Shown piece by piece: positions 1 to 64,000 of a stretch of 64,000 nt of DNA. Every line of letters starts with the position of its first letter. Positions within the stretch are counted from its first letter, which is position 1. The translations under genes and the position numbers were made by a program. The DNA lies in NCBI RefSeq assembly GCF_000242915.1, contig NZ_AFRZ01000001.1, forward strand, positions 1,178,001 to 1,242,000, read 5' to 3'. The notes under the pieces are model-generated. The model was given only the letters and a program-made list of their open reading frames with translations. It was not told the origin of the DNA and searched no databases. This DNA comes from Sulfurimonas gotlandica GD1 (GTDB lineage: Bacteria > Campylobacterota > Campylobacteria > Campylobacterales > Sulfurimonadaceae).

Positions 1-193
1 CATAAGGATTATAGTTACACTCATCCCCTAAACTAGTTCCCCATTTAGTATGATGCATAATATTTGGATCATCTGCGAGTAGTGTACCTGGTGCTAAAAT
101 ACTTGCAGCAGCAACAGCACTAACAGATGCTGTTCTTTTGAAGAATTCTCTTCTACTAACAGATGTTGATTCTTCTTTAAATGTTTTATCCAC
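1..193 (-). CDS. soxC: SoxC-like sulfane dehydrogenase molybdoprotein, N-terminal part
   Basis: Partial gene running off the left edge; about 64 residues are visible. It starts at GTG (191-193) with a GGAGA ribosome binding site 5-10 bases upstream. The N-terminus has a Tat signal (SRREFFKR, twin Arg at residues 14-15), an Ala-rich hydrophobic stretch and a likely cleavage site near LLADD. The mature start (TKWGTSLGDE then NPYG) resembles SoxC, the Mo-cofactor subunit of the periplasmic Sox(CD) sulfane dehydrogenase, which oxidises the sulfane sulfur carried on SoxY. The SQR gene nearby on the same strand supports a sulfur-oxidation role. Only the N-terminus is visible, so another sulfite-oxidase-family protein is possible. 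Confidence 0.7.
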   Translation of the reverse strand, partial: MDKTFKEESTSVSRREFFKRTASVSAVAAASILAPGTLLADDPNIMHHTKWGTSLGDECNYNPY

Positions 194-523
194 ATCTTCT
201 CCTTTGTAGTTTATTTATTGTTTTAATTATATTAATCTGTTAACCTTATCTGTATTTTTATCACAAAGTTGGCACAAAAATTAATTGTACCATTTTTACA
301 TAGTTAAGTGCTTTATAAAGGTCTAATAAGTCAAGAATTAAGCATATAAAAGATATTTGCATACATTATGTTACTAACAGAAACACCACTTTTAAAATTA
401 AAATTTTACATATAATATTTTTAAATATGCCGTATTAGTAGTGCTTATATAGATAAAAAGGCCTTATTATTTAAACTGATTAAAACTAATGATTTTTTTG
501 TGAGTTTAAATTTTTCTGCTATT
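194..523. other. Intergenic region upstream of soxC
   Basis: No gene is seen in this 330-base AT-rich stretch. It must carry the promoter of the SoxC-like gene, which starts at 193. TTATCACAA lies at 258-266, about 65 bases upstream of that start; the same 9-mer or its complement recurs before several other genes in the window. The 3' end of the 160-aa gene (stop at 524) reads into it and no clear rho-independent terminator is visible. Confidence 0.5.
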
Positions 524-1006
524 TTACTTTTCTGATTCTTCTGAATTACTTTCATTAAGTTGTGAACCTACATCTTCAACAACATCTTCTTTTAGCTCAA
601 TTATTAATTCTTGTCTTTTAACCATTAGATTTTCTAAAATATTTTGACCGACTTCTTCTCTGTCTTGCCAATCTACTTCATGGTAAATATTGAAAAGTTT
701 TTTGAAATAGTCGTAATGAGTATCACTGCTCGTAATTTTAAAAAAATAAAATCTTGTATAGTCTATATCATTTATGTGACGTATAGCTATCTTCTTACCA
801 ATACTATCTGGATACACTTCTTCTTTTATCCAGTTTGCAAAGTATTCTGATTCCTTAAACCAGTTATATAAGCTTAAATCTGAATCTTTTAAAATATTGA
901 AAGTTAGTGTCTGCTCATCATCTAATTCAAATAGATGCTCTCTCTCATCTAGCTCAAATTTATCTAGAGCCTCATTATAGATAGTAAACTCAAATTTTAG
1001 TTGCAT
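524..1006 (-). CDS. Hypothetical acidic protein, 160 aa
   Basis: I do not recognise this protein. It is acidic and soluble: no signal peptide or membrane segment, many Glu/Asp, and a C-terminal tail rich in Glu and Ser (SNSEESEK). The middle is aromatic-rich (YTRFYFF, HYDYFKKLF). The ATG has an AGGA site about 8 bases upstream. It sits between the SQR and the SoxC-like gene on the same strand, separated from SQR by a terminator (1066-1097), so it is probably its own unit. A cytoplasmic accessory role in sulfur metabolism is only a guess from location. Confidence 0.75.
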   Translation of the reverse strand: MQLKFEFTIYNEALDKFELDEREHLFELDDEQTLTFNILKDSDLSLYNWFKESEYFANWIKEEVYPDSIGKKIAIRHINDIDYTRFYFFKITSSDTHYDYFKKLFNIYHEVDWQDREEVGQNILENLMVKRQELIIELKEDVVEDVGSQLNESNSEESEK

Positions 1007-1065
1007 GTAAAAATCCTGAATAAAAAAAATATTTGTTGAAAAATTTCTTGTTGTGTGAAAGAATA

Positions 1066-1097
1066 GAAAAAAGGAGAGAAGGAGAATCTCCTTCTCT
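1066..1097 (-). terminator. Rho-independent terminator of the SQR gene
   Basis: AGAGAAGGAGA (1075-1085) is followed after one base by its exact complement TCTCCTTCTCT (1087-1097), giving a 9-11 bp stem. On the minus strand it is followed by CC and a run of six T (1067-1072). It lies just past the SQR stop codon at 1105. Confidence 0.85.
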
Positions 1098-1104
1098 TGT
1101 TGAC

Positions 1105-2592
1105 TTACGCTTTACCAGAAAGCATACCGTACATTGTCATTGGTTTAAGGGCATAAACTTTCATTAACCAGAACACCCATCTTTCTACTAATGGATCTAG
1201 TGGGAATGATGGTGTAGGTTTAACACTCCAGTCAAACTCAGCTAACATAACTGTACCAATATCTGTGATAAGTGGACAAACTGTATAACCAGCATATTTT
1301 GAAGGTAATTTTTTACCTTCCATTTTAGCTATTAAGTTATCTACAAGAACTTTATACTGCTTTCTTACAGATCCACCAGTTTTACCCATTGGTACTTGTG
1401 CAATATCGCCAATTGCAAATACATTCATAAATTTAACATGCTGAAGTGTTTCTTTGTTTACAGGAACAAAACCACCATCACCTATCTCAGATTCTGCAAC
1501 TTCTCTTGGAGCTACTGCATCTGGAGTTATATGTAAAAAGTCATAAGGAACTCTTATTTTTTCATGCTTAGAGACAACCTCGAAATCTTTCATAATTGGA
1601 TCAAAAGGCCCTTTTTCTTGCCACTTAGAATCAAAAATAGCTATTTTATTTTCTTTTTCAACACCTATTAGGTTAGTTCTATAGTGCCATTTAAAACCTT
1701 CTCTTTTAAACTGCTCATAGATAGCATCGTGGTATTCAGGTACACCAAACATTGCTCCACCATTTGGATAGAAAGTAAGTTCAGCATTATCTCTTGCACC
1801 AGCTTCTTTAAGTCTTGCGTTTGTAAGATACATAATTTTCTTTGGAGCACCACCACATTTAATTGGTGTACTTGGATGCGTGAAAAGAAATTGTACTTTT
1901 TTACCATCTTTAGCATTTTTAGCTTTCTCGATGTATTTTTGCATCTGCTCCCAAGTTTTAGTAGCACCTTCAGCTGTATAGATTGAACAAATACCAGTAT
2001 CCTCACCTATGGCTTTATGAAGTTTTGAATTATCTCCAGTTGAATAAGCACGACCAGCATGCTCTAAACCTTCAAGTCTTTCAAAATCAAGTTGTAGACC
2101 AGTTGCTACAATTAAATAATCATAGTCAATAACTTGACCCTTTGCAGTAGTTACTTGATTGTTGTTTGGGTCAAAATCTATAACTTTATCTTCGATTATT
2201 TTTGTACCTTCTGGTACGAAATCATCTCTATTATATTTAATATCTTCAATATCCCAAATACCAGCAGCAACTAGTGTTTGACCAGGCTGATAAGATACTG
2301 ATAGCTTATTAGGCTCAATAACAGTAATATCAGGGTTTTTAAGATTAAGAGTCAATCTTGCAGCTGTACTCATTCCTGCAAGTCCACCACCAACGATTAC
2401 AATCTTAGCATCAACTCCTGATTTTTTAAGTGGTAATTGATCTTTTTCCATTGCTTCAAGATTACTACCGCCCATCATGAAACTTGCACCTGAGATACCA
2501 GCTAACTTCATAGCATCTCTTCTTGTCATTCCCTTTGAAGATAAATCTTTGTCCATCTCCGATAACATATTATTAATATATTTATAATCCAT
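1105..2592 (-). CDS. sqr: Sulfide:quinone oxidoreductase, type II, Tat-exported
   Basis: FAD enzyme that oxidises sulfide and passes electrons to the quinone pool. A Tat-type N-terminus (MTRRDAMKLAG, RR at 24-25) suggests it acts on the periplasmic face. The FAD-binding GGGLAGMSTAARL begins near residue 68. Two cysteines match the catalytic pair of human SQOR: C246 in TPIKCGGAPKKIMYL and C439 in GYTVCPL. The second flavin site is FAIGDIAQVP, about 392-401. The C-terminus (LAEFDWSVKP and WVFWLMKVYALKP) fits membrane-anchoring amphipathic segments. This pattern marks type II rather than the type I, III or VI enzymes. It has its own terminator (1066-1097) and an upstream inverted repeat (2691-2736). 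A diverged paralog starts at 63196. Confidence 0.9.
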   Translation of the reverse strand: MDYKYINNMLSEMDKDLSSKGMTRRDAMKLAGISGASFMMGGSNLEAMEKDQLPLKKSGVDAKIVIVGGGLAGMSTAARLTLNLKNPDITVIEPNKLSVSYQPGQTLVAAGIWDIEDIKYNRDDFVPEGTKIIEDKVIDFDPNNNQVTTAKGQVIDYDYLIVATGLQLDFERLEGLEHAGRAYSTGDNSKLHKAIGEDTGICSIYTAEGATKTWEQMQKYIEKAKNAKDGKKVQFLFTHPSTPIKCGGAPKKIMYLTNARLKEAGARDNAELTFYPNGGAMFGVPEYHDAIYEQFKREGFKWHYRTNLIGVEKENKIAIFDSKWQEKGPFDPIMKDFEVVSKHEKIRVPYDFLHITPDAVAPREVAESEIGDGGFVPVNKETLQHVKFMNVFAIGDIAQVPMGKTGGSVRKQYKVLVDNLIAKMEGKKLPSKYAGYTVCPLITDIGTVMLAEFDWSVKPTPSFPLDPLVERWVFWLMKVYALKPMTMYGMLSGKA

Positions 2593-2690
2593 ACTTATCC
2601 TTTTATACTTTTAACTTATAATTAACTGTACATTATCGTAAAATATTGAATTTAAGACTGTTAATTTATAAGAAAATACTAAATTGTGAT

Positions 2691-2736
2691 AACTTTGTTA
2701 CATTTATACACTAGAGTGTAGAATTGTAACAAAGTT
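2691..2736. repeat. Long inverted repeat upstream of sqr
   Basis: Two 22-base arms (2691-2712 and 2715-2736) are complementary at 20 positions, around a 2-base centre; the outer arm is AACTTTGTTACA. It lies between the stop of the 121-aa gene (2783) and the SQR start (2592), both minus strand. It could end the upstream transcript, though the T-run is weak on that strand, or be a regulator-binding dyad for sqr. TTGTGATAA (2684-2692) overlaps its edge. Confidence 0.7.
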
Positions 2737-2782
2737 TTATTTGTAATAAATCGCAATTAAAAACAACTTTAAATTTGATTTA

Positions 2783-3148
2783 CTACGATACTACCTTATT
2801 GTTTAATAAGCCTAAAAGAACATAAACGTTCTTTTTTTCATCAATAAAAAATGGTATTGTGCAACCTTGATTTTCTATATCTTTTATGTTTTCATCATTA
2901 AAATAGATAGATTGTTTATACTTTTTAACCTTAGTTTGCATGTTAATGATTATAGTATCAAGATACAACTCAAAACTTTTTGCATCAGCTGCGTTTTCTT
3001 CTTCTAAAAGTTTTAAAATTTCTTTTAATTGATCTTTGTAAAGAGTTGAAGAGAGAATGTTCATACCTGGATAATAAGGTGAAAATTCAGCCTTATTATC
3101 CATATACTTTTCTAATTCTTTGTGTAGTTGTAATTTTATATTCTGCAT
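2783..3148 (-). CDS. Hypothetical protein, 121 aa
   Basis: Not recognised. A small, charged, probably cytoplasmic protein with a helical N-terminal half (LHKELEKYM, then a Leu/Lys/Glu-rich segment at about 38-55) and a C-terminal half that looks like a beta sheet (IPFFIDEKKNVYVLLGLL). There is no signal peptide. It is 17 bases downstream of the DUF2231 gene on the same strand and probably co-transcribed with it. The C-terminal strand pair vaguely recalls small RelE-fold proteins, but no antitoxin partner is present and I do not assign that function. Confidence 0.75.
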   Translation of the reverse strand: MQNIKLQLHKELEKYMDNKAEFSPYYPGMNILSSTLYKDQLKEILKLLEEENAADAKSFELYLDTIIINMQTKVKKYKQSIYFNDENIKDIENQGCTIPFFIDEKKNVYVLLGLLNNKVVS

Positions 3149-3165
3149 GTTTTCAATGAGCTATA

Positions 3166-3759
3166 TTACTCTTTATCCTTTGCTTGTACTTCAGAGTTTC
3201 CATAAATTTTATCTACTTTTTTAGACAATGAGTTGATTTCATCAATAGCGTCTTCATAATACTCTACTTTTTCATCAGACTCTTCAGTTTGTCCAGCGTT
3301 TACAGAAGCTTTTTTTAGTTTCTTTTCTATCATATAAGATTTAAAAGGCATACCGTAATTATAAACTAATTCTCCACCCATTTTACCTTGAAGAAAAGTT
3401 GTTGCTGTTACAGCAAGAAGTAAAACTACTGCGAGTGCTTCAAGCATAAAGTTTTTCAGTTTGCAACCAGCCATTTTTAAAAGAGCAATAATACCAATTG
3501 CTATAGCTAAATAAAGTCCGAGGGTTTTGTGTTCAACTAATTCTGCTTTGCCCTGCACACTTAAATAATCATAAATTTGCGGCCCTGCTTCATTTCCAGT
3601 ATACCAAACTCCAATCATAGCAAGTGCTGCGAAAAGTGTTGTACGAGATGAAATTTTGGACATACCTTCAGTTTTTGTAAAAAGGTAGATAAGTCCGAAA
3701 ACTGAAGCAACAATTGGTAAAACCATTGCAAAGTGAGCTGTAGCTGGATGTAACATCAT
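3166..3759 (-). CDS. DUF2231 family membrane protein
   Basis: 197 aa with four hydrophobic segments in the first 135 residues (about 8-27, 41-53, 81-99, 106-124). It opens with LHPATAHFAMVLP, the His-containing signature of DUF2231, and has GGELVYNYG after the last helix, also typical. Members are small inner-membrane proteins, some suspected of binding haem through conserved His; function is not established. The tail from about 140 is cytosolic-type and coiled-coil-like (charged Glu/Asp/Lys). The start is at a tandem ATGATG with AAGGA upstream. It heads a short unit with the 121-aa gene. The neighbouring cytochrome c and SQR suggest a redox link, which is inference. Confidence 0.8.
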   Translation of the reverse strand: MMLHPATAHFAMVLPIVASVFGLIYLFTKTEGMSKISSRTTLFAALAMIGVWYTGNEAGPQIYDYLSVQGKAELVEHKTLGLYLAIAIGIIALLKMAGCKLKNFMLEALAVVLLLAVTATTFLQGKMGGELVYNYGMPFKSYMIEKKLKKASVNAGQTEESDEKVEYYEDAIDEINSLSKKVDKIYGNSEVQAKDKE

Positions 3760-3871
3760 AAGAAATCCTTATATTTTATTAAATTTGTCAAATTATAACA
3801 TTCAATTCAAAAAGTTTATTTAAACATCTTTATTAGATTTAAATAGGTCTTTTTAACATTGTTTTGCATTA

Positions 3872-4228
3872 TTAATGTCCTTTAGACTTCAACTTATGAT
3901 ATTGAACGCAAGAACGTTCACTACCTATGTTGCAACCCCTTCCAAATGATAACATTGCTTTTCTGTTACTTTTTTCAACACCTTCACCACCACGTAAAAA
4001 TGTATAACCAAGGTAATAACAACCTCTAGATACCCTATTTTTACATGCTTTTTTAAAAAATATTTGAGATTTTTTAATATCTTTTTTTACACCTTCTCCA
4101 TTATAATATAGCATACCTAACTCTATACAATATTGCATTTTTCCTTCATTACAGGATTGTTCAAACTTTTGATTAGCAATTAAGTTTGCACTTAAAAATA
4201 TCGCTATTGATATAATAATCTTAATCAT
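3872..4228 (-). CDS. Secreted Cys-rich Sel1-repeat protein (Hcp-like)
   Basis: 118 aa. An N-terminal signal peptide (IIISIAIFLSANLIA) is followed by about two Sel1/TPR-like repeats with cysteines paired across helices: C-x7-C at the start, AMLYYNGEGV-type turns (ELGMLYYNGEGVKKD, YTFLRGGEGVEKS) and KACKNRVSRGCYYLG. This is the pattern of the Helicobacter cysteine-rich proteins, which are periplasmic and disulfide-bonded. It is short for the family, which usually carries four or more repeats. AGGGA precedes the ATG. It stands alone between the cytochrome gene and the DUF2231 gene. Likely a protein-protein interaction module; partner unknown. Confidence 0.85.
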   Translation of the reverse strand: MIKIIISIAIFLSANLIANQKFEQSCNEGKMQYCIELGMLYYNGEGVKKDIKKSQIFFKKACKNRVSRGCYYLGYTFLRGGEGVEKSNRKAMLSFGRGCNIGSERSCVQYHKLKSKGH

Positions 4229-4296
4229 TTTATTCCCTAAATTTTATGTTTTTTGAAGAAGTCTGTAGAAAAGTGTTTATTCATGAAGGAATTGGA

Positions 4297-4322
4297 GTAT
4301 ATGCTGAAAGCTCAGCATATAC
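4297..4322 (-). terminator. Hairpin downstream of the cytochrome c gene
   Basis: GTATATGCTGA (4297-4307) and its exact complement (4312-4322) enclose a 4-base loop: an 11-bp perfect stem starting 5 bases past the cytochrome stop codon (4327). No good T-run follows on the minus strand, so it may stabilise the 3' end rather than terminate efficiently. Confidence 0.55.
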
Positions 4323-4326
4323 TTGC

Positions 4327-4686
4327 TTATTTTATATTAGTACTAATATACTCAGCAAGAGCATCTATCTCTTCATAAGAAAGATCAACCAGTGTACTTT
4401 TCATTAATTGTCCATAACCATATTTGTTAACACTACCATATCTGTAGTCTTTTAACTCTTTTGCTAATTTAGCAGCATCTAATCCATTAATCGATGCATA
4501 TACAACTCTTGTAGAACTATCCATTGTAGTTTGCTTCCCATCAGCTGCATGACATTGGATACAGTCTTGTTTATAAATTGCTTCACCGTTTGCTGGTAAT
4601 AACACTCCTGATTTGTATGCTGGTGCACTATCTGCAGCTAATAAAGTAGCACTCGCTACCAATGCGCAAAGAATCATTTTTTTCAT
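4327..4686 (-). CDS. Small periplasmic c-type cytochrome
   Basis: 119 aa with a cleavable signal peptide (MKKMILCALVASATLLAADS). One haem c motif, CIQCH, lies at 42-46, and the likely distal ligand is Met95 in YGQLMKS. Spacing and length fit a monohaem class I cytochrome (cytochrome c553-like), an electron shuttle in the periplasm. Near Sox and SQR genes it could carry electrons from thiosulfate or sulfide oxidation to a cbb3-type oxidase; that pairing is inference. AAGGGA lies 5-10 bases before the ATG. The start is preceded by a dyad (4704-4739) that includes the recurring TTGTGATAA motif, so the gene may be regulated. Confidence 0.9.
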   Translation of the reverse strand: MKKMILCALVASATLLAADSAPAYKSGVLLPANGEAIYKQDCIQCHAADGKQTTMDSSTRVVYASINGLDAAKLAKELKDYRYGSVNKYGYGQLMKSTLVDLSYEEIDALAEYISTNIK

Positions 4687-4703
4687 TTTTATCCCTTAAA
4701 TTG

Positions 4704-4739
4704 TAAGATTTTTGTGATAATAATAACACACAAATCTTA
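4704..4739. promoter_or_regulatory. Dyad upstream of the cytochrome c gene
   Basis: TAAGATTTTTGTG (4704-4716) and CACACAAATCTTA (4727-4739) are complementary at 12 of 13 positions around a 10-base AT spacer. It covers 18-53 bases upstream of the ATG at 4686 and includes TTGTGATAA (4712-4720). Position and symmetry suggest an operator or leader hairpin. Confidence 0.5.
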
Positions 4740-4767
4740 AATAAGCAAAAAAGTCTCTTTCTCTCTA

Positions 4768-4883
4768 GCTATTTTGATATATAATGTTACTTTATAGCTT
4801 GCTCTTTTTATATATAATGTTAAGTGATGAAGCTTAAATAATTTCACACCAAACTTTGTTCAAGTATTTTTTATATAATGGTA
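4768..4883 (+). promoter_or_regulatory. Three repeated -10-like boxes before the DUF6488-like gene
   Basis: TATATAATGTTA occurs at 4768-4779 and 4811-4822, and TATATAATGGTA at 4872-4883. Each holds a perfect TATAAT (4770, 4813, 4874). The last would start transcription about 60 bases before the ATG at 4946. Campylobacterota sigma-70 promoters rely on an extended -10 and lack a clear -35, so any of the three could work. Confidence 0.5.
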
Positions 4884-4945
4884 GGTATAGTTTCAAATAT
4901 CTTTTATTTAAAAATTGATATTTCTTTTAAATAGGCACTTAAATA

Positions 4946-5299
4946 ATGACAAAATCAATTAAAACATCACTAATTTTATTGGCACTGACTTTTACTACTT
5001 TATATGCAAAGAATGGCTACGATTACTATTATTATGGCAACAATGGTACTACTTATAACAAACTCAACAAATCTTCAATTAGTAAAATAGCTAAAGAAGA
5101 AATTAAAAGATTAATTTTGGAAAACAAGATTTCAAAAAATTGGAGATCTATACCAATTTCAGAAATAAAGAAATCCAATTCTAATGACTGGGTAGTTACT
5201 TTTAACAATTTAAAAATTAGAAATAAATCAAAACAAAATCTTTATGTATTTGTAAATCTATATGGTCATATTCAAGGTGTCAACTACACAGGTCACTAA
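4946..5299 (+). CDS. Secreted DUF6488-like protein
   Basis: 117 aa. A signal peptide (KTSLILLALTFTTLYA) is followed by a Tyr/Asn-rich stretch (YDYYYYGNNG) and then a domain with Trp-rich spacing (KNWRSI, NDWVVTFNN) and the ending LYVFVNLYGHIQGVNYTG, which recalls the DUF6488 family ending (LYVFL then ANYTG). Family function is unknown; it is a small periplasmic domain. It is a single-gene unit on the plus strand, with only a weak AGG 11 bases before the ATG. After the stop (TAA 5297-5299) the same frame stays open for another 25 codons to TAG at 5375 and reads as plausible protein, so the gene may have been longer. Confidence 0.7.
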   Translation: MTKSIKTSLILLALTFTTLYAKNGYDYYYYGNNGTTYNKLNKSSISKIAKEEIKRLILENKISKNWRSIPISEIKKSNSNDWVVTFNNLKIRNKSKQNLYVFVNLYGHIQGVNYTGH

Positions 5300-5380
5300 A
5301 AAAACTTCAACGGTAGAGAAAAATACTACCAAGATATTGTAGATAACATCTTACAAAATAGTAAGTTTAATCTCTAGTAG

Positions 5381-5794
5381 CTATTCGCTTGCTTTTAACT
5401 CTGCATACAAAGGTATACATGCCTCTATTTCTCCTCTGCTGGGAACTCTTCTAACTGATAGATATGTGACTCTACCATCTTTGTGAATTTTTCTAAGAGC
5501 AGTTGCATGTACCCAATAGTGCCCACCATCTTTTCTAAGATTCTTTACAATCCCAGTCCAAAACCCTTTTGATTGTATATCATCCCAAAGACCTTTAAAC
5601 GCAATGCGCGGCATATCTGGATGTCTAACTATATTATGCGGTTCACCAATCAACTCATCTAACTTATAGTCAGCCATCTCACAAAAGAGATCGTTGGCAT
5701 ATACGATAAGACCTCTATCATCAGTTTCACTCAGTATATATTGATCAGACGAGAAAAACCACTCATCCGAATTTTCACTTTTAGTTACACTCAT
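5381..5794 (-). CDS. PAS-domain energy-taxis sensor (Aer/CetB type)
   Basis: 137 aa, almost only a PAS domain. Hallmarks of the FAD-binding Aer/CetB class are present: ETDDRGLIVYAN (23-34), GEPHNIVRHPDMP (50-62), WTGIVKNLRKDGGHYWV (79-95) and VRRVPSRGE near the end. In Campylobacter, CetB is such a stand-alone PAS protein that senses redox state and signals through a separate membrane receptor, CetA. No receptor is adjacent here. It is the last gene of the operon that begins at 9500, 9 bases after aroC. Cytoplasmic. Confidence 0.85.
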   Translation of the reverse strand: MSVTKSENSDEWFFSSDQYILSETDDRGLIVYANDLFCEMADYKLDELIGEPHNIVRHPDMPRIAFKGLWDDIQSKGFWTGIVKNLRKDGGHYWVHATALRKIHKDGRVTYLSVRRVPSRGEIEACIPLYAELKASE

Positions 5795-5803
5795 GACAAT
5801 CCC

Positions 5804-6877
5804 TTATTTATAGTATTTGCTAACTCCACTCATAGTCGAACCCATATTTAAAAGCAGCATATCAGCGATGACCAATGCTGCCATTGCTTCACAGACTACC
5901 GTTCCCCTAATAGCCACACATGGGTCATGTCTGCCTTTAAGAGAAAAATCTACTTCTTCATTTGTTGTTGTAACAGTATGTTGTTCTTTAAAAATAGATG
6001 GTGTCGGTTTGAAATATACATTCATAACTATATCTTCACCGTTAGAGATTCCGCCAAGGATTCCACCTGAGTGATTTGACTCAAAACCATTTGCTCTGAT
6101 TTCATCATTATTATCTGAACCAAGTGTTGCAGCACTGAGAATACCATCACCAATCTCAACTGCTTTAACAGCATTTAGACCCATCATAGCATCTGCAAGT
6201 ACACCATCAAGCTTATAATAAAGCGGCTGACCTAAACCTATTGGAGCACCTTTGATTACAACTCTTGATACACCACCAACAGAATCATGATCATTTTTGG
6301 CCTTAAGTATAGCCTCTTTCTGCTCTTCTTCTTTATCTGCATCAAGTGCATAGATAATACTGCTTTTTGCTTTAGCATAATCAAAAGTTTCAGCTTTAAT
6401 GCCTGCTACTTCGCTAATACCGCTTAAAACTTCAATATCTAACTCTTTGAGCATTAACTTCGCAACCGCGCCTGCTGCGACTCTAGCCGCAGTCTCTCTT
6501 GCAGAAGATCTTCCACCACCTCTATAATCTCTGATTCCATACTTATGAAAGTAAGTAAAGTCAGCATGACCTGGGCGAAATACATCTTTGATGTTTGTAT
6601 AATCTTTTGATTTTTGATTTGTATTATAGATAATCATAGCTATAGGGGTACCTGTACTCTTACCTTCAAATACACCACTTAGTATCTCTACTTCATCTGC
6701 TTCTTTTCTTGCTGTCTCAAACTCACTTTTACCTGGTTTCCTGCGATCAAGTTCACTTTGAATGTATGCTTCATCAATATCTAAACCCGCTGGAACTCCA
6801 TCAAGCAAACACCCAATAGCTTTTCCATGTGATTCACCAAAAGTGCTATATCTTAACTTCATGCCAAAACTATTCAC
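5804..6877 (-). CDS. aroC: Chorismate synthase
   Basis: Last step of the shikimate pathway, converting EPSP to chorismate with reduced FMN. 357 aa, normal length. It has the N-terminal FGESHG (13-18, with His17), DRRKPGKSEFETARKEAD, YRGGGRSSARETAARV and the C-terminal RHDPCVAIRGTVVCEAMAA. The start codon directly follows the rnc stop, so the two are translationally coupled. Part of the minus-strand operon from 9500 to 5381. Confidence 0.98.
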   Translation of the reverse strand: MNSFGMKLRYSTFGESHGKAIGCLLDGVPAGLDIDEAYIQSELDRRKPGKSEFETARKEADEVEILSGVFEGKSTGTPIAMIIYNTNQKSKDYTNIKDVFRPGHADFTYFHKYGIRDYRGGGRSSARETAARVAAGAVAKLMLKELDIEVLSGISEVAGIKAETFDYAKAKSSIIYALDADKEEEQKEAILKAKNDHDSVGGVSRVVIKGAPIGLGQPLYYKLDGVLADAMMGLNAVKAVEIGDGILSAATLGSDNNDEIRANGFESNHSGGILGGISNGEDIVMNVYFKPTPSIFKEQHTVTTTNEEVDFSLKGRHDPCVAIRGTVVCEAMAALVIADMLLLNMGSTMSGVSKYYK

Positions 6878-7558
6878 TTATTTCTCCTTCTTTAGCAGTT
6901 CAACTGCTTGCTTTGCAGACTCTTGTTGAGCTATTTTTTTACTTTTTCCAGATGCTCTGGCATACTCTTTATCTTCAATAAAAACTGCTACTTCAAACTC
7001 TTTTTTATGATCAGGTCCTCTACTAGACATAACCTTATACTCTGGTGTTATTCCAAACCTAGCTTGTGTAAGTTCTTGAAGTGTTGTCTTAAAATCACGG
7101 AAGAGAGAATCTAAAGATATTTCTTTATGATTTTTTTCTATCAAACCAATAGCTATACTCCCTGCCCTTGAAAGACCGGCTTCAAGGTAGATTGCTCCGA
7201 TAACAGCTTCAAAAGCGTTTGAGAGAAGAGATGATTTTTCCCTTCCTCCATTGTTTTGCTCCGCATTTGACAAAAAGATATATTCACCAAGATTCAATGA
7301 TCTTGCTAGTTTATCAAAGCCTGTTTCATTAACTAGTGACGCTCTAATCTTTGAGAGGTTTCCCTCATCTGATTTTTTAAACTTAGTGAAGAGATATTCC
7401 CCTACAATAAGATCTAAAACAGCGTCACCTAAAAATTCTAATCGCTCATTATCGTAGGGCTGTTTATAACTTTTATGCGTCAGCGCTTCGATAATGAGCT
7501 GTTTATCTTTGAACGTATACCCTAAAGTATTTTCTAAAATCTCAATATTCGTACTCAT
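6878..7558 (-). CDS. rnc: Ribonuclease III
   Basis: Cuts double-stranded RNA, including the long stems that flank 16S and 23S rRNA in this same window. 226 aa. The signature [13 protein letters not shown] covers 37-49 (E41, D45). E117 lies in [13 protein letters not shown], and a C-terminal dsRNA-binding domain (about 155-224, ending [16 protein letters not shown]) is present. Oddity: the position equivalent to E. coli D114 is Asn (SNAFE instead of xDxxE). D114 is a metal-site residue in E. coli, so this may be a lineage-specific variant. It sits 21 bases after rnhA and abuts aroC. Confidence 0.97.
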
Positions 7559-7579
7559 TTCCTCTCCTATTATTAAATC

Positions 7580-8008
7580 TCATAGTGAAGCTTTTATTTT
7601 TTCTGCTTCATCTCTTGCGAGCTTATCACATCTCTCATTTTCTTCATGTCCGTCATGACCTCTAACCCAAATAGCATTTATCTTATGTCCTTGTGATACT
7701 TCGATGTAGTCTCTCCAAAGATCAGGGTTTTTAACCTTTTTAAAATCTTTTTTAATCCAGTTAGCCAGCCACTCATTAATCCCTTTTACAACATAAGATG
7801 AGTCTGAGATTATATCAACCTCACACTTCTCACTCAAAGCTCTTAATCCCTCTATCACACCTAAGAGTTCCATCCTATTGTTTGTTGTATGAACTTCTGA
7901 GCCTACTATCTCCCTCTCTTTATCATCATACCTAAGAATCACCCCGTAACCACCTGGTCCAGGGTTTCCTAAAGCACTTCCATCACTGAAAAGAGTTATT
8001 TTCTTCAC
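7580..8008 (-). CDS. rnhA: Ribonuclease HI
   Basis: Degrades RNA in RNA-DNA hybrids. 142 aa with the full active site: D9 in FSDGSALGNPGPGG, E47 in TNNRMELLG, D69 in DIISDSSYV and D128 in NERCDKLARDEA; the catalytic-loop His is in VRGHDGHEE. Its start overlaps the end of the LapB-like gene by 26 bases, so it is probably translated by coupling. Cytoplasmic. Confidence 0.97.
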   Translation of the reverse strand: MKKITLFSDGSALGNPGPGGYGVILRYDDKEREIVGSEVHTTNNRMELLGVIEGLRALSEKCEVDIISDSSYVVKGINEWLANWIKKDFKKVKNPDLWRDYIEVSQGHKINAIWVRGHDGHEENERCDKLARDEAEKIKASL

Positions 8009-9032
8009 TAAAATCCCTATGGTAATTTTTACTCAAACTCATCTCTACTCGTGATGTATCAATAGCGTGACAACTACTACATCGGTTAAAGGCAAAAGGG
8101 TAAACTACTTTACAGTTGCTACAGATATACTCAAAACTAAGAGTCGCATTTACATTTTTGTTCAAATTAATCAAAACATCTAGCTCAAAAATAGAACTAT
8201 TTTCTGCCATATTCACATCGCCACGAGCAGTATAAAGTTCCCTTAAATAGCCATTTTGCGTAATTATATCTAAATTCAAATCTTTTTTATCTACCTGCCA
8301 TAGGATGTCTGTGAGTAACTCACTTTTTGAACTGTCAAAATTTTCCCATGCCAAAGTGGGGTTGGTTCGAAAGAGATATTCAAATACCATATAAGTAAGT
8401 TGATGATGATTTTTATAAGTCTCAATTAACCTCTGAACCTTTTCATCTATAGAAATGTCTTGATCATTTAAAAGAGCTAATATCTTTAAATATGCGCGGT
8501 CACTCTTTATGTCTTTATGTAATTCATCTAGCGGCTCTAATACATCCAGAGCTAAACCATATTCTCTCATGTGTTCATATACTAAAAGTAGGTAGTGTAG
8601 AGCCTGAGGTGTTCTTGGATTGTTTTGAAGTATTTTTAAAAATATCTCTTTTGCACGTTCAAGAAAACCGGCTTTAAAGTAAGTTCGGCCAAGCAGAAAA
8701 AGTGTATCTCTATAGTTTTCTTTACTACCAACTTTTAAAAGTTCATTATATATCTCTATGCTCTTTTCAAAATCACCATTTTTAAAGTATGAGTGAGCTA
8801 AGAGTAACCATGACTTCTCAGATAGCTCACCCTTTGTGATAAGAACTTTTAATTCACTCTTTGATGGCAAAGAACGGAATTGTCTAAGGAATCTATCCAG
8901 ATGCCTATGGTCTTCTTTTGTTCTAAATCTTGCCAGCCAGTAAGAGAAAAAAGCAATTATAAAAACTAGTACAAAAAATATAATTATTCCAAAAAGTGGA
9001 TCTCTAAATTCTATAAAAAAAGTATTCATCAA
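7983..9032 (-). CDS. LapB/YciM-like TPR protein with zinc-ribbon tail
   Basis: 349 aa. One N-terminal membrane helix (about 14-34, FGIIIFFVLVFIIAFFSYWL), then TPR repeats (for example AHSYFKNGDFEKSIEIYNEL and LGRTYFKAGFLERAKEIF) and a C-terminal rubredoxin-like knuckle with CSNC and CSSC separated by about 13 residues. That order (membrane anchor, TPRs, metal-binding tail) is the architecture of E. coli LapB, which couples LPS synthesis to control of LpxC by FtsH. Whether this homolog does the same is inference. It is the second gene of the operon and overlaps rnhA. Confidence 0.8.
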   Translation of the reverse strand: MMNTFFIEFRDPLFGIIIFFVLVFIIAFFSYWLARFRTKEDHRHLDRFLRQFRSLPSKSELKVLITKGELSEKSWLLLAHSYFKNGDFEKSIEIYNELLKVGSKENYRDTLFLLGRTYFKAGFLERAKEIFLKILQNNPRTPQALHYLLLVYEHMREYGLALDVLEPLDELHKDIKSDRAYLKILALLNDQDISIDEKVQRLIETYKNHHQLTYMVFEYLFRTNPTLAWENFDSSKSELLTDILWQVDKKDLNLDIITQNGYLRELYTARGDVNMAENSSIFELDVLINLNKNVNATLSFEYICSNCKVVYPFAFNRCSSCHAIDTSRVEMSLSKNYHRDFSEENNSFQ

Positions 9033-9500
9033 CTACTCGTAAACTATAATGCCATAGTCATTTTTTAGATTGTAAAATGTAGAGTTTGCACTAAATTCCA
9101 AGTCTTTTATCTTACCTAGTTGCACGATAGAGTTTTTATTTACTTTGATTCCAAACTCTGTAAAAAATTTCTTGATATTTACAAACTTAACATCTTCTAC
9201 GAACTTGTATTCAAACTCTTTATAGAGTCTCATCTTCTCATATGAAAAAATATGTTCATTTACATGTAGTCTGTCAGATGCATACTTGATAGGCAGGTAG
9301 CCAGAGAGATCTGTTAGTATGTTTTCTACATACTCGTGCTTAGAAGGTAGGGTGTTTTTTTGAATAAAAACATACTTGTTATTAAGCTTTATATTCGGGG
9401 TATCTTTCCAGTATTTATACGCAGGATTCGATACACCAAGTTTTGAAGAAACTTCTCTCCAGAGCCAAAAAGAGTTGAGTGTATTTGGTAAATGCGACAT
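9033..9500 (-). CDS. Hypothetical protein, 155 aa
   Basis: First gene of the minus-strand operon; its stop abuts the start of the LapB-like gene. Not recognised. No signal peptide or membrane segment. Rich in Lys, Tyr and Asn, with features such as FWLWREVSSKLGV near the N-terminus and KDLEFSANSTFYNLKNDYG at the end. It shares a 95-base intergenic region with the divergent gene at 9596. Confidence 0.75.
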   Translation of the reverse strand: MSHLPNTLNSFWLWREVSSKLGVSNPAYKYWKDTPNIKLNNKYVFIQKNTLPSKHEYVENILTDLSGYLPIKYASDRLHVNEHIFSYEKMRLYKEFEYKFVEDVKFVNIKKFFTEFGIKVNKNSIVQLGKIKDLEFSANSTFYNLKNDYGIIVYE

Positions 9501-9582
9501 CTTTTTAGCTCCATTATCGAGGGTTTTCTTTATTATATAGTTTTTTCATAAAGAGTTTTATTAAAGGATGGAGTTTTAATGA

Positions 9583-9588
9583 TATAAT
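9583..9588 (+). promoter_or_regulatory. -10 box TATAAT 7 bases before the next ATG
   Basis: A perfect TATAAT lies so close to the ATG at 9596 that transcription would begin at or next to the start codon. No ribosome binding site fits between them; the nearest purine-rich stretch (AAAGGATGGAG, 9563-9573) is upstream of the box. This suggests either a leaderless mRNA or a different promoter further upstream. Confidence 0.4.
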
Positions 9589-9595
9589 AATTTTT

Positions 9596-10303
9596 ATGGA
9601 TTTAACAATTATCGAAGATGAAATTTATAAGTTTAATAGAGTTTTTTTTGCTGAAGTCTCAGAGGCTGCTGAGAGATGCTTGAACTTCATTGAACAAAAC
9701 AACCTGCATATACCAAAAGAGAACTACACAATAGTTGGTGATTTTCTCAACACAACTCTCAGAAACTTTAGAGTTTTAGATTCAACATTTATGAGTTCAA
9801 CTCTGAAAAAATTGAATGCAGATGTAAAATACTTAAAAACTCTCTATGATGAGACCATAGAAGAAACTCACAATGTAAAAGAGATATTTGAATCAGAATT
9901 TATTGCTTCATCTCCATCTTTTTCTCATTTTGCCAGAGAGGTTTTAAAAGCTCAAAGCATACGCAATCCAACTGATGAACAGAGAAAAGAGAGAAAAAAA
10001 CTCTCTGCGATGCTACTAGAGTTAAAAGATATATACTATTCAACTTTCGAAGAGATTTTTAACGATGATAAAAAGTATTTCTTAGAATCTTTAATGCTAT
10101 CTCTAAACTCAAAAACATACTATCTTGATAGACTTCTTTGGAAAGAGGCTACAGCGTCTATTGTTATAACAAAGCACTTTCAAGTGCTTAAAATTAAAAA
10201 CAAACTAAACACTAGAGACTATCTTCTCTACACAACAGGTCTAATGCGACCATACACAAAAGAGTACCAATACCTGCAATCTTGCCTAAGGATTTATAAA
10301 TGA
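9596..10303 (+). CDS. Hypothetical protein, 235 aa, paired with a CNB-domain protein
   Basis: Not recognised. It appears mostly alpha-helical and soluble, with long charged stretches (for example KQRKERKKLSAMLLELKD-like region at about 125-145) and no signal peptide. The stop overlaps the next gene's ATG (10300), so the two are translated together, which suggests a shared task with the cyclic-nucleotide-binding protein. The upstream frame is open but has no ATG, GTG or TTG, so 9596 is the best start despite lacking a normal ribosome binding site. Confidence 0.75.
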   Translation: MDLTIIEDEIYKFNRVFFAEVSEAAERCLNFIEQNNLHIPKENYTIVGDFLNTTLRNFRVLDSTFMSSTLKKLNADVKYLKTLYDETIEETHNVKEIFESEFIASSPSFSHFAREVLKAQSIRNPTDEQRKERKKLSAMLLELKDIYYSTFEEIFNDDKKYFLESLMLSLNSKTYYLDRLLWKEATASIVITKHFQVLKIKNKLNTRDYLLYTTGLMRPYTKEYQYLQSCLRIYK

Positions 10304-10818
10304 GTGGAACTTCTAATTACCTAGTTGAGGATGTAGAAAAGTTTCTACAAATAAATAGAGAAGCCCAGAGTGATGAACAGAGCAGAAGTTTAAAAAAACT
10401 TCTTAGTGTTCAAGATAAAATATCTATCTTTAGAAGTATTGACCCAGATGAACTAAAAGCAATTGTCTACAACCTAAAATTTGTAAAGTTTAAATTTAAA
10501 GACTATGTTGTAGAGCAAAATGACACAAATGAAGAGATATTCTTTATCATTGATGGTGAGTGTCAAGTTTTTCATAACAAAAAAAAGGTTGGTACACTAA
10601 GAGCTGGAGAAATTTTTGGTGAAGCTGGGGCCATATTTAAATCTAACAGAAATGCGAGCGTTGTCTGTGCATCCGAAGAAGCTACACTTCTATCTTTTTG
10701 TATTGATGAAAACAACATGGAGTTTTGTGCACCAGCTCTAGCCATACTTTACAAGAACTTAGCATCTGAGATAAATGCTAAGCTTGAAGAGATAAATTTT
10801 GAGTTTATTAAAAAATAG
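10300..10818 (+). CDS. Cyclic-nucleotide-binding domain protein
   Basis: 172 aa. A cNMP-binding (CRP-fold) domain spans about 45-160: KFKDYVVEQNDTNEEIFFII, then the phosphate-binding-cassette region GEIFGEAGAIFKSNRNASVV. No helix-turn-helix follows, so it is not a CRP-type transcription factor; the N-terminal 40 residues and C-terminal helix (KNLASEINAKLEEI) may bind a partner, perhaps the 235-aa protein encoded just upstream. The ligand is unknown. A good site (AAGGA) precedes the ATG. Its end overlaps the convergent yeiH-type gene by 11 bases. Confidence 0.85.
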   Translation: MSGTSNYLVEDVEKFLQINREAQSDEQSRSLKKLLSVQDKISIFRSIDPDELKAIVYNLKFVKFKFKDYVVEQNDTNEEIFFIIDGECQVFHNKKKVGTLRAGEIFGEAGAIFKSNRNASVVCASEEATLLSFCIDENNMEFCAPALAILYKNLASEINAKLEEINFEFIKK

Positions 10819-11872
10819 CCGTTACAACTTTAGTAATAACAAAACCACCTATAACTAACCAAACGAACATTGCACCTGCTGTATAAAGCGGTGCCAAACC
10901 TAGACCTTTAAACTTTGAAAAGATAGTTCCCATACCAAGAGCAGTCATTGCCATTGTTAAAAGAAAAGTGTCTATTTCGTTTATAACATCTACTATATTT
11001 TGAGGGACAAGCTGTAGTGAGTTAAATCCTGCCATACCTATAAAATAAACCGCAAACCATGGAATCACAAGTTTGACCGGACCTGTAGAATCACCACTTT
11101 TTTTAGCTTGCATCGAAAGATAAATCCCTAAAGCTATAAGCATAGGAGCTATCATAATAACTCTTGTCATCTTGACAATAACAGCCGAATTTGCCATCTC
11201 AGCAGGAGCGCCTACGACAGATGCAGGAACTGCAACAACTTGAGCAACTTCATGAATCGTTCCACCTACATATATACCAAACTCTTGAGGTGTCATATGC
11301 AAAAAACCTGTTGCAGGTTCAATTATTGAAGCATAAAGAACTGGATATAAAAACATTGAGATAGTACCAAAAAGTACAACCATAGAAACAGCTATTGCAG
11401 TTTTATGACCTTCTGCTTTTAAAACTGGTTCAGTTGCCAAAACCGCTGCAGCACCACATACAGCAGCACCGCTTGCAGTAAGCATTGCTGTGTCTTTTTC
11501 CATCTTAAATATTTTATACCCTAAGTATGAACCTAGAATAAATGTCGTACTAAGCATGATTAGTGAAACCATAAATCCACTCATGCCTACATCTGCAATC
11601 TGTTGGAATGTTATACGAAACCCATAAAAGACTATGGCAAAACGAAGTATCTTTTTACCTGAAAATGTTATACCTGTACTCCACTCACTTGGAACATTAT
11701 TATGAAGTGTATTTGCATAAAAAATACCCATCACAATACCAATAACAAGTGGTGAAATTCCTAATGATTTTACGGCGGATATGTCTGCAATCATAGTTGC
11801 TGCTGCTGCAAAAATAGCAACAAATATGATTCCAGAGATAGTGCCTTTTCTGTTTTGCTCCGAAAATGCCAT
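10808..11872 (-). CDS. YeiH/UPF0324 family membrane transporter (putative sulfate exporter)
   Basis: 354 aa with about ten membrane helices. Family landmarks are GIVMGIFYAN, AIVFYGFRITFQQI, MLTASGAAVCGAAAVLATEP, GTIHEVAQVVAVPASV and ALGMGTIFSKFKGLG. This is the YeiH family, annotated as putative sulfate exporter; the substrate is not firmly proven. In a sulfur oxidiser, export of sulfate or another sulfur anion would make sense (inference). Convergent with the CNB gene. Confidence 0.85.
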   Translation of the reverse strand: MAFSEQNRKGTISGIIFVAIFAAAATMIADISAVKSLGISPLVIGIVMGIFYANTLHNNVPSEWSTGITFSGKKILRFAIVFYGFRITFQQIADVGMSGFMVSLIMLSTTFILGSYLGYKIFKMEKDTAMLTASGAAVCGAAAVLATEPVLKAEGHKTAIAVSMVVLFGTISMFLYPVLYASIIEPATGFLHMTPQEFGIYVGGTIHEVAQVVAVPASVVGAPAEMANSAVIVKMTRVIMIAPMLIALGIYLSMQAKKSGDSTGPVKLVIPWFAVYFIGMAGFNSLQLVPQNIVDVINEIDTFLLTMAMTALGMGTIFSKFKGLGLAPLYTAGAMFVWLVIGGFVITKVVTAIF

Positions 11873-11923
11873 CTACACCCTTAATTTTTAATTTAAAAAT
11901 GAAATTATATCAAAAAACTATCA

Positions 11924-14900
11924 CTATTTTACCTCTACCTTCATCTTCGTTCTAACCCAACTCTCTTTTTGCTCTTCAACAATCTGAGCTGTTTTTATAC
12001 TCACTTTATTAGCATCAATACCTCTTTGATTAACAAGATACTCTTTCAATAGTTCTGCCCTATTATTAGCTAAATCCTGAAGCTCTTGTGGTGTTACGAC
12101 TTGCATCTGTGTAGTTTCTTTAATCAGAGCATTTTGATATGCTCTCTCCAGTGCATCACCCTTGTACGTTTTCTTTAGAGCTTTTTCTATATCACTGACT
12201 TTTTTCTTAGGGGCCATCTCTTCATAGATATTCTCAAGCAGATCTATATTCATAGAGTTTTGCTGCTCTTTTTTATTTTTAACTCCACTCTTTTTCATAA
12301 CAATTACAATAAGTTTTTGCTGTTTAAGTATCCATGTATCTTGAACTTCATCATATTGAGGAACTATATTTAGAGATATCTTTGGTCTTTTTAGCATTAG
12401 TTTAGCTATGTTATCAAGTTTCTCTTTCTCAGGTGGCAGGATTGCCACAAGCCCTGGTTCAAACTCTACAAATTCCAACTCTTCACCTTCAAGTCCCATC
12501 ATAGAACCTAAGAACTTAAACGGAGATGCTACAGCTTTTATTATCAGGTTTCCAAAAGTTTTCCATACTAGTGCACCATATTTAAAATCAGGAGCGTCTA
12601 CATTGCCCTCTACCGGCATGTTGATATCTATAACACCATCACTATCTTCTAACAGGGCAATAGCAAAACCTAAAGGCAGAGATGTTATATTTTCATCTTC
12701 TATTTCATCTCCGAGCTCTATATTTTTAACAATAATAGAGTTCTTACCTAACATCTGCGAATCAAGTATCTCGTAACCAAGATCTAAAAACAGTTTTCCG
12801 CTGTCTATCTTGTAACCTGCAAAGTTTGCACTATATCCGCTGAATGAGTTTAATTCCAGATTTCTAAAGTTAAAACTTAGATCGGTATAGAGCTTAGGGT
12901 TTGAGCTATCAACCGAGCCTAATAGTTTTGTAGAACCATACTTGTCTATCTCACCTACAATATCTACATAACTAACTTCACCAGCTTGACTTGATATAGA
13001 ATAAACAACACCGTTTAAATCATGTATATCAGTTCTAAACTGTAGAGGAAGGGATAAATCAGCGAATTTTGCACTACCAGAAGCAACATTTAGCTTCATG
13101 ATTTTAAATGGAAATTTTGTAGCATTGGTATCTTCACTTTGTGCTACTTTTGTTGCATTGGCATCACTTTGCACTTTTGGTGCTTTTGAGAGTGTTGCAA
13201 AGTTCATAGTCTTAGTTTCATCTATCAGGGCATTAACATAGAAACCATTGATATCAAGCTCATTTACAAAAGCTCTGTCTGGTGACATCGAATAATCAAA
13301 TGATTTAAGAGCCATGTTATTAAAAGATAGAAGTGTTGAATTATCTCTAGAATCATTTAAAAAGAACTCATTTATATCCAGTCTTCCATTTACTTTAAGG
13401 TCAGCTGTTTCAGTGCTTTTTGCATATTCTACTTTTGTTTTTAAATCAACATAGCCATCATTTAGTTTCAAATATAGATCTTTTTCAATATATGGACTAA
13501 ACTCTTTTAAAGATATCTTCTTCAGATCAAATGTACCTGTTTGTCTAAGAGGCGTATGTCTGAGTTTACCTTTTGCTTTTGCATATCCCTTAGAGTTAAG
13601 TCTTGCCGAGAGACTATAGTTTAACCAAGTTTTCTTTTCTGAGTCGATATTGTAAGCATTGAAGTTTATTCTGTCTAGCTTAGTATTTAGAGTCGGTTTT
13701 AGAGTCTTATCACTGAAACTAACTCGTGCAGATTGTAATGCGAAGTGCTTTAACTTCACTCTATACTCAGATTCATCTTTAGTTTTTGATTTTTTACTTG
13801 TAGCTACTTTAGTTGTTTTAGCTTTTTTTGCAACTATTAAGTTATCAACATTTAGCTTACCGTCTTTATACAGCCCAGTTCTAATATTTAAACTCTTAAG
13901 TGTTGTATTTTCAATATTTACAGCTTTTGCCTTAGTATCTAGACTTAAGTTATTCACACCAAAATCTGCAAAGTCTACAAGTCTCTCTCCTGTACTTCTT
14001 TTATTTATAGCAAACTTACTAAGATTAAGATTTGCATCGCTTACACTTACTTGCGTCTCATCTTCTAACGCTAACACACTAACTTTAGCATCAAAACCGA
14101 CTGTCGCTCGTTGTAGTTTTACATCATAAACACTTAGTGCATCTTGTGCGGCTTCATCTATGTATGGACGAAATCTAACTATATCAAAATCACTACACTT
14201 TGTGTAAGAATTAACATCCAATACTTTATGTTTAACATCCCCGCTAGAGTTACAGATGAACTTCTCATTAAGTCTTAAGTTCATCTCATAAGAGAAAGTT
14301 TCCTCTCCTGCTAAAGTTACATTTTTTAGATATAGATTTAACTCATCGAGCTTCGTTGTTACGTTTGGTATTACACCGCTATCGGCAAAATCAACTTTGA
14401 TTTTCTCTAAAGCAATATCATCAATAACTACATTCCAAGGTTTGCTCACTTGCTTAGTTTCAACCTCTGCTTCAGCAGTAGCATTATTTTCAGCAAAATT
14501 AGTTTTAATATACTTTAGCCAATCTATCTCTTTTTCTTTATTTCTCTCTACTTTAACATATAGAGAATCAAGAGCGATCTTTTTTATATGAACATCTTGA
14601 AGCATTGGTTTAACACTAACATCACTAACTAAAAAATGTTCTAGATTTAAAACATCTTTATATTTACTTTTTGGTTTTATTCTTAGTTTATCAATAGATG
14701 CACTTATGTTATCTATAGTTGTCGCTTCAAGGTTATCTAAATCAAAATAGTACTGTGCAGAAAATGCTATCTTACCATCAGCTACTTCAAGGTTTAATGC
14801 GTCTTGCATATATTTCCATTGAGTGTAGAGCTTACTTGCTTCAAAGTCTACGCTACCTCTGACTTTAAATGGTTTAAACCCAATTATTTCACTTTTAAGA

Positions 14901-15520
14901 TCAAAGAATCCGCCATCACCTAGAGCAGTGTGAAACCTCATACTTGCATCACTTGAATTAAAATCTTTTGTGTCTATATCTCTTAACTCAAATCCTATTC
15001 TGCCAAACGAGAACTCAAATGGAGTCTTGTGTGTGTAATCTTCATAGTTGATTTTTCCATTTATTATTGCAACATTATCGAGAAGGATTCTTGGCATCTC
15101 AAATTCTGAGGTGCTCTCTTGCTTAGCCTCTTCCTCTTTAGCTTTGAGTATAGATGCTAGATTTATTGATTTATCTTTTTTGTAAATCAGAGAGATATTT
15201 GGCTCTTCAAGTGCAATCTTTTTTATATGTATTGATGCGTTAAAAAGTGAATGAGGCTCTAAATTTATTAGTATTGATTTTAGCGAGACTAGATGCAAAT
15301 CATTTGTATCTGTGAGTTTTATCTCATTTATCTTAAGACTAAAAATAAAAGGATTAAAAAAGACACTATCAAGTGAAAGCTTGGCGTTTGTCTCTTTTTG
15401 AACTATCTCAACAAGTTGTGATTTTAAGACTAGAGGAAGAACTATAAAACCTAATATTGCATAGGCAGAGAGTAAATAGATTACTATCTTTTGAATTTTT
15501 TTAAACATAAGAGACTCCAA
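11924..15520 (-). CDS. Large DUF748/AsmA-like envelope protein, 1198 aa
   Basis: One N-terminal membrane helix (about 10-31, IVIYLLSAYAILGFIVLPLVL) anchors a very long beta-rich periplasmic region made of repeated AsmA/DUF748-type units (for example YSMSPDRAFVNELDINGF, and SASIDKLRIKP). The C-terminal 200 residues contain DUF748 landmarks (GNLIIKAVASPF, VEFEPG then KEKLDNIAKLMLKRP). AsmA-like proteins such as YhdP and TamB form hydrophobic grooves that bridge the two membranes and carry lipids; this may do the same, by analogy. It is a single gene, about 45 bases after ccoG, with which it may be co-transcribed. Confidence 0.85.
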   Translation of the reverse strand: MESLMFKKIQKIVIYLLSAYAILGFIVLPLVLKSQLVEIVQKETNAKLSLDSVFFNPFIFSLKINEIKLTDTNDLHLVSLKSILINLEPHSLFNASIHIKKIALEEPNISLIYKKDKSINLASILKAKEEEAKQESTSEFEMPRILLDNVAIINGKINYEDYTHKTPFEFSFGRIGFELRDIDTKDFNSSDASMRFHTALGDGGFFDLKSEIIGFKPFKVRGSVDFEASKLYTQWKYMQDALNLEVADGKIAFSAQYYFDLDNLEATTIDNISASIDKLRIKPKSKYKDVLNLEHFLVSDVSVKPMLQDVHIKKIALDSLYVKVERNKEKEIDWLKYIKTNFAENNATAEAEVETKQVSKPWNVVIDDIALEKIKVDFADSGVIPNVTTKLDELNLYLKNVTLAGEETFSYEMNLRLNEKFICNSSGDVKHKVLDVNSYTKCSDFDIVRFRPYIDEAAQDALSVYDVKLQRATVGFDAKVSVLALEDETQVSVSDANLNLSKFAINKRSTGERLVDFADFGVNNLSLDTKAKAVNIENTTLKSLNIRTGLYKDGKLNVDNLIVAKKAKTTKVATSKKSKTKDESEYRVKLKHFALQSARVSFSDKTLKPTLNTKLDRINFNAYNIDSEKKTWLNYSLSARLNSKGYAKAKGKLRHTPLRQTGTFDLKKISLKEFSPYIEKDLYLKLNDGYVDLKTKVEYAKSTETADLKVNGRLDINEFFLNDSRDNSTLLSFNNMALKSFDYSMSPDRAFVNELDINGFYVNALIDETKTMNFATLSKAPKVQSDANATKVAQSEDTNATKFPFKIMKLNVASGSAKFADLSLPLQFRTDIHDLNGVVYSISSQAGEVSYVDIVGEIDKYGSTKLLGSVDSSNPKLYTDLSFNFRNLELNSFSGYSANFAGYKIDSGKLFLDLGYEILDSQMLGKNSIIVKNIELGDEIEDENITSLPLGFAIALLEDSDGVIDINMPVEGNVDAPDFKYGALVWKTFGNLIIKAVASPFKFLGSMMGLEGEELEFVEFEPGLVAILPPEKEKLDNIAKLMLKRPKISLNIVPQYDEVQDTWILKQQKLIVIVMKKSGVKNKKEQQNSMNIDLLENIYEEMAPKKKVSDIEKALKKTYKGDALERAYQNALIKETTQMQVVTPQELQDLANNRAELLKEYLVNQRGIDANKVSIKTAQIVEEQKESWVRTKMKVEVK

Positions 15521-15565
15521 AAAGTTATCTTCTTAGAGTCTATCATGTTAGACTTTAAACATTAA

Positions 15566-16999
15566 TTATTTCGTACCCTTAACAATATCAGATCTAGGAA
15601 ATACAAATGTAGACTTTCTAAATACTACTATTTTTTCTTCATGCCCAATTGCATATGCACGAATAGTGATAGGAATAGTTGTGTCTTTTCTATCGTTATC
15701 TACCAGCATCTCTGTAGTTCTCAGTACAACAATCTTTTTCTTTTTAATACCAGGAACTGCTGTAAACTCTTTAATAGGCTTAGCAATAGTAATCTTTCCT
15801 TCCATACCTTTTGGAGGGATTACCTCAAAATAAAACTTCATCTTTTGGTTCTCAGTATTTTGTAGTAAAAACTCATATGCATTTTCAACTACAAACTTTG
15901 AATCTGGCATCTGCTTAACATCATATAAACGCGTCTCTTTGTTGATATTTAAAAGCATATGCTCTTTTGTACTACCCATCATTCCAAGAATAACCATAAG
16001 ACCAACAAGAAGAATAGCGTATGCTAAAACTTTAGTGCGGAAGTATTGAGTTTTACCTTTTTGATCAACTATCTCATAATCACTTGACCAAGTAACCAAA
16101 GATGGTTTTCCAAGTTTACCCATAACCGTTGTACAAGCATCTACACACTCTAAACAGTTAATGCACTCTAGTTGAAGGCCTTTTCTAATATCAATATGAG
16201 TAGGACAAACTGTAACACAACTCTCACAAGCTGTACACTCTGCATGAGGTTCTTCTACTTGAATATCTTTTTGTTTAGTAAAAAGTTTATTATGATGCTC
16301 ATCATAAATATGACCACCTCTATGCATATTGTAAAGTGCCATAACTGTATGATCATCATATAAAACTGATTGAATTCTAGAATAAGGACAAACATAAATA
16401 CAAAAGTCTTCTTTTAAAAAGACTATGTCGTATACAAGAAACAGTGCTATCCCGATAACAGAACCAAATAGAGTCCAGTGATTGTCAAAATCCATAATAT
16501 AAACAAAAAAGTCTTCAGGCGGAACAAAAAACCATAAAAAGTCAGCACCAGCGATTAGAGCAAGAACGGTCCAAAGTAAAATTGCTATTGCTTTTTTGAC
16601 TTTGTTTTCAGCTTTACTCATATCTGGCTCTAGCTGTTTATTTTTAATACGTTTGCGAAGACCTAGTATTTTCGTCTCTATCAAGTCTCTATAGATTACA
16701 CGAAAAACTGTTTGAGGACATACCCAACCACAAAAAACACGACCACCTACAACGGTCATACCAAATATTCCTAAAAACATCAGCATTAGTAAAAATGGCA
16801 TTAAATATAACTCTTGCATATCAAATTGTATAAATGCAAGGTGTAACTTCAACTTATCAAAACTTAGAAGAAAGAAGTGATTTCCGTCTACTGTTATCCA
16901 AGGTAAAACTAAAGCTATTACAGTAACTATTATATATAAATAATAGCGTTTAATTCTCCACGCATTCGGTATTTTAAAACTGGAACTATCTGTACTCAT
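15566..16999 (-). CDS. ccoG: cbb3 oxidase maturation protein CcoG (FixG/RdxA)
   Basis: 477 aa. Several membrane helices in the first 350 residues, CGWVCPQTVFR and CIYVCPYSRIQSVLYDD in loops, and two [4Fe-4S] ferredoxin clusters (CTACESCVTVCP, CINCLECVDAC). The C-terminal Ig-like FixG domain follows the last helix (ILLVGLMVILGMMG). CcoG reduces copper for delivery to the cbb3-type cytochrome c oxidase in the inner membrane. No cco structural genes are in the window. It leads the DUF748 gene. Confidence 0.95.
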   Translation of the reverse strand: MSTDSSSFKIPNAWRIKRYYLYIIVTVIALVLPWITVDGNHFFLLSFDKLKLHLAFIQFDMQELYLMPFLLMLMFLGIFGMTVVGGRVFCGWVCPQTVFRVIYRDLIETKILGLRKRIKNKQLEPDMSKAENKVKKAIAILLWTVLALIAGADFLWFFVPPEDFFVYIMDFDNHWTLFGSVIGIALFLVYDIVFLKEDFCIYVCPYSRIQSVLYDDHTVMALYNMHRGGHIYDEHHNKLFTKQKDIQVEEPHAECTACESCVTVCPTHIDIRKGLQLECINCLECVDACTTVMGKLGKPSLVTWSSDYEIVDQKGKTQYFRTKVLAYAILLVGLMVILGMMGSTKEHMLLNINKETRLYDVKQMPDSKFVVENAYEFLLQNTENQKMKFYFEVIPPKGMEGKITIAKPIKEFTAVPGIKKKKIVVLRTTEMLVDNDRKDTTIPITIRAYAIGHEEKIVVFRKSTFVFPRSDIVKGTK

Positions 17000-17147
17000 C
17001 TGAACTCCTATAATATTAATAATAAAAAATCAATAATATCTTTGTATTACTTAATTTTGTCAAGATTTTGTCAAAGTATAGCAAATAGTAGTTGAGTTTA
17101 ATATTAGTTAATTGTTATAATAATTATAATAATAGCAAATGTAGAGG

Positions 17148-17168
17148 AAAGTAAGCTTTTTAGCTTAC
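17148..17168 (-). terminator. Terminator-like hairpin at the chemoreceptor stop
   Basis: GTAAGCT (17151-17157) and AGCTTAC (17162-17168) pair around a 4-base loop and overlap the stop codon (17160-17162). On the minus strand TTTCC follows. A short stem, so a modest prediction. Confidence 0.45.
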
Positions 17169-19322
17169 CTCATCTACCATATTATCTAAGTGATCAAATA
17201 GTTGTTTTGAGTTTTTCTCAGCACTTGTAAATGCTTCAATAATTTTCTCAGCATTTTCAACTAGTCCGCCGCCAATTAGTGCAGGAACATTTCTAACACT
17301 CTCATGAACAGCTTTGTGTGGTACATCAATTTTACTGTATGATGCAGTACCAGAGAAGACATCTTTACCTTCTCCTGTATACCATTTGCCAAATCTACAA
17401 GTAGTATGCTGTGAGAAAGTATGCTCTTTGTTATTTTTAAATACTGACTCATAACCACCAAGTTTAAATACAATGTGATCAAGTTTAGCAAGATTCACAA
17501 ACATCTCATTAGAGATTTTTTTGTTGGAGTATTGAATATCATGTGCACCATCAACCAGAGTATATAGACTCTCATTAAAACTGCTTAGCTTTTCTAATGA
17601 AATTGATATTTCTCCATCCATTACTTCTGAAAACTCTTGCATTGCAGCAGAGTTTTGTTTAAGCAGGTTAATATTCACCTCTACTTCACTTGTGGCTTTT
17701 TGTGTTCTCTCTGCAAGTTTACGAACTTCATCGGCAACAACTGCGAATCCACGTCCATGTTCGCCTGCACGAGCAGCTTCAATAGCAGCATTAAGAGCGA
17801 GCAGATTTGTCTGGTCTGAAATATCTTTTATCAGAGAGATAACATTCGTAATCTCATTTACACTGTTGTTAAGCTGATCAGAGTTTTCTCTGCTCTCATG
17901 CATTTTATGAGATATGTTCTCTAGTGACTCTCCCATTTGAGCAGTTGAATCTTTAACATCTGAAACAGTACCTTCTGTCTGTGCATTTTTCTCATTGATT
18001 ATTTGAAGAGAGTCCATATTTCTAATCAGTCCCTCTTGCACCTCTTTTACGCCTGTTGTTGCACCTTCACTTAAAAGATCTGTAAGAGATAAAGTCAGCC
18101 TATTTTTCTCTAACTGTATTTCATTTTCTTTAGAATGTTTCTCTGAATTTTCTAAACTCTCATTTGCAGCCAATATAGCTTCATATGCAGTCTCAAGAGT
18201 ATGATTTGCAGCACTCTGTATAGAAGAGATCTCATCTCCGCCACTTTGAGAAATCTTTTTTGAGAAATCTTTTGAAGAGATAATATCATCAAGTTCTTCT
18301 TTAAACTTTGAAATTCTTGAAGTTAAACCCTTTGCAACAACAGTGCCAAAACCTAAGATAAAGACCATAATTACTATATTGATAATTATGTTTATCATCA
18401 GACGCGTGTTAGCTTGACTTTTTAGAGAATCTACTTCTTCTAAGATTCCTTTAGCAAGATGGTTTTCAACTTTTTTAAGAAGATTGATCTTAGCTGTAAT
18501 AGTTTTAAACCAGTAAGAAGCATCTACACCAAAACCACCATCCATATGGGAAACACCAATAGCTCTCATTCTCTTAACTTCTTCTACCGCTTCACCGACA
18601 AGGGTATTACTGCAAAAGTCAGAGTTTTCTTTTGAAGCCAGAAACATATATCTACTCATATAAACATCTTGCTCACTCATAAGCTTAATAAACTTAGCAT
18701 AAAAACCTGGAGGAAAAGAGTCTTTTGCAAACGTACCTGTCATTACAGCTCTCTCTATTCCAGCTCTCTCCTTTGAATAAAGATAGTTTGCAAAAGCGTT
18801 TAAAGATGTACTCATCTTCTGATCAGAACTCATCTTAGCAATATATGCTATAGTGTCTAAAAAAGCTGAATTCATAGGTGTATAGTAACCAACAGCATCA
18901 GAAATTTTAAATTCTAAAGCACTTATTTTTGCTCTCTTTTCTTCTATTACTGACAACTTACTCATAGCATCTGACATCTGATTTTGCATCTCTTTTGGAT
19001 ACTTAGAAAAATCCATACTTCTATAGTAAGCTTCCATCTCGGAGCGAGTTGCATCTGTATCTTTTCTGATGTTTGGTAATTCTGTTACAAATTTCTTACC
19101 TTCAGAACCAATAAAACCGGCAGATGCTCCACGCTCTTTTTGAGTGTTGTGAATCATAGCACTGATTTTTGTAGCAAGAATAGTCGCCTCTTCTATCTTA
19201 GAAAGCTCTTGCACCTGTTGATAATTTTTAATCCCATTAATACTTAGTAAAATAAAAATAACTACTGCCGGTATAAAAACCATAAGTGTCATTTTTATCT
19301 TTATAGACATATTATTTAACAT
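17160..19322 (-). CDS. Methyl-accepting chemotaxis protein with NIT sensor and CZB domain
   Basis: 720 aa. A first membrane helix (about 10-27) is followed by a periplasmic NIT domain ([18 protein letters not shown] near 55, [19 protein letters not shown] near 185), known as a nitrate/nitrite-type sensor. A second helix (about 308-330, [19 protein letters not shown]) precedes the cytoplasmic signalling domain, whose tip reads [20 protein letters not shown]. The C-terminal 90 residues are a CZB zinc-binding module ([12 protein letters not shown], then HKAVHESV), found in receptors that sense zinc or oxidants such as hypochlorous acid. The combination suggests one receptor integrating an extracellular N-oxide signal with a cytoplasmic redox/zinc signal (inference). 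Confidence 0.92.
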
Positions 19323-19538
19323 GATTACTTCTCCCTTGTTTTCATATACAAATGTTATATATTAATATATCATCAAATAAGAAAAAATTATTTGTCTCAG
19401 GTCAAGTATTTGGAGATTCCAAGCTCTTTTATAATCCTGGCTTAGTCTTATGTTTCATAAATATACAAAAAGCCTTTTTTATGTTCAACTTTGCTAAAAT
19501 ATATCTCAATATTCTAATATCAAAAGATTTTTATCATC

Positions 19539-22500
19539 ATGACAACAAAACAATACATACTAGATACAATTAAAAAACGTCCACTCATTATTGATGGAGC
19601 TATGGGAACACAGCTGCAGCAACGTGATGACAAGATCTCGAAAGAGGCTTGGGAAGGCAATGAAGGTTGTAATGAACTTTTAAACGTTACGGCTCCCGAA
19701 GTTCTTAGTGAAATTTTTCATGCCTACCTAACTGCTGGGGCTGACCTTATCACGACCAATACATTTGGCTCATTCTCATGGGTTTTAGATGAGTACCAAA
19801 TTGGTGACCGTGCTTATGAGCTTACAAAAGCTGGTGCAGAGCTTGTAAAGCAGGAGTGCGAAAAGTTCTCGACGCCAGAGCATCCACGCTTCTGTCTTGG
19901 TTCTGTCGGACCAGGTACAAAACTTCCATCACTTGGTCACATCACTTATGATGAGATGCATGAAGGTTATACCGAATTTTGTTTAGCTCTTATAGATGGC
20001 GGAGTGGATATATTTTTGCTAGAGACTTGTCAAGATCCTCTTCAGATAAAAGCCGCTCTTCACGCATGTCAAGAAGCTTGTCGTCAGAGAGAAGTAGAGA
20101 TTCCAATGATGGTCTCTGTTACTATCGAGCTTAGCGGTACTATGCTTATAGGTACAGATGCCGCTACTATCGCAACTATTCTAGAACCTTTTGATATCTT
20201 ATCTCTAGGGTTTAACTGCGGAACAGGACCTGAACAAGTTTTAAAACATGTAAAGACTCTGAGTGAAGTTTGGCATAAACCAATAAGTGTTCATGCAAAT
20301 GCAGGTCTTCCGCAAAATCGTGGAGGTTACACTTACTATCCAATGGGACCTGATGAGTTCACAGAGCAACAAGAAAAGTTTTTAGCTTTTGATGGTGTCT
20401 CTTTCTTAGGCGGATGCTGCGGAACTACACCTCAACATATTCGTGCTTTGGTTGACAAGGTAAACTCTATCAGACCTAAGGCACCAAGCGGCTCACATGA
20501 GAACTCTATAGCTTCTCTTTTTAACACAACAACTCTTATGCAAGAACCAGCTCCTCTTCTTATGGGTGAGCGCTCAAACGCAACTGGTTCAAAAGCCTTT
20601 AGAGAACTTCTCTTAGCGGAGGACTATGAAGGGACTCTCTCTGTAGCTCAACAGCAAGTTCGTGCCGGTGCTCACGTAATAGACGTAAATGTAGGTTTTG
20701 CAGGACGTGATGAGACAAAAGACATGAATGCCGTCATGGGAATGTACAACCAAAAAATAGCACTTCCACTTATGCCAGACTCGACTCAAACTACTGGTCT
20801 TGAGACTGCACTTAAAAATATAGGCGGAAAACCTATACTAAACTCGGTAAACCTTGAAGATGGTGAACCAAAATTTGATGAAGTATGTAGATTGGCCAAA
20901 AAATTTGGAACAAGTTTAGTATGTCTTACGATAGATGAAGTCGGTATGGCAAAAACAGTTGAAAATAAATTGGCTGTTGCTGATAGAATTATTGACTTAG
21001 CAACTAACCGTCATGGTATTAAAAAAGAAGATCTGATTTTTGATGTTTTAACATTTACTCTCGGAAGTGGCGATGCAGAGTACTGGGATGCGGGTATAAA
21101 TACCATAGAAGCCATACGTGCACTTCGTAAAAAACACCCAGAAGTTAGTGCTACTTTAGGATTGTCAAATATCTCTTTTGGACTGGACAAAGATGCCAGA
21201 CCATATCTAAACTCTATGTTTTTACATCACTGTATCGAAGCTGGACTAACATCTGTTATTATCAATGTAAAACACATTATCCCTATAAATAAAATAAGTA
21301 AAGAAGATCAAGAAATATGTGATGATTTGATTTTCAACCGTAAACCAAACGGAGAGGCTCTTTTTAACTTCATAGAGCACTTTAGCACTAAAGAAGCGAT
21401 AGATAATGATGTAGAAGATGCAGCTTATCTAGCAATGAGCGATGAAGAGAAGATTGCAAAGCTTCTTATGGATGGCGATAAAGAGAGAATGATTCCTTTA
21501 GTTGAAGAGGCTCGTAAAACAATAGCACCTGAGAAAATTGTAAATGAGATTCTTATAGATGCCATGAAAGTTGTCGGTGAGCTTTTTGGTTCAGGTCAGA
21601 TGCAACTGCCGTTTGTTCTTCAAAGTGCTGAGACTATGAAAAAGACTGTTGATCACTTAAATCCATACTTACCAAAAGTAGAGAAAACTGTAGATACGAC
21701 TCTTGCACTAGGAACTGTAAAAGGTGATGTTCACGATGTTGGCAAAAACCTTGTTGACATCATACTCTCAAACAATGGTTTTAAAGTTCAAAATCTCGGT
21801 ATTAAAGTTGAACTGGAAGATTTCGTACAAGCTACAAAAGATGGTCATATCTCTGCATTTGGCATGAGTGGTCTTTTAGTTAAATCAACTCAGGTAATGC
21901 AAGAAAACCTAAAGGCTTTAAAAGCTGAAGGTATTGATATTCCTGTTTTACTTGGAGGAGCCGCTCTTACTCGTACTTTCATAGATGACTTCTGTCGTCC
22001 TTTTTATGACGGTCCTATTTTCTACTGTAAAGATGCCTTTGACGGTGTTACCGCCATGAGTCGCATCGAAGCAGGTAATCTTGACACTGACCTTCATGGT
22101 AAAGATGCAGAAGAAAAAGTTGTTAAAGAGAAAAAAGAAATTATCATTCCACCGTTTAAAGAACTTAAGATGCCTCCTCGTGATGTGAAAGTTCCGACTC
22201 CTCCATTTTGGGGAAGACGTGAGATGAAACTAACAACTACACAGATTGAGATGGCATTTGAATGGATCAACCATAAGATACTTTTCAAATCTCGTTGGGG
22301 TTATAGCTCTAAGGGAATGACAAAAGAGCAGTACCAAAAACAAGTCGATGAAGTCATCATGCCTGCGTATGAAAAACTAAAAGCTCAGTTTTTAGATGAG
22401 AAACTTTTTGAGCCTACTATCATTTATGGTTACTGGCCATGTAGAAGTGATGACAACACTCTTCTTATCTTTGATGAGAGTGAAGGTTATAACTCTAGCG

Positions 22501-23030
22501 ACGAAGTTAACACTGAGCATCTAGAACATGTTATGCCAAGAGCTATCAAACAGTTTACTTTTCCAAGACAATCAAAAGCACCTCACCGTGCATTGAGTGA
22601 TTTTTTCCATCACGATAGACATGATGTTATAGCACTAACATGTGTTAGTGCTGGTGGTAAACTGAGTGATGCAGAACGCCTTATCTACGATGAGGGCAAC
22701 TATACTGAGTATTATCAGTTTCATGGGCTTGGAGTTGAGTTAGCTGAAGCGTTAGCGGAGATAGTTCATAAACAGATAAGACTTGATCTTAATATTTCAG
22801 AAGGGGAAGGAAGTAAACTAAGTGATGTTCAGATGAATAAGTATCAAGGAAGCAGATACTCGTTTGGTTATGCGGCTTGTCCAGACTTAGAACTTAACCG
22901 TCCTCTATTTGATCTTTTAAAACCTGAAGAGTTTGGGATTGAACTTAGTGAGACTTTCCAGATTCATCCGGAACAATCAACAAGTGCATTGGTTGTTTAT
23001 CATCCAAATGCGACTTATTACAACGTATAA
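19539..23030 (+). CDS. metH: Cobalamin-dependent methionine synthase
   Basis: Transfers a methyl group from methyltetrahydrofolate to homocysteine via B12. 1163 aa, with all modules: homocysteine domain (DGAMGTQLQQRD at the start, zinc ligands in GGCCGTTPQHI near 290), pterin domain (GERSNATGSKAFRELL near 342), B12 cap and binding domain (VKGDVHDVGKNLVDI near 725, with the base-off His) and the C-terminal AdoMet reactivation domain (ILFKSRWGYSSKG onwards). No clear ribosome binding site precedes the ATG and I see no cobalamin riboswitch upstream. It ends at a strong terminator. Confidence 0.98.
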   Translation: MTTKQYILDTIKKRPLIIDGAMGTQLQQRDDKISKEAWEGNEGCNELLNVTAPEVLSEIFHAYLTAGADLITTNTFGSFSWVLDEYQIGDRAYELTKAGAELVKQECEKFSTPEHPRFCLGSVGPGTKLPSLGHITYDEMHEGYTEFCLALIDGGVDIFLLETCQDPLQIKAALHACQEACRQREVEIPMMVSVTIELSGTMLIGTDAATIATILEPFDILSLGFNCGTGPEQVLKHVKTLSEVWHKPISVHANAGLPQNRGGYTYYPMGPDEFTEQQEKFLAFDGVSFLGGCCGTTPQHIRALVDKVNSIRPKAPSGSHENSIASLFNTTTLMQEPAPLLMGERSNATGSKAFRELLLAEDYEGTLSVAQQQVRAGAHVIDVNVGFAGRDETKDMNAVMGMYNQKIALPLMPDSTQTTGLETALKNIGGKPILNSVNLEDGEPKFDEVCRLAKKFGTSLVCLTIDEVGMAKTVENKLAVADRIIDLATNRHGIKKEDLIFDVLTFTLGSGDAEYWDAGINTIEAIRALRKKHPEVSATLGLSNISFGLDKDARPYLNSMFLHHCIEAGLTSVIINVKHIIPINKISKEDQEICDDLIFNRKPNGEALFNFIEHFSTKEAIDNDVEDAAYLAMSDEEKIAKLLMDGDKERMIPLVEEARKTIAPEKIVNEILIDAMKVVGELFGSGQMQLPFVLQSAETMKKTVDHLNPYLPKVEKTVDTTLALGTVKGDVHDVGKNLVDIILSNNGFKVQNLGIKVELEDFVQATKDGHISAFGMSGLLVKSTQVMQENLKALKAEGIDIPVLLGGAALTRTFIDDFCRPFYDGPIFYCKDAFDGVTAMSRIEAGNLDTDLHGKDAEEKVVKEKKEIIIPPFKELKMPPRDVKVPTPPFWGRREMKLTTTQIEMAFEWINHKILFKSRWGYSSKGMTKEQYQKQVDEVIMPAYEKLKAQFLDEKLFEPTIIYGYWPCRSDDNTLLIFDESEGYNSSDEVNTEHLEHVMPRAIKQFTFPRQSKAPHRALSDFFHHDRHDVIALTCVSAGGKLSDAERLIYDEGNYTEYYQFHGLGVELAEALAEIVHKQIRLDLNISEGEGSKLSDVQMNKYQGSRYSFGYAACPDLELNRPLFDLLKPEEFGIELSETFQIHPEQSTSALVVYHPNATYYNV

Positions 23031-23033
23031 ATA

Positions 23034-23074
23034 AAAAAAGAGAATCAAGTGTCTCAAGCTTGAGTCTCTTTTTT
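23034..23074. terminator. Strong bidirectional terminator after metH
   Basis: Arms 23034-23049 and 23059-23074 are complementary at 15 of 16 positions; an A-run begins the left arm and a run of six T ends the right arm, so it can work in both directions, for metH on the plus strand and for the comM remnant on the minus strand. Confidence 0.85.
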
Positions 23075-23118
23075 AAGATTGAAGTTTACTTTTTAATAGT
23101 GTGAATATAGTGTGAAAT

Positions 23119-23770
23119 TTAGCTGCGTCTTCTATAACTCAGTGCCTCAAGCAGGTGATTCTTTTTTATGACTTCACTAGAATCTAAGTCAGCAATAGTC
23201 CTCCCTACTTTTTGAATTTTTTTTATACTTCTAAATGAAAGAGTAAACCTAGCTATTGCCATATCCAAAGCACTCTGCGCTTCGTCGTCCAGAATACAAA
23301 ACTTTTCAATATCAGAATCACTTAGTTTTGCATTAAAACTATCTTGTCCTCTCTTTTTAGCAAATATATGCGACTCAACCACTTTTCTGTGTAACTCTTT
23401 TGACGTGAAACTAGCTTTGTCATCTGCTTTTACATTTTGCATCACTACATTCATATCTATTCTATCTAAGAACGGATCTGAAAGTCTGTTTTTATATCTT
23501 TGAATCTCAAGCTCGTTGCATCTACACTCCAGATGCTCATTTAGAAGATTTCCGCATGGACAAGGGTTCATAGCTCCAATGAAGAGAAAATCACTCGGAT
23601 ACTCTACTTTAGAGTTTACTCTAGAGATTCTTATGCGATTATCCTGCATCGGTTCTCTAAGTGCTTCAAGTATATTTTTTGAAAAGTGAGGAAGTTCATC
23701 GAAAAACAAGATGCCATTATGCGCTAAGCCTACTTCACCTATCATCGCTTTATGAGAACCACCTCCAAAC
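23119..23770 (-). pseudogene. comM: ComM/YifB Mg-chelatase-like ATPase, C-terminal remnant
   Basis: About 217 residues of the C-terminal half of ComM (YifB), an AAA+ helicase that helps integrate DNA during natural transformation. Visible are GEVGLAHNGILFFDELPHF (Walker B), IGAMNPCPCGN, the zinc-type Cys cluster, SDPFLDRIDM and the C-terminal LLEALSYRR. Intact family members are about 500 aa; the N-terminal half and the Walker A region are missing. The break is exactly at the IS3 inverted repeat, just before FGGGSHKA. The open frame continues a few codons into the IS and could start at a TTG there, but the product would lack ATP binding. The missing half is not found on the other side of the IS. 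Confidence 0.9.
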
Positions 23771-23809
23771 TGATGTGTCAACCCTATATCATACAAAGAA
23801 TATAAAATT

Positions 23810-24637
23810 CTAAGCAGCTATTTCATTTTGTAGCATTAGCTCTTCAAACTCAACTGGAGAATAATTATTATTTGAGCTATGCATTCTTTGCCGATTATAA
23901 TAGACTTCTATATATTCAAATATAGATTGATTAGCAGCAGCCTTAGTCTCATAAATTTCATGATGTGTTAGTTCAGTTTTTAATGTGTGAAAAAAGCTTT
24001 CTGCAACCGCATTATCCCAACAATTACCTTTTCTACTCATACTTTGAATAATATCATTTTCTGTTAATAAATCTTTGTGAGAGTATGAAGCATATTGACT
24101 TCCTCTATCGGTATGCCATATCAAGCCTTTTGGTGGCTTCCTACTCTTTAAAGCCATAATGAGAGCATCATTAACTAAATTAACTTTCATATTATCATCC
24201 ATTGACCAGCCAACAATTTTTCTTGAGTATAAATCTATAACAGTTGCAAGATAAAGCCATCCTTGGCTTGTTGGTATATATGTTATATCTCCAACATATT
24301 TTTTATCAGGGGCAGATGCATAAAAATCTCTATTTAAAAGATTAGGTGCAATGGGTAAGTTATGATTTGAATCAGTTGTACTAATTTTAAACTTTTTCTT
24401 TTTATTGGCGATAAGATTTAAATCTTTCATAATATTACCAATTCTTTTTCTTGAGATAACAAGCCCATATAATCGTTCTAACTTATCCTTTAACCGTCTT
24501 GTGCCGTATTTACATCTACTCTGCATAAAAGTAGTTTCTATCAGTTCATTAAGTTTTTTATCCACTTTTTTAACTACACAGCCAGTTCTAACCCAATGAT
24601 AATAGCTTGATAGATTCACTTTTAAAATTTTACACAT
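23810..24637 (-). CDS. IS3-family transposase OrfB (integrase catalytic part)
   Basis: 275 aa. An N-terminal HTH_21-type region ([16 protein letters not shown]) is followed by an rve (DDE) integrase domain. The catalytic triad is visible: Asp in [12 protein letters not shown], Asp in [12 protein letters not shown] and Glu in [17 protein letters not shown], followed by the expected [15 protein letters not shown]. It appears intact, so the element may still be active. Expected to be made as an OrfAB fusion by -1 frameshifting. Confidence 0.95.
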
Positions 24638-24684
24638 TATATTTATATTGAAGCTCGTTTTATTATCTTTTATCCACGCATACT

Positions 24685-24999
24685 TTACTGAACTTCTTTT
24701 GCAAAGTATACTGCTGCCTTTTTTAATATATCACGCTCTTGTCTAAGGAGTTTGGTTTCTCTTCTTAATCTTTTATTCTCTTGTTCTAAAGTCTCTTTAG
24801 GAGATTGAGCTATCGGTTTAGTTGTATCTTGGTTTGTCTTTTTGTATTCATTCATCCAGTTATAAATTGTCTTAGGATTTACATTTAAATCTTTAGCAAT
24901 TTTTAGAACTGAGTCGCCACTGTTTAACACCAACTGTATTGTTGAATCTCTAAACTCTCTTGTATACTGACTATTTTTCATATTTTCTACTCTCTTCAT
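24685..24999 (-). CDS. IS3-family transposase OrfA (DNA-binding part)
   Basis: 104 aa. An N-terminal helix-turn-helix of the HTH_Tnp_1 type ([19 protein letters not shown], then [16 protein letters not shown]) recognises the IS ends, followed by a coiled coil with heptad leucines ([18 protein letters not shown]) used for multimerisation. The end (FAKEVQ) overlaps the upstream extension of OrfB in another frame. Confidence 0.95.
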
Positions 25000-25089
25000 A
25001 CTTTTATTTTAGCTTAGACTTATTTAATTTCTAAGTATGAATAAGTGTAGCCACATCAACACCCACTGGTCATCTGTCGCACAGCGCCA

Positions 25090-25170
25090 GATAACAAGCG
25101 GGAGGAGCAAGCAACCATTGCAAAACCTAAAGGTTTTTCAACGGCAGTTACTCACCCGCGCCCCCGTTAT
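25090..25170. repeat. attC-like recombination site (integron 59-base element type)
   Basis: An imperfect palindrome of about 80 bases. GATAACAAGCGGG on the left mirrors CCCGCGCCCCCGTTAT on the right; further in, CAACCATTGCAAAACC mirrors GGTTTTTCAACG, around a TAAA tip. ATAACAAGCGG at one end and CGTTAT at the other, with an unpaired interior, is the layout of integron attC sites (R'' YAAC, R' GTT). The R' core reads GTTATAT, a departure from GTTRRRY. Its GC content is far above the surrounding DNA. A cassette-type gene (DUF3465) follows 26 bases later. No integrase gene is in the window. Confidence 0.55.
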
Positions 25171-25195
25171 ATGAAGAATAAGATTGGAGTTTAAC

Positions 25196-25534
25196 TTGAA
25201 AAGAATACTTTTTATACTACTTATAAGTCTGGAAATATATGCTGGCACACAAATGTGCAATTCTGGAACGGTCATTAAATTACTTAGTGATGACAATCAA
25301 GGTAGCCGTCATCAAAGATTTATACTAAAACTATCATCTGGACAAACTTTATTAGTTGCTCACAATATTGATTTAGCGCCAAGAATAAATTTAATAGAAA
25401 AAGGTGGTTTCATAAAGTTTTGTGGCGAATATGAAAGTAATGCCAAAGGTGGAGTTGTGCATTGGACACATCATGATCCAAATAATCGTCATGTAGGTGG
25501 TTGGCTAGAATATAATGGTAAAAAGTACGAATAA
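25196..25534 (+). CDS. Secreted DUF3465 protein, integron-cassette type
   Basis: About 112 aa. I chose TTG at 25196 because GGAG sits 6 bases upstream (25186-25189) and translation then starts directly with a signal peptide (KRILFILLISLEIYAG); an upstream TTG at 25184 would add four residues. The mature part has VAHNIDLAPRI, FCGEYESNAKGGVVHWTHHD and GGWLEYNGKKYE, the conserved features of DUF3465. That family is unknown in function but common among gene cassettes of marine bacteria, notably Vibrio. Short, promoterless-looking and preceded by an attC-like site, it fits a captured cassette. Confidence 0.8.
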   Translation: MKRILFILLISLEIYAGTQMCNSGTVIKLLSDDNQGSRHQRFILKLSSGQTLLVAHNIDLAPRINLIEKGGFIKFCGEYESNAKGGVVHWTHHDPNNRHVGGWLEYNGKKYE

Positions 25535-25601
25535 CATATAATAAATTATCTAACACTCCGTTTTATCATACTTCTTATACGTTCAAATAAAAATGGTAAA
25601 A

Positions 25602-25607
25602 TATAAT
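25602..25607 (+). promoter_or_regulatory. -10 box TATAAT for the gene at 25635
   Basis: A perfect TATAAT preceded by AAAATGGTAAAA, 27 bases before the GTG start. No -35 is evident, as is usual for this class. The stretch before it (25533-25583) also holds a weak AT-rich inverted repeat (AACATATAA / TTATACGTT). Confidence 0.5.
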
Positions 25608-25634
25608 CATAAACATACATATGAGGTTTAACAA

Positions 25635-26024
25635 GTGAGTATATTTGCCCTACAATCACCGGCGGGTGGTTTTTTAGATGAAGATCTAAAACGCTTTAAT
25701 AAGGAGTTTGATGACTGGTGTGTCCAGTTTGACAGCTTTGAAGATGCTAATATTATTGCACAAAGTCTTGACAAAAAAAGAACTGCAGATGTTATTGAGA
25801 TTACACCACTTAGTTACCCAAAGTACTTTTTTCACACTCTAAAAGGGATCATACATGCAACAAGACAAATCGAGGATAAGATTATATGCATTGTTGAGCC
25901 ACATATGGGTCAAAACTTTCGCATCGCAGTGTGTGATTTAACTACAAAAAATGTAAGAATTACAAATACCAGCTATAAAAATGTACTGAGCGTAGAAGGT
26001 GCATTTGCACATTTTGAGATATAA
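25635..26024 (+). CDS. Hypothetical protein, 129 aa
   Basis: Not recognised. GTG start with GAGG at 25623-25626. A compact soluble protein without a signal peptide: LQSPAGGFLDEDLKRFNKEF, then FHTLKGIIHATRQIEDKI and a beta-rich end (IVEPHMGQNFRIAVCDL). It lies inside the accessory island between the comM remnant and def, upstream of the broken hydrolase gene on the same strand. No function assigned. Confidence 0.65.
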   Translation: MSIFALQSPAGGFLDEDLKRFNKEFDDWCVQFDSFEDANIIAQSLDKKRTADVIEITPLSYPKYFFHTLKGIIHATRQIEDKIICIVEPHMGQNFRIAVCDLTTKNVRITNTSYKNVLSVEGAFAHFEI

Positions 26025-26086
26025 AATAAAAAGATATAATAAAACTTTGTAGCCAATATATGAACACAAAGGATTAGGTTAAAACT

Positions 26087-27119
26087 ATGAGAATCTTGTG
26101 CATGGACTTGGGTCTAATGGTTCTAAAAGTTGGGATGCGATTAGTGATGAGTTTGCAAAACATTACCACATCGTCACTTTTGATTTACCTGGATTTGGAG
26201 AGTCTCTAGTCCTGTTTGATGTGCCAGCATCTCCTGAATCCTATTCTGGACTTATTATGAGGATTGTTTCTATATATGCAAAATCGAAAGTCATTTTTGT
26301 TGGTCATTCAATGGGAGCGGCTATTGGTCTACGCTTCATAAGCTATAATCCAAACGTGGTAGACAAAGCAATTTTAATTGATGCCGCAGGTATCCTGCAA
26401 AAAACTGCCTACACAAAGTTTCTGACTAAAATAGCTCAAAAGAAAAGCCCTGATAATAATCACCAAGCGAAAACTTCCGCCGTCAACACATTAAACACGT
26501 TCACAGATATATGGGTAGAAATGTTTGATACATTTTCATCTATCAAAACTATTAAAACTCTTTTCCAAGATAATATGGACGCACAGATTGCAATAAATCT
26601 AATAGAAACTGATTTTACTGATGACTTGAAAAATATTCAAACCAAAACACTGCTTATCTGGGGTGAGGATGATCATGTTGCCCCTCTAAGGACTGCAAAG
26701 ATGCTCAATTTTCATTTAAAAAACTCAAAGCTTATCGTACTGTCTAACGGCGGTCACACTCCTCGTATTAAAACACCAAAAGAAGTCGCAACAATTGCAG
26801 CAATGTTGAGCTTAAAAATGTCAGTGCTCGCAGTATTGAACTCAATAACACTGTAGCATCTTTAGAAAATGTAAAAATAGTTTCCAATCAAACGGGGCTT
26901 ACTGCAAACGAGTCTAGTGTGATGAGTACAAACATGGTAATTGATGCTTCTGTAGGCATTCATACCAACGAGTCAAAGTTGGATTTAGCAGGAACAATCA
27001 TCAATTATAAAATAGATCCAATCAACGGCTCAGGCAGTTTGATATATTGGTCCACAAGCTTTCAATCAAAAAACGGACAGCCAACTAAAACTATCCACAG
27101 AAAACAAATTCTACATTAA
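26087..27119 (+). pseudogene. Alpha/beta hydrolase with beta-helix-like tail, frameshifted
   Basis: One gene apparently broken in two places. The main frame (GTG 26098 to stop 26856) encodes an alpha/beta hydrolase: HGLGSNGSKSW oxyanion loop, nucleophile Ser in VGHSMGAA, Asp in WGEDDHVAPL and His in SNGGHTPR. After about 26800 the protein continues in another frame (ANVELKNVSARSIELNN and onwards, to stop 27119) as short repeats typical of a right-handed beta helix. At the 5' end, ATG AGA ATC TT (26087) is one base out of frame with GTG CAT GGA; MRILVHGLGSNG would be a natural start, with AAAGGATTAGG upstream. Two one-base losses explain both breaks; assembly errors would look the same. Confidence 0.7.
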
Positions 27120-27132
27120 ATACTAATAGAAT

Positions 27133-27657
27133 CTATTTAGAGCTTTTCTTCTCTTTTTGCATTCTTTTATACTCTTTTTCAAACTTTTTTCTTCTAGCGT
27201 ATGAGAGTTTATCTATAAAAAGTATGCCTTTTAAATGATCTATTTCATGCTGAATAGCTACACTAAGTAAGCCGTTTGCTTCAAGAGTCTTTGTATTTGC
27301 ATCTCTGTCTTGATAATTTACAGTGATATTTTCAAATCTTATTATATCTTCATAAAAACTAGGAACACTCAAGCAACCCTCTTGATAAACAATCTCCCCG
27401 TCTTTTTTTACAATAATAGGGTTTACCATCTCAATAAGGTTTTCTATTGGCTGTTCACCATCTTCTTCTGGAATGTTTAATATCAAGACTTGTTTAGGGC
27501 GAGCAACTTGAATAGCTGCTAGGCCAATACCATTTGTTTTAACCATAATAGGATACATTGCATCTAGAAGATCATGCAACTCTTTGTCAAATTTCTCAAC
27601 TTTTTCAGATATCTGCTTTAATATCTTATCTGGATATTCTACTATACTTAAATTCAT
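27133..27657 (-). CDS. def: Peptide deformylase
   Basis: Removes the N-formyl group from new proteins. 174 aa, with the three motifs GIGLAAIQVA (near 43), EGCLSVP (near 94) and QHEIDHLKGILFIDKL (near 134), supplying the Cys and two His metal ligands. Conserved minus-strand order tig-clpP-(GGDEF)-def, normally followed by comM in this class (as I recall for Helicobacter pylori); here the island at 23771-27119 separates it from comM. Confidence 0.97.
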   Translation of the reverse strand: MNLSIVEYPDKILKQISEKVEKFDKELHDLLDAMYPIMVKTNGIGLAAIQVARPKQVLILNIPEEDGEQPIENLIEMVNPIIVKKDGEIVYQEGCLSVPSFYEDIIRFENITVNYQDRDANTKTLEANGLLSVAIQHEIDHLKGILFIDKLSYARRKKFEKEYKRMQKEKKSSK

Positions 27658-27667
27658 CTATCTGCTG

Positions 27668-28735
27668 TTACTCTTTTTCTGTATTTTGTGCTGATCTCTG
27701 TCTCAATGAAACTGCAAAATCTATTTTTTTATCACTATATGCTTTTTCAATTCCATCCATAGCACTTACCACTATCTCTTCAACTGTGTAAAGAGTAGCA
27801 ATATCAGTAATACCGATAGAAATTTTTAGCTGTATCTCACGATCTGCCAAGAAAAAGTTAGAGTTTGAAACCAATTCACAAAGTCTTTCACTAGCTTTTA
27901 GTGCACTCGGTATATCTGTATGTTTTAGAAGCATTGCAAAAACGCCATTACCATAGTGAGCTACCGTATCACTTCTTCTTGAAGTTTTCAGTAAAAGTCT
28001 TGCTATAGTTCTGGTCATTAAAGTAATTGCTTTTTCGTTGCTAACACTGTCTTTTAACTCACGTGATAGTTCTATCATGATAAGTGAACTTTTGTGTTTA
28101 AACTCAGTAATAAGCTCTACTTCTTGCTCTATTTTTGTCATTAAATAACGTTTGTTATAAACGCCAAATTTATTATCAAAAATAGTTTCATTCTCTACAT
28201 TTTTTACTATCTTTGCTGTTTCATCGTAAAGAGTTTTCATTTGTAAACTCTGTTTTTTCAAGATACTATTTAACTTCGAGACATCACCTTCTAAAGATGC
28301 GGCTATACTGGCAGCAGCTTGAATCTCAGTGTTTGCTTGAAGTTCTTTTTTTCTTTTATCAAGAATTTTTGTCATTAGTGCCATGTTTTTGTAAAGGTTG
28401 GCAGTAACGCTCAAGATGCTTTTTACAGATCCAAACCCTTTTTTCAAACTCTGCTCAAGCATGATAGTGTTTTCATCATCATTGCTCTCTTCGAGTTCAA
28501 GCATAGACTGAATCTGTTTACGAAGATTTTCACTCTTGTCTTCTAGAAGTCTATCAAAATAGAGTGAAAAATTATTTGGAGTAGGTGGCAAGTTATCTGA
28601 GATAAGAGCACTAAGTACCTCTTTAGAATATATTTCTAAGTCACTAGTAGGCTCATCCATATCTAAAGCGGCAACAATTGGTTCATTTGTTGCATTAACA
28701 TCACGACGATTTCTACTTCTTAAAGATCCTGCCAT
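27668..28735 (-). CDS. GGDEF-fold protein with degenerate active site
   Basis: 355 aa. The N-terminal 150 residues are helical and charged (coiled-coil-like, TANLYKNMALMTKILDKRKK); a GGDEF-type domain follows, from FDNKFGVYNKRYLMTKIEQE to ISIGITDI. The catalytic GGDEF loop is replaced by YGNGV in DTVAHYGNGVFAMLL, so diguanylate cyclase activity is unlikely; it may bind GTP or c-di-GMP or act as a scaffold. It sits between clpP and def, 10 bases from each, so it is part of the protein-quality-control operon. Confidence 0.85.
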   Translation of the reverse strand: MAGSLRSRNRRDVNATNEPIVAALDMDEPTSDLEIYSKEVLSALISDNLPPTPNNFSLYFDRLLEDKSENLRKQIQSMLELEESNDDENTIMLEQSLKKGFGSVKSILSVTANLYKNMALMTKILDKRKKELQANTEIQAAASIAASLEGDVSKLNSILKKQSLQMKTLYDETAKIVKNVENETIFDNKFGVYNKRYLMTKIEQEVELITEFKHKSSLIMIELSRELKDSVSNEKAITLMTRTIARLLLKTSRRSDTVAHYGNGVFAMLLKHTDIPSALKASERLCELVSNSNFFLADREIQLKISIGITDIATLYTVEEIVVSAMDGIEKAYSDKKIDFAVSLRQRSAQNTEKE

Positions 28736-28744
28736 ATTATCCCC

Positions 28745-29335
28745 TTACTCTTTATCGTTTTTAACTAAAACCTCATCAATCATACCATACTCTTGAGCTT
28801 CTGAAGCACTCATAAAGTTGTCACGATCGGTATCTTTTTCTACTTTTTTAACACTTTGACCTGTGTTCTTAGCCAATATTTCGTTTAGCTCAGCTTTCAT
28901 ACGAAGAATCTCTTTAGCTTGAATAGCTATGTCTGTTGCCTGACCTTGAGCACCACCAAGAGGTTGATGGATCATGATACGAGCGTGAGGAAGAGCATAT
29001 CTCTTACCTTTCTCACCAGATGAAAGTAAAAATGCACCCATAGATGCGGCTTGTCCTATACATATAGTAGTTATATGTGGACGTATATAGTTCATAGTAT
29101 CAAAAATAGCCATTCCTGCAGTAACAACTCCACCAGGAGAGTTTATGTAGAAATAGATATCTTTCTCTGGATCTTCTGCTTCAAGAAATAGCATCTGTGC
29201 AACTATAGAAGAAGCTACGGCATCGTTAACTTCTCCGCTTAGCATAATAATTCTATCTTTTAAAAGACGAGAGTAGATATCATAAGAACGTTCTCCACGA
29301 CCTGTCTTTTCTACTACATAAGGAATATAACTCAT
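28745..29335 (-). CDS. clpP: ATP-dependent Clp protease proteolytic subunit
   Basis: 196 aa, standard length. The Ser-His-Asp triad: Ser in [14 protein letters not shown], His in [18 protein letters not shown] and Asp in the [14 protein letters not shown] segment. It forms the barrel that degrades proteins fed by ClpX or ClpA. Its ATG follows the tig stop by 2 bases, so trigger factor and ClpP are made together. Confidence 0.98.
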
Positions 29336-29337
29336 AC

Positions 29338-30639
29338 TTACGCTTCTTTTATCTTTGAGTTAAGAAGTTGGCTAAGAACTTTATCTTCAACCATTGACAT
29401 CTGTACTGCTGGAATATAACCAGCATTTTTATACTGCTCATAAGCTTTTTGAGGGTCTTGACCCATTTGCATTGCTTCATAGTAGATAGTCTGCATTACT
29501 TCTTGTTCTTCAACTTTAACATTTTCAGCATTAGCTAGTGCATCAATAATAAATGTAGCTCTTACACTTCTCTGTGCATCTTCACGGAAAGTATCACGAA
29601 GCTCGTTTAATTTCTCTTCACTATCACGAAGTTCTTGAATCTCTTCTTCACTCATGCTTTGAGCTTTTCTGTTTAATGCCATATCAATCTCTTGATCTAC
29701 AACAAACTCTGGAAGGTCAAATTTAATATTTTCAACAAAATTCTCAAGAAGAGCTGGTTTTAAGTCATCATTATAAAGTTTTGCCAACTCTTCATTCTCA
29801 ATTTGAATTCTAACTTGCTTTTGTAGTTCTGCTAAAGTTGCATTTTCATCACCTGGAAGCATTTTCTTAGCTAACTCATCATCGATTGCCACTTCATCTT
29901 TAACTTTGATACCATTAACTTTTACTTTAAATGAAGCAGCTTTACCAGCTAATTCTTTACCACCATAGTTTTCAGGAAAAGTTACTTCGATTACAACTGC
30001 TTCATCTCTTTTTACGCCGATTAGTTGGTCTTCAAACCCTGGGATAAACTGACCTGAACCTAAACGAAGCTCGAAATTCTCAGCAGTACCGCCTTCAAAT
30101 ACTTTACCATCAACAGAACCTTCAAAATCAATAACAGCAGTATCGCCATCTTTCATTTTACGGTTTCTTGCAACTTCTATTAATGGAGCTTGAGCTTCTG
30201 CTAAGTCTTTGATTCTTTTTTCAACAGCTTCATCACTTACAGCTGGCTTATCAAACTCTTTAATCATTGAAGAATAATCACCAAGCTCTATAACAGGTCT
30301 CATAGCAACTTTAACTACTACTTCAATTTTGTCATCACTCTTGTCAAATTTAGAAATATTTGGTTCACCAATAAGTGCGTCATTAGAAATATTTAATTCT
30401 TCTAACCCACGAGCTAAAACATCACGAAGAGCTTCAGCTTCAGCATCTTGAACAAGTCTTTCACCATATTGTTTCTTAACAATAGCTACAGGCACTTTAC
30501 CTTTACGAAAACCTTGAATACTAGCAGTTTTTGCTAATTCTTTAGCAATCTTTTCTAAGTTAACATCAATAACTTCTCTTAATATTGTCGCCTCTATAGT
30601 AGCGTTAGCACCGTCTATTTTATTTGATTTGATTTCCAT
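29338..30639 (-). CDS. tig: Trigger factor
   Basis: Ribosome-bound chaperone and prolyl isomerase, about 433 aa. The N-terminal ribosome-binding signature (QGFRKGKVP near 43), the FKBP-type domain ([21 protein letters not shown] near 160) and the helical C-terminal domain are all present. I chose ATG 30639, with AAGGAAA 5-6 bases upstream, over a TTG one codon earlier. First gene of the tig-clpP-GGDEF-def operon. Confidence 0.96.
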
Positions 30640-30738
30640 CAATTTCCTTTTCTTATATCTATAGTTGTATTTTTGACTATTATTTTTGGTAATAATATCT
30701 AAAATCTGCTTTTAAGTATCTTTAATAGTATTTCTAAA

Positions 30739-33126
30739 CTAAAAGGCACTGCCCGTCAGTTGAAATGCTGCCCAATAGTAAGGATGCTTATATTTCATTT
30801 TAGTAGTAAGCTGAGCTTGTCGTAAAGCATCTCTACTATTTTGTTGTTTCATATTTTTATAAAATTCTTCCATTAGATATAGGGTTCCAGAATCATCAAC
30901 TTTCCATAAACTTGAGACAATAGACTTTGCACCTGCATATAAAAAGCCCCTTGTTAATCCAACTACATCATCTCCATTACTTACTTTTCCAAGTCCTGTT
31001 TCACAAGCACTAAGAGTAATAAGGTTAGCATCTAGCTTTAAGTCATACAGCTCACTGGCACTCAAATAACCATCATTTTTATCATCTTTTGCCATCATAA
31101 GACCGGACTTCAGCGGCGTTTTTGTATCAAACGTACCGTGTAGAGCAAAATGAAATTGGTTAAAATTTCCTGATAATTTCTTAAACATAGTTTCTGTAGC
31201 TTGTTCCCTTACCAATGCTTTTGTGTTAGGAACAATACCCGATATTGCTTGCACTTCTTTTTGAGCTCCCGGCAAATCATATTCACTATTTCTCAAATCA
31301 GGATTACCAAAAGCCAACAACTTTACAGATTTAGTTTTCTGAGATGGTTTAATAAATTTCATTACGGTGGCACTTGGTAAAATTCTAATCCCGTAATCAT
31401 CTATCAAAAAAGACTTACCTGAGGATAATGCACTAAAGGGAAGATAATGCAATCTACCATGTGGAATAATTACTATGTTTTTTGTAACTAGCATTTTCTC
31501 TAATGGTTTTACTAAACGATTATAAAGACTCTTTGACAAAAGCTTATAGTCATCAACATCTGTTGATTGCAGTGCTATTCTAAAACTTTTTATTTCATCA
31601 TCTATAGCATCTATATTAAGCTTGAAACCTTTTATTTTATCTTGATTGACTACAAAAGCATAAAAAGTATCTCCATGATAATAATACTCAACTATAACTT
31701 CTCCATTTTGAAGTATCTTCTGAGTATCTTTTACATTAATGGCATTGACTGTAACTAAAGAAGCAAACTCTTTATCTTCTGTCTGTATCTCGTTTTTAAT
31801 GAGTTTAAGTGATCTTTGTTTACTTGCATAAGCTTCAGATGCTGATGTATTCATTGCCAATAACTTAGTATCCGCTTTTTCTAATTCACCTAAGAGTTTT
31901 TGAGTTTCTTTTGTATCTACTATATTTGATGAAAAGTTTTGCTTCGAAGCTAGCATATCTACTAGGGCTCTTGATTTTGAACGTTCTACATACTCGAATG
32001 CAAGAGAATACTCTCCACTTTCAAATAAAGTTTTAATAATATCTTTATATACTGCTTGCTTATCTCCGACAAATCCTATCTTATTTGCTTCAGAATGAAT
32101 TGATGAGCGTTGCTCTTCAATAATATCAATGGCTTTTTTAAAATACTCTACAGCTTTACTACTCTCTGAATCTCTATATGCTATTTGCCCTAAATCATAC
32201 AAGCAAATTGTATGCATTTCACCACTTGCTTTTATTTTTGGTTTTTCTAGTAATCTCAAATATTCTTTTTTTGCTTCTTTTATTTTGCCTAATTCAAATA
32301 ATGCTTTTGCAAACATAAAATGTGTAGGTAGGATAAAAACATCTTGATTTATTTTACCAAGAATTACCGGTGAAAAATCATGCGATGGATATTCTTTAGT
32401 GATTAAATTATAGACTTTATCGTAATCTTTTAATGCCATATACATTGATGATTGCATCCATATGTAATTGGACATAAGCATGCGACTGCCCATGCCTCTT
32501 TTTTTCATTGCTGCTTTATCAGATGCCTGATTTTTCATGACTACTTCTAGAAGCTCTCTTGCTTTAGCCTCTTGATTATTATGTGCATAAGCAATTACTA
32601 AAGGGGCATCTGCTGGATTATCTTTTAAGAAATTAGAAGCTGCTGGTAGTTTAAACTCATTTCTCGCTCTCTTAAGCTCTAATATTGCTTTATCAAATGA
32701 TGACAACTCTAGGTATGCTTGTGAACGTATATATGAAATCAGAAAAGCGCCATCCATAACTACAATAGTTGTATCACCACTATCATATTTTGTTTGCATC
32801 TTATCGACACAGGAAAATGTTTTATTATAATTTTTTACTTTTAAATAAGACTGGCAAAGATTACTAAGTTCAGTTAAATTAATTTGATTAGTAGGCTTCT
32901 TATTACTTTCATAATGGTTGATTATTTCATAATATTTACTTTCGTTGTAAAGTTTTGTAATATGCTGAGGAGCTATAGACATTTTTCTAATGCTAGGAGT
33001 ATAATCAGGTCTATCAGGCACTGTATAATTTGCAAACGCTGGCTTTCTTGTGCCTTGGCAAGCAGTTAAAAAAATCAAACTGCTAAAAAGAGTCAAAAAA
33101 AGCATCATTGATTTTAATATTTTCAT
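30739..33126 (-). CDS. CHAT-domain TPR lipoprotein
   Basis: 795 aa. A lipobox signal (LIFLTACQG, lipidated Cys near residue 23) places it in the envelope. Residues about 60-370 are TPR-like repeats (for example LYDLGQIAYRDSESSKAVEYFKKA), then a coiled-coil stretch, then a C-terminal CHAT (caspase-like) domain: HGRLHYLPFSAL, catalytic His663 in FALHGTFD and Cys708 in LSACETGLG, then LTRGFLYAGAKSIVSSLW. The full dyad implies an active cysteine protease. TPR-CHAT proteins are best known in cytosolic defence and cell-death systems; a lipoprotein version points to a periplasmic substrate. Its ATG overlaps the stop of the small lipoprotein gene upstream. Confidence 0.92.
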   Translation of the reverse strand: MKILKSMMLFLTLFSSLIFLTACQGTRKPAFANYTVPDRPDYTPSIRKMSIAPQHITKLYNESKYYEIINHYESNKKPTNQINLTELSNLCQSYLKVKNYNKTFSCVDKMQTKYDSGDTTIVVMDGAFLISYIRSQAYLELSSFDKAILELKRARNEFKLPAASNFLKDNPADAPLVIAYAHNNQEAKARELLEVVMKNQASDKAAMKKRGMGSRMLMSNYIWMQSSMYMALKDYDKVYNLITKEYPSHDFSPVILGKINQDVFILPTHFMFAKALFELGKIKEAKKEYLRLLEKPKIKASGEMHTICLYDLGQIAYRDSESSKAVEYFKKAIDIIEEQRSSIHSEANKIGFVGDKQAVYKDIIKTLFESGEYSLAFEYVERSKSRALVDMLASKQNFSSNIVDTKETQKLLGELEKADTKLLAMNTSASEAYASKQRSLKLIKNEIQTEDKEFASLVTVNAINVKDTQKILQNGEVIVEYYYHGDTFYAFVVNQDKIKGFKLNIDAIDDEIKSFRIALQSTDVDDYKLLSKSLYNRLVKPLEKMLVTKNIVIIPHGRLHYLPFSALSSGKSFLIDDYGIRILPSATVMKFIKPSQKTKSVKLLAFGNPDLRNSEYDLPGAQKEVQAISGIVPNTKALVREQATETMFKKLSGNFNQFHFALHGTFDTKTPLKSGLMMAKDDKNDGYLSASELYDLKLDANLITLSACETGLGKVSNGDDVVGLTRGFLYAGAKSIVSSLWKVDDSGTLYLMEEFYKNMKQQNSRDALRQAQLTTKMKYKHPYYWAAFQLTGSAF

Positions 33127-33623
33127 CTTCTAATAGCTTTAAATAATGGCTTAGAATCTATTATTTTACATCCTTCTCCATCTTTATAATTACCAGAGAG
33201 ATAGTCTACATGATTCCCTAGACCATGAGGTCTAGAAGAGGTCATTAGATGATACTCTGAAGCAAAACTACCATCTGGTCTTATTAAAATATAATACCAC
33301 TCAGCAGGCTCTACTATACCCATAAGTAAACCTATTGTATCTTTTTGTAGTGTGGTACCTGATTTAAAACCAGATCCATCAGTTTTTAAATTAGAAAAAT
33401 CTTTAGGGAGTAGTCTTTGCCCCTTACGCAGAGTAAATATTCTTTTTTCAATGTCAACTTGAAGTGAGCATTCAGTGTCATACTCTACTTCATATAAAAG
33501 TGAATGTGCCTGATAATGACGAGGATTAACAACCTTAGCTTCTCTTTTCATTGTACAGCCAGACACTAAAAGAGCCAATACACCAATTGATATAACTACC
33601 CAATATTTCATAACCTTTTCCAC
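33123..33623 (-). CDS. Small lipoprotein, partner of the CHAT lipoprotein
   Basis: 166 aa. A type II signal with lipobox LLVSGC (Cys near 23) is followed by a mature domain I do not recognise, with a single strong block SSRPHGLGNHVDYLSG near the end and paired cysteines (one near 53, one near 152) that could form a disulfide. It is translated just before the CHAT gene and overlaps it (TGA/ATG), so the two probably act together in the periplasm, for example as substrate, regulator or assembly partner; that is inference. Confidence 0.8.
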   Translation of the reverse strand: MEKVMKYWVVISIGVLALLVSGCTMKREAKVVNPRHYQAHSLLYEVEYDTECSLQVDIEKRIFTLRKGQRLLPKDFSNLKTDGSGFKSGTTLQKDTIGLLMGIVEPAEWYYILIRPDGSFASEYHLMTSSRPHGLGNHVDYLSGNYKDGEGCKIIDSKPLFKAIRR

Positions 33624-33651
33624 CTTTATAGTTTTAAAAGATTATAGCATA

Positions 33652-34107
33652 TTACTTTTTGCAGAGCTTCGGCTTAAAATTCAAAACCAAAAACCATACA
33701 ACCGCCACATCTATCATCACATCAGCGAAGTTAAACACTGCAAAGTCAAATCCACAGTGCCAGTAAACCATATCTACTACTCCACCATGAACAAATCTGT
33801 CATACACATTTGAGAAAGCTCCGCCAAGCATCAAGCCTGCAGGAAAAGCGAAACATATCTTCTTTAGATTTATAATGTAGCCCAAAATGCCTATAACAAG
33901 CACTAACTGAATGTACTTTAACCACTCATCTAAAAAAGCCAGCATAGAAAATGCCACGCCTTTGTTATAAACCAAGATCAGATCGATACAATCAGTGTAG
34001 TAGCGAAAACCATCTACAAAGAGCATCTTTATATTTTGGTCAATTATAAAAATCCCTGCCAATGTAAAAAAAAGTATGGCACTAAGTTTTAATGTAGTGT
34101 TAGGCAT
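33652..34107 (-). CDS. lspA: Lipoprotein signal peptidase (signal peptidase II)
   Basis: 151 aa with four membrane helices. The catalytic Asp motifs are [11 protein letters not shown] (near 96) and [11 protein letters not shown] (near 127). It cleaves prolipoproteins, such as the two lipoproteins encoded just downstream. It overlaps the end of glmM by 8 bases. Confidence 0.96.
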
Positions 34108-35440
34108 TTAAAGCTTTTTGAAAAAATTCTACCATGTCATCCATATTTGAGTTCATCTCTTTTGCATCTTTACACTCAAGCAGAACCCGAAGTTTATTTT
34201 CTGTTCCAGAATATCTTATGAGGTGGCGAATATTTTTTGCATCTAATTCTTTAAGTTTTGCATCTAATCCATCAATCTTATTTAATGGCATTTTAGTCTT
34301 AATGTTAATATTTACAAGCTTTTGAGGGTACAAACTAAATGGTCGGAGAGCTTCAGATGCTTTGCTCTTTGTGTTTATAAGTAATGCAAGAGTTTGAAGA
34401 GCACTTACAAGCCCATCGCCAGTTTTTGCAAAATCATTTACAATTACATGCCCACTCTGCTCGCCACCAAAGTTAATGCCCTCTTTTTTCATAATCTCTA
34501 AAACATTTTTGTCACCTACATCTGAGCGAAATAGTTTCAGTCCTTTAGAGCCCATAAAATCTTCTAGAGCTTTATTGCTCATTACAGTAGAAACAATTCC
34601 GCCGCCTTTTAATACACCTCTATCGTTCATGTAAGAACCAAGTGCACCTAAAAGCTGATCTCCATCTATAATCTCTCCATTCTCATCCACCACAACAAGT
34701 CTGTCAGCATCTCCATCAAGTGCTATTCCCAAATCAGCCCTAAACTTGACAACACTCTCACACAAATCTTTTGTATGCAGTGCTCCACAGTTTTCATTGA
34801 TATTAAATCCATCAGGTTTATTGTGCAGTACAACTACATCAGCGCCAAGCTCTTCCAATACAGTTGGTCCTACTATATAACCAGCTCCATTTGCAGCGTC
34901 AAGAACTATTCTCATACCACTTAAAGAGAGTTCTCTTGGAAAAGAATTTTTAAGAGCAACTATATATCGCCCTATTACATCATCTATTCTTTTTGCTTTA
35001 CCAATATTTTTTGCAGTAACTTGAGCTTCTTGTATTCTCTCATCATCACCGTAGATAGCTTCAATCTCTGCTTCGACTTCATGAGATAGTTTATCTCCAT
35101 GTCTATCAAAAAATTTAATTCCATTATCTTCATATGAATTGTGAGATGCACTAATCATAATACCAGCATCACATCTCATATTTTCTGTAATAAAAGCGAT
35201 AGCCGGGGTAGGCATTGGCCCTATTTCAATAACATCGTAACCAATTGCTGTTAAACCGCTAACAATTGCATTCTCTATCATATATCCACTTCTACGAGTG
35301 TCTTTACCAATTAAAATTCTGTTTGTCGTTGAGTGGGCTTTAAAGTATATCCCTGCTGCCATTGCAATTCTCATCGCTAAAGTAGCACTTAAAAAAGAGC
35401 CAGCTTCACCTCTTACTCCATCTGTTCCGAATAATTTCAT
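34100..35440 (-). CDS. glmM: Phosphoglucosamine mutase
   Basis: Interconverts glucosamine-6-P and glucosamine-1-P for UDP-GlcNAc, a precursor of peptidoglycan and LPS. 446 aa. It begins [12 protein letters not shown]; the phosphoserine loop is [19 protein letters not shown] (near 95-113), the metal loop is [11 protein letters not shown] (near 240) and the sugar loop is GGEQSGHVI (near 325). First gene of the glmM-lspA pair, divergent from rpsT. Confidence 0.97.
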
Positions 35441-35575
35441 AGTAATTCCCAGTTTTAAAGTTTCATATTTTAGCGCAAATAGCTTAATTATTGCAATTTA
35501 CCTTGTCTTTAACTTAATTTTAATTATCTTTAAGCTAGAATTGCGCACTAAAAAATTAATGAGAAGGACTCATGC

Positions 35576-35836
35576 ATGGCAAATCACAAGTCATCAATTA
35601 AGAGAATTCGCCAGACTATCGTTCGTACAGAGCGTAATCGTTTCTATAGAACTCGTCTTAAAAACATCGTAAAAGGTGTGAATTCTGCGGTTGAAGCAGG
35701 AAATAAAGAAGAAGCAGCTGCGGCACTTAAAGTAGCTAACAAACAAATTCACAAATTTGTAAGTAAAGGTATCTTAAAAAAAGAAACTGCAGCTAGAAAA
35801 GTTAGTCGTCTACACAAATCTGTAAACGCTATATAA
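35576..35836 (+). CDS. rpsT: 30S ribosomal protein S20
   Basis: 86 aa, basic and helical, starting [14 protein letters not shown] and ending [10 protein letters not shown] as usual for bS20. AAGGA precedes the start. A -10-like TAGAAT lies at 35536-35541. It is 15 bases upstream of prfA and probably co-transcribed with it. Confidence 0.97.
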
Positions 35837-35851
35837 TAAGAGCATAAAATA

Positions 35852-36919
35852 ATGCTCTCAGATAAACTTAATCCGTTTATCAACCGTTATAACGAACTTA
35901 GTGAACTACTAAGTTCGCCTGACATAACTTCTGACATCAAGAGGATGACAGCTCTCTCAAAAGAACAATCTTCACTTTTACCAATTGTTGAAAAAGCAAA
36001 AGAATACAAATCTATAATTAAGCAAATTGCTGAAACTAAAGAGATGTTGGGTGATCCTGAAATGATTGACATGGCGAAAGAAGAACTTAAAGAGCTTGAG
36101 CCTCAGATTCCACTTATAGAAGAAAGTATCAAACTTCTACTTCTACCAAAAGATCAAAATGATGATAGAAATATTATTGTTGAGCTTCGTGCTGGAGCTG
36201 GTGGAGATGAAGCTGCTATCTTTGTAGGTGATCTTTTTGATGCTTATACTCGCTATGCTGAAGTTAAGGGTTGGAAAGTTGAACTTTTAAGTACTTCTCC
36301 ATCAGATGCTGGCGGATTTAAAGAAGTTATTGCCCTTATTAAGGGTGACCAGGTTTATAGCAGGTTGAAATATGAAGGTGGAATTCACCGTGTTCAAAGA
36401 GTTCCAGAAACAGAATCACAAGGGCGTGTACACACTTCAGCTATTACAGTTGCTGTTATGCCTGAGGTTGATGATGTTGAAGTCGTAATAAATGAAAATG
36501 ATCTTAAAATCGATGTTATGCGCTCTTCTGGTTGTGGAGGTCAGTCTGTAAATACTACTGACTCTGCTGTTAGGATTACTCACTTGCCAACAGGTTTAGT
36601 GGTAACCAACCAAGATCAGAAATCTCAACATAAAAATAAAGAAAAAGCAATGAAAGTTCTCAAAGCTAGACTTTATGACTTAGAGATGCAAGAGGCTCAA
36701 TCTAAAGATAGTGAGGCTCGCTTAGCACAAGTTGGATCTGGAGACAGAAGTGGAAGAATTCGTACTTACAATTATCCACAAAATCGTATGAGTGATCACA
36801 GAATCACGCTTACACTTTACAGACTTAATGAGATTATGAATGGTGGACTTCTAGATGAAGTTATTGAACCGCTTATTACTGATCATCAAGCAAAAATTGT
36901 TGAGGCTGCTGGGTTATAG
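35852..36919 (+). CDS. prfA: Peptide chain release factor 1
   Basis: Recognises UAA and UAG and releases the finished protein. 355 aa. The hydrolysis motif GGQ is in [19 protein letters not shown] (near 225-243); the codon-recognition domain precedes it and the C-terminal [19 protein letters not shown] is typical of RF1. Its stop overlaps the convergent dapF stop by 6 bases. Confidence 0.97.
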
Positions 36920-36926
36920 AACCCAG
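36909..36926. terminator. Hairpin spanning the convergent prfA and dapF stops
   Basis: CTGGGTT (36909-36915) pairs with AACCCAG (36920-36926) around ATAG. The stem covers both stop codons, so both mRNAs would end in the same small hairpin. No long T-run follows. Confidence 0.4.
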
Positions 36927-37657
36927 TCGGTTTCAAAAGTCTTTTTAACTCTTCCTCTAAAAGTAATCGTTTTATCATTCATTCCAAGATATAGAGTATC
37001 ACCACTTTTAGGGTAAACTTCAATATTATTAGTTACTTTTTCTTCTGTGTAAGCTCTATAAAAACATGCAGCCATTCCAGTTCCACAGGCTAAAGTTTCA
37101 TCTTCAACCCCACGTTCATAAGTTCTGACTTTTAAGTTTTTACCATCTAAAGAGACAATATTAACATTTGCATTATATTTGTATCTTAACTCTCTAGCTT
37201 CCGCTATATCAAACTCTTCTATATTTTCAGTGAGATGAACCAAATGAGGAACACCAGTATCTATTAACCACCAAGATTTACCATTAATCTCTATATTTTT
37301 TTCCAATATCTTAGGTGGAGTAAGTTCACTTAAAACCATATCACCATCAACCTCGGCTTTTATAATGCCTGCACCTGTTAAAAAACTCATACTACTAGAT
37401 GCCAAGTTATTCACATATGCATAGTGAGCACAAGCTCGAGAACCGTTTCCGCACATATCTGCATGACTACCATCAGAGTTGTAAAACTGCCATTCAAAAT
37501 CATAATCACTATTTGGAACTATTACTATTAAACCGTCAGCACCGACTCCGTCTTGACGGTGACATAACTCTTTTGCCAACTCAGTTCTATCTTCTTTTAC
37601 ATCTGAATGAAAGACTACAAAATCATTTCCATTTGCACTATATTTTGAGCATCTCAT
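36914..37657 (-). CDS. dapF: Diaminopimelate epimerase
   Basis: Converts LL- to meso-diaminopimelate for lysine and peptidoglycan. 247 aa, slightly short but complete. The two catalytic Cys are in [10 protein letters not shown] (near 67-76) and [11 protein letters not shown] (near 190-200). Start overlaps the coaE stop, so dapF is coupled to coaE. Confidence 0.96.
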
Positions 37658-38247
37658 AAGTATTTAGCCTTTATATTTTCTACAAAATCTTCAACTTCTT
37701 GCTGAAGATGTTTTAAGTTTTTAGAATTGTCTATAACCCAAGTAGCTCTATCTTTCTTATCATCTATTGGCATCTGAGAAGAAATCCTTTTTAAAGATTC
37801 TTCTTCCGAATAACCATTTCTTTTCATGAAACGTTCTAGCTGTATTTCTGCTGGAGTATATACTACAACACTCTCTTTAATATCATAAGAACCTTTTTCA
37901 AAAAACAGTGGGATATCTATAAGGTATGGGAATTTAAATGTATCTTGCTTGATGCTTCGTTTTTCTATTTCATCCCTAATTTTTGGATGCAAGAAATCTT
38001 CTAAAATCTTTTTTTGCTCATCATTTGAAAAAACCAAACTTCCAAGCTTAGCACGGTCGACTTTGGAACCATTGAGATAACTATCACCAAAAGTCTCTTT
38101 AACCCAAGATATGGAAGCATCTAATATTTCATGTGAGATGCTATCTGCATCTATAACCCTCATGCCGTTTAAGGCGAGCAGAGATGCCACAGTACTTTTT
38201 CCTGTAGCAATCCCGCCAGTTAATGCGATAGCGTACTCAAATGCCAT
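37654..38247 (-). CDS. coaE: Dephospho-CoA kinase
   Basis: Last step of coenzyme A synthesis. 197 aa. P-loop GGIATGKSTVAS (11-22), ADSISHEIL, and the LID/CoA region VVYTPAEIQLERFMKRNG near 130-147. Sits between the SpeE-like gene (15 bases upstream) and dapF (overlap), forming a three-gene unit. Confidence 0.96.
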   Translation of the reverse strand: MAFEYAIALTGGIATGKSTVASLLALNGMRVIDADSISHEILDASISWVKETFGDSYLNGSKVDRAKLGSLVFSNDEQKKILEDFLHPKIRDEIEKRSIKQDTFKFPYLIDIPLFFEKGSYDIKESVVVYTPAEIQLERFMKRNGYSEEESLKRISSQMPIDDKKDRATWVIDNSKNLKHLQQEVEDFVENIKAKYL

Positions 38248-38262
38248 TAAATGCCTTATATA

Positions 38263-38808
38263 TTAATTTTTTATAATTCCTAAGTACTCTTTACGAATGT
38301 AGTTACCCATCGCAAACGAAGCTATATGAATGTCACAGTTATAAAACTGATTACCATCTAACATATCAGCACGGTGCAGATTTAGATCTGCTGTCGGGTG
38401 ATACTCTTTAGAAGCTAAAAGTGCTGTTGAACCATTACCGATATTATACGGCATTATTACTTTAAAGTATTTTCCTAAAATATGCAAGATAGCTTTATTG
38501 GCTTCAACTTCATCTAAAGAAGGATGAGTAATTGAGAGTTGACCATCCTCTTTCAAAACACGATTGATGTGCGCTAAAAGTGCAGCATCTGAACTCATTT
38601 CACAGATGATTACATCAACACTTGAATCATCTAAATTACGAATAGCGTCAAGTGAACACTCTACTGCTCTTGTATTAATATCATTATGCTTAAGCATCTC
38701 TTTTGCAAGCAAATCAATATTATCGCTAACGATTAAAACTTCTTGTGGATTTTTACTAGTACATAATGGAACGTGTACCATCATTTCAGGGTATATAAAT
38801 TCTTTCAT
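38263..38808 (-). CDS. Short spermidine synthase-like (SpeE) protein
   Basis: 181 aa with an N-terminal block EMMVHVPLCTSKNPQEVLIV of the SpeE family and a Rossmann-like methyltransferase fold (EVLIVSDNIDLLAKEMLKH, then DVIICEMSSDAALLAHI). True spermidine synthases are about 260-280 aa, with a catalytic Asp in a GGGDG-type context; here the glycine-rich loop reads VLIVSDNID, without it. So it may be a reduced or inactive member, perhaps regulatory. First gene of the SpeE-coaE-dapF unit. Homologs of this length in Campylobacterota are annotated spermidine synthase. Confidence 0.7.
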   Translation of the reverse strand: MKEFIYPEMMVHVPLCTSKNPQEVLIVSDNIDLLAKEMLKHNDINTRAVECSLDAIRNLDDSSVDVIICEMSSDAALLAHINRVLKEDGQLSITHPSLDEVEANKAILHILGKYFKVIMPYNIGNGSTALLASKEYHPTADLNLHRADMLDGNQFYNCDIHIASFAMGNYIRKEYLGIIKN

Positions 38809-38873
38809 TTTAATAATTCCTTGTTTAATTACTGCGATTTTAGCATATTAGGATTAATTTTACTTAATATAGA

Positions 38874-38879
38874 TATAAT
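38874..38879 (+). promoter_or_regulatory. -10 box TATAAT for the DUF2892-purM unit
   Basis: A perfect TATAAT preceded by TTAATATAGA, 24 bases before the ATG at 38903. No -35 is apparent. Confidence 0.6.
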
Positions 38880-38902
38880 TACAAAAAAATTAAGGGTATT
38901 AA

Positions 38903-39100
38903 ATGGACTATAACAAAATAAGAAAGTTTTGTAGAGTTTTTCGTATTTTTATAGGTTTAGCATTAATCGCTACTGGCGTTATTACTGGAATCTACTGGTT
39001 CTATCTTGGAGTTATTCCTCTTATTGCAGGTATTGCTAACTTCTGTCCTCTTTGTATCATTAGTAAAAAGTGCGATATGCCAAATAATTCGGAGGACTAA
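38903..39100 (+). CDS. DUF2892/YgaP-type small membrane protein
   Basis: 65 aa with two membrane-spanning stretches (about 13-28 and 31-47: GLALIATGVITGIYW, LGVIPLIAGIANFCPLC). The NFCPLC motif and the short hairpin-like fold match the YgaP-like DUF2892 family, whose role is unclear; in YgaP it anchors a rhodanese domain, absent here. AAGGG lies before the ATG. The stop abuts the purM start. Confidence 0.8.
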   Translation: MDYNKIRKFCRVFRIFIGLALIATGVITGIYWFYLGVIPLIAGIANFCPLCIISKKCDMPNNSED

Positions 39101-40096
39101 ATGAGTCAAATAAGTTATAAAGATGCCGGTGTTGATATAGATGCAGGTAATAGTTTTGTTGAAAATATTAAACCATTAGTAAAATCTACAAAAATTCCTG
39201 GTGTTATTGGTGGTATTGGATCTTTTGCAGGTGCATTTGAACTTCCAAAAGGATTTAAAGAACCTGTGATGCTTGCAGCAACTGATGGAGTTGGAACAAA
39301 GCTTAAACTTGCTATAGATAGCGGTATACACAACACAGTAGGAATTGACTTAGTTGCTATGTGCGTAAATGACCTTCTTTGTAACTTTGGGACTCCTTCT
39401 TTCTTCCTTGACTACTACGCTACAGGAAAGCTTGACGTTAATGTTGCTACAAGCGTAGTTGCAGGTATAGCTGAGGGTTGTATCAGAAGTGAATGTGCAC
39501 TTATTGGTGGAGAGACTGCTGAGATGCCAGGAATGTACTCTGAAAATGATTACGATTTAGCTGGTTTTGCAGTTGGTGTAGCTGAGAAATCTGAGATGGA
39601 TAGAGTTTCATTAGTACGTGCAGGTCACAAACTGATAGCTCTTCCAAGTTCTGGCCTTCACTCAAATGGTTTCTCTCTAGCACGTAAAGTACTATTTGAC
39701 AAAATGGGTATGAAATTTGAAGATGACTTTAACGGCAAACCGCTTATTGAAACTCTTTTAGAGCCTACAAATATCTATGTTAAAACATTTAAAGCACTAA
39801 AAAATGAAATAGTAGCAATGGCGCATATTACTGGTGGCGGTATTATTGAAAACTTACCTCGTGTTCTTCCTGAGAATCTGATGGCAGAAGTTCAAAAAGA
39901 TGCTATTAAAGTACTGCCTATATTTGAACTAATGTCAGCACATGTTGATCGTGATGAAATGTTTAGAGCATTTAATATGGGTGTTGGAATGATTTTAGTT
40001 GTTGAAGATGCTAATGTTGAAAAAGTTTTAGCTGAGACTGATGGTTATCTGATTGGTGAAATTAAAGAGGGTGCTAGAGAAGCATTGATGGTATAA
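39101..40096 (+). CDS. purM: Phosphoribosylformylglycinamidine cyclo-ligase
   Basis: AIR synthetase of purine synthesis. 331 aa. Begins SYKDAGVDIDAGNSFVE; AATDGVGTKLKLA (63-75), GGETAEMPGMY (138-148) and HITGGGIIENLPRVLP are diagnostic. A strong ribosome binding site (GGAGG) lies inside the end of the upstream gene, so translation is coupled to the DUF2892 protein. Confidence 0.97.
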   Translation: MSQISYKDAGVDIDAGNSFVENIKPLVKSTKIPGVIGGIGSFAGAFELPKGFKEPVMLAATDGVGTKLKLAIDSGIHNTVGIDLVAMCVNDLLCNFGTPSFFLDYYATGKLDVNVATSVVAGIAEGCIRSECALIGGETAEMPGMYSENDYDLAGFAVGVAEKSEMDRVSLVRAGHKLIALPSSGLHSNGFSLARKVLFDKMGMKFEDDFNGKPLIETLLEPTNIYVKTFKALKNEIVAMAHITGGGIIENLPRVLPENLMAEVQKDAIKVLPIFELMSAHVDRDEMFRAFNMGVGMILVVEDANVEKVLAETDGYLIGEIKEGAREALMV

Positions 40097-40127
40097 GCCA
40101 TCGCTTCTTGTGCTAAATGAAAGAACC

Positions 40128-40946
40128 TTATTCAAAAGGTTGTTTCAAATCATTTTCAATTTCTCCTGGAACACTTGAAATAGTCATAAACTCACCCATT
40201 GAAAGCAATGGATAAGATACTGCCAAATAATACTTAGCAGCTAAAGAAGTTGCTGCTCCATCTTCTATGGATATACAATATGGAAGAACTGAAGCATTTA
40301 CACGACCTGTCTTTTCAATAAACTTCTTTGTATTATCTCCAAGTTCATACCCCAGAAGGGTACATTTATCTGAAAGTTTCAACTCGAAGATTAAAAGTTT
40401 ACCTTCTTTATAATTCTTTGCCTTAGCAAGCAGTTCTTCATTTGAACCAGTTGCCAACTCATCAGGATCTTCATAATACGGCATCCCCATCATAAAATGA
40501 AAAGTAGCCAAATCATCAAAGTCTAAAGAATCTTTAGAGCCTTTTAAATTTGCGAATGCACTATTAATCTTTTCATACTGTGCGATAAATACATCTTCTT
40601 TATAGTAATCTTGCATAAATGCTCTTCCAAAATAAATTGGATTTGTGATGCTGATAGTTTTTTCTTTATCATCAATAAACATACGAAGAATAGCAACATG
40701 AGAACGCTTAGGTTTAGCTCCCTCTGCTTTAAGCGCATCATTTGTAAAGATAAGTGTAGTACCATTTTTTACTGGCTCATAAGAAGCAATAACTTCAAAA
40801 CCGGCATCTTGAAGTTTAGTTTTTGCAACACTAACTTCAACTTGGCTACCTAATAAATAAGCACTTATCTTATCACTTGCTGACACAGAAGTAATTCCAA
40901 AAAACAAAAACATATAATATACTACAGCTACAATTATCTTTTTCAT
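40128..40946 (-). CDS. Secreted DUF302-like paralog, third of three
   Basis: 272 aa with a signal peptide (IIVAVVYYMFLFFGITSVSAS). A close paralog of the next gene: about half the residues match, with shared blocks IFTN, RMFIDDKEKTIS, DELATGSNEELLAKAK, KFIEKTGRVNAS and SYPLLSMGEFM. The N-terminal half (VAKTKLQDAGFEVIASY, then a strand after a Lys-rich turn) fits the DUF302/TT1751-like fold; this is inference from pattern. Function unknown. Separated by 17 bases from its paralog on the minus strand. Confidence 0.75.
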   Translation of the reverse strand: MKKIIVAVVYYMFLFFGITSVSASDKISAYLLGSQVEVSVAKTKLQDAGFEVIASYEPVKNGTTLIFTNDALKAEGAKPKRSHVAILRMFIDDKEKTISITNPIYFGRAFMQDYYKEDVFIAQYEKINSAFANLKGSKDSLDFDDLATFHFMMGMPYYEDPDELATGSNEELLAKAKNYKEGKLLIFELKLSDKCTLLGYELGDNTKKFIEKTGRVNASVLPYCISIEDGAATSLAAKYYLAVSYPLLSMGEFMTISSVPGEIENDLKQPFE

Positions 40947-40963
40947 CTAATTATCCTTTTTGA

Positions 40964-41812
40964 CTATTTAAAAGTTTTTTGTAAATCATTAACAACTGCA
41001 CCTGGTACGGTCATAATTCCCATAAAACCACTCATATCTAAAAGTGGATAGCTAATAGCTATATGATATTTAGCACTCAATGCTGTTGCTTTGCCATCTT
41101 CAATAACTATAGTCCATGGAAGTAAACCAGCATTAGCTCTACCGATTTTACTAGTAAACTTGGACGTTCTACTTCCTAGCTCATAGCCTAATAGATAACT
41201 GTTATCTGAAAGTTTCATCTGAAATATTTTAAGTTTCCCTTTTTTGTAAGCATTTGCCTTTGCTAATAACTCTTCATTTGTACCTTCACCAAGTAAATCA
41301 GTATCCTCAAAGTAAGGCATACTTACCATAAAGTGATAAGTAGCTAAAGCATCAAAATCCCAAACATCAACGGAAGGTTTTAAATCAGGAAATGCAGCAT
41401 TGATTTTCTCTAGTTGTGCATTAAACACTGCATGATTATACTCACCTTGCATATATGCTTTACCAAAATAAACTGGGTTATTAAAACTAATTGTTTTTTC
41501 TTTATCATCTATAAATAGACGTAAAATAGCAGCTTGAGCTCTCTTAGGTTTAGCAGCTTCAGCTTTTAGTTCACTGTTTGTAAATATAACTGTAGTACCA
41601 CCTTTTACAGGAGTATACGTAGCAACTATTTCAAAACCAGCAGCTTCAAGCTTACTTTTGGCAGTATCAACATCTACATGTAGGCCCTGAAGGTAAGTAT
41701 TTATTTTTTTTCCTTCATAGCCTGTCTTTGCAACTTCTGGGCCTGTACTACTTCCACAACCAGAAAAAATTAATACTGTCGCTGATAATAAAGCTGCTAT
41801 TGTCTTTGTCAT
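40964..41812 (-). CDS. Secreted DUF302-like paralog, second of three (lipoprotein)
   Basis: 282 aa. A lipobox (ATVLIFSGCGS, Cys near 19) makes it a lipoprotein, unlike its downstream paralog. The N-terminal region VDTAKSKLEAAGFEIVATY and the block LRLFIDDKEKTISFNNPVYF fit the DUF302-like fold. Its ATG overlaps the stop of the 333-aa gene upstream (41809-41812), so they are translated together. Tandem duplication produced the next gene. Substrate unknown. Confidence 0.75.
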   Translation of the reverse strand: MTKTIAALLSATVLIFSGCGSSTGPEVAKTGYEGKKINTYLQGLHVDVDTAKSKLEAAGFEIVATYTPVKGGTTVIFTNSELKAEAAKPKRAQAAILRLFIDDKEKTISFNNPVYFGKAYMQGEYNHAVFNAQLEKINAAFPDLKPSVDVWDFDALATYHFMVSMPYFEDTDLLGEGTNEELLAKANAYKKGKLKIFQMKLSDNSYLLGYELGSRTSKFTSKIGRANAGLLPWTIVIEDGKATALSAKYHIAISYPLLDMSGFMGIMTVPGAVVNDLQKTFK

Positions 41813-42810
41813 ATCTCTTTTGCTCCTAAACCAATCATAATTTCGATAATCTCTTTATCTAAATCTTCAACTGATTTATTCATAACTTCATCTTTCATAT
41901 TCAGTACAGCAGTCCAATTTGCAAGCTTTGGCATACCAATTATTAATTTATTTGAATCTTTCTCTATGTACATATACATTGAACAAGGAGCAAAGGCACC
42001 AGCATCTGGACGACCTTTATTAAAAATATTATACGAGTAAGTAAAGTGGCATAAAGAGTAAACAAAATATGCGTCATATTTACCGAAGTCTAATTCTAAG
42101 TCATTATAAGACTCTTTGAAATTTTTATAACCGGCAATGATATATTTCTTCTCTTCGAATGCAGCCTCAAAATTTCCTTGAAACTCATCAATATATTCAG
42201 TTAAATCAGCAGGTCTGTCGAATGTAATCTCAAAATTCATCATCGGAGTTGCTGGAAGAGTTGTATACTCAGTTGTCTCAACTTTTCCGCCTATCTCTTT
42301 TTGCACTAACTCATCAAGAGCAGGAAACATTGCTGCAAATTTTGTTCTAACAGCTGCATCTTTCACGCCAACAATATCTAGCATTACTGTTGGTGCCAAA
42401 TGTCCAACATAAGTTTTATTTTCATTTTTCTTTTTGTATACATGAAGATTAAAAGGAGAAAAACCACCAAGTTCTGGATTTGTAATAAGAAGTTCTCTTA
42501 ATTTAACATCATTGGCGATAGAGAAAAAACCAAGATTATCTAAAGTCTCTTCCCATGCTGAATCATAAGCATCGTTAGGCTTGCCATCATCTAAAGTTTT
42601 TGACCCATACTTCTTTTTATATGCATCATTAATTCTCTCGTGTGGATCAGAAAGTACAAAACCTACACTCCCAATTTTTTTATTAATCATACTGTTGTAT
42701 TGCGCTTCTGCATTTCCATCAACTACATTAAATCTAGTTGCTTCTGCACCAAAAGCAATAGTCGCTATAGTTGATAACACTAGTGCTGTTTTAAGAAGTT
42801 TTTTTATCAT
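41809..42810 (-). CDS. Secreted protein with two DUF302-like domains
   Basis: 333 aa with a signal peptide (LLKTALVLSTIATIAFGAEA). The mature protein seems to have two DUF302-like units: one ending in LGGFSPFNLHVYKKKNE and TYVGHLAPTVML (about 114-145), another with YSYNIFNKGRPDAGAFAPCS and MYIEKDSNKLIIGMP (about 255-300). In DUF302 proteins the phrase with NP-P-LP(C) and a following acid-rich strand is typical. Function of the family is not established. First gene of the trio. Immediately upstream (42833-42850) lies a CRP-like palindrome. Confidence 0.75.
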   Translation of the reverse strand: MIKKLLKTALVLSTIATIAFGAEATRFNVVDGNAEAQYNSMINKKIGSVGFVLSDPHERINDAYKKKYGSKTLDDGKPNDAYDSAWEETLDNLGFFSIANDVKLRELLITNPELGGFSPFNLHVYKKKNENKTYVGHLAPTVMLDIVGVKDAAVRTKFAAMFPALDELVQKEIGGKVETTEYTTLPATPMMNFEITFDRPADLTEYIDEFQGNFEAAFEEKKYIIAGYKNFKESYNDLELDFGKYDAYFVYSLCHFTYSYNIFNKGRPDAGAFAPCSMYMYIEKDSNKLIIGMPKLANWTAVLNMKDEVMNKSVEDLDKEIIEIMIGLGAKEI

Positions 42811-42832
42811 TTGATTTCCTTAATTAAATTAT

Positions 42833-42861
42833 TTGTGAAGCTTATCACAATATTATCACAA
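42833..42861 (-). promoter_or_regulatory. CRP/FNR-like palindrome upstream of the DUF302 trio
   Basis: TTGTGA (42833-42838) and TCACAA (42845-42850) are a perfect inverted repeat with a 6-base spacer, matching the classical CRP layout TGTGA-N6-TCACA. A second TTATCACAA follows at 42853-42861, 11 bases on. They lie 23-51 bases upstream of the ATG at 42810, in the promoter zone. Confidence 0.55.
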
Positions 42862-42942
42862 ATTTCTGTAATTATTGTATCATAAAAAGTTATGATATAT
42901 GCAAATTTTATATGTCAAATAATGATTATTTATAAAGGGTGT

Positions 42943-42973
42943 AAAAACAGGATGTCGCCAAAAAAGGCGACAT
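42943..42973 (-). terminator. Terminator of the FadL-like gene
   Basis: ATGTCGCC (42952-42959) pairs perfectly with GGCGACAT (42966-42973) around six A. On the minus strand CCTG and a run of five T (42943-42947) follow. It lies 35-65 bases past the stop at 43008. Confidence 0.8.
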
Positions 42974-43007
42974 TTAGAATGAAGAAGAATTTATGTTTTT
43001 CTAGTGA

Positions 43008-44186
43008 TTAGAATGCGTAGTTTAAAGCTACAGTTAAAGCTGTCTGTGAATGTTTAACTGTAGTTTCTCTTGTTCCTGGACTAGGAGCATTTGATGCAGT
43101 TACAGTCTGACTAACTTCTGGAGAATAAACATAAGCTAAATCTATAGAAGTAGTTTTACTAGCATTGAATGTACCACCAATAGTAATATGAGACTCAACT
43201 ATACCAGGAAAACCTAATAAATTCAACGTATTTATTGCTGTATTAGCAACACCTTGATCAGTAATTGGACTCTTAGCATAGTTATAACCAGCACGTGCTG
43301 CCCATCCACTTGTAGCATACTCGTAACCTAATACATATACACTCTGATCATCCCATTTAAAGTCTTTATAACCTTTTGCATCTGACCATTTAATTTGCTT
43401 ATAATCGAAAGCAATAGTATGCTCTTTCATTTTATAACTAATACCAACGCCTATTTCGGCAGGTGTAGATAATTCATCACCAAGTGTTAAACCAAAAAGA
43501 GTACCTGCACCAGATAATACACCATTATAATTCATATCTATTTGTGATTTATAAGTAGCACCAATTGTTGCACCAGCAATTTCATAAGCTAATCCTAGGT
43601 TATAACCAAACTGTAAGTCTTGAGCTACACCTGTCCCAAATTTTCCAGCTGTTGTTCCGTTTGTATTATAATCAATATCTAATGCACCATATTGTAAAAG
43701 TGGTGTAAGAGCTACGCTGAAGTTATTCATAGTATATGCTAGTGGCACACCAAACTGCATTAATTGTAAGTTAGTAACCATTTTAAAATTAGCTTGTTCT
43801 GTTCTATAGTCAACACCCATACCAGCAGTTCCCCACATTCCAATACCCCAATAAAAGTTATCATTAACTTTACTTGCTATAGAAACAGAAGGAATAACAT
43901 TCATGTCTGCCTTACTATCTTTTGAACCAGCTCCACCACCATTATCAAAAGAAACTTTTGGCATGAATATCGTACCACCAAAAGACATTTCAGTATTTTC
44001 TACAGAAGTAATTAAAGCAGCATTTGCTAAAGCAGATTCAGCACCATGAGCTACACCAATACCAGCTCCACCCATACCACGTGCTTTAGCACCAACACCA
44101 ATTAGATTTGAACCATTTGTTGCGAATGCAGATGTTGCACCTAAAGCTAATGCAGCTACTAGAGCTAACTTAATTGTTTTTTTCAT
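43008..44186 (-). CDS. OmpP1/FadL-family outer-membrane transport protein
   Basis: 392 aa with a signal peptide (KLALVAALALGATSAFA). The mature N-terminus TNGSNLIGVGAKARGMGGAGIGVAHG, given here as TNGSNLIGVGAK and RGMGGAGIGVAHG, is the FadL/OmpP1/TodX signature, which plugs a 14-strand barrel; alternating beta strands follow, and the C-terminus ends in aromatic ALNYAF, a barrel-assembly signal. FadL proteins take up hydrophobic compounds; the substrate here is unknown. A long AT-rich upstream region (44187-44691) with repeated TGTAAC and TTGTGATAA-type motifs suggests regulation. Ends at a clear terminator. Confidence 0.92.
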   Translation of the reverse strand: MKKTIKLALVAALALGATSAFATNGSNLIGVGAKARGMGGAGIGVAHGAESALANAALITSVENTEMSFGGTIFMPKVSFDNGGGAGSKDSKADMNVIPSVSIASKVNDNFYWGIGMWGTAGMGVDYRTEQANFKMVTNLQLMQFGVPLAYTMNNFSVALTPLLQYGALDIDYNTNGTTAGKFGTGVAQDLQFGYNLGLAYEIAGATIGATYKSQIDMNYNGVLSGAGTLFGLTLGDELSTPAEIGVGISYKMKEHTIAFDYKQIKWSDAKGYKDFKWDDQSVYVLGYEYATSGWAARAGYNYAKSPITDQGVANTAINTLNLLGFPGIVESHITIGGTFNASKTTSIDLAYVYSPEVSQTVTASNAPSPGTRETTVKHSQTALTVALNYAF

Positions 44187-44691
44187 TTTCTCTCCTACGA
44201 GTAATATAAGTATTTAAAATAGATAAACTATTTCATCTGCAAGCATTATAGGAGAGTTAAATTTAACTAAGTCTTAAAAAAAAAATTAGTTATATAAAAA
44301 ATTATTATAAAATTTATATGAAAATAGATTATAATAATACAATAATATGTAAAAGATAATATAAACATATTATTGTATAGTTTAATGATATTATTATAAG
44401 TTTTTTATATGATTTATTATTAAAAGTATAATATATATAAAATATAAAATTTGTGATAATTTTATGGCACTGTGTACAATTGTAACAATATTATCACAAT
44501 TAAGTTACAAAACAGTAACAAAACTATCTGTAGTAACATTTATGTGATGGAAACGATCAAAAACATACAATAAAATAGGTTATTCAAAGTTATATAATGT
44601 ATTAAAGTAAGTAAATGTAAAAGAAATGAATAAATCATGCTAAAGATAAATTGGATTGATTAAGTAAAGAAGAGAAAGTAAAATTGATCAA
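44187..44691. other. 505-base AT-rich region between the FadL-like gene and 5S rRNA
   Basis: No gene is seen. It contains a perfect 14-bp inverted repeat (44337-44350 with 44365-44378). TTGTGATAA (44451-44459) faces TTATCACAA (44491-44499), and GTTAC/GTAAC half-sites are paired as GTTAC-N6-GTAAC (near 44504-44519). These lie 265-335 bases upstream of the FadL-like start. The rRNA operon must terminate somewhere here, but I see no convincing GC-rich terminator. Confidence 0.5.
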
Positions 44692-44808
44692 CTAGGCAGC
44701 GACCTACGTTTCCAATCCTGCAAGGATCAGTATTATCAGCGATGAGAGGCTTAGCTTCTGGGTTCGGAATGGAGCCAGGCGTTTCCCTCTCTCTATAGCC
44801 ACCTAGAC
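44692..44808 (-). rRNA. rrf: 5S ribosomal RNA
   Basis: The minus strand reads as 5S rRNA from TCTAGGTGGCTATAGAG, through the conserved CGCCTGGCTCCATTCCGAAC and AAGCTAAGCC, to GGTCGCTGCCTAG. The ends pair (TCTAGG with CCTAG). The ends are estimated to within a few bases. Last gene of the rRNA operon. Confidence 0.92.
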
Positions 44809-44979
44809 AATCAAGTAAAAAGACACCTAGATGTTCTTTTACTTGACTGTATTGAGTCAATAAAGGGGTATTAATGATTTCTCATTAAGTTATGATTGTC
44901 GTGTGTCGTATGCCATTTCAAAGCATAGGACTAAAGTCAACATGTTTTTTCTAAATAACTATATGTATATTATGTAATA

Positions 44980-44998
44980 CACTAAACAAGGTAGTGAA
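44980..44998. repeat. Pre-23S processing stem, 3' arm
   Basis: CACTAAACAAGGTAGTGAA is complementary at 18 of 19 positions to 47907-47925 at the other end of 23S rRNA. In the transcript these arms pair and bring both ends of 23S together for RNase III cleavage, a known maturation step. Confidence 0.85.
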
Positions 44999-45004
44999 CT
45001 AAAA

Positions 45005-47889
<2,885 letters not shown>

Positions 47890-47906
47890 TTTTTTTCTAA
47901 TTTGCG

Positions 47907-47925
47907 TTCACTACCTTGTTTAATG
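47907..47925. repeat. Pre-23S processing stem, 5' arm
   Basis: TTCACTACCTTGTTTAATG, the partner of 44980-44998. Located about 18 bases upstream of the estimated 23S 5' end. Confidence 0.85.
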
Positions 47926-48113
47926 TACTTATACATCATCCAAGACAGATCCTGTTGATTTTGTAGTTATTTAGTAATATAATTAATAATTGAATAAATT
48001 CTTTTATCTCTTATATATGTTGACTTTAACAATTATAATTTAATGAACTTTTTGGTTTTAAAACCAAATATAAACTCTTATATTTAAGAACTTATATTTG
48101 ATTTTATCAAAAA

Positions 48114-48190
48114 TGGTGGGCCTACCAGGACTTGAACCTGGGACCTCACCCTTATCAGGGGTGCACTCTAACCAGCTGAGCTATAGGCCC
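48114..48190 (-). tRNA. tRNA-Ile, anticodon GAT
   Basis: The minus strand folds as a cloverleaf: acceptor GGGCCTA with TAGGCCC plus encoded ACCA, D arm GCTCAGCTGGTTAGAGT, anticodon arm ACCCCTGATAAGGGT (anticodon GAT), T arm CCAGGTTCAAGTCCTGG. It lies in the spacer between 16S and 23S. No tRNA-Ala accompanies it on either side. Confidence 0.97.
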
Positions 48191-48218
48191 GAATGTACTT
48201 TTAATTCAAATGAACTCT

Positions 48219-48258
48219 GATCACTGAAAACTAAGCAAGTAATAAACTAATAACTAAC
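48219..48258. repeat. Pre-16S processing stem, 3' arm
   Basis: About 40 bases that are nearly perfectly complementary to 50048-50089 upstream of 16S, sharing for instance CTGAAAACTAAGCAAGTAA. In the precursor they form the long RNase III stem that encloses 16S. Confidence 0.85.
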
Positions 48259-48313
48259 ATCTCTGTGAGATTTTCTTTGTAAGATGATCAAACGAATGAT
48301 CTCTCTTTACTCT

Positions 48314-49830
<1,517 letters not shown>

Positions 49831-50047
49831 TTGAATTATGTAAAGATCACATTGCTGTGAAATTACTGATCTTTGCCCAAGATTTAAAAATCATTGGCTT
49901 TGTTGCCACAAACCGCGTGAACAGTCTGTGGACTTTGTATGTATCTATACTATTGGGATCCATTGCTGGATTCAAATAGAATAGACGGTTGTTGTTAATT
50001 AGTTATTTCTAAGTAAACTTATTAATGCCTAATCGCTAACTTGTTTC

Positions 50048-50089
50048 GTTAGTTATTAAGTCTATTTACTTGCTTAGTTTTCAATGATC
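50048..50089. repeat. Pre-16S processing stem, 5' arm
   Basis: GTTAGTTATTAAG through TTGCTTAGTTTTCA and ATGATC; complementary to 48219-48258 with few mismatches. It lies about 220 bases upstream of the 16S 5' end. Confidence 0.85.
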
Positions 50090-50164
50090 TCAAACAATCT
50101 CAAAAGCTTCAACTCGAAGTCTCTCTAGGCCTTTTTGACAAGGTCTCTTTGTTTGTGGATGGGA

Positions 50165-50170
50165 ATTATA
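50165..50170 (-). promoter_or_regulatory. rRNA operon promoter, -10 box
   Basis: The minus strand reads CCCCCTATAATTCCC: a perfect TATAAT flanked by C-rich sequence, with transcription expected to begin near 50158, about 330 bases before 16S. No good -35 is visible. GC-rich flanks around the start are typical of growth-controlled rRNA promoters. Confidence 0.6.
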
Positions 50171-50366
50171 GGGGGTTGTTGCTTAGAAGAATCTTAATCG
50201 GTTGGGAAGTTTCGGAGAAGTTTAAAAGTTGTTTATCTTTTACAATACTTTTTAACATTAGTTATTATTTCCTTACATAAGTATAAAGAAATTAAAAGTA
50301 TTGTTGCTATGCATTAACTCTTTATATATAGAATTCTTACAAACAATATTATTATGAGGAAAAAAT

Positions 50367-51065
50367 ATGGGACTTTATGATCGTGATTATGCAAGAGGTA
50401 ACTCTTTTGCTTATGAAAGTGCGTCTAAAAGTGACACACAAATCATCTCTTTTGTTAAAGAGACATACAAACTGTTTGCTGCCTCAATGATGGCTGGCGC
50501 AGTTGGCGCTTACGTTGGTGTTCCTTTTGCAGGAACTATTGCAGCTTGGTTTATACCACTGTTTATTTTAGAGATTGGTCTTCTTATAGGACTACACTTT
50601 GTAAAGCATAAGCCTGGGATTAATCTTATGGTTATGTTTGGCTTTGTATTTATGACAGGATTAATGCTTGCTCCATTACTTGCAAAAACTCTTGGTATGA
50701 GCGGTGGTGGTACTATTATTGGTAATGCATTTGCAATGACATCTATAGTATTTGGTGCAATGAGCTTTTATGCTATTAAAACTACAAAAGATTTTACGAG
50801 TTATGGTAAACCCTTAATGATTGCTCTAGTTGTAATTATTGGTTTCTCAATTGTAAATATCTTTTTAGGCAATCCAATGCTTAGTGTTCTGATCTCTGGT
50901 GCTGTAGTATTTTTATTTAGCATCTTAGTTGTGTATGACACTCAAAACATTATGAAAGGCGCATATGAAACTCCTATTGATGGAGCGATTGCACTTTATT
51001 TAGATTTTTTAAATATCTTCACTTCACTACTTCACCTATTCGGCATTTTTGGTAATGACGACTAG
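50367..51065 (+). CDS. Bax inhibitor-1/YccA family membrane protein
   Basis: 232 aa with seven membrane helices after a short cytoplasmic start (YDRDYARGNSFAYES). Family features are FVKETYKLFAASMMAGAVGAY, written here as FVKETYKLF and AASMMAGAVGAY, and the C-terminal YDTQNIMKG and GAIALYLDFLNIF, with the pH-sensing Asp pair of BI-1 proteins. These are calcium/proton-leak-type channels or FtsH modulators; the bacterial role is not settled. GAGG precedes the ATG. Confidence 0.92.
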   Translation: MGLYDRDYARGNSFAYESASKSDTQIISFVKETYKLFAASMMAGAVGAYVGVPFAGTIAAWFIPLFILEIGLLIGLHFVKHKPGINLMVMFGFVFMTGLMLAPLLAKTLGMSGGGTIIGNAFAMTSIVFGAMSFYAIKTTKDFTSYGKPLMIALVVIIGFSIVNIFLGNPMLSVLISGAVVFLFSILVVYDTQNIMKGAYETPIDGAIALYLDFLNIFTSLLHLFGIFGNDD

Positions 51066-51471
51066 CAAACAACTATCACCTGAACTTTTTCGGGTGATAG
51101 ATGCTAACCTCAACCGCTTAAAAGAAGGCATACGCGTTGTTGAAGATATTATGCGATATCGAGATAATAACAAAGACTTCTCATCTAAACTCAAACAACT
51201 TAGACATAAATCTCGCATTGAAGAGATAAATCAACTGCTTACACATAGAGACAGTATTAATGATGTACTTCGTCCAACCACAAAAAGTGAACTTAATCGC
51301 ACAGACATTAAAAGCATTATTATTGCGAACTTTAAAAGAGCACAAGAGTCTTCTAGAGTTTTAGAAGAGCTTTTCAAGCTTCATAATGCAACTTATAGTG
51401 AGAATTTTAAATATATAAGATATGAGTTATATAACTTAGAAAAAGAGATAGTACTTAACGAGAGTGAATAA
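51055..51471 (+). CDS. ThiE-associated N-terminal domain protein (stand-alone)
   Basis: About 138 aa. It has the pattern FRVIDANLNRLKEGIRVVED, then LKQLRHKSRIEE, then IIIANFKRAQESSRVLEELFK, which matches the helical N-terminal domain found fused to thiamine-phosphate synthase (ThiE) in some bacteria. Here the ThiE barrel itself is absent. Homologs in this class are often annotated thiamine-phosphate pyrophosphorylase, which seems wrong. ATG 51055 is chosen over a TTG at 51049. It overlaps the BI-1 gene by 11 bases and the convergent bioC by 17 bases. Confidence 0.7.
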   Translation: MTTSKQLSPELFRVIDANLNRLKEGIRVVEDIMRYRDNNKDFSSKLKQLRHKSRIEEINQLLTHRDSINDVLRPTTKSELNRTDIKSIIIANFKRAQESSRVLEELFKLHNATYSENFKYIRYELYNLEKEIVLNESE

Positions 51472-52141
51472 ATACTACTTCGAACTCTAGGTAATTTAGA
51501 GGATAGTCCTGCATTAATTTCTTAGTTTGTTTATAATCTAATACTTTTCTTGAACCACTTACTCCACTATTTTTTATGTACTTAAACATATTTCTAGTAG
51601 ATTCAAACTCTAATTTATATTCTACAATTTCTAACTCAGCATCAAAATACTTCTTTTGAAGTTCATCTATCATTTGTGCACTTCTCAATAGTGGGGTTAG
51701 ACCTGCTGTTTCATTTAGGGTCTTAAAAGTATTTGCACTGAAGATAGCGAGGGATATAGGAGCATTTAAACTCTTAATATTTTTAAAAACCATATCAAGA
51801 TTATCTGCCCACTGAAGAGCAGATGCTGAAAATATATAATCATATCTATATGTTAATAGATTTTCAAAAAGAGTAGTATCATTAAAATCACCATAAATAC
51901 ACTCACAGTTTTTTGCCTTTGGATGCAACTCTAGCATTCCAGGAGCAAAGTCGACACCTGTAAAGTGCTTATACTTCCATTTAATACTATTATGCAGTGC
52001 TCCACTGCCGCAACCTAAATCTAAAATATTCTTAGGTTTATGTTTGACTTTTTTCAATAGTCTATCTATAACTTTATTTTGAATAACATTATAAGAACCA
52101 TAATGTTGTGCGTGTTTAGAAAATTCTGAACTTACTCTCAT
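51455..52141 (-). CDS. bioC: Malonyl-ACP O-methyltransferase (BioC-like)
   Basis: 228 aa SAM-dependent methyltransferase. Motif I NILDLGCGSGALHNSIK (near 38-54), FTGVDFAPGMLELHPKAK, and DYIFSASALQWADNLD typical of BioC, which starts biotin synthesis by methylating malonyl-ACP. N-terminal FSKHAQHYGSYNVIQ also fits BioC. Its ATG overlaps the znuB stop, so it is translated with the zinc transporter operon although not related in function. Closely related methyltransferases cannot be excluded. Confidence 0.8.
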   Translation of the reverse strand: MRVSSEFSKHAQHYGSYNVIQNKVIDRLLKKVKHKPKNILDLGCGSGALHNSIKWKYKHFTGVDFAPGMLELHPKAKNCECIYGDFNDTTLFENLLTYRYDYIFSASALQWADNLDMVFKNIKSLNAPISLAIFSANTFKTLNETAGLTPLLRSAQMIDELQKKYFDAELEIVEYKLEFESTRNMFKYIKNSGVSGSRKVLDYKQTKKLMQDYPLNYLEFEVVFIHSR

Positions 52142-52938
52142 CGCTTGTTAACAATTAATGAAATTATAAAAACTACTAAAACTGATAAGACAATAGTGGC
52201 ACCAGATGGAAGAGAAAAATAAAAAGAGAGCGTCATTCCAGATGCCACACTAAATAACGCAAAGAATAAAGATATAAGAAGTGTTCTAACAAAGCCTTGT
52301 CTGTACTGAAGGGCTGAGACCGTAGGGATAACCATTAAAGCACCAATTAGTAAGCTGCCAACTACTCTAATAGAAAGAGCAATAATAACTGCTACGATGC
52401 TGACAAGTAAAAAATTCAACAGCTTTACTTTTATACCACTAGTCTTTGCCACTTCTTCATCATAAGCGATAAAGTAAAACTCTTTTGCAAAAAGCAATAA
52501 GATACCTAAACACAAAAATCCAAACACTAAAATAGTAATAACGTCCGCACCGCTAACAGAGAGAATAGAACCAAAGAGATAAGAAAATAGAGAGTTGTTA
52601 AAAGCCCCGCCCAAGGAGACTATAATCACAGCTATAGCTAGTGAGCCTGATAATAATATCGCTAAGACAGCATCTGAGTAAAGTGAAAAATGTGCACGAA
52701 GATACTCTATAAGCCAAGCTGATAATATTGAAACAATTACAGCCATCCATAAAGGATTTAAACCAGCTACAAGACCTACCGCCACACCAACCAAAGCAGA
52801 GTGAGCGAGTGTCTCACTAATCATAGAGTAGCGGCGAAGAACAATAAATGTGCCGCTAACAGATGCAAGCACTGCGATGATCATACCTGCTAAAAAGGCT
52901 CTTTGCATAAAATCATATTCAAACATTTCCAACATCAC
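52138..52938 (-). CDS. znuB: Zinc ABC transporter permease
   Basis: 266 aa with about eight membrane helices. ABC-3 family features: GTFIVLRRYSMISETLAHSALVG, given as FIVLRRYSMISETLAHSAL, and IRVVGSLLIGALMVIPTVSA. It forms the channel of the zinc/manganese importer; zinc is inferred from the His-rich partner ZnuA. 5 bases after znuC, overlapping bioC. Confidence 0.92.
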   Translation of the reverse strand: MMLEMFEYDFMQRAFLAGMIIAVLASVSGTFIVLRRYSMISETLAHSALVGVAVGLVAGLNPLWMAVIVSILSAWLIEYLRAHFSLYSDAVLAILLSGSLAIAVIIVSLGGAFNNSLFSYLFGSILSVSGADVITILVFGFLCLGILLLFAKEFYFIAYDEEVAKTSGIKVKLLNFLLVSIVAVIIALSIRVVGSLLIGALMVIPTVSALQYRQGFVRTLLISLFFALFSVASGMTLSFYFSLPSGATIVLSVLVVFIISLIVNKR

Positions 52939-52943
52939 AACCC

Positions 52944-53708
52944 CTAATGCTCATGCTTATGGTTATGAAGAAGGTGTGCTTCTATACCATATAGGGCACT
53001 CATCTCTTCACAACTAAGAGCTTCTTTTGGGTTGTTACAAATAATCGCTTTTTGATTAATAGTAAAAAGTCTTGCTATATCATCAGCTATAACACCTATA
53101 TCGTGCGTTATAAAAACAATAGTGATTTTTTCTTCTTTATTTAACTGCTTTAAAAGAGCATAGAACTTTTTCTGAGAAGTCATATCTACACCGGTATTTG
53201 GTTCATCAAGGATCAATATTTCTGGCTTTGAGGCCAAAGCCCTTGCTATCATAACCCTTTGCCTCTGTCCGCCTGAAAGAGTCCCTATCATCTTATCTTT
53301 TAAGTCGTAAACATCCATCTTATGCATTGCATCTTTCACGCAAGCTTTATCTTCTTTACTCATTCTTGAAAACAGTTTTCTCTGAGAAGTCCTGCCCATA
53401 TTTACAACATCTTCTACGCTTCCTGGGAAGTTAGCATCTACGTGTGTTGCTCGTTGTGGAACATAACCTATCTTATGCCACTCTTTAAAATCTTTTATAG
53501 ATTTTCCAAAAATTTTGGCTTCACCTCTTGTCGGTTTTTCAAGACCAAGAAGAACTCTTATTAGCGTTGTTTTTCCACCACCATTCGGACCAATAATTGC
53601 AATATATTCAGCACCGAAAATTTCTAAAGAGATATGTGAAAGTATCTCTTGATCTCCAATGCTAAAGCATAAGTTTTTTACATCAAAGATTGGTAGTGTA
53701 AATTTCAT
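52944..53708 (-). CDS. znuC: Zinc ABC transporter ATP-binding protein
   Basis: 254 aa. Walker A GPNGGGKTTLIRVL (39-52), Q-loop VPQRATHVD, signature LSGGQRQRVMIARAL and Walker B PEILILDEPNTGVD. The C-terminus is His-rich (HLLHNHKHEH), often seen in zinc systems. The start overlaps the znuA stop (53705-53708). Confidence 0.94.
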   Translation of the reverse strand: MKFTLPIFDVKNLCFSIGDQEILSHISLEIFGAEYIAIIGPNGGGKTTLIRVLLGLEKPTRGEAKIFGKSIKDFKEWHKIGYVPQRATHVDANFPGSVEDVVNMGRTSQRKLFSRMSKEDKACVKDAMHKMDVYDLKDKMIGTLSGGQRQRVMIARALASKPEILILDEPNTGVDMTSQKKFYALLKQLNKEEKITIVFITHDIGVIADDIARLFTINQKAIICNNPKEALSCEEMSALYGIEAHLLHNHKHEH

Positions 53709-54637
53709 TCGCAGGCCAGAGCTTTAGATATTTTAACTAAGTTATCAAGCATAATATCTTCATAGCTTAGATTCTTTTTAGCTTCATCTGCTGTAATATT
53801 TCCAAGAGGTTGAAGCACATCAACACTAACTTGTGCTTCTTGTGCAATACTTTTCATCGCTTTATCACTAACAAAACTTTCAAAGAAAACAATTTTAACA
53901 TCATGCTCTTTTACGTGTTCTATCAGTCTTACCATATTCTTAGCACTCGGCTGTGCATCTGGAGATAATCCACTTAATGCTTCTATATGAAAGCCATAGT
54001 TGTTGCTTAAATATGAAAAAGCATTGTGATTTACGATGATTGTCTCTTTTTTACAATTTGAAAGTGATTTTTTGTATTTAGCATCTATAGATTCTAACTT
54101 TACTATATACTTTTGAGTATTTACTTTATACAGCTCTTCATTCTCTGGAGATAATTTTATAAACTCTACACTCATAAGCTTTGTGGCACTAATCATATTT
54201 TGTATATCCAACCAGTAGTGTGGGTCTACTGCGTCATGTCCATGGTCATGATGAGCATGTTCTTCATGTTCATCTTTAGGCTCTAGCAGTTTAACCGATT
54301 TGCTCATATCAATAGTTTTTGATTTAAAATCAAAAGATGCAGTCCATGGTTCAAGCCCTGCTCCGCTATATACGACAAGATCACTTCCCATTATTTTTGC
54401 CATAAGCTTTGGTGTCGGCTCAAAACTGTGAGCATCTACACCAAAAGGAAGAATCATTACTAAGTCTAAAGTGTTTTGCGAAATATTTTTAGCTATGTCA
54501 TAGAGCGCAAATGTACTGAGCGCAACTGCTGGTTTTTTATTTTTAATTTCAACTTTTGCATCTTGCTCTGAAACATACATCTGTAAAAGAAAAATAGCAA
54601 CTACTAAAACAAATATTATATTTCTAAAATCTTTCAT
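53705..54637 (-). CDS. znuA: Zinc-binding periplasmic protein ZnuA
   Basis: 310 aa. I start it at ATG 54637 (MKDFRNIIFVLVVAIFLL, a signal peptide with GGA 8 bases upstream) and not at the frame's first ATG at 54736, which would add 33 unlikely residues and overlap the divergent secG. The mature part has the cluster A-I fold with metal His in GVDAHSFEPTP, a His/Asp-rich loop EHEEHAHHDHGHDAVDPHYW typical of zinc binders, and VNHNAFSYLSNNYG. Delivers zinc to ZnuBC. First gene of the znuACB-bioC unit; a Zur site was not identified. Confidence 0.93.
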   Translation of the reverse strand: MKDFRNIIFVLVVAIFLLQMYVSEQDAKVEIKNKKPAVALSTFALYDIAKNISQNTLDLVMILPFGVDAHSFEPTPKLMAKIMGSDLVVYSGAGLEPWTASFDFKSKTIDMSKSVKLLEPKDEHEEHAHHDHGHDAVDPHYWLDIQNMISATKLMSVEFIKLSPENEELYKVNTQKYIVKLESIDAKYKKSLSNCKKETIIVNHNAFSYLSNNYGFHIEALSGLSPDAQPSAKNMVRLIEHVKEHDVKIVFFESFVSDKAMKSIAQEAQVSVDVLQPLGNITADEAKKNLSYEDIMLDNLVKISKALACE

Positions 54638-54694
54638 AATTGTCCAATTTTTTTTGAAATTATATCCTATTTTGTAATAATTAGTTTTTTTAGA

Positions 54695-54700
54695 TATAAT
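54695..54700 (+). promoter_or_regulatory. -10 box TATAAT for secG
   Basis: TAGATATAATTCGCC: a perfect TATAAT 29 bases before the ATG at 54730, preceded by a T-run. No -35 element is evident. Confidence 0.65.
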
Positions 54701-54729
54701 TCGCCACTTTTCAAACTTAGGATATATAA

Positions 54730-55068
54730 ATGACAACTAGTTTTTTACTTATTGTTCAGATAATTTTAGTTGTAATACTAGTAATAGCTGTACTTTTACA
54801 AAAGAGCTCAAGCATCGGTCTTGGTGCATATAGTGGCTCAAATGAGTCTGTGTTTGGTGCAAAAGGACCAAATAGTTTTTTAGCAAAAACTACATTTCTT
54901 ATAGGTTTTTTATTTGTTTCAAATACAATCGCTCTAGGTTACTTATACTCTAGCACTGCTCAAACTTCTGTAGTTGACAACATGGTCGAGACTACAAATG
55001 TAGTAGCTCCTGTTGCAACTACACCAGTAGTAGCACCAGCTAAAGACGAAACTCCAGCTACAAAATAG
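54730..55068 (+). CDS. secG: Preprotein translocase subunit SecG
   Basis: 112 aa. Two membrane helices (about 6-22 and 52-72) flank the conserved cytoplasmic loop LLQKSSSIGLGAYSGSNES and FGAKGPNSFLAKTTF. The C-terminal 30 residues are rich in Thr, Val, Ala and Pro (for example VVAPVATTPVVAPAKDE), a low-complexity tail seen in this class. It assists SecYE in protein export. Followed by frr. Confidence 0.93.
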   Translation: MTTSFLLIVQIILVVILVIAVLLQKSSSIGLGAYSGSNESVFGAKGPNSFLAKTTFLIGFLFVSNTIALGYLYSSTAQTSVVDNMVETTNVVAPVATTPVVAPAKDETPATK

Positions 55069-55187
55069 TTGCTTTATTGCAACTATTTTAAGCTCTTCAA
55101 ACTCCCATTTTTTAACCACTTTTATATCATTTAAAAAAATTCTCGCTACAATATCGTAATTATTTTTCAAACAATAGAGGAAAACAA

Positions 55188-55745
55188 ATGCTAAACGAAA
55201 TATATGACGCATGTGAAAAAAAGATGAAATCAAGCATAGAACATATGCAAAGAGATTTTAAAACACTTAGAACAGGTAAAATTACAACATCTGTTTTAGA
55301 CAATGTAAGAATTGATTATTATGGAACAATGACTTCTCTTGATCAAGTTGGCTCAATTATAGCAACTGATGCGACTACGATTGTTGTGAATCCTTGGGAA
55401 AAAAATCTTTTGCCTGCTATTGAATCAGCTATATCAAAAGCAAATGTTGGGGCTAATCCAAATAATGATGGTGACCAGATCAAACTATTTTTTCCAGCTA
55501 TGACAGTTGAGCAAAGAAAAGAATCAGTTAAACAAATGAAAGGCATGGGTGAAAATGCAAAAGTTTCTCTTAGAAATGATAGAAAAAATGCAAATGACCA
55601 AATCAAAAAACTTGAAAAAGACAAAGAAATAACAGCTGATGAATCAAAATCTGCTCAAGATAATATTCAAAAAATCACTGATAAATTTTCAGCAAATACT
55701 GAACAAATATTAAAAGATAAAGAAGCAGAAATACTTAAAGTATAA
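55188..55745 (+). CDS. frr: Ribosome recycling factor
   Basis: Splits the ribosome after termination together with EF-G. 185 aa, the standard length. RDFKTLRTGKITTSVLDNVRIDYYG, here as RDFKTLRTGK and LDNVRIDYYG, and ATTIVVNPWEK are diagnostic, with the two-domain helix/beta shape. GAGG lies 8 bases before the ATG. 12 bases upstream of pyrE. Confidence 0.97.
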   Translation: MLNEIYDACEKKMKSSIEHMQRDFKTLRTGKITTSVLDNVRIDYYGTMTSLDQVGSIIATDATTIVVNPWEKNLLPAIESAISKANVGANPNNDGDQIKLFFPAMTVEQRKESVKQMKGMGENAKVSLRNDRKNANDQIKKLEKDKEITADESKSAQDNIQKITDKFSANTEQILKDKEAEILKV

Positions 55746-55757
55746 GGACACAATTAG

Positions 55758-56366
55758 ATGGATGTTAAAAAAATATATATGGATGCAGATGCTCTTTTAG
55801 AAGGGCACTTTAAATTAAGTAGTGGAAATCACTCACAGTTTTATCTACAATCTGCAAAAGTTTTAGAAGATCCAAAAACAGCTAAACTACTTGCTGATGA
55901 GTTAGCTATACAAATCAAGGCCAGTGGACTTGAAATAGATACAGTTTGTGCTCCGGCACTTGGTGGTCTAATCGCAGGTTTTGCTTTAGCTCAAGCGCTT
56001 GATGTTCGTTTTATTTTTGCTGAAAGAGTTGACGGTGTTATGAACATCCGTAGAGGCTTTCAAGTAGGTAAAGGTGAAAAAGTTTTAATGTGTGAAGATA
56101 TCATTACAACTGGCGGATCTGCAATGGAAGCAGCAGCTGTTGTTAAAGAACTTGACGGGGAGATTGTTGGTGTAGCAGCACTTGCAAACCGTGGTTTTTG
56201 TAAACGTGTAAATAGTGATGTAGAGACTAAACCAAACTGTAAACTTCCACAAGATATTCCATTTTTTGCATTAGCAGACTTTACATTTGAAATGTATTCT
56301 CCAGATGCATGTCCTTTATGTAAAGACGGTAGCGAAGCAATCAAGCCAGGAAGTAGGGGAAATTAA
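55758..56366 (+). CDS. pyrE: Orotate phosphoribosyltransferase
   Basis: Adds PRPP to orotate in pyrimidine synthesis. 202 aa. [16 protein letters not shown] (16-31), [14 protein letters not shown] and the PRPP loop [15 protein letters not shown] (near 113-127) are present. A C-terminal Cys pair (CPLCKDG) is typical of the Campylobacterota/thermophile type. Co-transcribed with frr; ends at a bidirectional hairpin. Confidence 0.96.
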
Positions 56367-56372
56367 TATACA

Positions 56373-56405
56373 AGTTAAAGTACAGAATTTATCTGTATTT
56401 TAACT
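56373..56405. terminator. Bidirectional terminator between pyrE and the antiporter
   Basis: AGTTAAAGTACAGA (56373-56386) and TCTGTATTTTAACT (56392-56405) are complementary at 13 of 14 positions around ATTTA. It lies between two convergent genes and overlaps the antiporter stop codon. Confidence 0.7.
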
Positions 56406-58011
56406 GACAAGTCATCATTCGCTCTACGAGTATTCGCCCTACTTCTAATTTTGAATCCACAACAACCGTAATATCTAAACCACTAAGAGCCTCTTTATCT
56501 TCTAAAGTAGCAACTTTCACAATCAGATTAATGTCTTTTGTATGTTTTAATACTGCTTCACATATAGCTTTCTTTTTATCTATATTATCAAGGGTGACAA
56601 TAACAGCAGCTGAACTCTCAGCATGAAGAGCTTCCAGCATTGACAACTTAGACATATCTCCAAGATAAGCTTCTTTGCCTTCTAATAAAGCCTCTTGAAC
56701 ATGCTTTGGGTTATTATCTATCACAACATAAGGAGCATCAATAGCATCTAGATGTTTGGCAGCAAATTTGCCTACAATACTGTATCCACAAAGGATTACA
56801 TGATTTTCCCTTGAAACAAAAGCAGAAGTATCTAAACCTAAATATTCATGGTGGGTAATACTACTGACTAATCTATTTATCCTAGATATAAAAAATGGGG
56901 TTACCATCATAGAAAAGATAACCACAAGAGTTAGAAGAGATTCTAGTTCTTTATCTAAAAGGCCTCCCATACTTGCTACAGCAAAGATTACGAAAGAAAA
57001 TTCTCCAACTTGTGATAATGCGAGACCTGTTTTTAGAGATAAGACATGCGAAGAAGTAATACGAAGCAACAAGTACATAATAATACTTTTTAAAATCAAT
57101 ACAAGAATAAAAATACCTATAATTACAGCAATATTATTTATAAAATAGAAAACATCTATCTTCATTCCGACAACTATAAAAAATGTACCAAGTAGGATAT
57201 CTTTAAATGGAGCAATATCTAGCTCAACCTTGTGATGATATTTAGTCTCTGCAATAATCATACCCGCTACGAAAGCACCAAGAGAATATGTAAAACCCAT
57301 AAATGACGCTAAAAGTGAGGCACTTACAACAATAAACAAGACAGAGCCCATGAAGAGTTCATCCACTTCGCTAGATGCAGAAAAATGAAGAAGCCAAGTC
57401 ATGACTCTTCTACCCACAACAAACATTAATACCATAACAACTATAGCACTAATTATTGTATCTTTTAAAATCACCGCAACTGACTGATCGCCTTCACTTG
57501 TTAAAAACCCGAGCAGGATCAAAATAGGGATAACTGCAATATCCTGAAAAATAAGTATACCGGTTGCACGTTGACCATAAGGGTTATATATCTCTTTTGA
57601 GCTTTTTAAATAACTGAGAACTACCGCTGTAGATGACAGAGCAAAAGCCAATGAAACAATAAGTGCAGAAATCGCATCTAGTGAAAATATATAATGTGCT
57701 ATTAAATAAACAACTAAGGCAGTAAACCCTACCTGCATGGAACCATTTAAGAATATCTCTATTTTCATACTATTCATTTTTCTCAAAGAGATCTCAAGTC
57801 CAATAGTAAACATTAAGAAGACTATACCAAATTCAGCTATATGTTCTAGAGTGCTTGAGTTATCCATATCTCTTAAGTCAAAAGCGTAGACTAATATCGT
57901 ACCAGTAAGGATATATCCTATGATTTGTGAGACACCAAGGCGCTTCAAAAACAGGTTTAAAACCGTAGAAACGCCTAAGGCCATCACGATATAAAGTAGT
58001 GCGGTATCCAT
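56389..58011 (-). CDS. CPA2-family cation:proton antiporter with RCK_N domain
   Basis: 540 aa. Twelve or so membrane helices (KefB/KefC type) in the first 385 residues, with LGVSQIIGYILTGTIL, FALSSTAVVLSYLKSS and GAFVAGMIIAETKYHHKVELD. A Rossmann RCK/TrkA-N domain follows (VILCGYSIVGKFAAKHLDA, near 406-424). Such proteins exchange K+ or Na+ for H+ and are gated by nucleotides or glutathione. It is shorter than KefC, lacking a TrkA-C domain. A single gene. Substrate unknown. Confidence 0.92.
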   Translation of the reverse strand: MDTALLYIVMALGVSTVLNLFLKRLGVSQIIGYILTGTILVYAFDLRDMDNSSTLEHIAEFGIVFLMFTIGLEISLRKMNSMKIEIFLNGSMQVGFTALVVYLIAHYIFSLDAISALIVSLAFALSSTAVVLSYLKSSKEIYNPYGQRATGILIFQDIAVIPILILLGFLTSEGDQSVAVILKDTIISAIVVMVLMFVVGRRVMTWLLHFSASSEVDELFMGSVLFIVVSASLLASFMGFTYSLGAFVAGMIIAETKYHHKVELDIAPFKDILLGTFFIVVGMKIDVFYFINNIAVIIGIFILVLILKSIIMYLLLRITSSHVLSLKTGLALSQVGEFSFVIFAVASMGGLLDKELESLLTLVVIFSMMVTPFFISRINRLVSSITHHEYLGLDTSAFVSRENHVILCGYSIVGKFAAKHLDAIDAPYVVIDNNPKHVQEALLEGKEAYLGDMSKLSMLEALHAESSAAVIVTLDNIDKKKAICEAVLKHTKDINLIVKVATLEDKEALSGLDITVVVDSKLEVGRILVERMMTCQLKYR

Positions 58012-58093
58012 TTAAACCCTTGTTGATTAATTTATAGCCATTATATACTATATAAACTAAATACAGCTATACAGATTTTAAGAGATTCTATAC

Positions 58094-58099
58094 TATAAT
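58094..58099 (+). promoter_or_regulatory. -10 box TATAAT for pyrG
   Basis: CTATACTATAATTCGCG: a perfect TATAAT 34 bases before the ATG at 58134. TTTTTGGAG provides the ribosome binding site downstream. Confidence 0.65.
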
Positions 58100-58133
58100 T
58101 CGCGATTATTAAAATATTTTTTGGAGTTTTTGC

Positions 58134-59753
58134 ATGACTAAATACATTTTTGTTACCGGTGGGGTTTTGAGTTCTCTTGGAAAAGGGATTACAGCTGCTA
58201 GTGTTGGTACTTTACTTAAACACTCCGGTAAAAAAGTGGGCATGCTAAAAATCGATCCATATATCAACGTTGATCCTGGTACTATGAGCCCTCTTGAACA
58301 CGGTGAAGTATTCGTTACAAAAGATGGAGCAGAAACTGACTTAGACATCGGAAACTATGAGAGATTTCTTGACAGTTCTTATCTAAAGTCAAGCAACTTT
58401 ACTACGGGGCAAGTATACTCAAGTGTAATCGAGCGTGAGCGCGCAGGTGGTTATCTTGGTCAAACAATTCAGGTTATTCCTCACATAGTTGGGGAAATTG
58501 TAAACCGCATCAAGCTCGCTGGTCAAGGTCATGAGATACTTATTGTTGAACTTGGTGGAACTGTCGGTGATATAGAAGGGCTTCCGTTCATGGAAGCAAT
58601 TCGCCAAATGAAACATGATGATGATGTTGCTGGAACTTTCTTTATTCATGTAACACTAATCCCTTATATCAAAGCAGCAGGCGAGATGAAGTCTAAACCT
58701 ACTCAGCACTCAGTTCAAGAACTTCGTCGTATTGGTATAACTCCGCAGATGATTATTGCTAGAAGTGAATATCCTCTTCCTAAAACTTTTAAGAAAAAAC
58801 TTGCAATGAGCTGTGATGTCCCAAATGATAGTGTAATTGAAGCGTTGGATGCTGCAACAATTTATGATATTCCTGTTACATTTTTAAGACAAAATATCTT
58901 AAAACCAATTTCAAAAGAACTTGACCTTGGTGAGTTAGATCCTGATATGGAAGAGTGGGATTCTTTAGTTAAAAAAATAGTTCAGCCTAAAAATCGTGTA
59001 GTAATCGGTTTTGTTGGAAAATATCTTGAACTAAAAGAAGCTTATAAATCTTTAACTGAATCACTTATTCACTGTGGTGCACATCTTGATACAAGAGTTG
59101 ATATTTGCTGGGTTGACTCTGAAGAGATCGAAGAAAGAGGTGCTGAGGCACTTCTTGGTGACTGCGACTCTGTTTTAGTTGCCGGAGGCTTTGGAAGTCG
59201 TGGGGTTGAGGGTAAAATTCAAGCTATCGAGTACGCTCGTGTAAACAAAGTTCCATACCTTGGAATCTGCCTTGGAATGCAACTAACACTTGTTGAGTAT
59301 GCTAGAAATGTACTTGGTCTTGAAAATGCCAACTCAATAGAATTTGATGAAAACACACCGCATCCAATGGTTTATCTAATAGATAACTTTTTAGACCAAA
59401 GCGGAGGTATGCAGTTAAGAACGCATACTTCACCAATGGGTGGAACTCTAAGACTTGGGGAGTACCCTTGTGATACAAAAGAAGGCTCAATCCTTAGAGA
59501 AGCTTACAACGGTGAAAAAACTATTTTTGAGAGACACCGCCACCGTTATGAAGCTAATCCTGCTTACCGTGAACAGTTAGAAAAAGCTGGAATGATTGTT
59601 ACAGGTGAGTCAAATGGTCTTATTGAAACTGTTGAGATAGAGGGTCACCCTTGGTTCTTAGGTGTTCAATTTCACCCTGAATTTACTTCAAGACTTCAAA
59701 CTCCAAACCCTGCTATACTTGCGTTTGTTAAAGCAAGTTTGAGTGCTGAATAG
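58134..59753 (+). CDS. pyrG: CTP synthase
   Basis: Makes CTP from UTP using glutamine. 539 aa. The synthetase half begins [20 protein letters not shown], with [15 protein letters not shown] and [18 protein letters not shown]. The glutaminase half has nucleophile Cys in [11 protein letters not shown] (near 378-388) and the His-Glu pair in [11 protein letters not shown]. Overlaps recJ by 11 bases, so both are translated together. Confidence 0.98.
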
Positions 59754-61332
59754 TATAACAAACTTAGATAAGTCATCTCTTTTTGAGCTGCTATCTAATC
59801 GTTTTGAGAGTGAAGACAAGAAACTCTCACAAATCCCAAATCCTTCCCTGCTTCAAGATGCTGATAAATCTGCTAAAAAAATAGCAGATGCTATAAGAAA
59901 TAATAAAAAAATAACTCTTGTAGGTGATTATGATGTAGATGGGGTCAGTTCCACAGCCATAATGGTGGACTTTTTTAGACAGATACCATACCCACTAGAT
60001 GCTATTATCCCAAACCGTTTTACAGATGGCTATGGTGTCAGTCCCACAGTTTTAGAGAGAGTAGATGCTGACTTAGTCATAACAGTAGACAATGGCATCT
60101 CCGCTCTTGAAGCCGCTCGTATTTGTAAAGAGCGCCATATTGACCTAATAATAACAGATCATCATACACCAGATGATTCTCTTCCAGATGCATACGCTAT
60201 AGTTGACCCAAAACTCTCATCTTGCGAGTACCCGTTTAAAGAGATATGCGGAGCACAAGTAGCTTGGTTACTCTTAGCCCTTGTAAAAAAAGAGTTAAGT
60301 TTATCTATAGACATGAGACAATTTTTGGACATATTAGCCATTGCAATCATAGCTGATATTATGCCTCTGATAGATATAAACAGAACACTGGTTAAAGAGG
60401 GTCTAAAAGTTCTAATGAACTCAAATAGACCTGCTTCTATAGTCATCAGAGATTTTTTAAACAAGTCCACAATAACTTCTGAAGATATAGCATTTCAGAT
60501 AGCTCCACGAATTAACTCTGCTGGAAGACTCGAGGATGCTTCTATAGCTCTAGAGTTCTTTTGTGCAAAAGACACTCATACAGCATATAAACAGTTTGAA
60601 CTTCTAGGAAAGCTTAATGATCTTAGAAAAGAGACAGAAGCTGAAGCTACTAAAGAAGCCATAGCAGATGCAAATCCAGATGCTGATGTGATTGTTGTAG
60701 CTAAAGAGAACTGGCATGAGGGAGTTGTTGGAATAGTAGCAGCGAGACTTGTAGATAAATTTGGCAGACCTGCGATAGTGCTAAGCATCGAAAACGGTGT
60801 GGCAAAAGGAAGTGCCAGAAGTATTGGGGAGATAAGCATCTACGAGCTTATAAAGGCAAATGAACGCTTGTTAACTAAGTTTGGTGGACATAAGATGGCA
60901 GCCGGCTTAGGGCTTCAAGAAGAAAATATAGAAGCTTTTAGAGATGCCATAAATTTCACTGCTTCTACGCTTAACCCTGAAGATTTCATTCCAAAAGAAA
61001 AAGTAACTGGAATACTTTCAAGTGAAGATATAGATTTTGAACTACTAAATTTACTACAGAGTTTTGAGCCATATGGAGAAGCTAATCATCGTCCATCATT
61101 CTTACTTAGAGATGCAGAAATAGTAAGTATTAAGACTATGGGAAAAGAAAAATCACACTGTAAAATCACTCTAAAACAACACCCTCACGACAGAAAAACT
61201 TTAGAACTTATTTTGTTTAGACAAGTTCTAGAGATGCCTACTGATAGAAAAATATCTTGCAGTTATACAGTTGCAAAAAACGAATTTAATGGAAGAATAT
61301 CTTTGCAACTTCTAGTAACAAAAGTCTATTAA
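59743..61332 (+). CDS. recJ: Single-strand exonuclease RecJ
   Basis: 5'-3' exonuclease for recombination and mismatch repair. 529 aa, shorter than E. coli RecJ (577) but complete. DHH motifs: [15 protein letters not shown] (near 60-74), [25 protein letters not shown] and the DHHA1 region [10 protein letters not shown] (near 385). I use the GTG at 59743 inside the end of pyrG; no better start with a ribosome binding site lies downstream before conserved residues. Confidence 0.95.
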
Positions 61333-61352
61333 AGCCCTATAATAAAAACTTA

Positions 61353-61382
61353 TAACATAGAGTTATAATTATAATTATGTTA
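61353..61382. promoter_or_regulatory. AT-rich dyad and promoter zone before the DUF3373 porin
   Basis: TAACATA (61353-61359) and TATGTTA (61376-61382) flank a palindromic TTATAATTATAA core. TACAAT at 61381-61386 could be the -10 box, 34 bases from the ATG at 61420. Symmetry may reflect an operator or merely AT richness. Confidence 0.4.
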
Positions 61383-61419
61383 CAATGCTCGATAACTTTA
61401 TAATAAAAAAAGGAAATAC

Positions 61420-62901
61420 ATGAAAAAAATTATCGCACTTTCAACGGTTGCTTTTTTAAGTACAGCTCTTTATGCAAATGCAGATATGCAGTCACAAATT
61501 GATGAGCTAACTAAAAAAGTTCAAACCTTAGAGAAAAAACAAACTAAAAATACAGAAAAAATAAGTAGTGTTAATGCACTTGCGGCTAAAGATAACTTAA
61601 AGTTTGATGTTGACTTTAGAACTTCGTACGATAACATACAATATGAAACTGTCGGCAAAAAGAAATACAGCAATGACGCTCTATACTCAAATCGTTTATG
61701 GTTAGGTATGGGCTATGCTCCAGTTGACACTATGATTTTTAAGGGTCAACTTTCTTTTAACAAAGCTTTCGGTGCTAGTTACGCGCAAAGAGGAACTGGT
61801 CATGGTTTTGATACATTTGACTGGGTTATCAATGAAAACCTAACAGATGATACTTTAAAAGTAAGAGAAGCATACTGGTTATGGACTCCTACTGTTGGTG
61901 GTTTCCCAACAACTCTAAGTGTTGGTCGTCGTCCTGCAACTAATGGCTACCTAATCAACCTTAGAGATGATGATAAAGCGAAATCTCCAATGGGCCACGT
62001 AATCAATATGGAATTTGATGGTGCAAGCGCTAGCGTTCAACTAGATAAGTATGTATCTGGTATGTATGTTAAACTTTGTCTTGGTCGCGGACTTACAAAT
62101 GCTGCTTCATGGGCTTCTAGTGCAACATATTATGCAGGTGGTGGGGGCGCAGTATCTCCGAACTATGCAGAAGTAAGCGGTGCTTTAGATAATGTAGATA
62201 TGCTAGGAGTAATTTTTAAGCCATATGATAACGGTCAATATTCTCTTATGACTAAGTATTATCGTGGATTCAATGTACCAGGAATGGTAAATAATCCATC
62301 TTATGTACCGCCTGCTGCTCCTACAGCAGCTGTTCCGGCTATGCTGATGAAAAGTCTTGGGGAAATGGATGGAGCGGCTATCTCTGGTAAAATAGATGGT
62401 ATAGGTAATGAAATCAATGATTTCTTGGACAGTACTGTTATATTTGCTTCATTTGCTTGGTCTCAAACAAGACCAGATAGCACAAATGCTGCGGACGCCA
62501 TGCTTGGCTCAACTGAACAAAAATCTGGTACATCATACTGGATCGGTACTCAGATGCCAAATATGACTGGTGGTAAATTTGGTTTAGAGTATAACCATGG
62601 TTCAAAATACTGGAGACCATTTACTTATGGTGAAGATACTATGGTTGGTTCTAAAATGGCTACTCGTGGTAGTGCTTATGAAGCTTATTGGACTCAACCT
62701 ATTATAGATGATGTATTCTCTATGCAAATTAGATATACATATTTAGATTATGATTATAGTGGCTCAAATGGTTTCTTCGGAAATGGCGGTGCACCAATTG
62801 ACTTATCAAGTTCAACAGAAGTTGCAGCAGCGGCACTACAAGGTTCAGACCCTGTTAAAACTGCACAAGATATCCGTGTTTATTTTAGATACAGATATTA
62901 A
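61420..62901 (+). CDS. DUF3373 family outer-membrane porin-like protein
   Basis: 493 aa. A signal peptide (IIALSTVAFLSTALYANA) is followed by a short periplasmic coiled coil (QSQIDELTKKVQTLEKKQTK, about 24-43) and a beta barrel: FDVDFRTSYDNIQYET, LYSNRLWLGMGYAP, LSVGRRPATNGYLINLRDDD, ending in aromatic DIRVYFRYRY. This matches DUF3373 proteins of Campylobacterota, probably porins. The repeated coiled coil may bind peptidoglycan or pair trimers. AAGGA precedes the ATG. It stands next to the second SQR. Confidence 0.88.
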   Translation: MKKIIALSTVAFLSTALYANADMQSQIDELTKKVQTLEKKQTKNTEKISSVNALAAKDNLKFDVDFRTSYDNIQYETVGKKKYSNDALYSNRLWLGMGYAPVDTMIFKGQLSFNKAFGASYAQRGTGHGFDTFDWVINENLTDDTLKVREAYWLWTPTVGGFPTTLSVGRRPATNGYLINLRDDDKAKSPMGHVINMEFDGASASVQLDKYVSGMYVKLCLGRGLTNAASWASSATYYAGGGGAVSPNYAEVSGALDNVDMLGVIFKPYDNGQYSLMTKYYRGFNVPGMVNNPSYVPPAAPTAAVPAMLMKSLGEMDGAAISGKIDGIGNEINDFLDSTVIFASFAWSQTRPDSTNAADAMLGSTEQKSGTSYWIGTQMPNMTGGKFGLEYNHGSKYWRPFTYGEDTMVGSKMATRGSAYEAYWTQPIIDDVFSMQIRYTYLDYDYSGSNGFFGNGGAPIDLSSSTEVAAAALQGSDPVKTAQDIRVYFRYRY

Positions 62902-62909
62902 ATAATGTT

Positions 62910-62932
62910 AAGGGGCTCAAAAAGAGCTCCTT
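62910..62932 (+). terminator. Hairpin after the DUF3373 gene
   Basis: AAGGGGCTC (62910-62918) pairs with GAGCTCCTT (62924-62932) around AAAAA, a 9-bp stem with one G-T pair, starting 8 bases past the stop. Only a short T-run follows (TTATC), so a moderately good terminator. Confidence 0.6.
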
Positions 62933-63079
62933 ATCAAAAATAAATAGTAAGTTTATATAAACTTATAATAATTATAATAAAAAAGTCTACAGACCCCTTG
63001 ATTACGCTATTTTACTACTTTTTTCAATCTACATTTTTTGATAGTTTTATATACAAAAATATGCTAAAACTAAACATCC

Positions 63080-63097
63080 TATCACACAACAGTGATA
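63080..63097. promoter_or_regulatory. TATCAC-N6-GTGATA dyad upstream of the second sqr
   Basis: TATCAC (63080-63085), six bases, then GTGATA (63092-63097), a perfect 6-bp inverted repeat about 100 bases before the ATG at 63196. The half-site shares TATCAC/GTGATA with the motif that recurs upstream of the first sqr, soxC, the cytochrome gene and the DUF302 trio, but here the halves face outward. Confidence 0.4.
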
Positions 63098-63195
63098 TAA
63101 TCAGCTAAAGTTATAAACTTCTCCTATATTTAAAAAAAAATTAAGCCTCTAACATGTACAATCATCTTACTTTATCAAAATACAGGGGAAGAAGT

Positions 63196-64000
63196 ATGAA
63201 AAAAAACGCAATCTTAGAAGAAATTCTAAATGAAGTAGATAAGCACCCGGAGATTATGTCTCGTCGTGAGGCTATGAAATATTTAACAGTATCTCCATTA
63301 GCTGCATCAATTTTAGCAAGTGCTACAGTAGGTGCTGCTTCAGCTTCTGCTTCAAGTGCAAAAGGTAAAATTGTTATCGTAGGTGGTGGTTTAGCTGGTA
63401 TGAGTACTGCGGCAAGACTTAACAACACTTTATCAAATGCTGATATAACTGTAATTGAACCAGATCCAATTTCTGTATCTTACCAACCAGGTCAAACTCT
63501 AGTAGGTGCTGGTCTTTGGGATCTTTCAGATATCACATATAAAAGAGATGATTTTTTACCAAGTGGTGTTAAACTAATCAAAGGCAGTGTTACTGCTTTT
63601 AATCCAGAGAACAACTCTGTTACTGTTGATGGTTCAAAAGAAGTTTCTTATGACCAAATGATTATTGCTACTGGTCTTATGCTTAACTACGGGGCTGTAA
63701 AAGGTCTTGATGGTGTTATTACTTCATCTGGCAAAGATAATGCTGCTGTTAAAAATAGTGGTATAGGTAAAGACGGTCTTCACTCAATATATTTCCAAGA
63801 TGGTGCATCTGCAACATGGAAAGGTATTGAAGAGTTAGTAGCTAAAGCTAAAGCTCACAAAGGTCCTGAAAAACTACAAGCTGTGTTTACTCACCCAAAT
63901 ACACCAATTAAATGTGGTGGTGCACCGAAGAAAATTATGTATCTTACAAATGCTCGCTTAGAAGAAGCTGGTGTTAGAGATAAAGTTGAATTAACTTTCT
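63196..64000 (+). CDS. sqr: Second sulfide:quinone oxidoreductase, type II, N-terminal part
   Basis: Partial gene running off the right edge; 268 residues are visible. Start ATG 63196 has AGGGGAAG just upstream. Tat signal MSRREAMKYL (RR at 23-24), FAD motif VGGGLAGMSTAARL (62-75), SVSYQPGQTLVGAGLWDLSD and the first catalytic Cys (C240) in THPNTPIKCGGAPKKIMYL. It is clearly a paralog of the gene at 1105-2592 (identical around the Cys) but diverged in the N-terminus and in the region 170-225. The second catalytic Cys would lie beyond the window. Probably serves a different sulfide level or redox partner (inference). Confidence 0.9.
   Translation, partial: MKKNAILEEILNEVDKHPEIMSRREAMKYLTVSPLAASILASATVGAASASASSAKGKIVIVGGGLAGMSTAARLNNTLSNADITVIEPDPISVSYQPGQTLVGAGLWDLSDITYKRDDFLPSGVKLIKGSVTAFNPENNSVTVDGSKEVSYDQMIIATGLMLNYGAVKGLDGVITSSGKDNAAVKNSGIGKDGLHSIYFQDGASATWKGIEELVAKAKAHKGPEKLQAVFTHPNTPIKCGGAPKKIMYLTNARLEEAGVRDKVELTF

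Follow-up and report, generated by a model that had tools for sequence, protein, structure and literature searches.

The window, by which we mean the whole stretch of 64,000 nucleotides of Sulfurimonas gotlandica GD1 analysed here, contains on its reverse strand two overlapping genes set between lspA and tig, of which the first encodes a small lipoprotein and the second a larger lipoprotein that joins a helical region of the TPR type to a CHAT domain (Table 1). The two genes share 4 bases (ATGA), as the earlier note on this DNA had observed, and both score as coding in their own frame (0.208 for the CHAT ORF and 0.199 for the small one), with negative values in the other frames tried. The small ORF, at 33123-33623(-), can be read as 166 aa from a GTG at 33623 or as 162 aa from an ATG at 33611, and, judging from the ribosome-binding region, the ATG is the more likely start.

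Table 1. Features of the two-gene locus, with their positions in the window
Feature	Position	Strand	Evidence
TPR-CHAT lipoprotein gene, 795 aa	30739..33126	(-)	ORF, profile match, coding score, structure model
CHAT caspase-like domain, residues 531-793	30748..31536	(-)	PF12770 profile
Catalytic Cys708 codon (predicted)	31003..31005	(-)	sequence, family alignment, Craspase alignment
Catalytic His663 codon (predicted)	31138..31140	(-)	sequence, family alignment, Craspase alignment
TPR-type helical superhelix, residues about 54-393	31948..32967	(-)	profile, model, fold match
Cys91...Cys106 hairpin, predicted disulfide	32809..32856	(-)	family alignment, model helices
Lipobox Cys23 (LTAC|Q), predicted lipidation site	33058..33060	(-)	sequence, aligned Cys column
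Signal peptide, residues 1-22	33061..33126	(-)	sequence, home-made rule, hydrophobicity
Small lipoprotein gene, 162 aa, no family match	33123..33611	(-)	ORF, coding score, profile scans
Lipobox Cys19 of small lipoprotein (VSGC|T)	33555..33557	(-)	sequence
Two-gene insertion between lspA and tig	30739..33611	(-)	same-genus locus comparison

The CHAT domain is recognized by the profile PF12770 with E=7e-70 and 236.2 bits, against a cut-off of 24, and the His663-Cys708 dyad that had been read in it is intact, both residues being where they had been placed. Together with S706, W741 and D745, they are invariant in 14/14 aligned family members, and they align with H585 and C627 of the TPR-CHAT protein of Craspase, the numbering given for its dyad in the available text of the corresponding paper (PMC9729208). 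The fusion of this domain to a TPR region is likewise borne out (TPR_2 at 30.3 bits, its cut-off being 27). Among solved structures, the AlphaFold2 model of the protein (pLDDT 78.4, pTM 0.75) best matches Csx29 of Craspase (7y9x; Z 29.4, rmsd 5.2, 523 residues aligned), with which it has in common the TPR superhelix, the CHAT fold and the His-Cys dyad, as well as a separase domain (5fby; Z 26.8, rmsd 2.9, 301 residues aligned), the anti-σ factor DdvA (8rot; Z 22.3, rmsd 6.2, 562 aligned, model residues 49-792) and the gingipains R and K (Z 18.4 and 17.1, respectively). The latter are secreted, Arg/Lys-specific cysteine proteases that work outside the cytosol, and they are caspase-fold relatives without the TPR part. 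A fold match alone shows no function, and the proteolytic activity of the TPR-CHAT lipoprotein is a prediction from its dyad, its fold and the analogy with Craspase and separase.

Some hints about specificity may be obtained from the S1 pocket. According to the available text on Craspase, the position of its residue K670 is occupied in the eukaryotic separase, which has the same caspase-like fold, by an Asp that reads the P1 Arg (PMC9729208). The window protein has Leu749 there, and the 14 members have Leu, Ser, Ala, Gly or Arg at that position, never Asp or Glu, so the acidic residue expected for a P1 Arg is absent. This speaks weakly against cleavage after Arg or Lys, and only weakly because the Craspase orthologues themselves cut at dissimilar sites, as the accessible part of a further study states (PMC11106740). 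In the 14-sequence AlphaFold2 model, the loop 709-719 after Cys708 is the sole stretch of the CHAT domain with a pLDDT under 50, which may reflect flexibility or mere model uncertainty.

The export of this protein is indicated by the lipobox that had been noticed before, LTAC, with Cys23 following a hydrophobic segment. Residues 3-22 form the sole strongly hydrophobic segment of the protein (the best 19-residue mean beyond residue 23 is 1.14), and the aligned lipobox Cys is present in 8/12 orthologues with a readable N-terminus. A second indication comes from Cys91 and Cys106, which lie at matching heights on the neighbouring hairpin helices 84-96 and 100-115 of the model; among the 15 clade members with coverage, 13 have both and two (L029 and L033) have neither. 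Since these two share one fully supported branch, the absence of the pair counts as one joint loss rather than two. The alignment and the model suggest a disulphide bond and an oxidising compartment. The earlier placement of a caspase-like protease in the envelope is supported at the level of sequence by the export signal, the lipobox and the intact dyad, while its activity stays at the level of prediction.

To place the protein in its family, a scan with one genome per species was performed, which kept at least 80 loci out of 582 candidate stretches. At least 13 orthologues match at least residues 172-792 (E 4e-139 or better, 35-41% identity), and they come from Beta-, Gamma- and Alphaproteobacteria, several lineages of the “Deltaproteobacteria” and Rokuibacteriota. 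In a quick, midpoint-rooted tree of 110 CHAT rows, the window protein, the 13 orthologues, the fragment L036 and two Azospirillum proteins form a branch of 17 rows with an SH-aLRT of 97, outside which the fragments L043 and L045 fall. An export signal is found in 15/15 members of this clade with a readable N-terminus (L024 and L036 have none), as judged by a home-made rule and by eye, the rule leaning towards “exported” because it picks, among the possible start codons, one that gives a signal. Eleven of these proteins are lipoproteins and four have Sec type I signals, which is a counterpoint to a lipid-anchored reading of the clade as a whole. The rule assigned type I signals to L031 and L034, although they have LQGC lipoboxes by eye, and missed L032, so that these cases were settled by eye and from the aligned Cys column. 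Export is also frequent in the wider sample, about half of the CHAT loci looking exported (52/97: 47 by rule and 5 by eye), in a sample drawn with an exported query and in which L024, with an in-frame stop close to the end of its contig that cuts off the N-terminus, is counted as non-exported; in the tree and one further comparison, the status of 7 loci was set by eye. Within the sample, L052 lies on a contig titled as a Klebsiella pneumoniae MAG, and the tree places its CHAT gene among cyanobacterial and Chloroflexota rows; the label is probably wrong.

The same tree and the gene order bear on the origin of the pair. In the genus, lspA and tig are directly adjacent in 21/21 of the loci fetched (glmM-lspA and then tig), and only the genome of the window has the pair between them. 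A full-length match to the CHAT protein is absent from 59 other genomes (4 with partial matches) and from 396 other genomes of the phylum (8 partial matches, the scoring being limited to 2 candidates per genome). The tree contains 15 further CHAT rows from the phylum, one being the second CHAT protein of this very genome; all of them lie outside the 17-row branch, and vertical inheritance within the phylum is not supported. The gene pair is therefore best read, from its insertion site and its position in the tree, as a two-gene insertion gained by transfer. As to the vehicle, a foreign base composition was considered and found not to be distinctive (GC 0.32-0.34 in the insert, 0.35 in the window), and a link to phages or plasmids was rejected: neither protein has a PHROGs match to E 0.1, the small one has a single match at E 0.07 to a Vibrio phage ORF annotated as NUMOD4 motif-containing, and the plasmid searches gave nothing to E 0.1 with the small protein and no place covering 80% of the CHAT protein. 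Two genes inserted into a gene order that is conserved elsewhere lend themselves to a clean removal.

TPR-CHAT proteases have been studied as cytosolic immune switches, and one could ask if the window protein is one of them, akin to those of Craspase or CHAT-gasdermin systems, and its signal peptide spurious. We regard this as very improbable. The fold match to Csx29 is accompanied by a match to the Csx29 family NF041237 (E 2.3e-16), which reaches 59.8 bits against a cut-off of 300, and PADLOC returns only a weak TPR match (E 0.12). In the available text on Craspase, the TPR-CHAT protein is bound to an RNA-guided effector (PMC9729208). Around the pair, the ORFs of at least 80 aa overlapping 26000-38000 are by eye mostly housekeeping genes, with no apparent Cas7-11 or Csx30 gene among them, and, as regards CHAT-gasdermin defence, the small protein beside the CHAT gene has no Pfam match to E 1 and a model too poor to tell its fold. 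Csx29/Craspase acts in the cytosol, bound to that effector, and, unlike Csx29, the window protein carries a lipoprotein signal, its export signal being shared by all the readable members of its clade.

One of the structural relatives is DdvA, from Myxococcus xanthus (8rot and 8rw5), according to the title of the structure entry a transmembrane anti-σ factor, with its TPR-CHAT part fused to transmembrane and anti-σ parts; the entry title makes it probable that the TPR-CHAT part is periplasmic. Where the second CHAT protein of the genome aligns weakly with DdvA (E 0.27), the letters of the His and Cys motifs are present in DdvA. An alternative for the window protein is thus that of a sensor or scaffold rather than a working protease, in which a periplasmic TPR-CHAT protein would sense an envelope signal, as that part of DdvA may do, and the small lipoprotein, whose gene overlaps the CHAT gene, would relay it. 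DdvA matches nearly the whole model, which is in favour of this idea. Nevertheless, the lipoprotein of the window stands alone, with no second hydrophobic segment that could serve as the transmembrane helix of DdvA and no space for a cytoplasmic anti-σ part ahead of its signal peptide, and a dyad that is invariant in all 14 aligned members would be unusual for a pure scaffold. We consider such a role unlikely, albeit worth bearing in mind.

The nature of the small lipoprotein is a separate matter. It has a lipobox (VSGC, Cys19) after a hydrophobic segment and, as had been stated, is a lipoprotein of no recognized family: Pfam, PADLOC and NCBIfam gave nothing to E 1, a DUF4384 assignment was rejected with a home-made profile (about 0 bits), and the single-sequence model (pLDDT 35.6) is uninterpretable. 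The earlier note had proposed it as a dedicated partner of the CHAT protein, a proposal that would lose its ground if the small gene were absent beside most homologous CHAT genes. This is what is found, as far as can be seen: no relative appears in the flanking DNA fetched for the 13 full-length orthologues (with almost no upstream contig for L024), none credible in their genomes (two of the 13 gave matches at E 0.09 and 0.34) and none in the sample of 396 other genomes of the phylum. A further scan of 150 genomes found 0, an empty answer that shows nothing, as it was run with no positive control. A dedicated partner as a rule of the family is hence rejected, and a partner role is kept as a possibility for this genome. 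In favour of the latter, the genome has a second pair, on contig 1 at about 677-680 kb between secF and leuS (L136:7032-10365), in which the gene of a 245-aa lipoprotein overlaps that of an exported 868-aa CHAT protein with a Sec signal. No such pair was seen at 18 other secF loci of the genus, which were fetched in part; in 14 of these 18, leuS follows secF, and 3 of the other 4 end at contig ends. The two CHAT proteins of the genome align over the CHAT region only (28.5% over 319 columns), and their companion lipoproteins do not resemble each other (BLAST best E 2.2). Both pairs follow genes of the export machinery, lspA and secDF.

Whether other exported CHAT genes also have exported neighbours was examined across the sampled loci. 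An exported ORF lies directly upstream of 20/54 exported CHAT ORFs and of 4/38 of the others (Fisher 0.0072), although some of the 20 are doubtful, one being a sulfate permease and others overlapping or being CHAT genes themselves. Taking one CHAT gene per locus and leaving out genes over 1000 aa and the neighbours in the window itself, the 68 genes adjoining exported CHAT genes (52 loci) include ShlB/FhaC 12 times, DUF4384 4 times and CHASE2, CsgG and DUF928 twice each; catalase and DJ-1 also occur among them, in 3, with no envelope meaning. None of those five families was matched two or more times among the 58 of 61 control neighbours scanned from non-exported CHAT genes (45 loci), where subtilase is found in 7 and σ70 region 2 in 7. 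The remaining 3 (two from L019 and one from L081) were dropped because their CHAT genes lie in the two-partner-secretion branch, and one of those from L019 is annotated as ShlB, so that the control would contain one ShlB or more if it were retained. When the whole fetched stretch is counted, the home-made DUF4384 profile is found at 8/52 exported and 0/45 other loci (Fisher 0.0067). Both Fisher values are too favourable, because the loci are related. Exported CHAT genes thus tend to keep exported company, and the kind of company varies. On the non-exported side, acidobacterial CHAT genes (L054, L055, L059, L061, L068 and L078) lie, by eye, directly after ORFs resembling ECF σ factors.

For the small lipoprotein of the window, these results leave a dedicated role as inhibitor, substrate or activator of the CHAT protein tentative and rather doubtful: the ATGA overlap, the export signals of both proteins, their common insertion between lspA and tig, the second pair of the genome and the exported ORFs upstream of other exported CHAT genes argue for it, while the lack of relatives in the orthologue flanks and genomes and in the phylum, the unrelated lipoprotein of the second pair and a fold that could not be predicted argue against it.

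The abundance of ShlB/FhaC among those neighbours leads to another explanation, that is, a protease for the maturation or clearance of surface-secreted proteins. Loci with CHAT, ShlB and haemagglutinin genes are present in two Caballeronia plasmids and, by eye, in the phylum itself (L153), and barrel-like ORFs (by eye, with C-terminal Phe) lie directly upstream of the CHAT genes of L035, L032 and the Azospirillum loci L018 and L021. Three of these ORFs, scanned singly, nonetheless matched no Pfam family, and no such gene is apparent by eye beside the pair in the window. The two-partner-secretion proteins of Caballeronia, Paraburkholderia and Variovorax are likewise CHAT-TPR proteins, and the home-made rule finds a signal peptide in most of them, but they have ShlB as a neighbour and, by the same rule, no lipobox, and these Burkholderiales rows, several of them near-copies, form a branch of their own in the tree. 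For the window protein, we find this explanation quite improbable.

Taken together, the evidence leans modestly towards a cysteine protease that is lipid-anchored, faces the periplasm, can be switched and was gained by transfer, the small lipoprotein serving as a local accessory. After export, the large protein would be anchored by a lipid on Cys23, and its TPR superhelix and CHAT domain would lie in the periplasm, as its sequence and the covarying Cys pair suggest. The outer membrane would be a likelier anchor than the inner one, because the +2 residue is Gln and not Asp, although the +2 Asp sorting rule for lipoproteins comes from E. coli and may not hold in this host. On the model of Craspase and separase, the protein would act as a regulated cysteine endopeptidase: a particular envelope protein would dock onto the TPR superhelix, this docking would order the mobile loop after Cys708 and thereby provide the switch, and the substrate might be cut at a non-basic site. 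The small lipoprotein would be a co-translated, lineage-specific accessory (a ligand, an inhibitor or a substrate) rather than a fixed part of the family.

The earlier note had also seen in the pair a possibly undescribed system, a view that can be kept only in part. With exported CHAT proteins frequent in the sample and DdvA as a structurally solved relative, the protein in the window represents a variation on a kind already known. Nonetheless, no lipoprotein or periplasmic stand-alone CHAT protease was found described in the titles and abstract beginnings searched, which cover few subscription journals. The TPR-CHAT proteins of the supported 17-row branch stand alone, look exported and for the most part lipid-anchored, and combine an intact dyad with a probable structural disulphide; they would place the switch in the cell envelope. 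As a more speculative extension, which we regard as no better than possible, exported CHAT proteases, perhaps together with C14 ones, could form a widespread and largely undescribed class of envelope proteolysis with local, exchangeable exported partners (a small lipoprotein, a DUF4384/CsgG lipoprotein, a FecR/CHASE2 sensor, or a barrel or two-partner secretor), which would parallel, in the periplasm, the immunity of Craspase and CHAT-gasdermin systems; the pair in the window would be one lipoprotein-lipoprotein version of it, with the small lipoprotein as the partner regulated or cut.

Some further observations come from the sampled loci. The genome of the window also encodes a WD40 protein with a C-terminal Peptidase_C14 caspase domain (E 3e-18) and, by eye, a signal peptide (L160:5709-8579). 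At L161:4820-9493, the N-terminal part of a 1094-aa WD40 lipoprotein resembles residues 2-74 of the 245-aa lipoprotein of the second pair (41%), and its gene adjoins one with weak DUF4384/FlgO/LPP20 matches. Finally, in other genomes of the phylum (L158, L164 and L166), CHASE2-like, FecR-like and exported CHAT genes stand in a row, the CHASE2 of L164 being confirmed by Pfam and the others recognized by eye.
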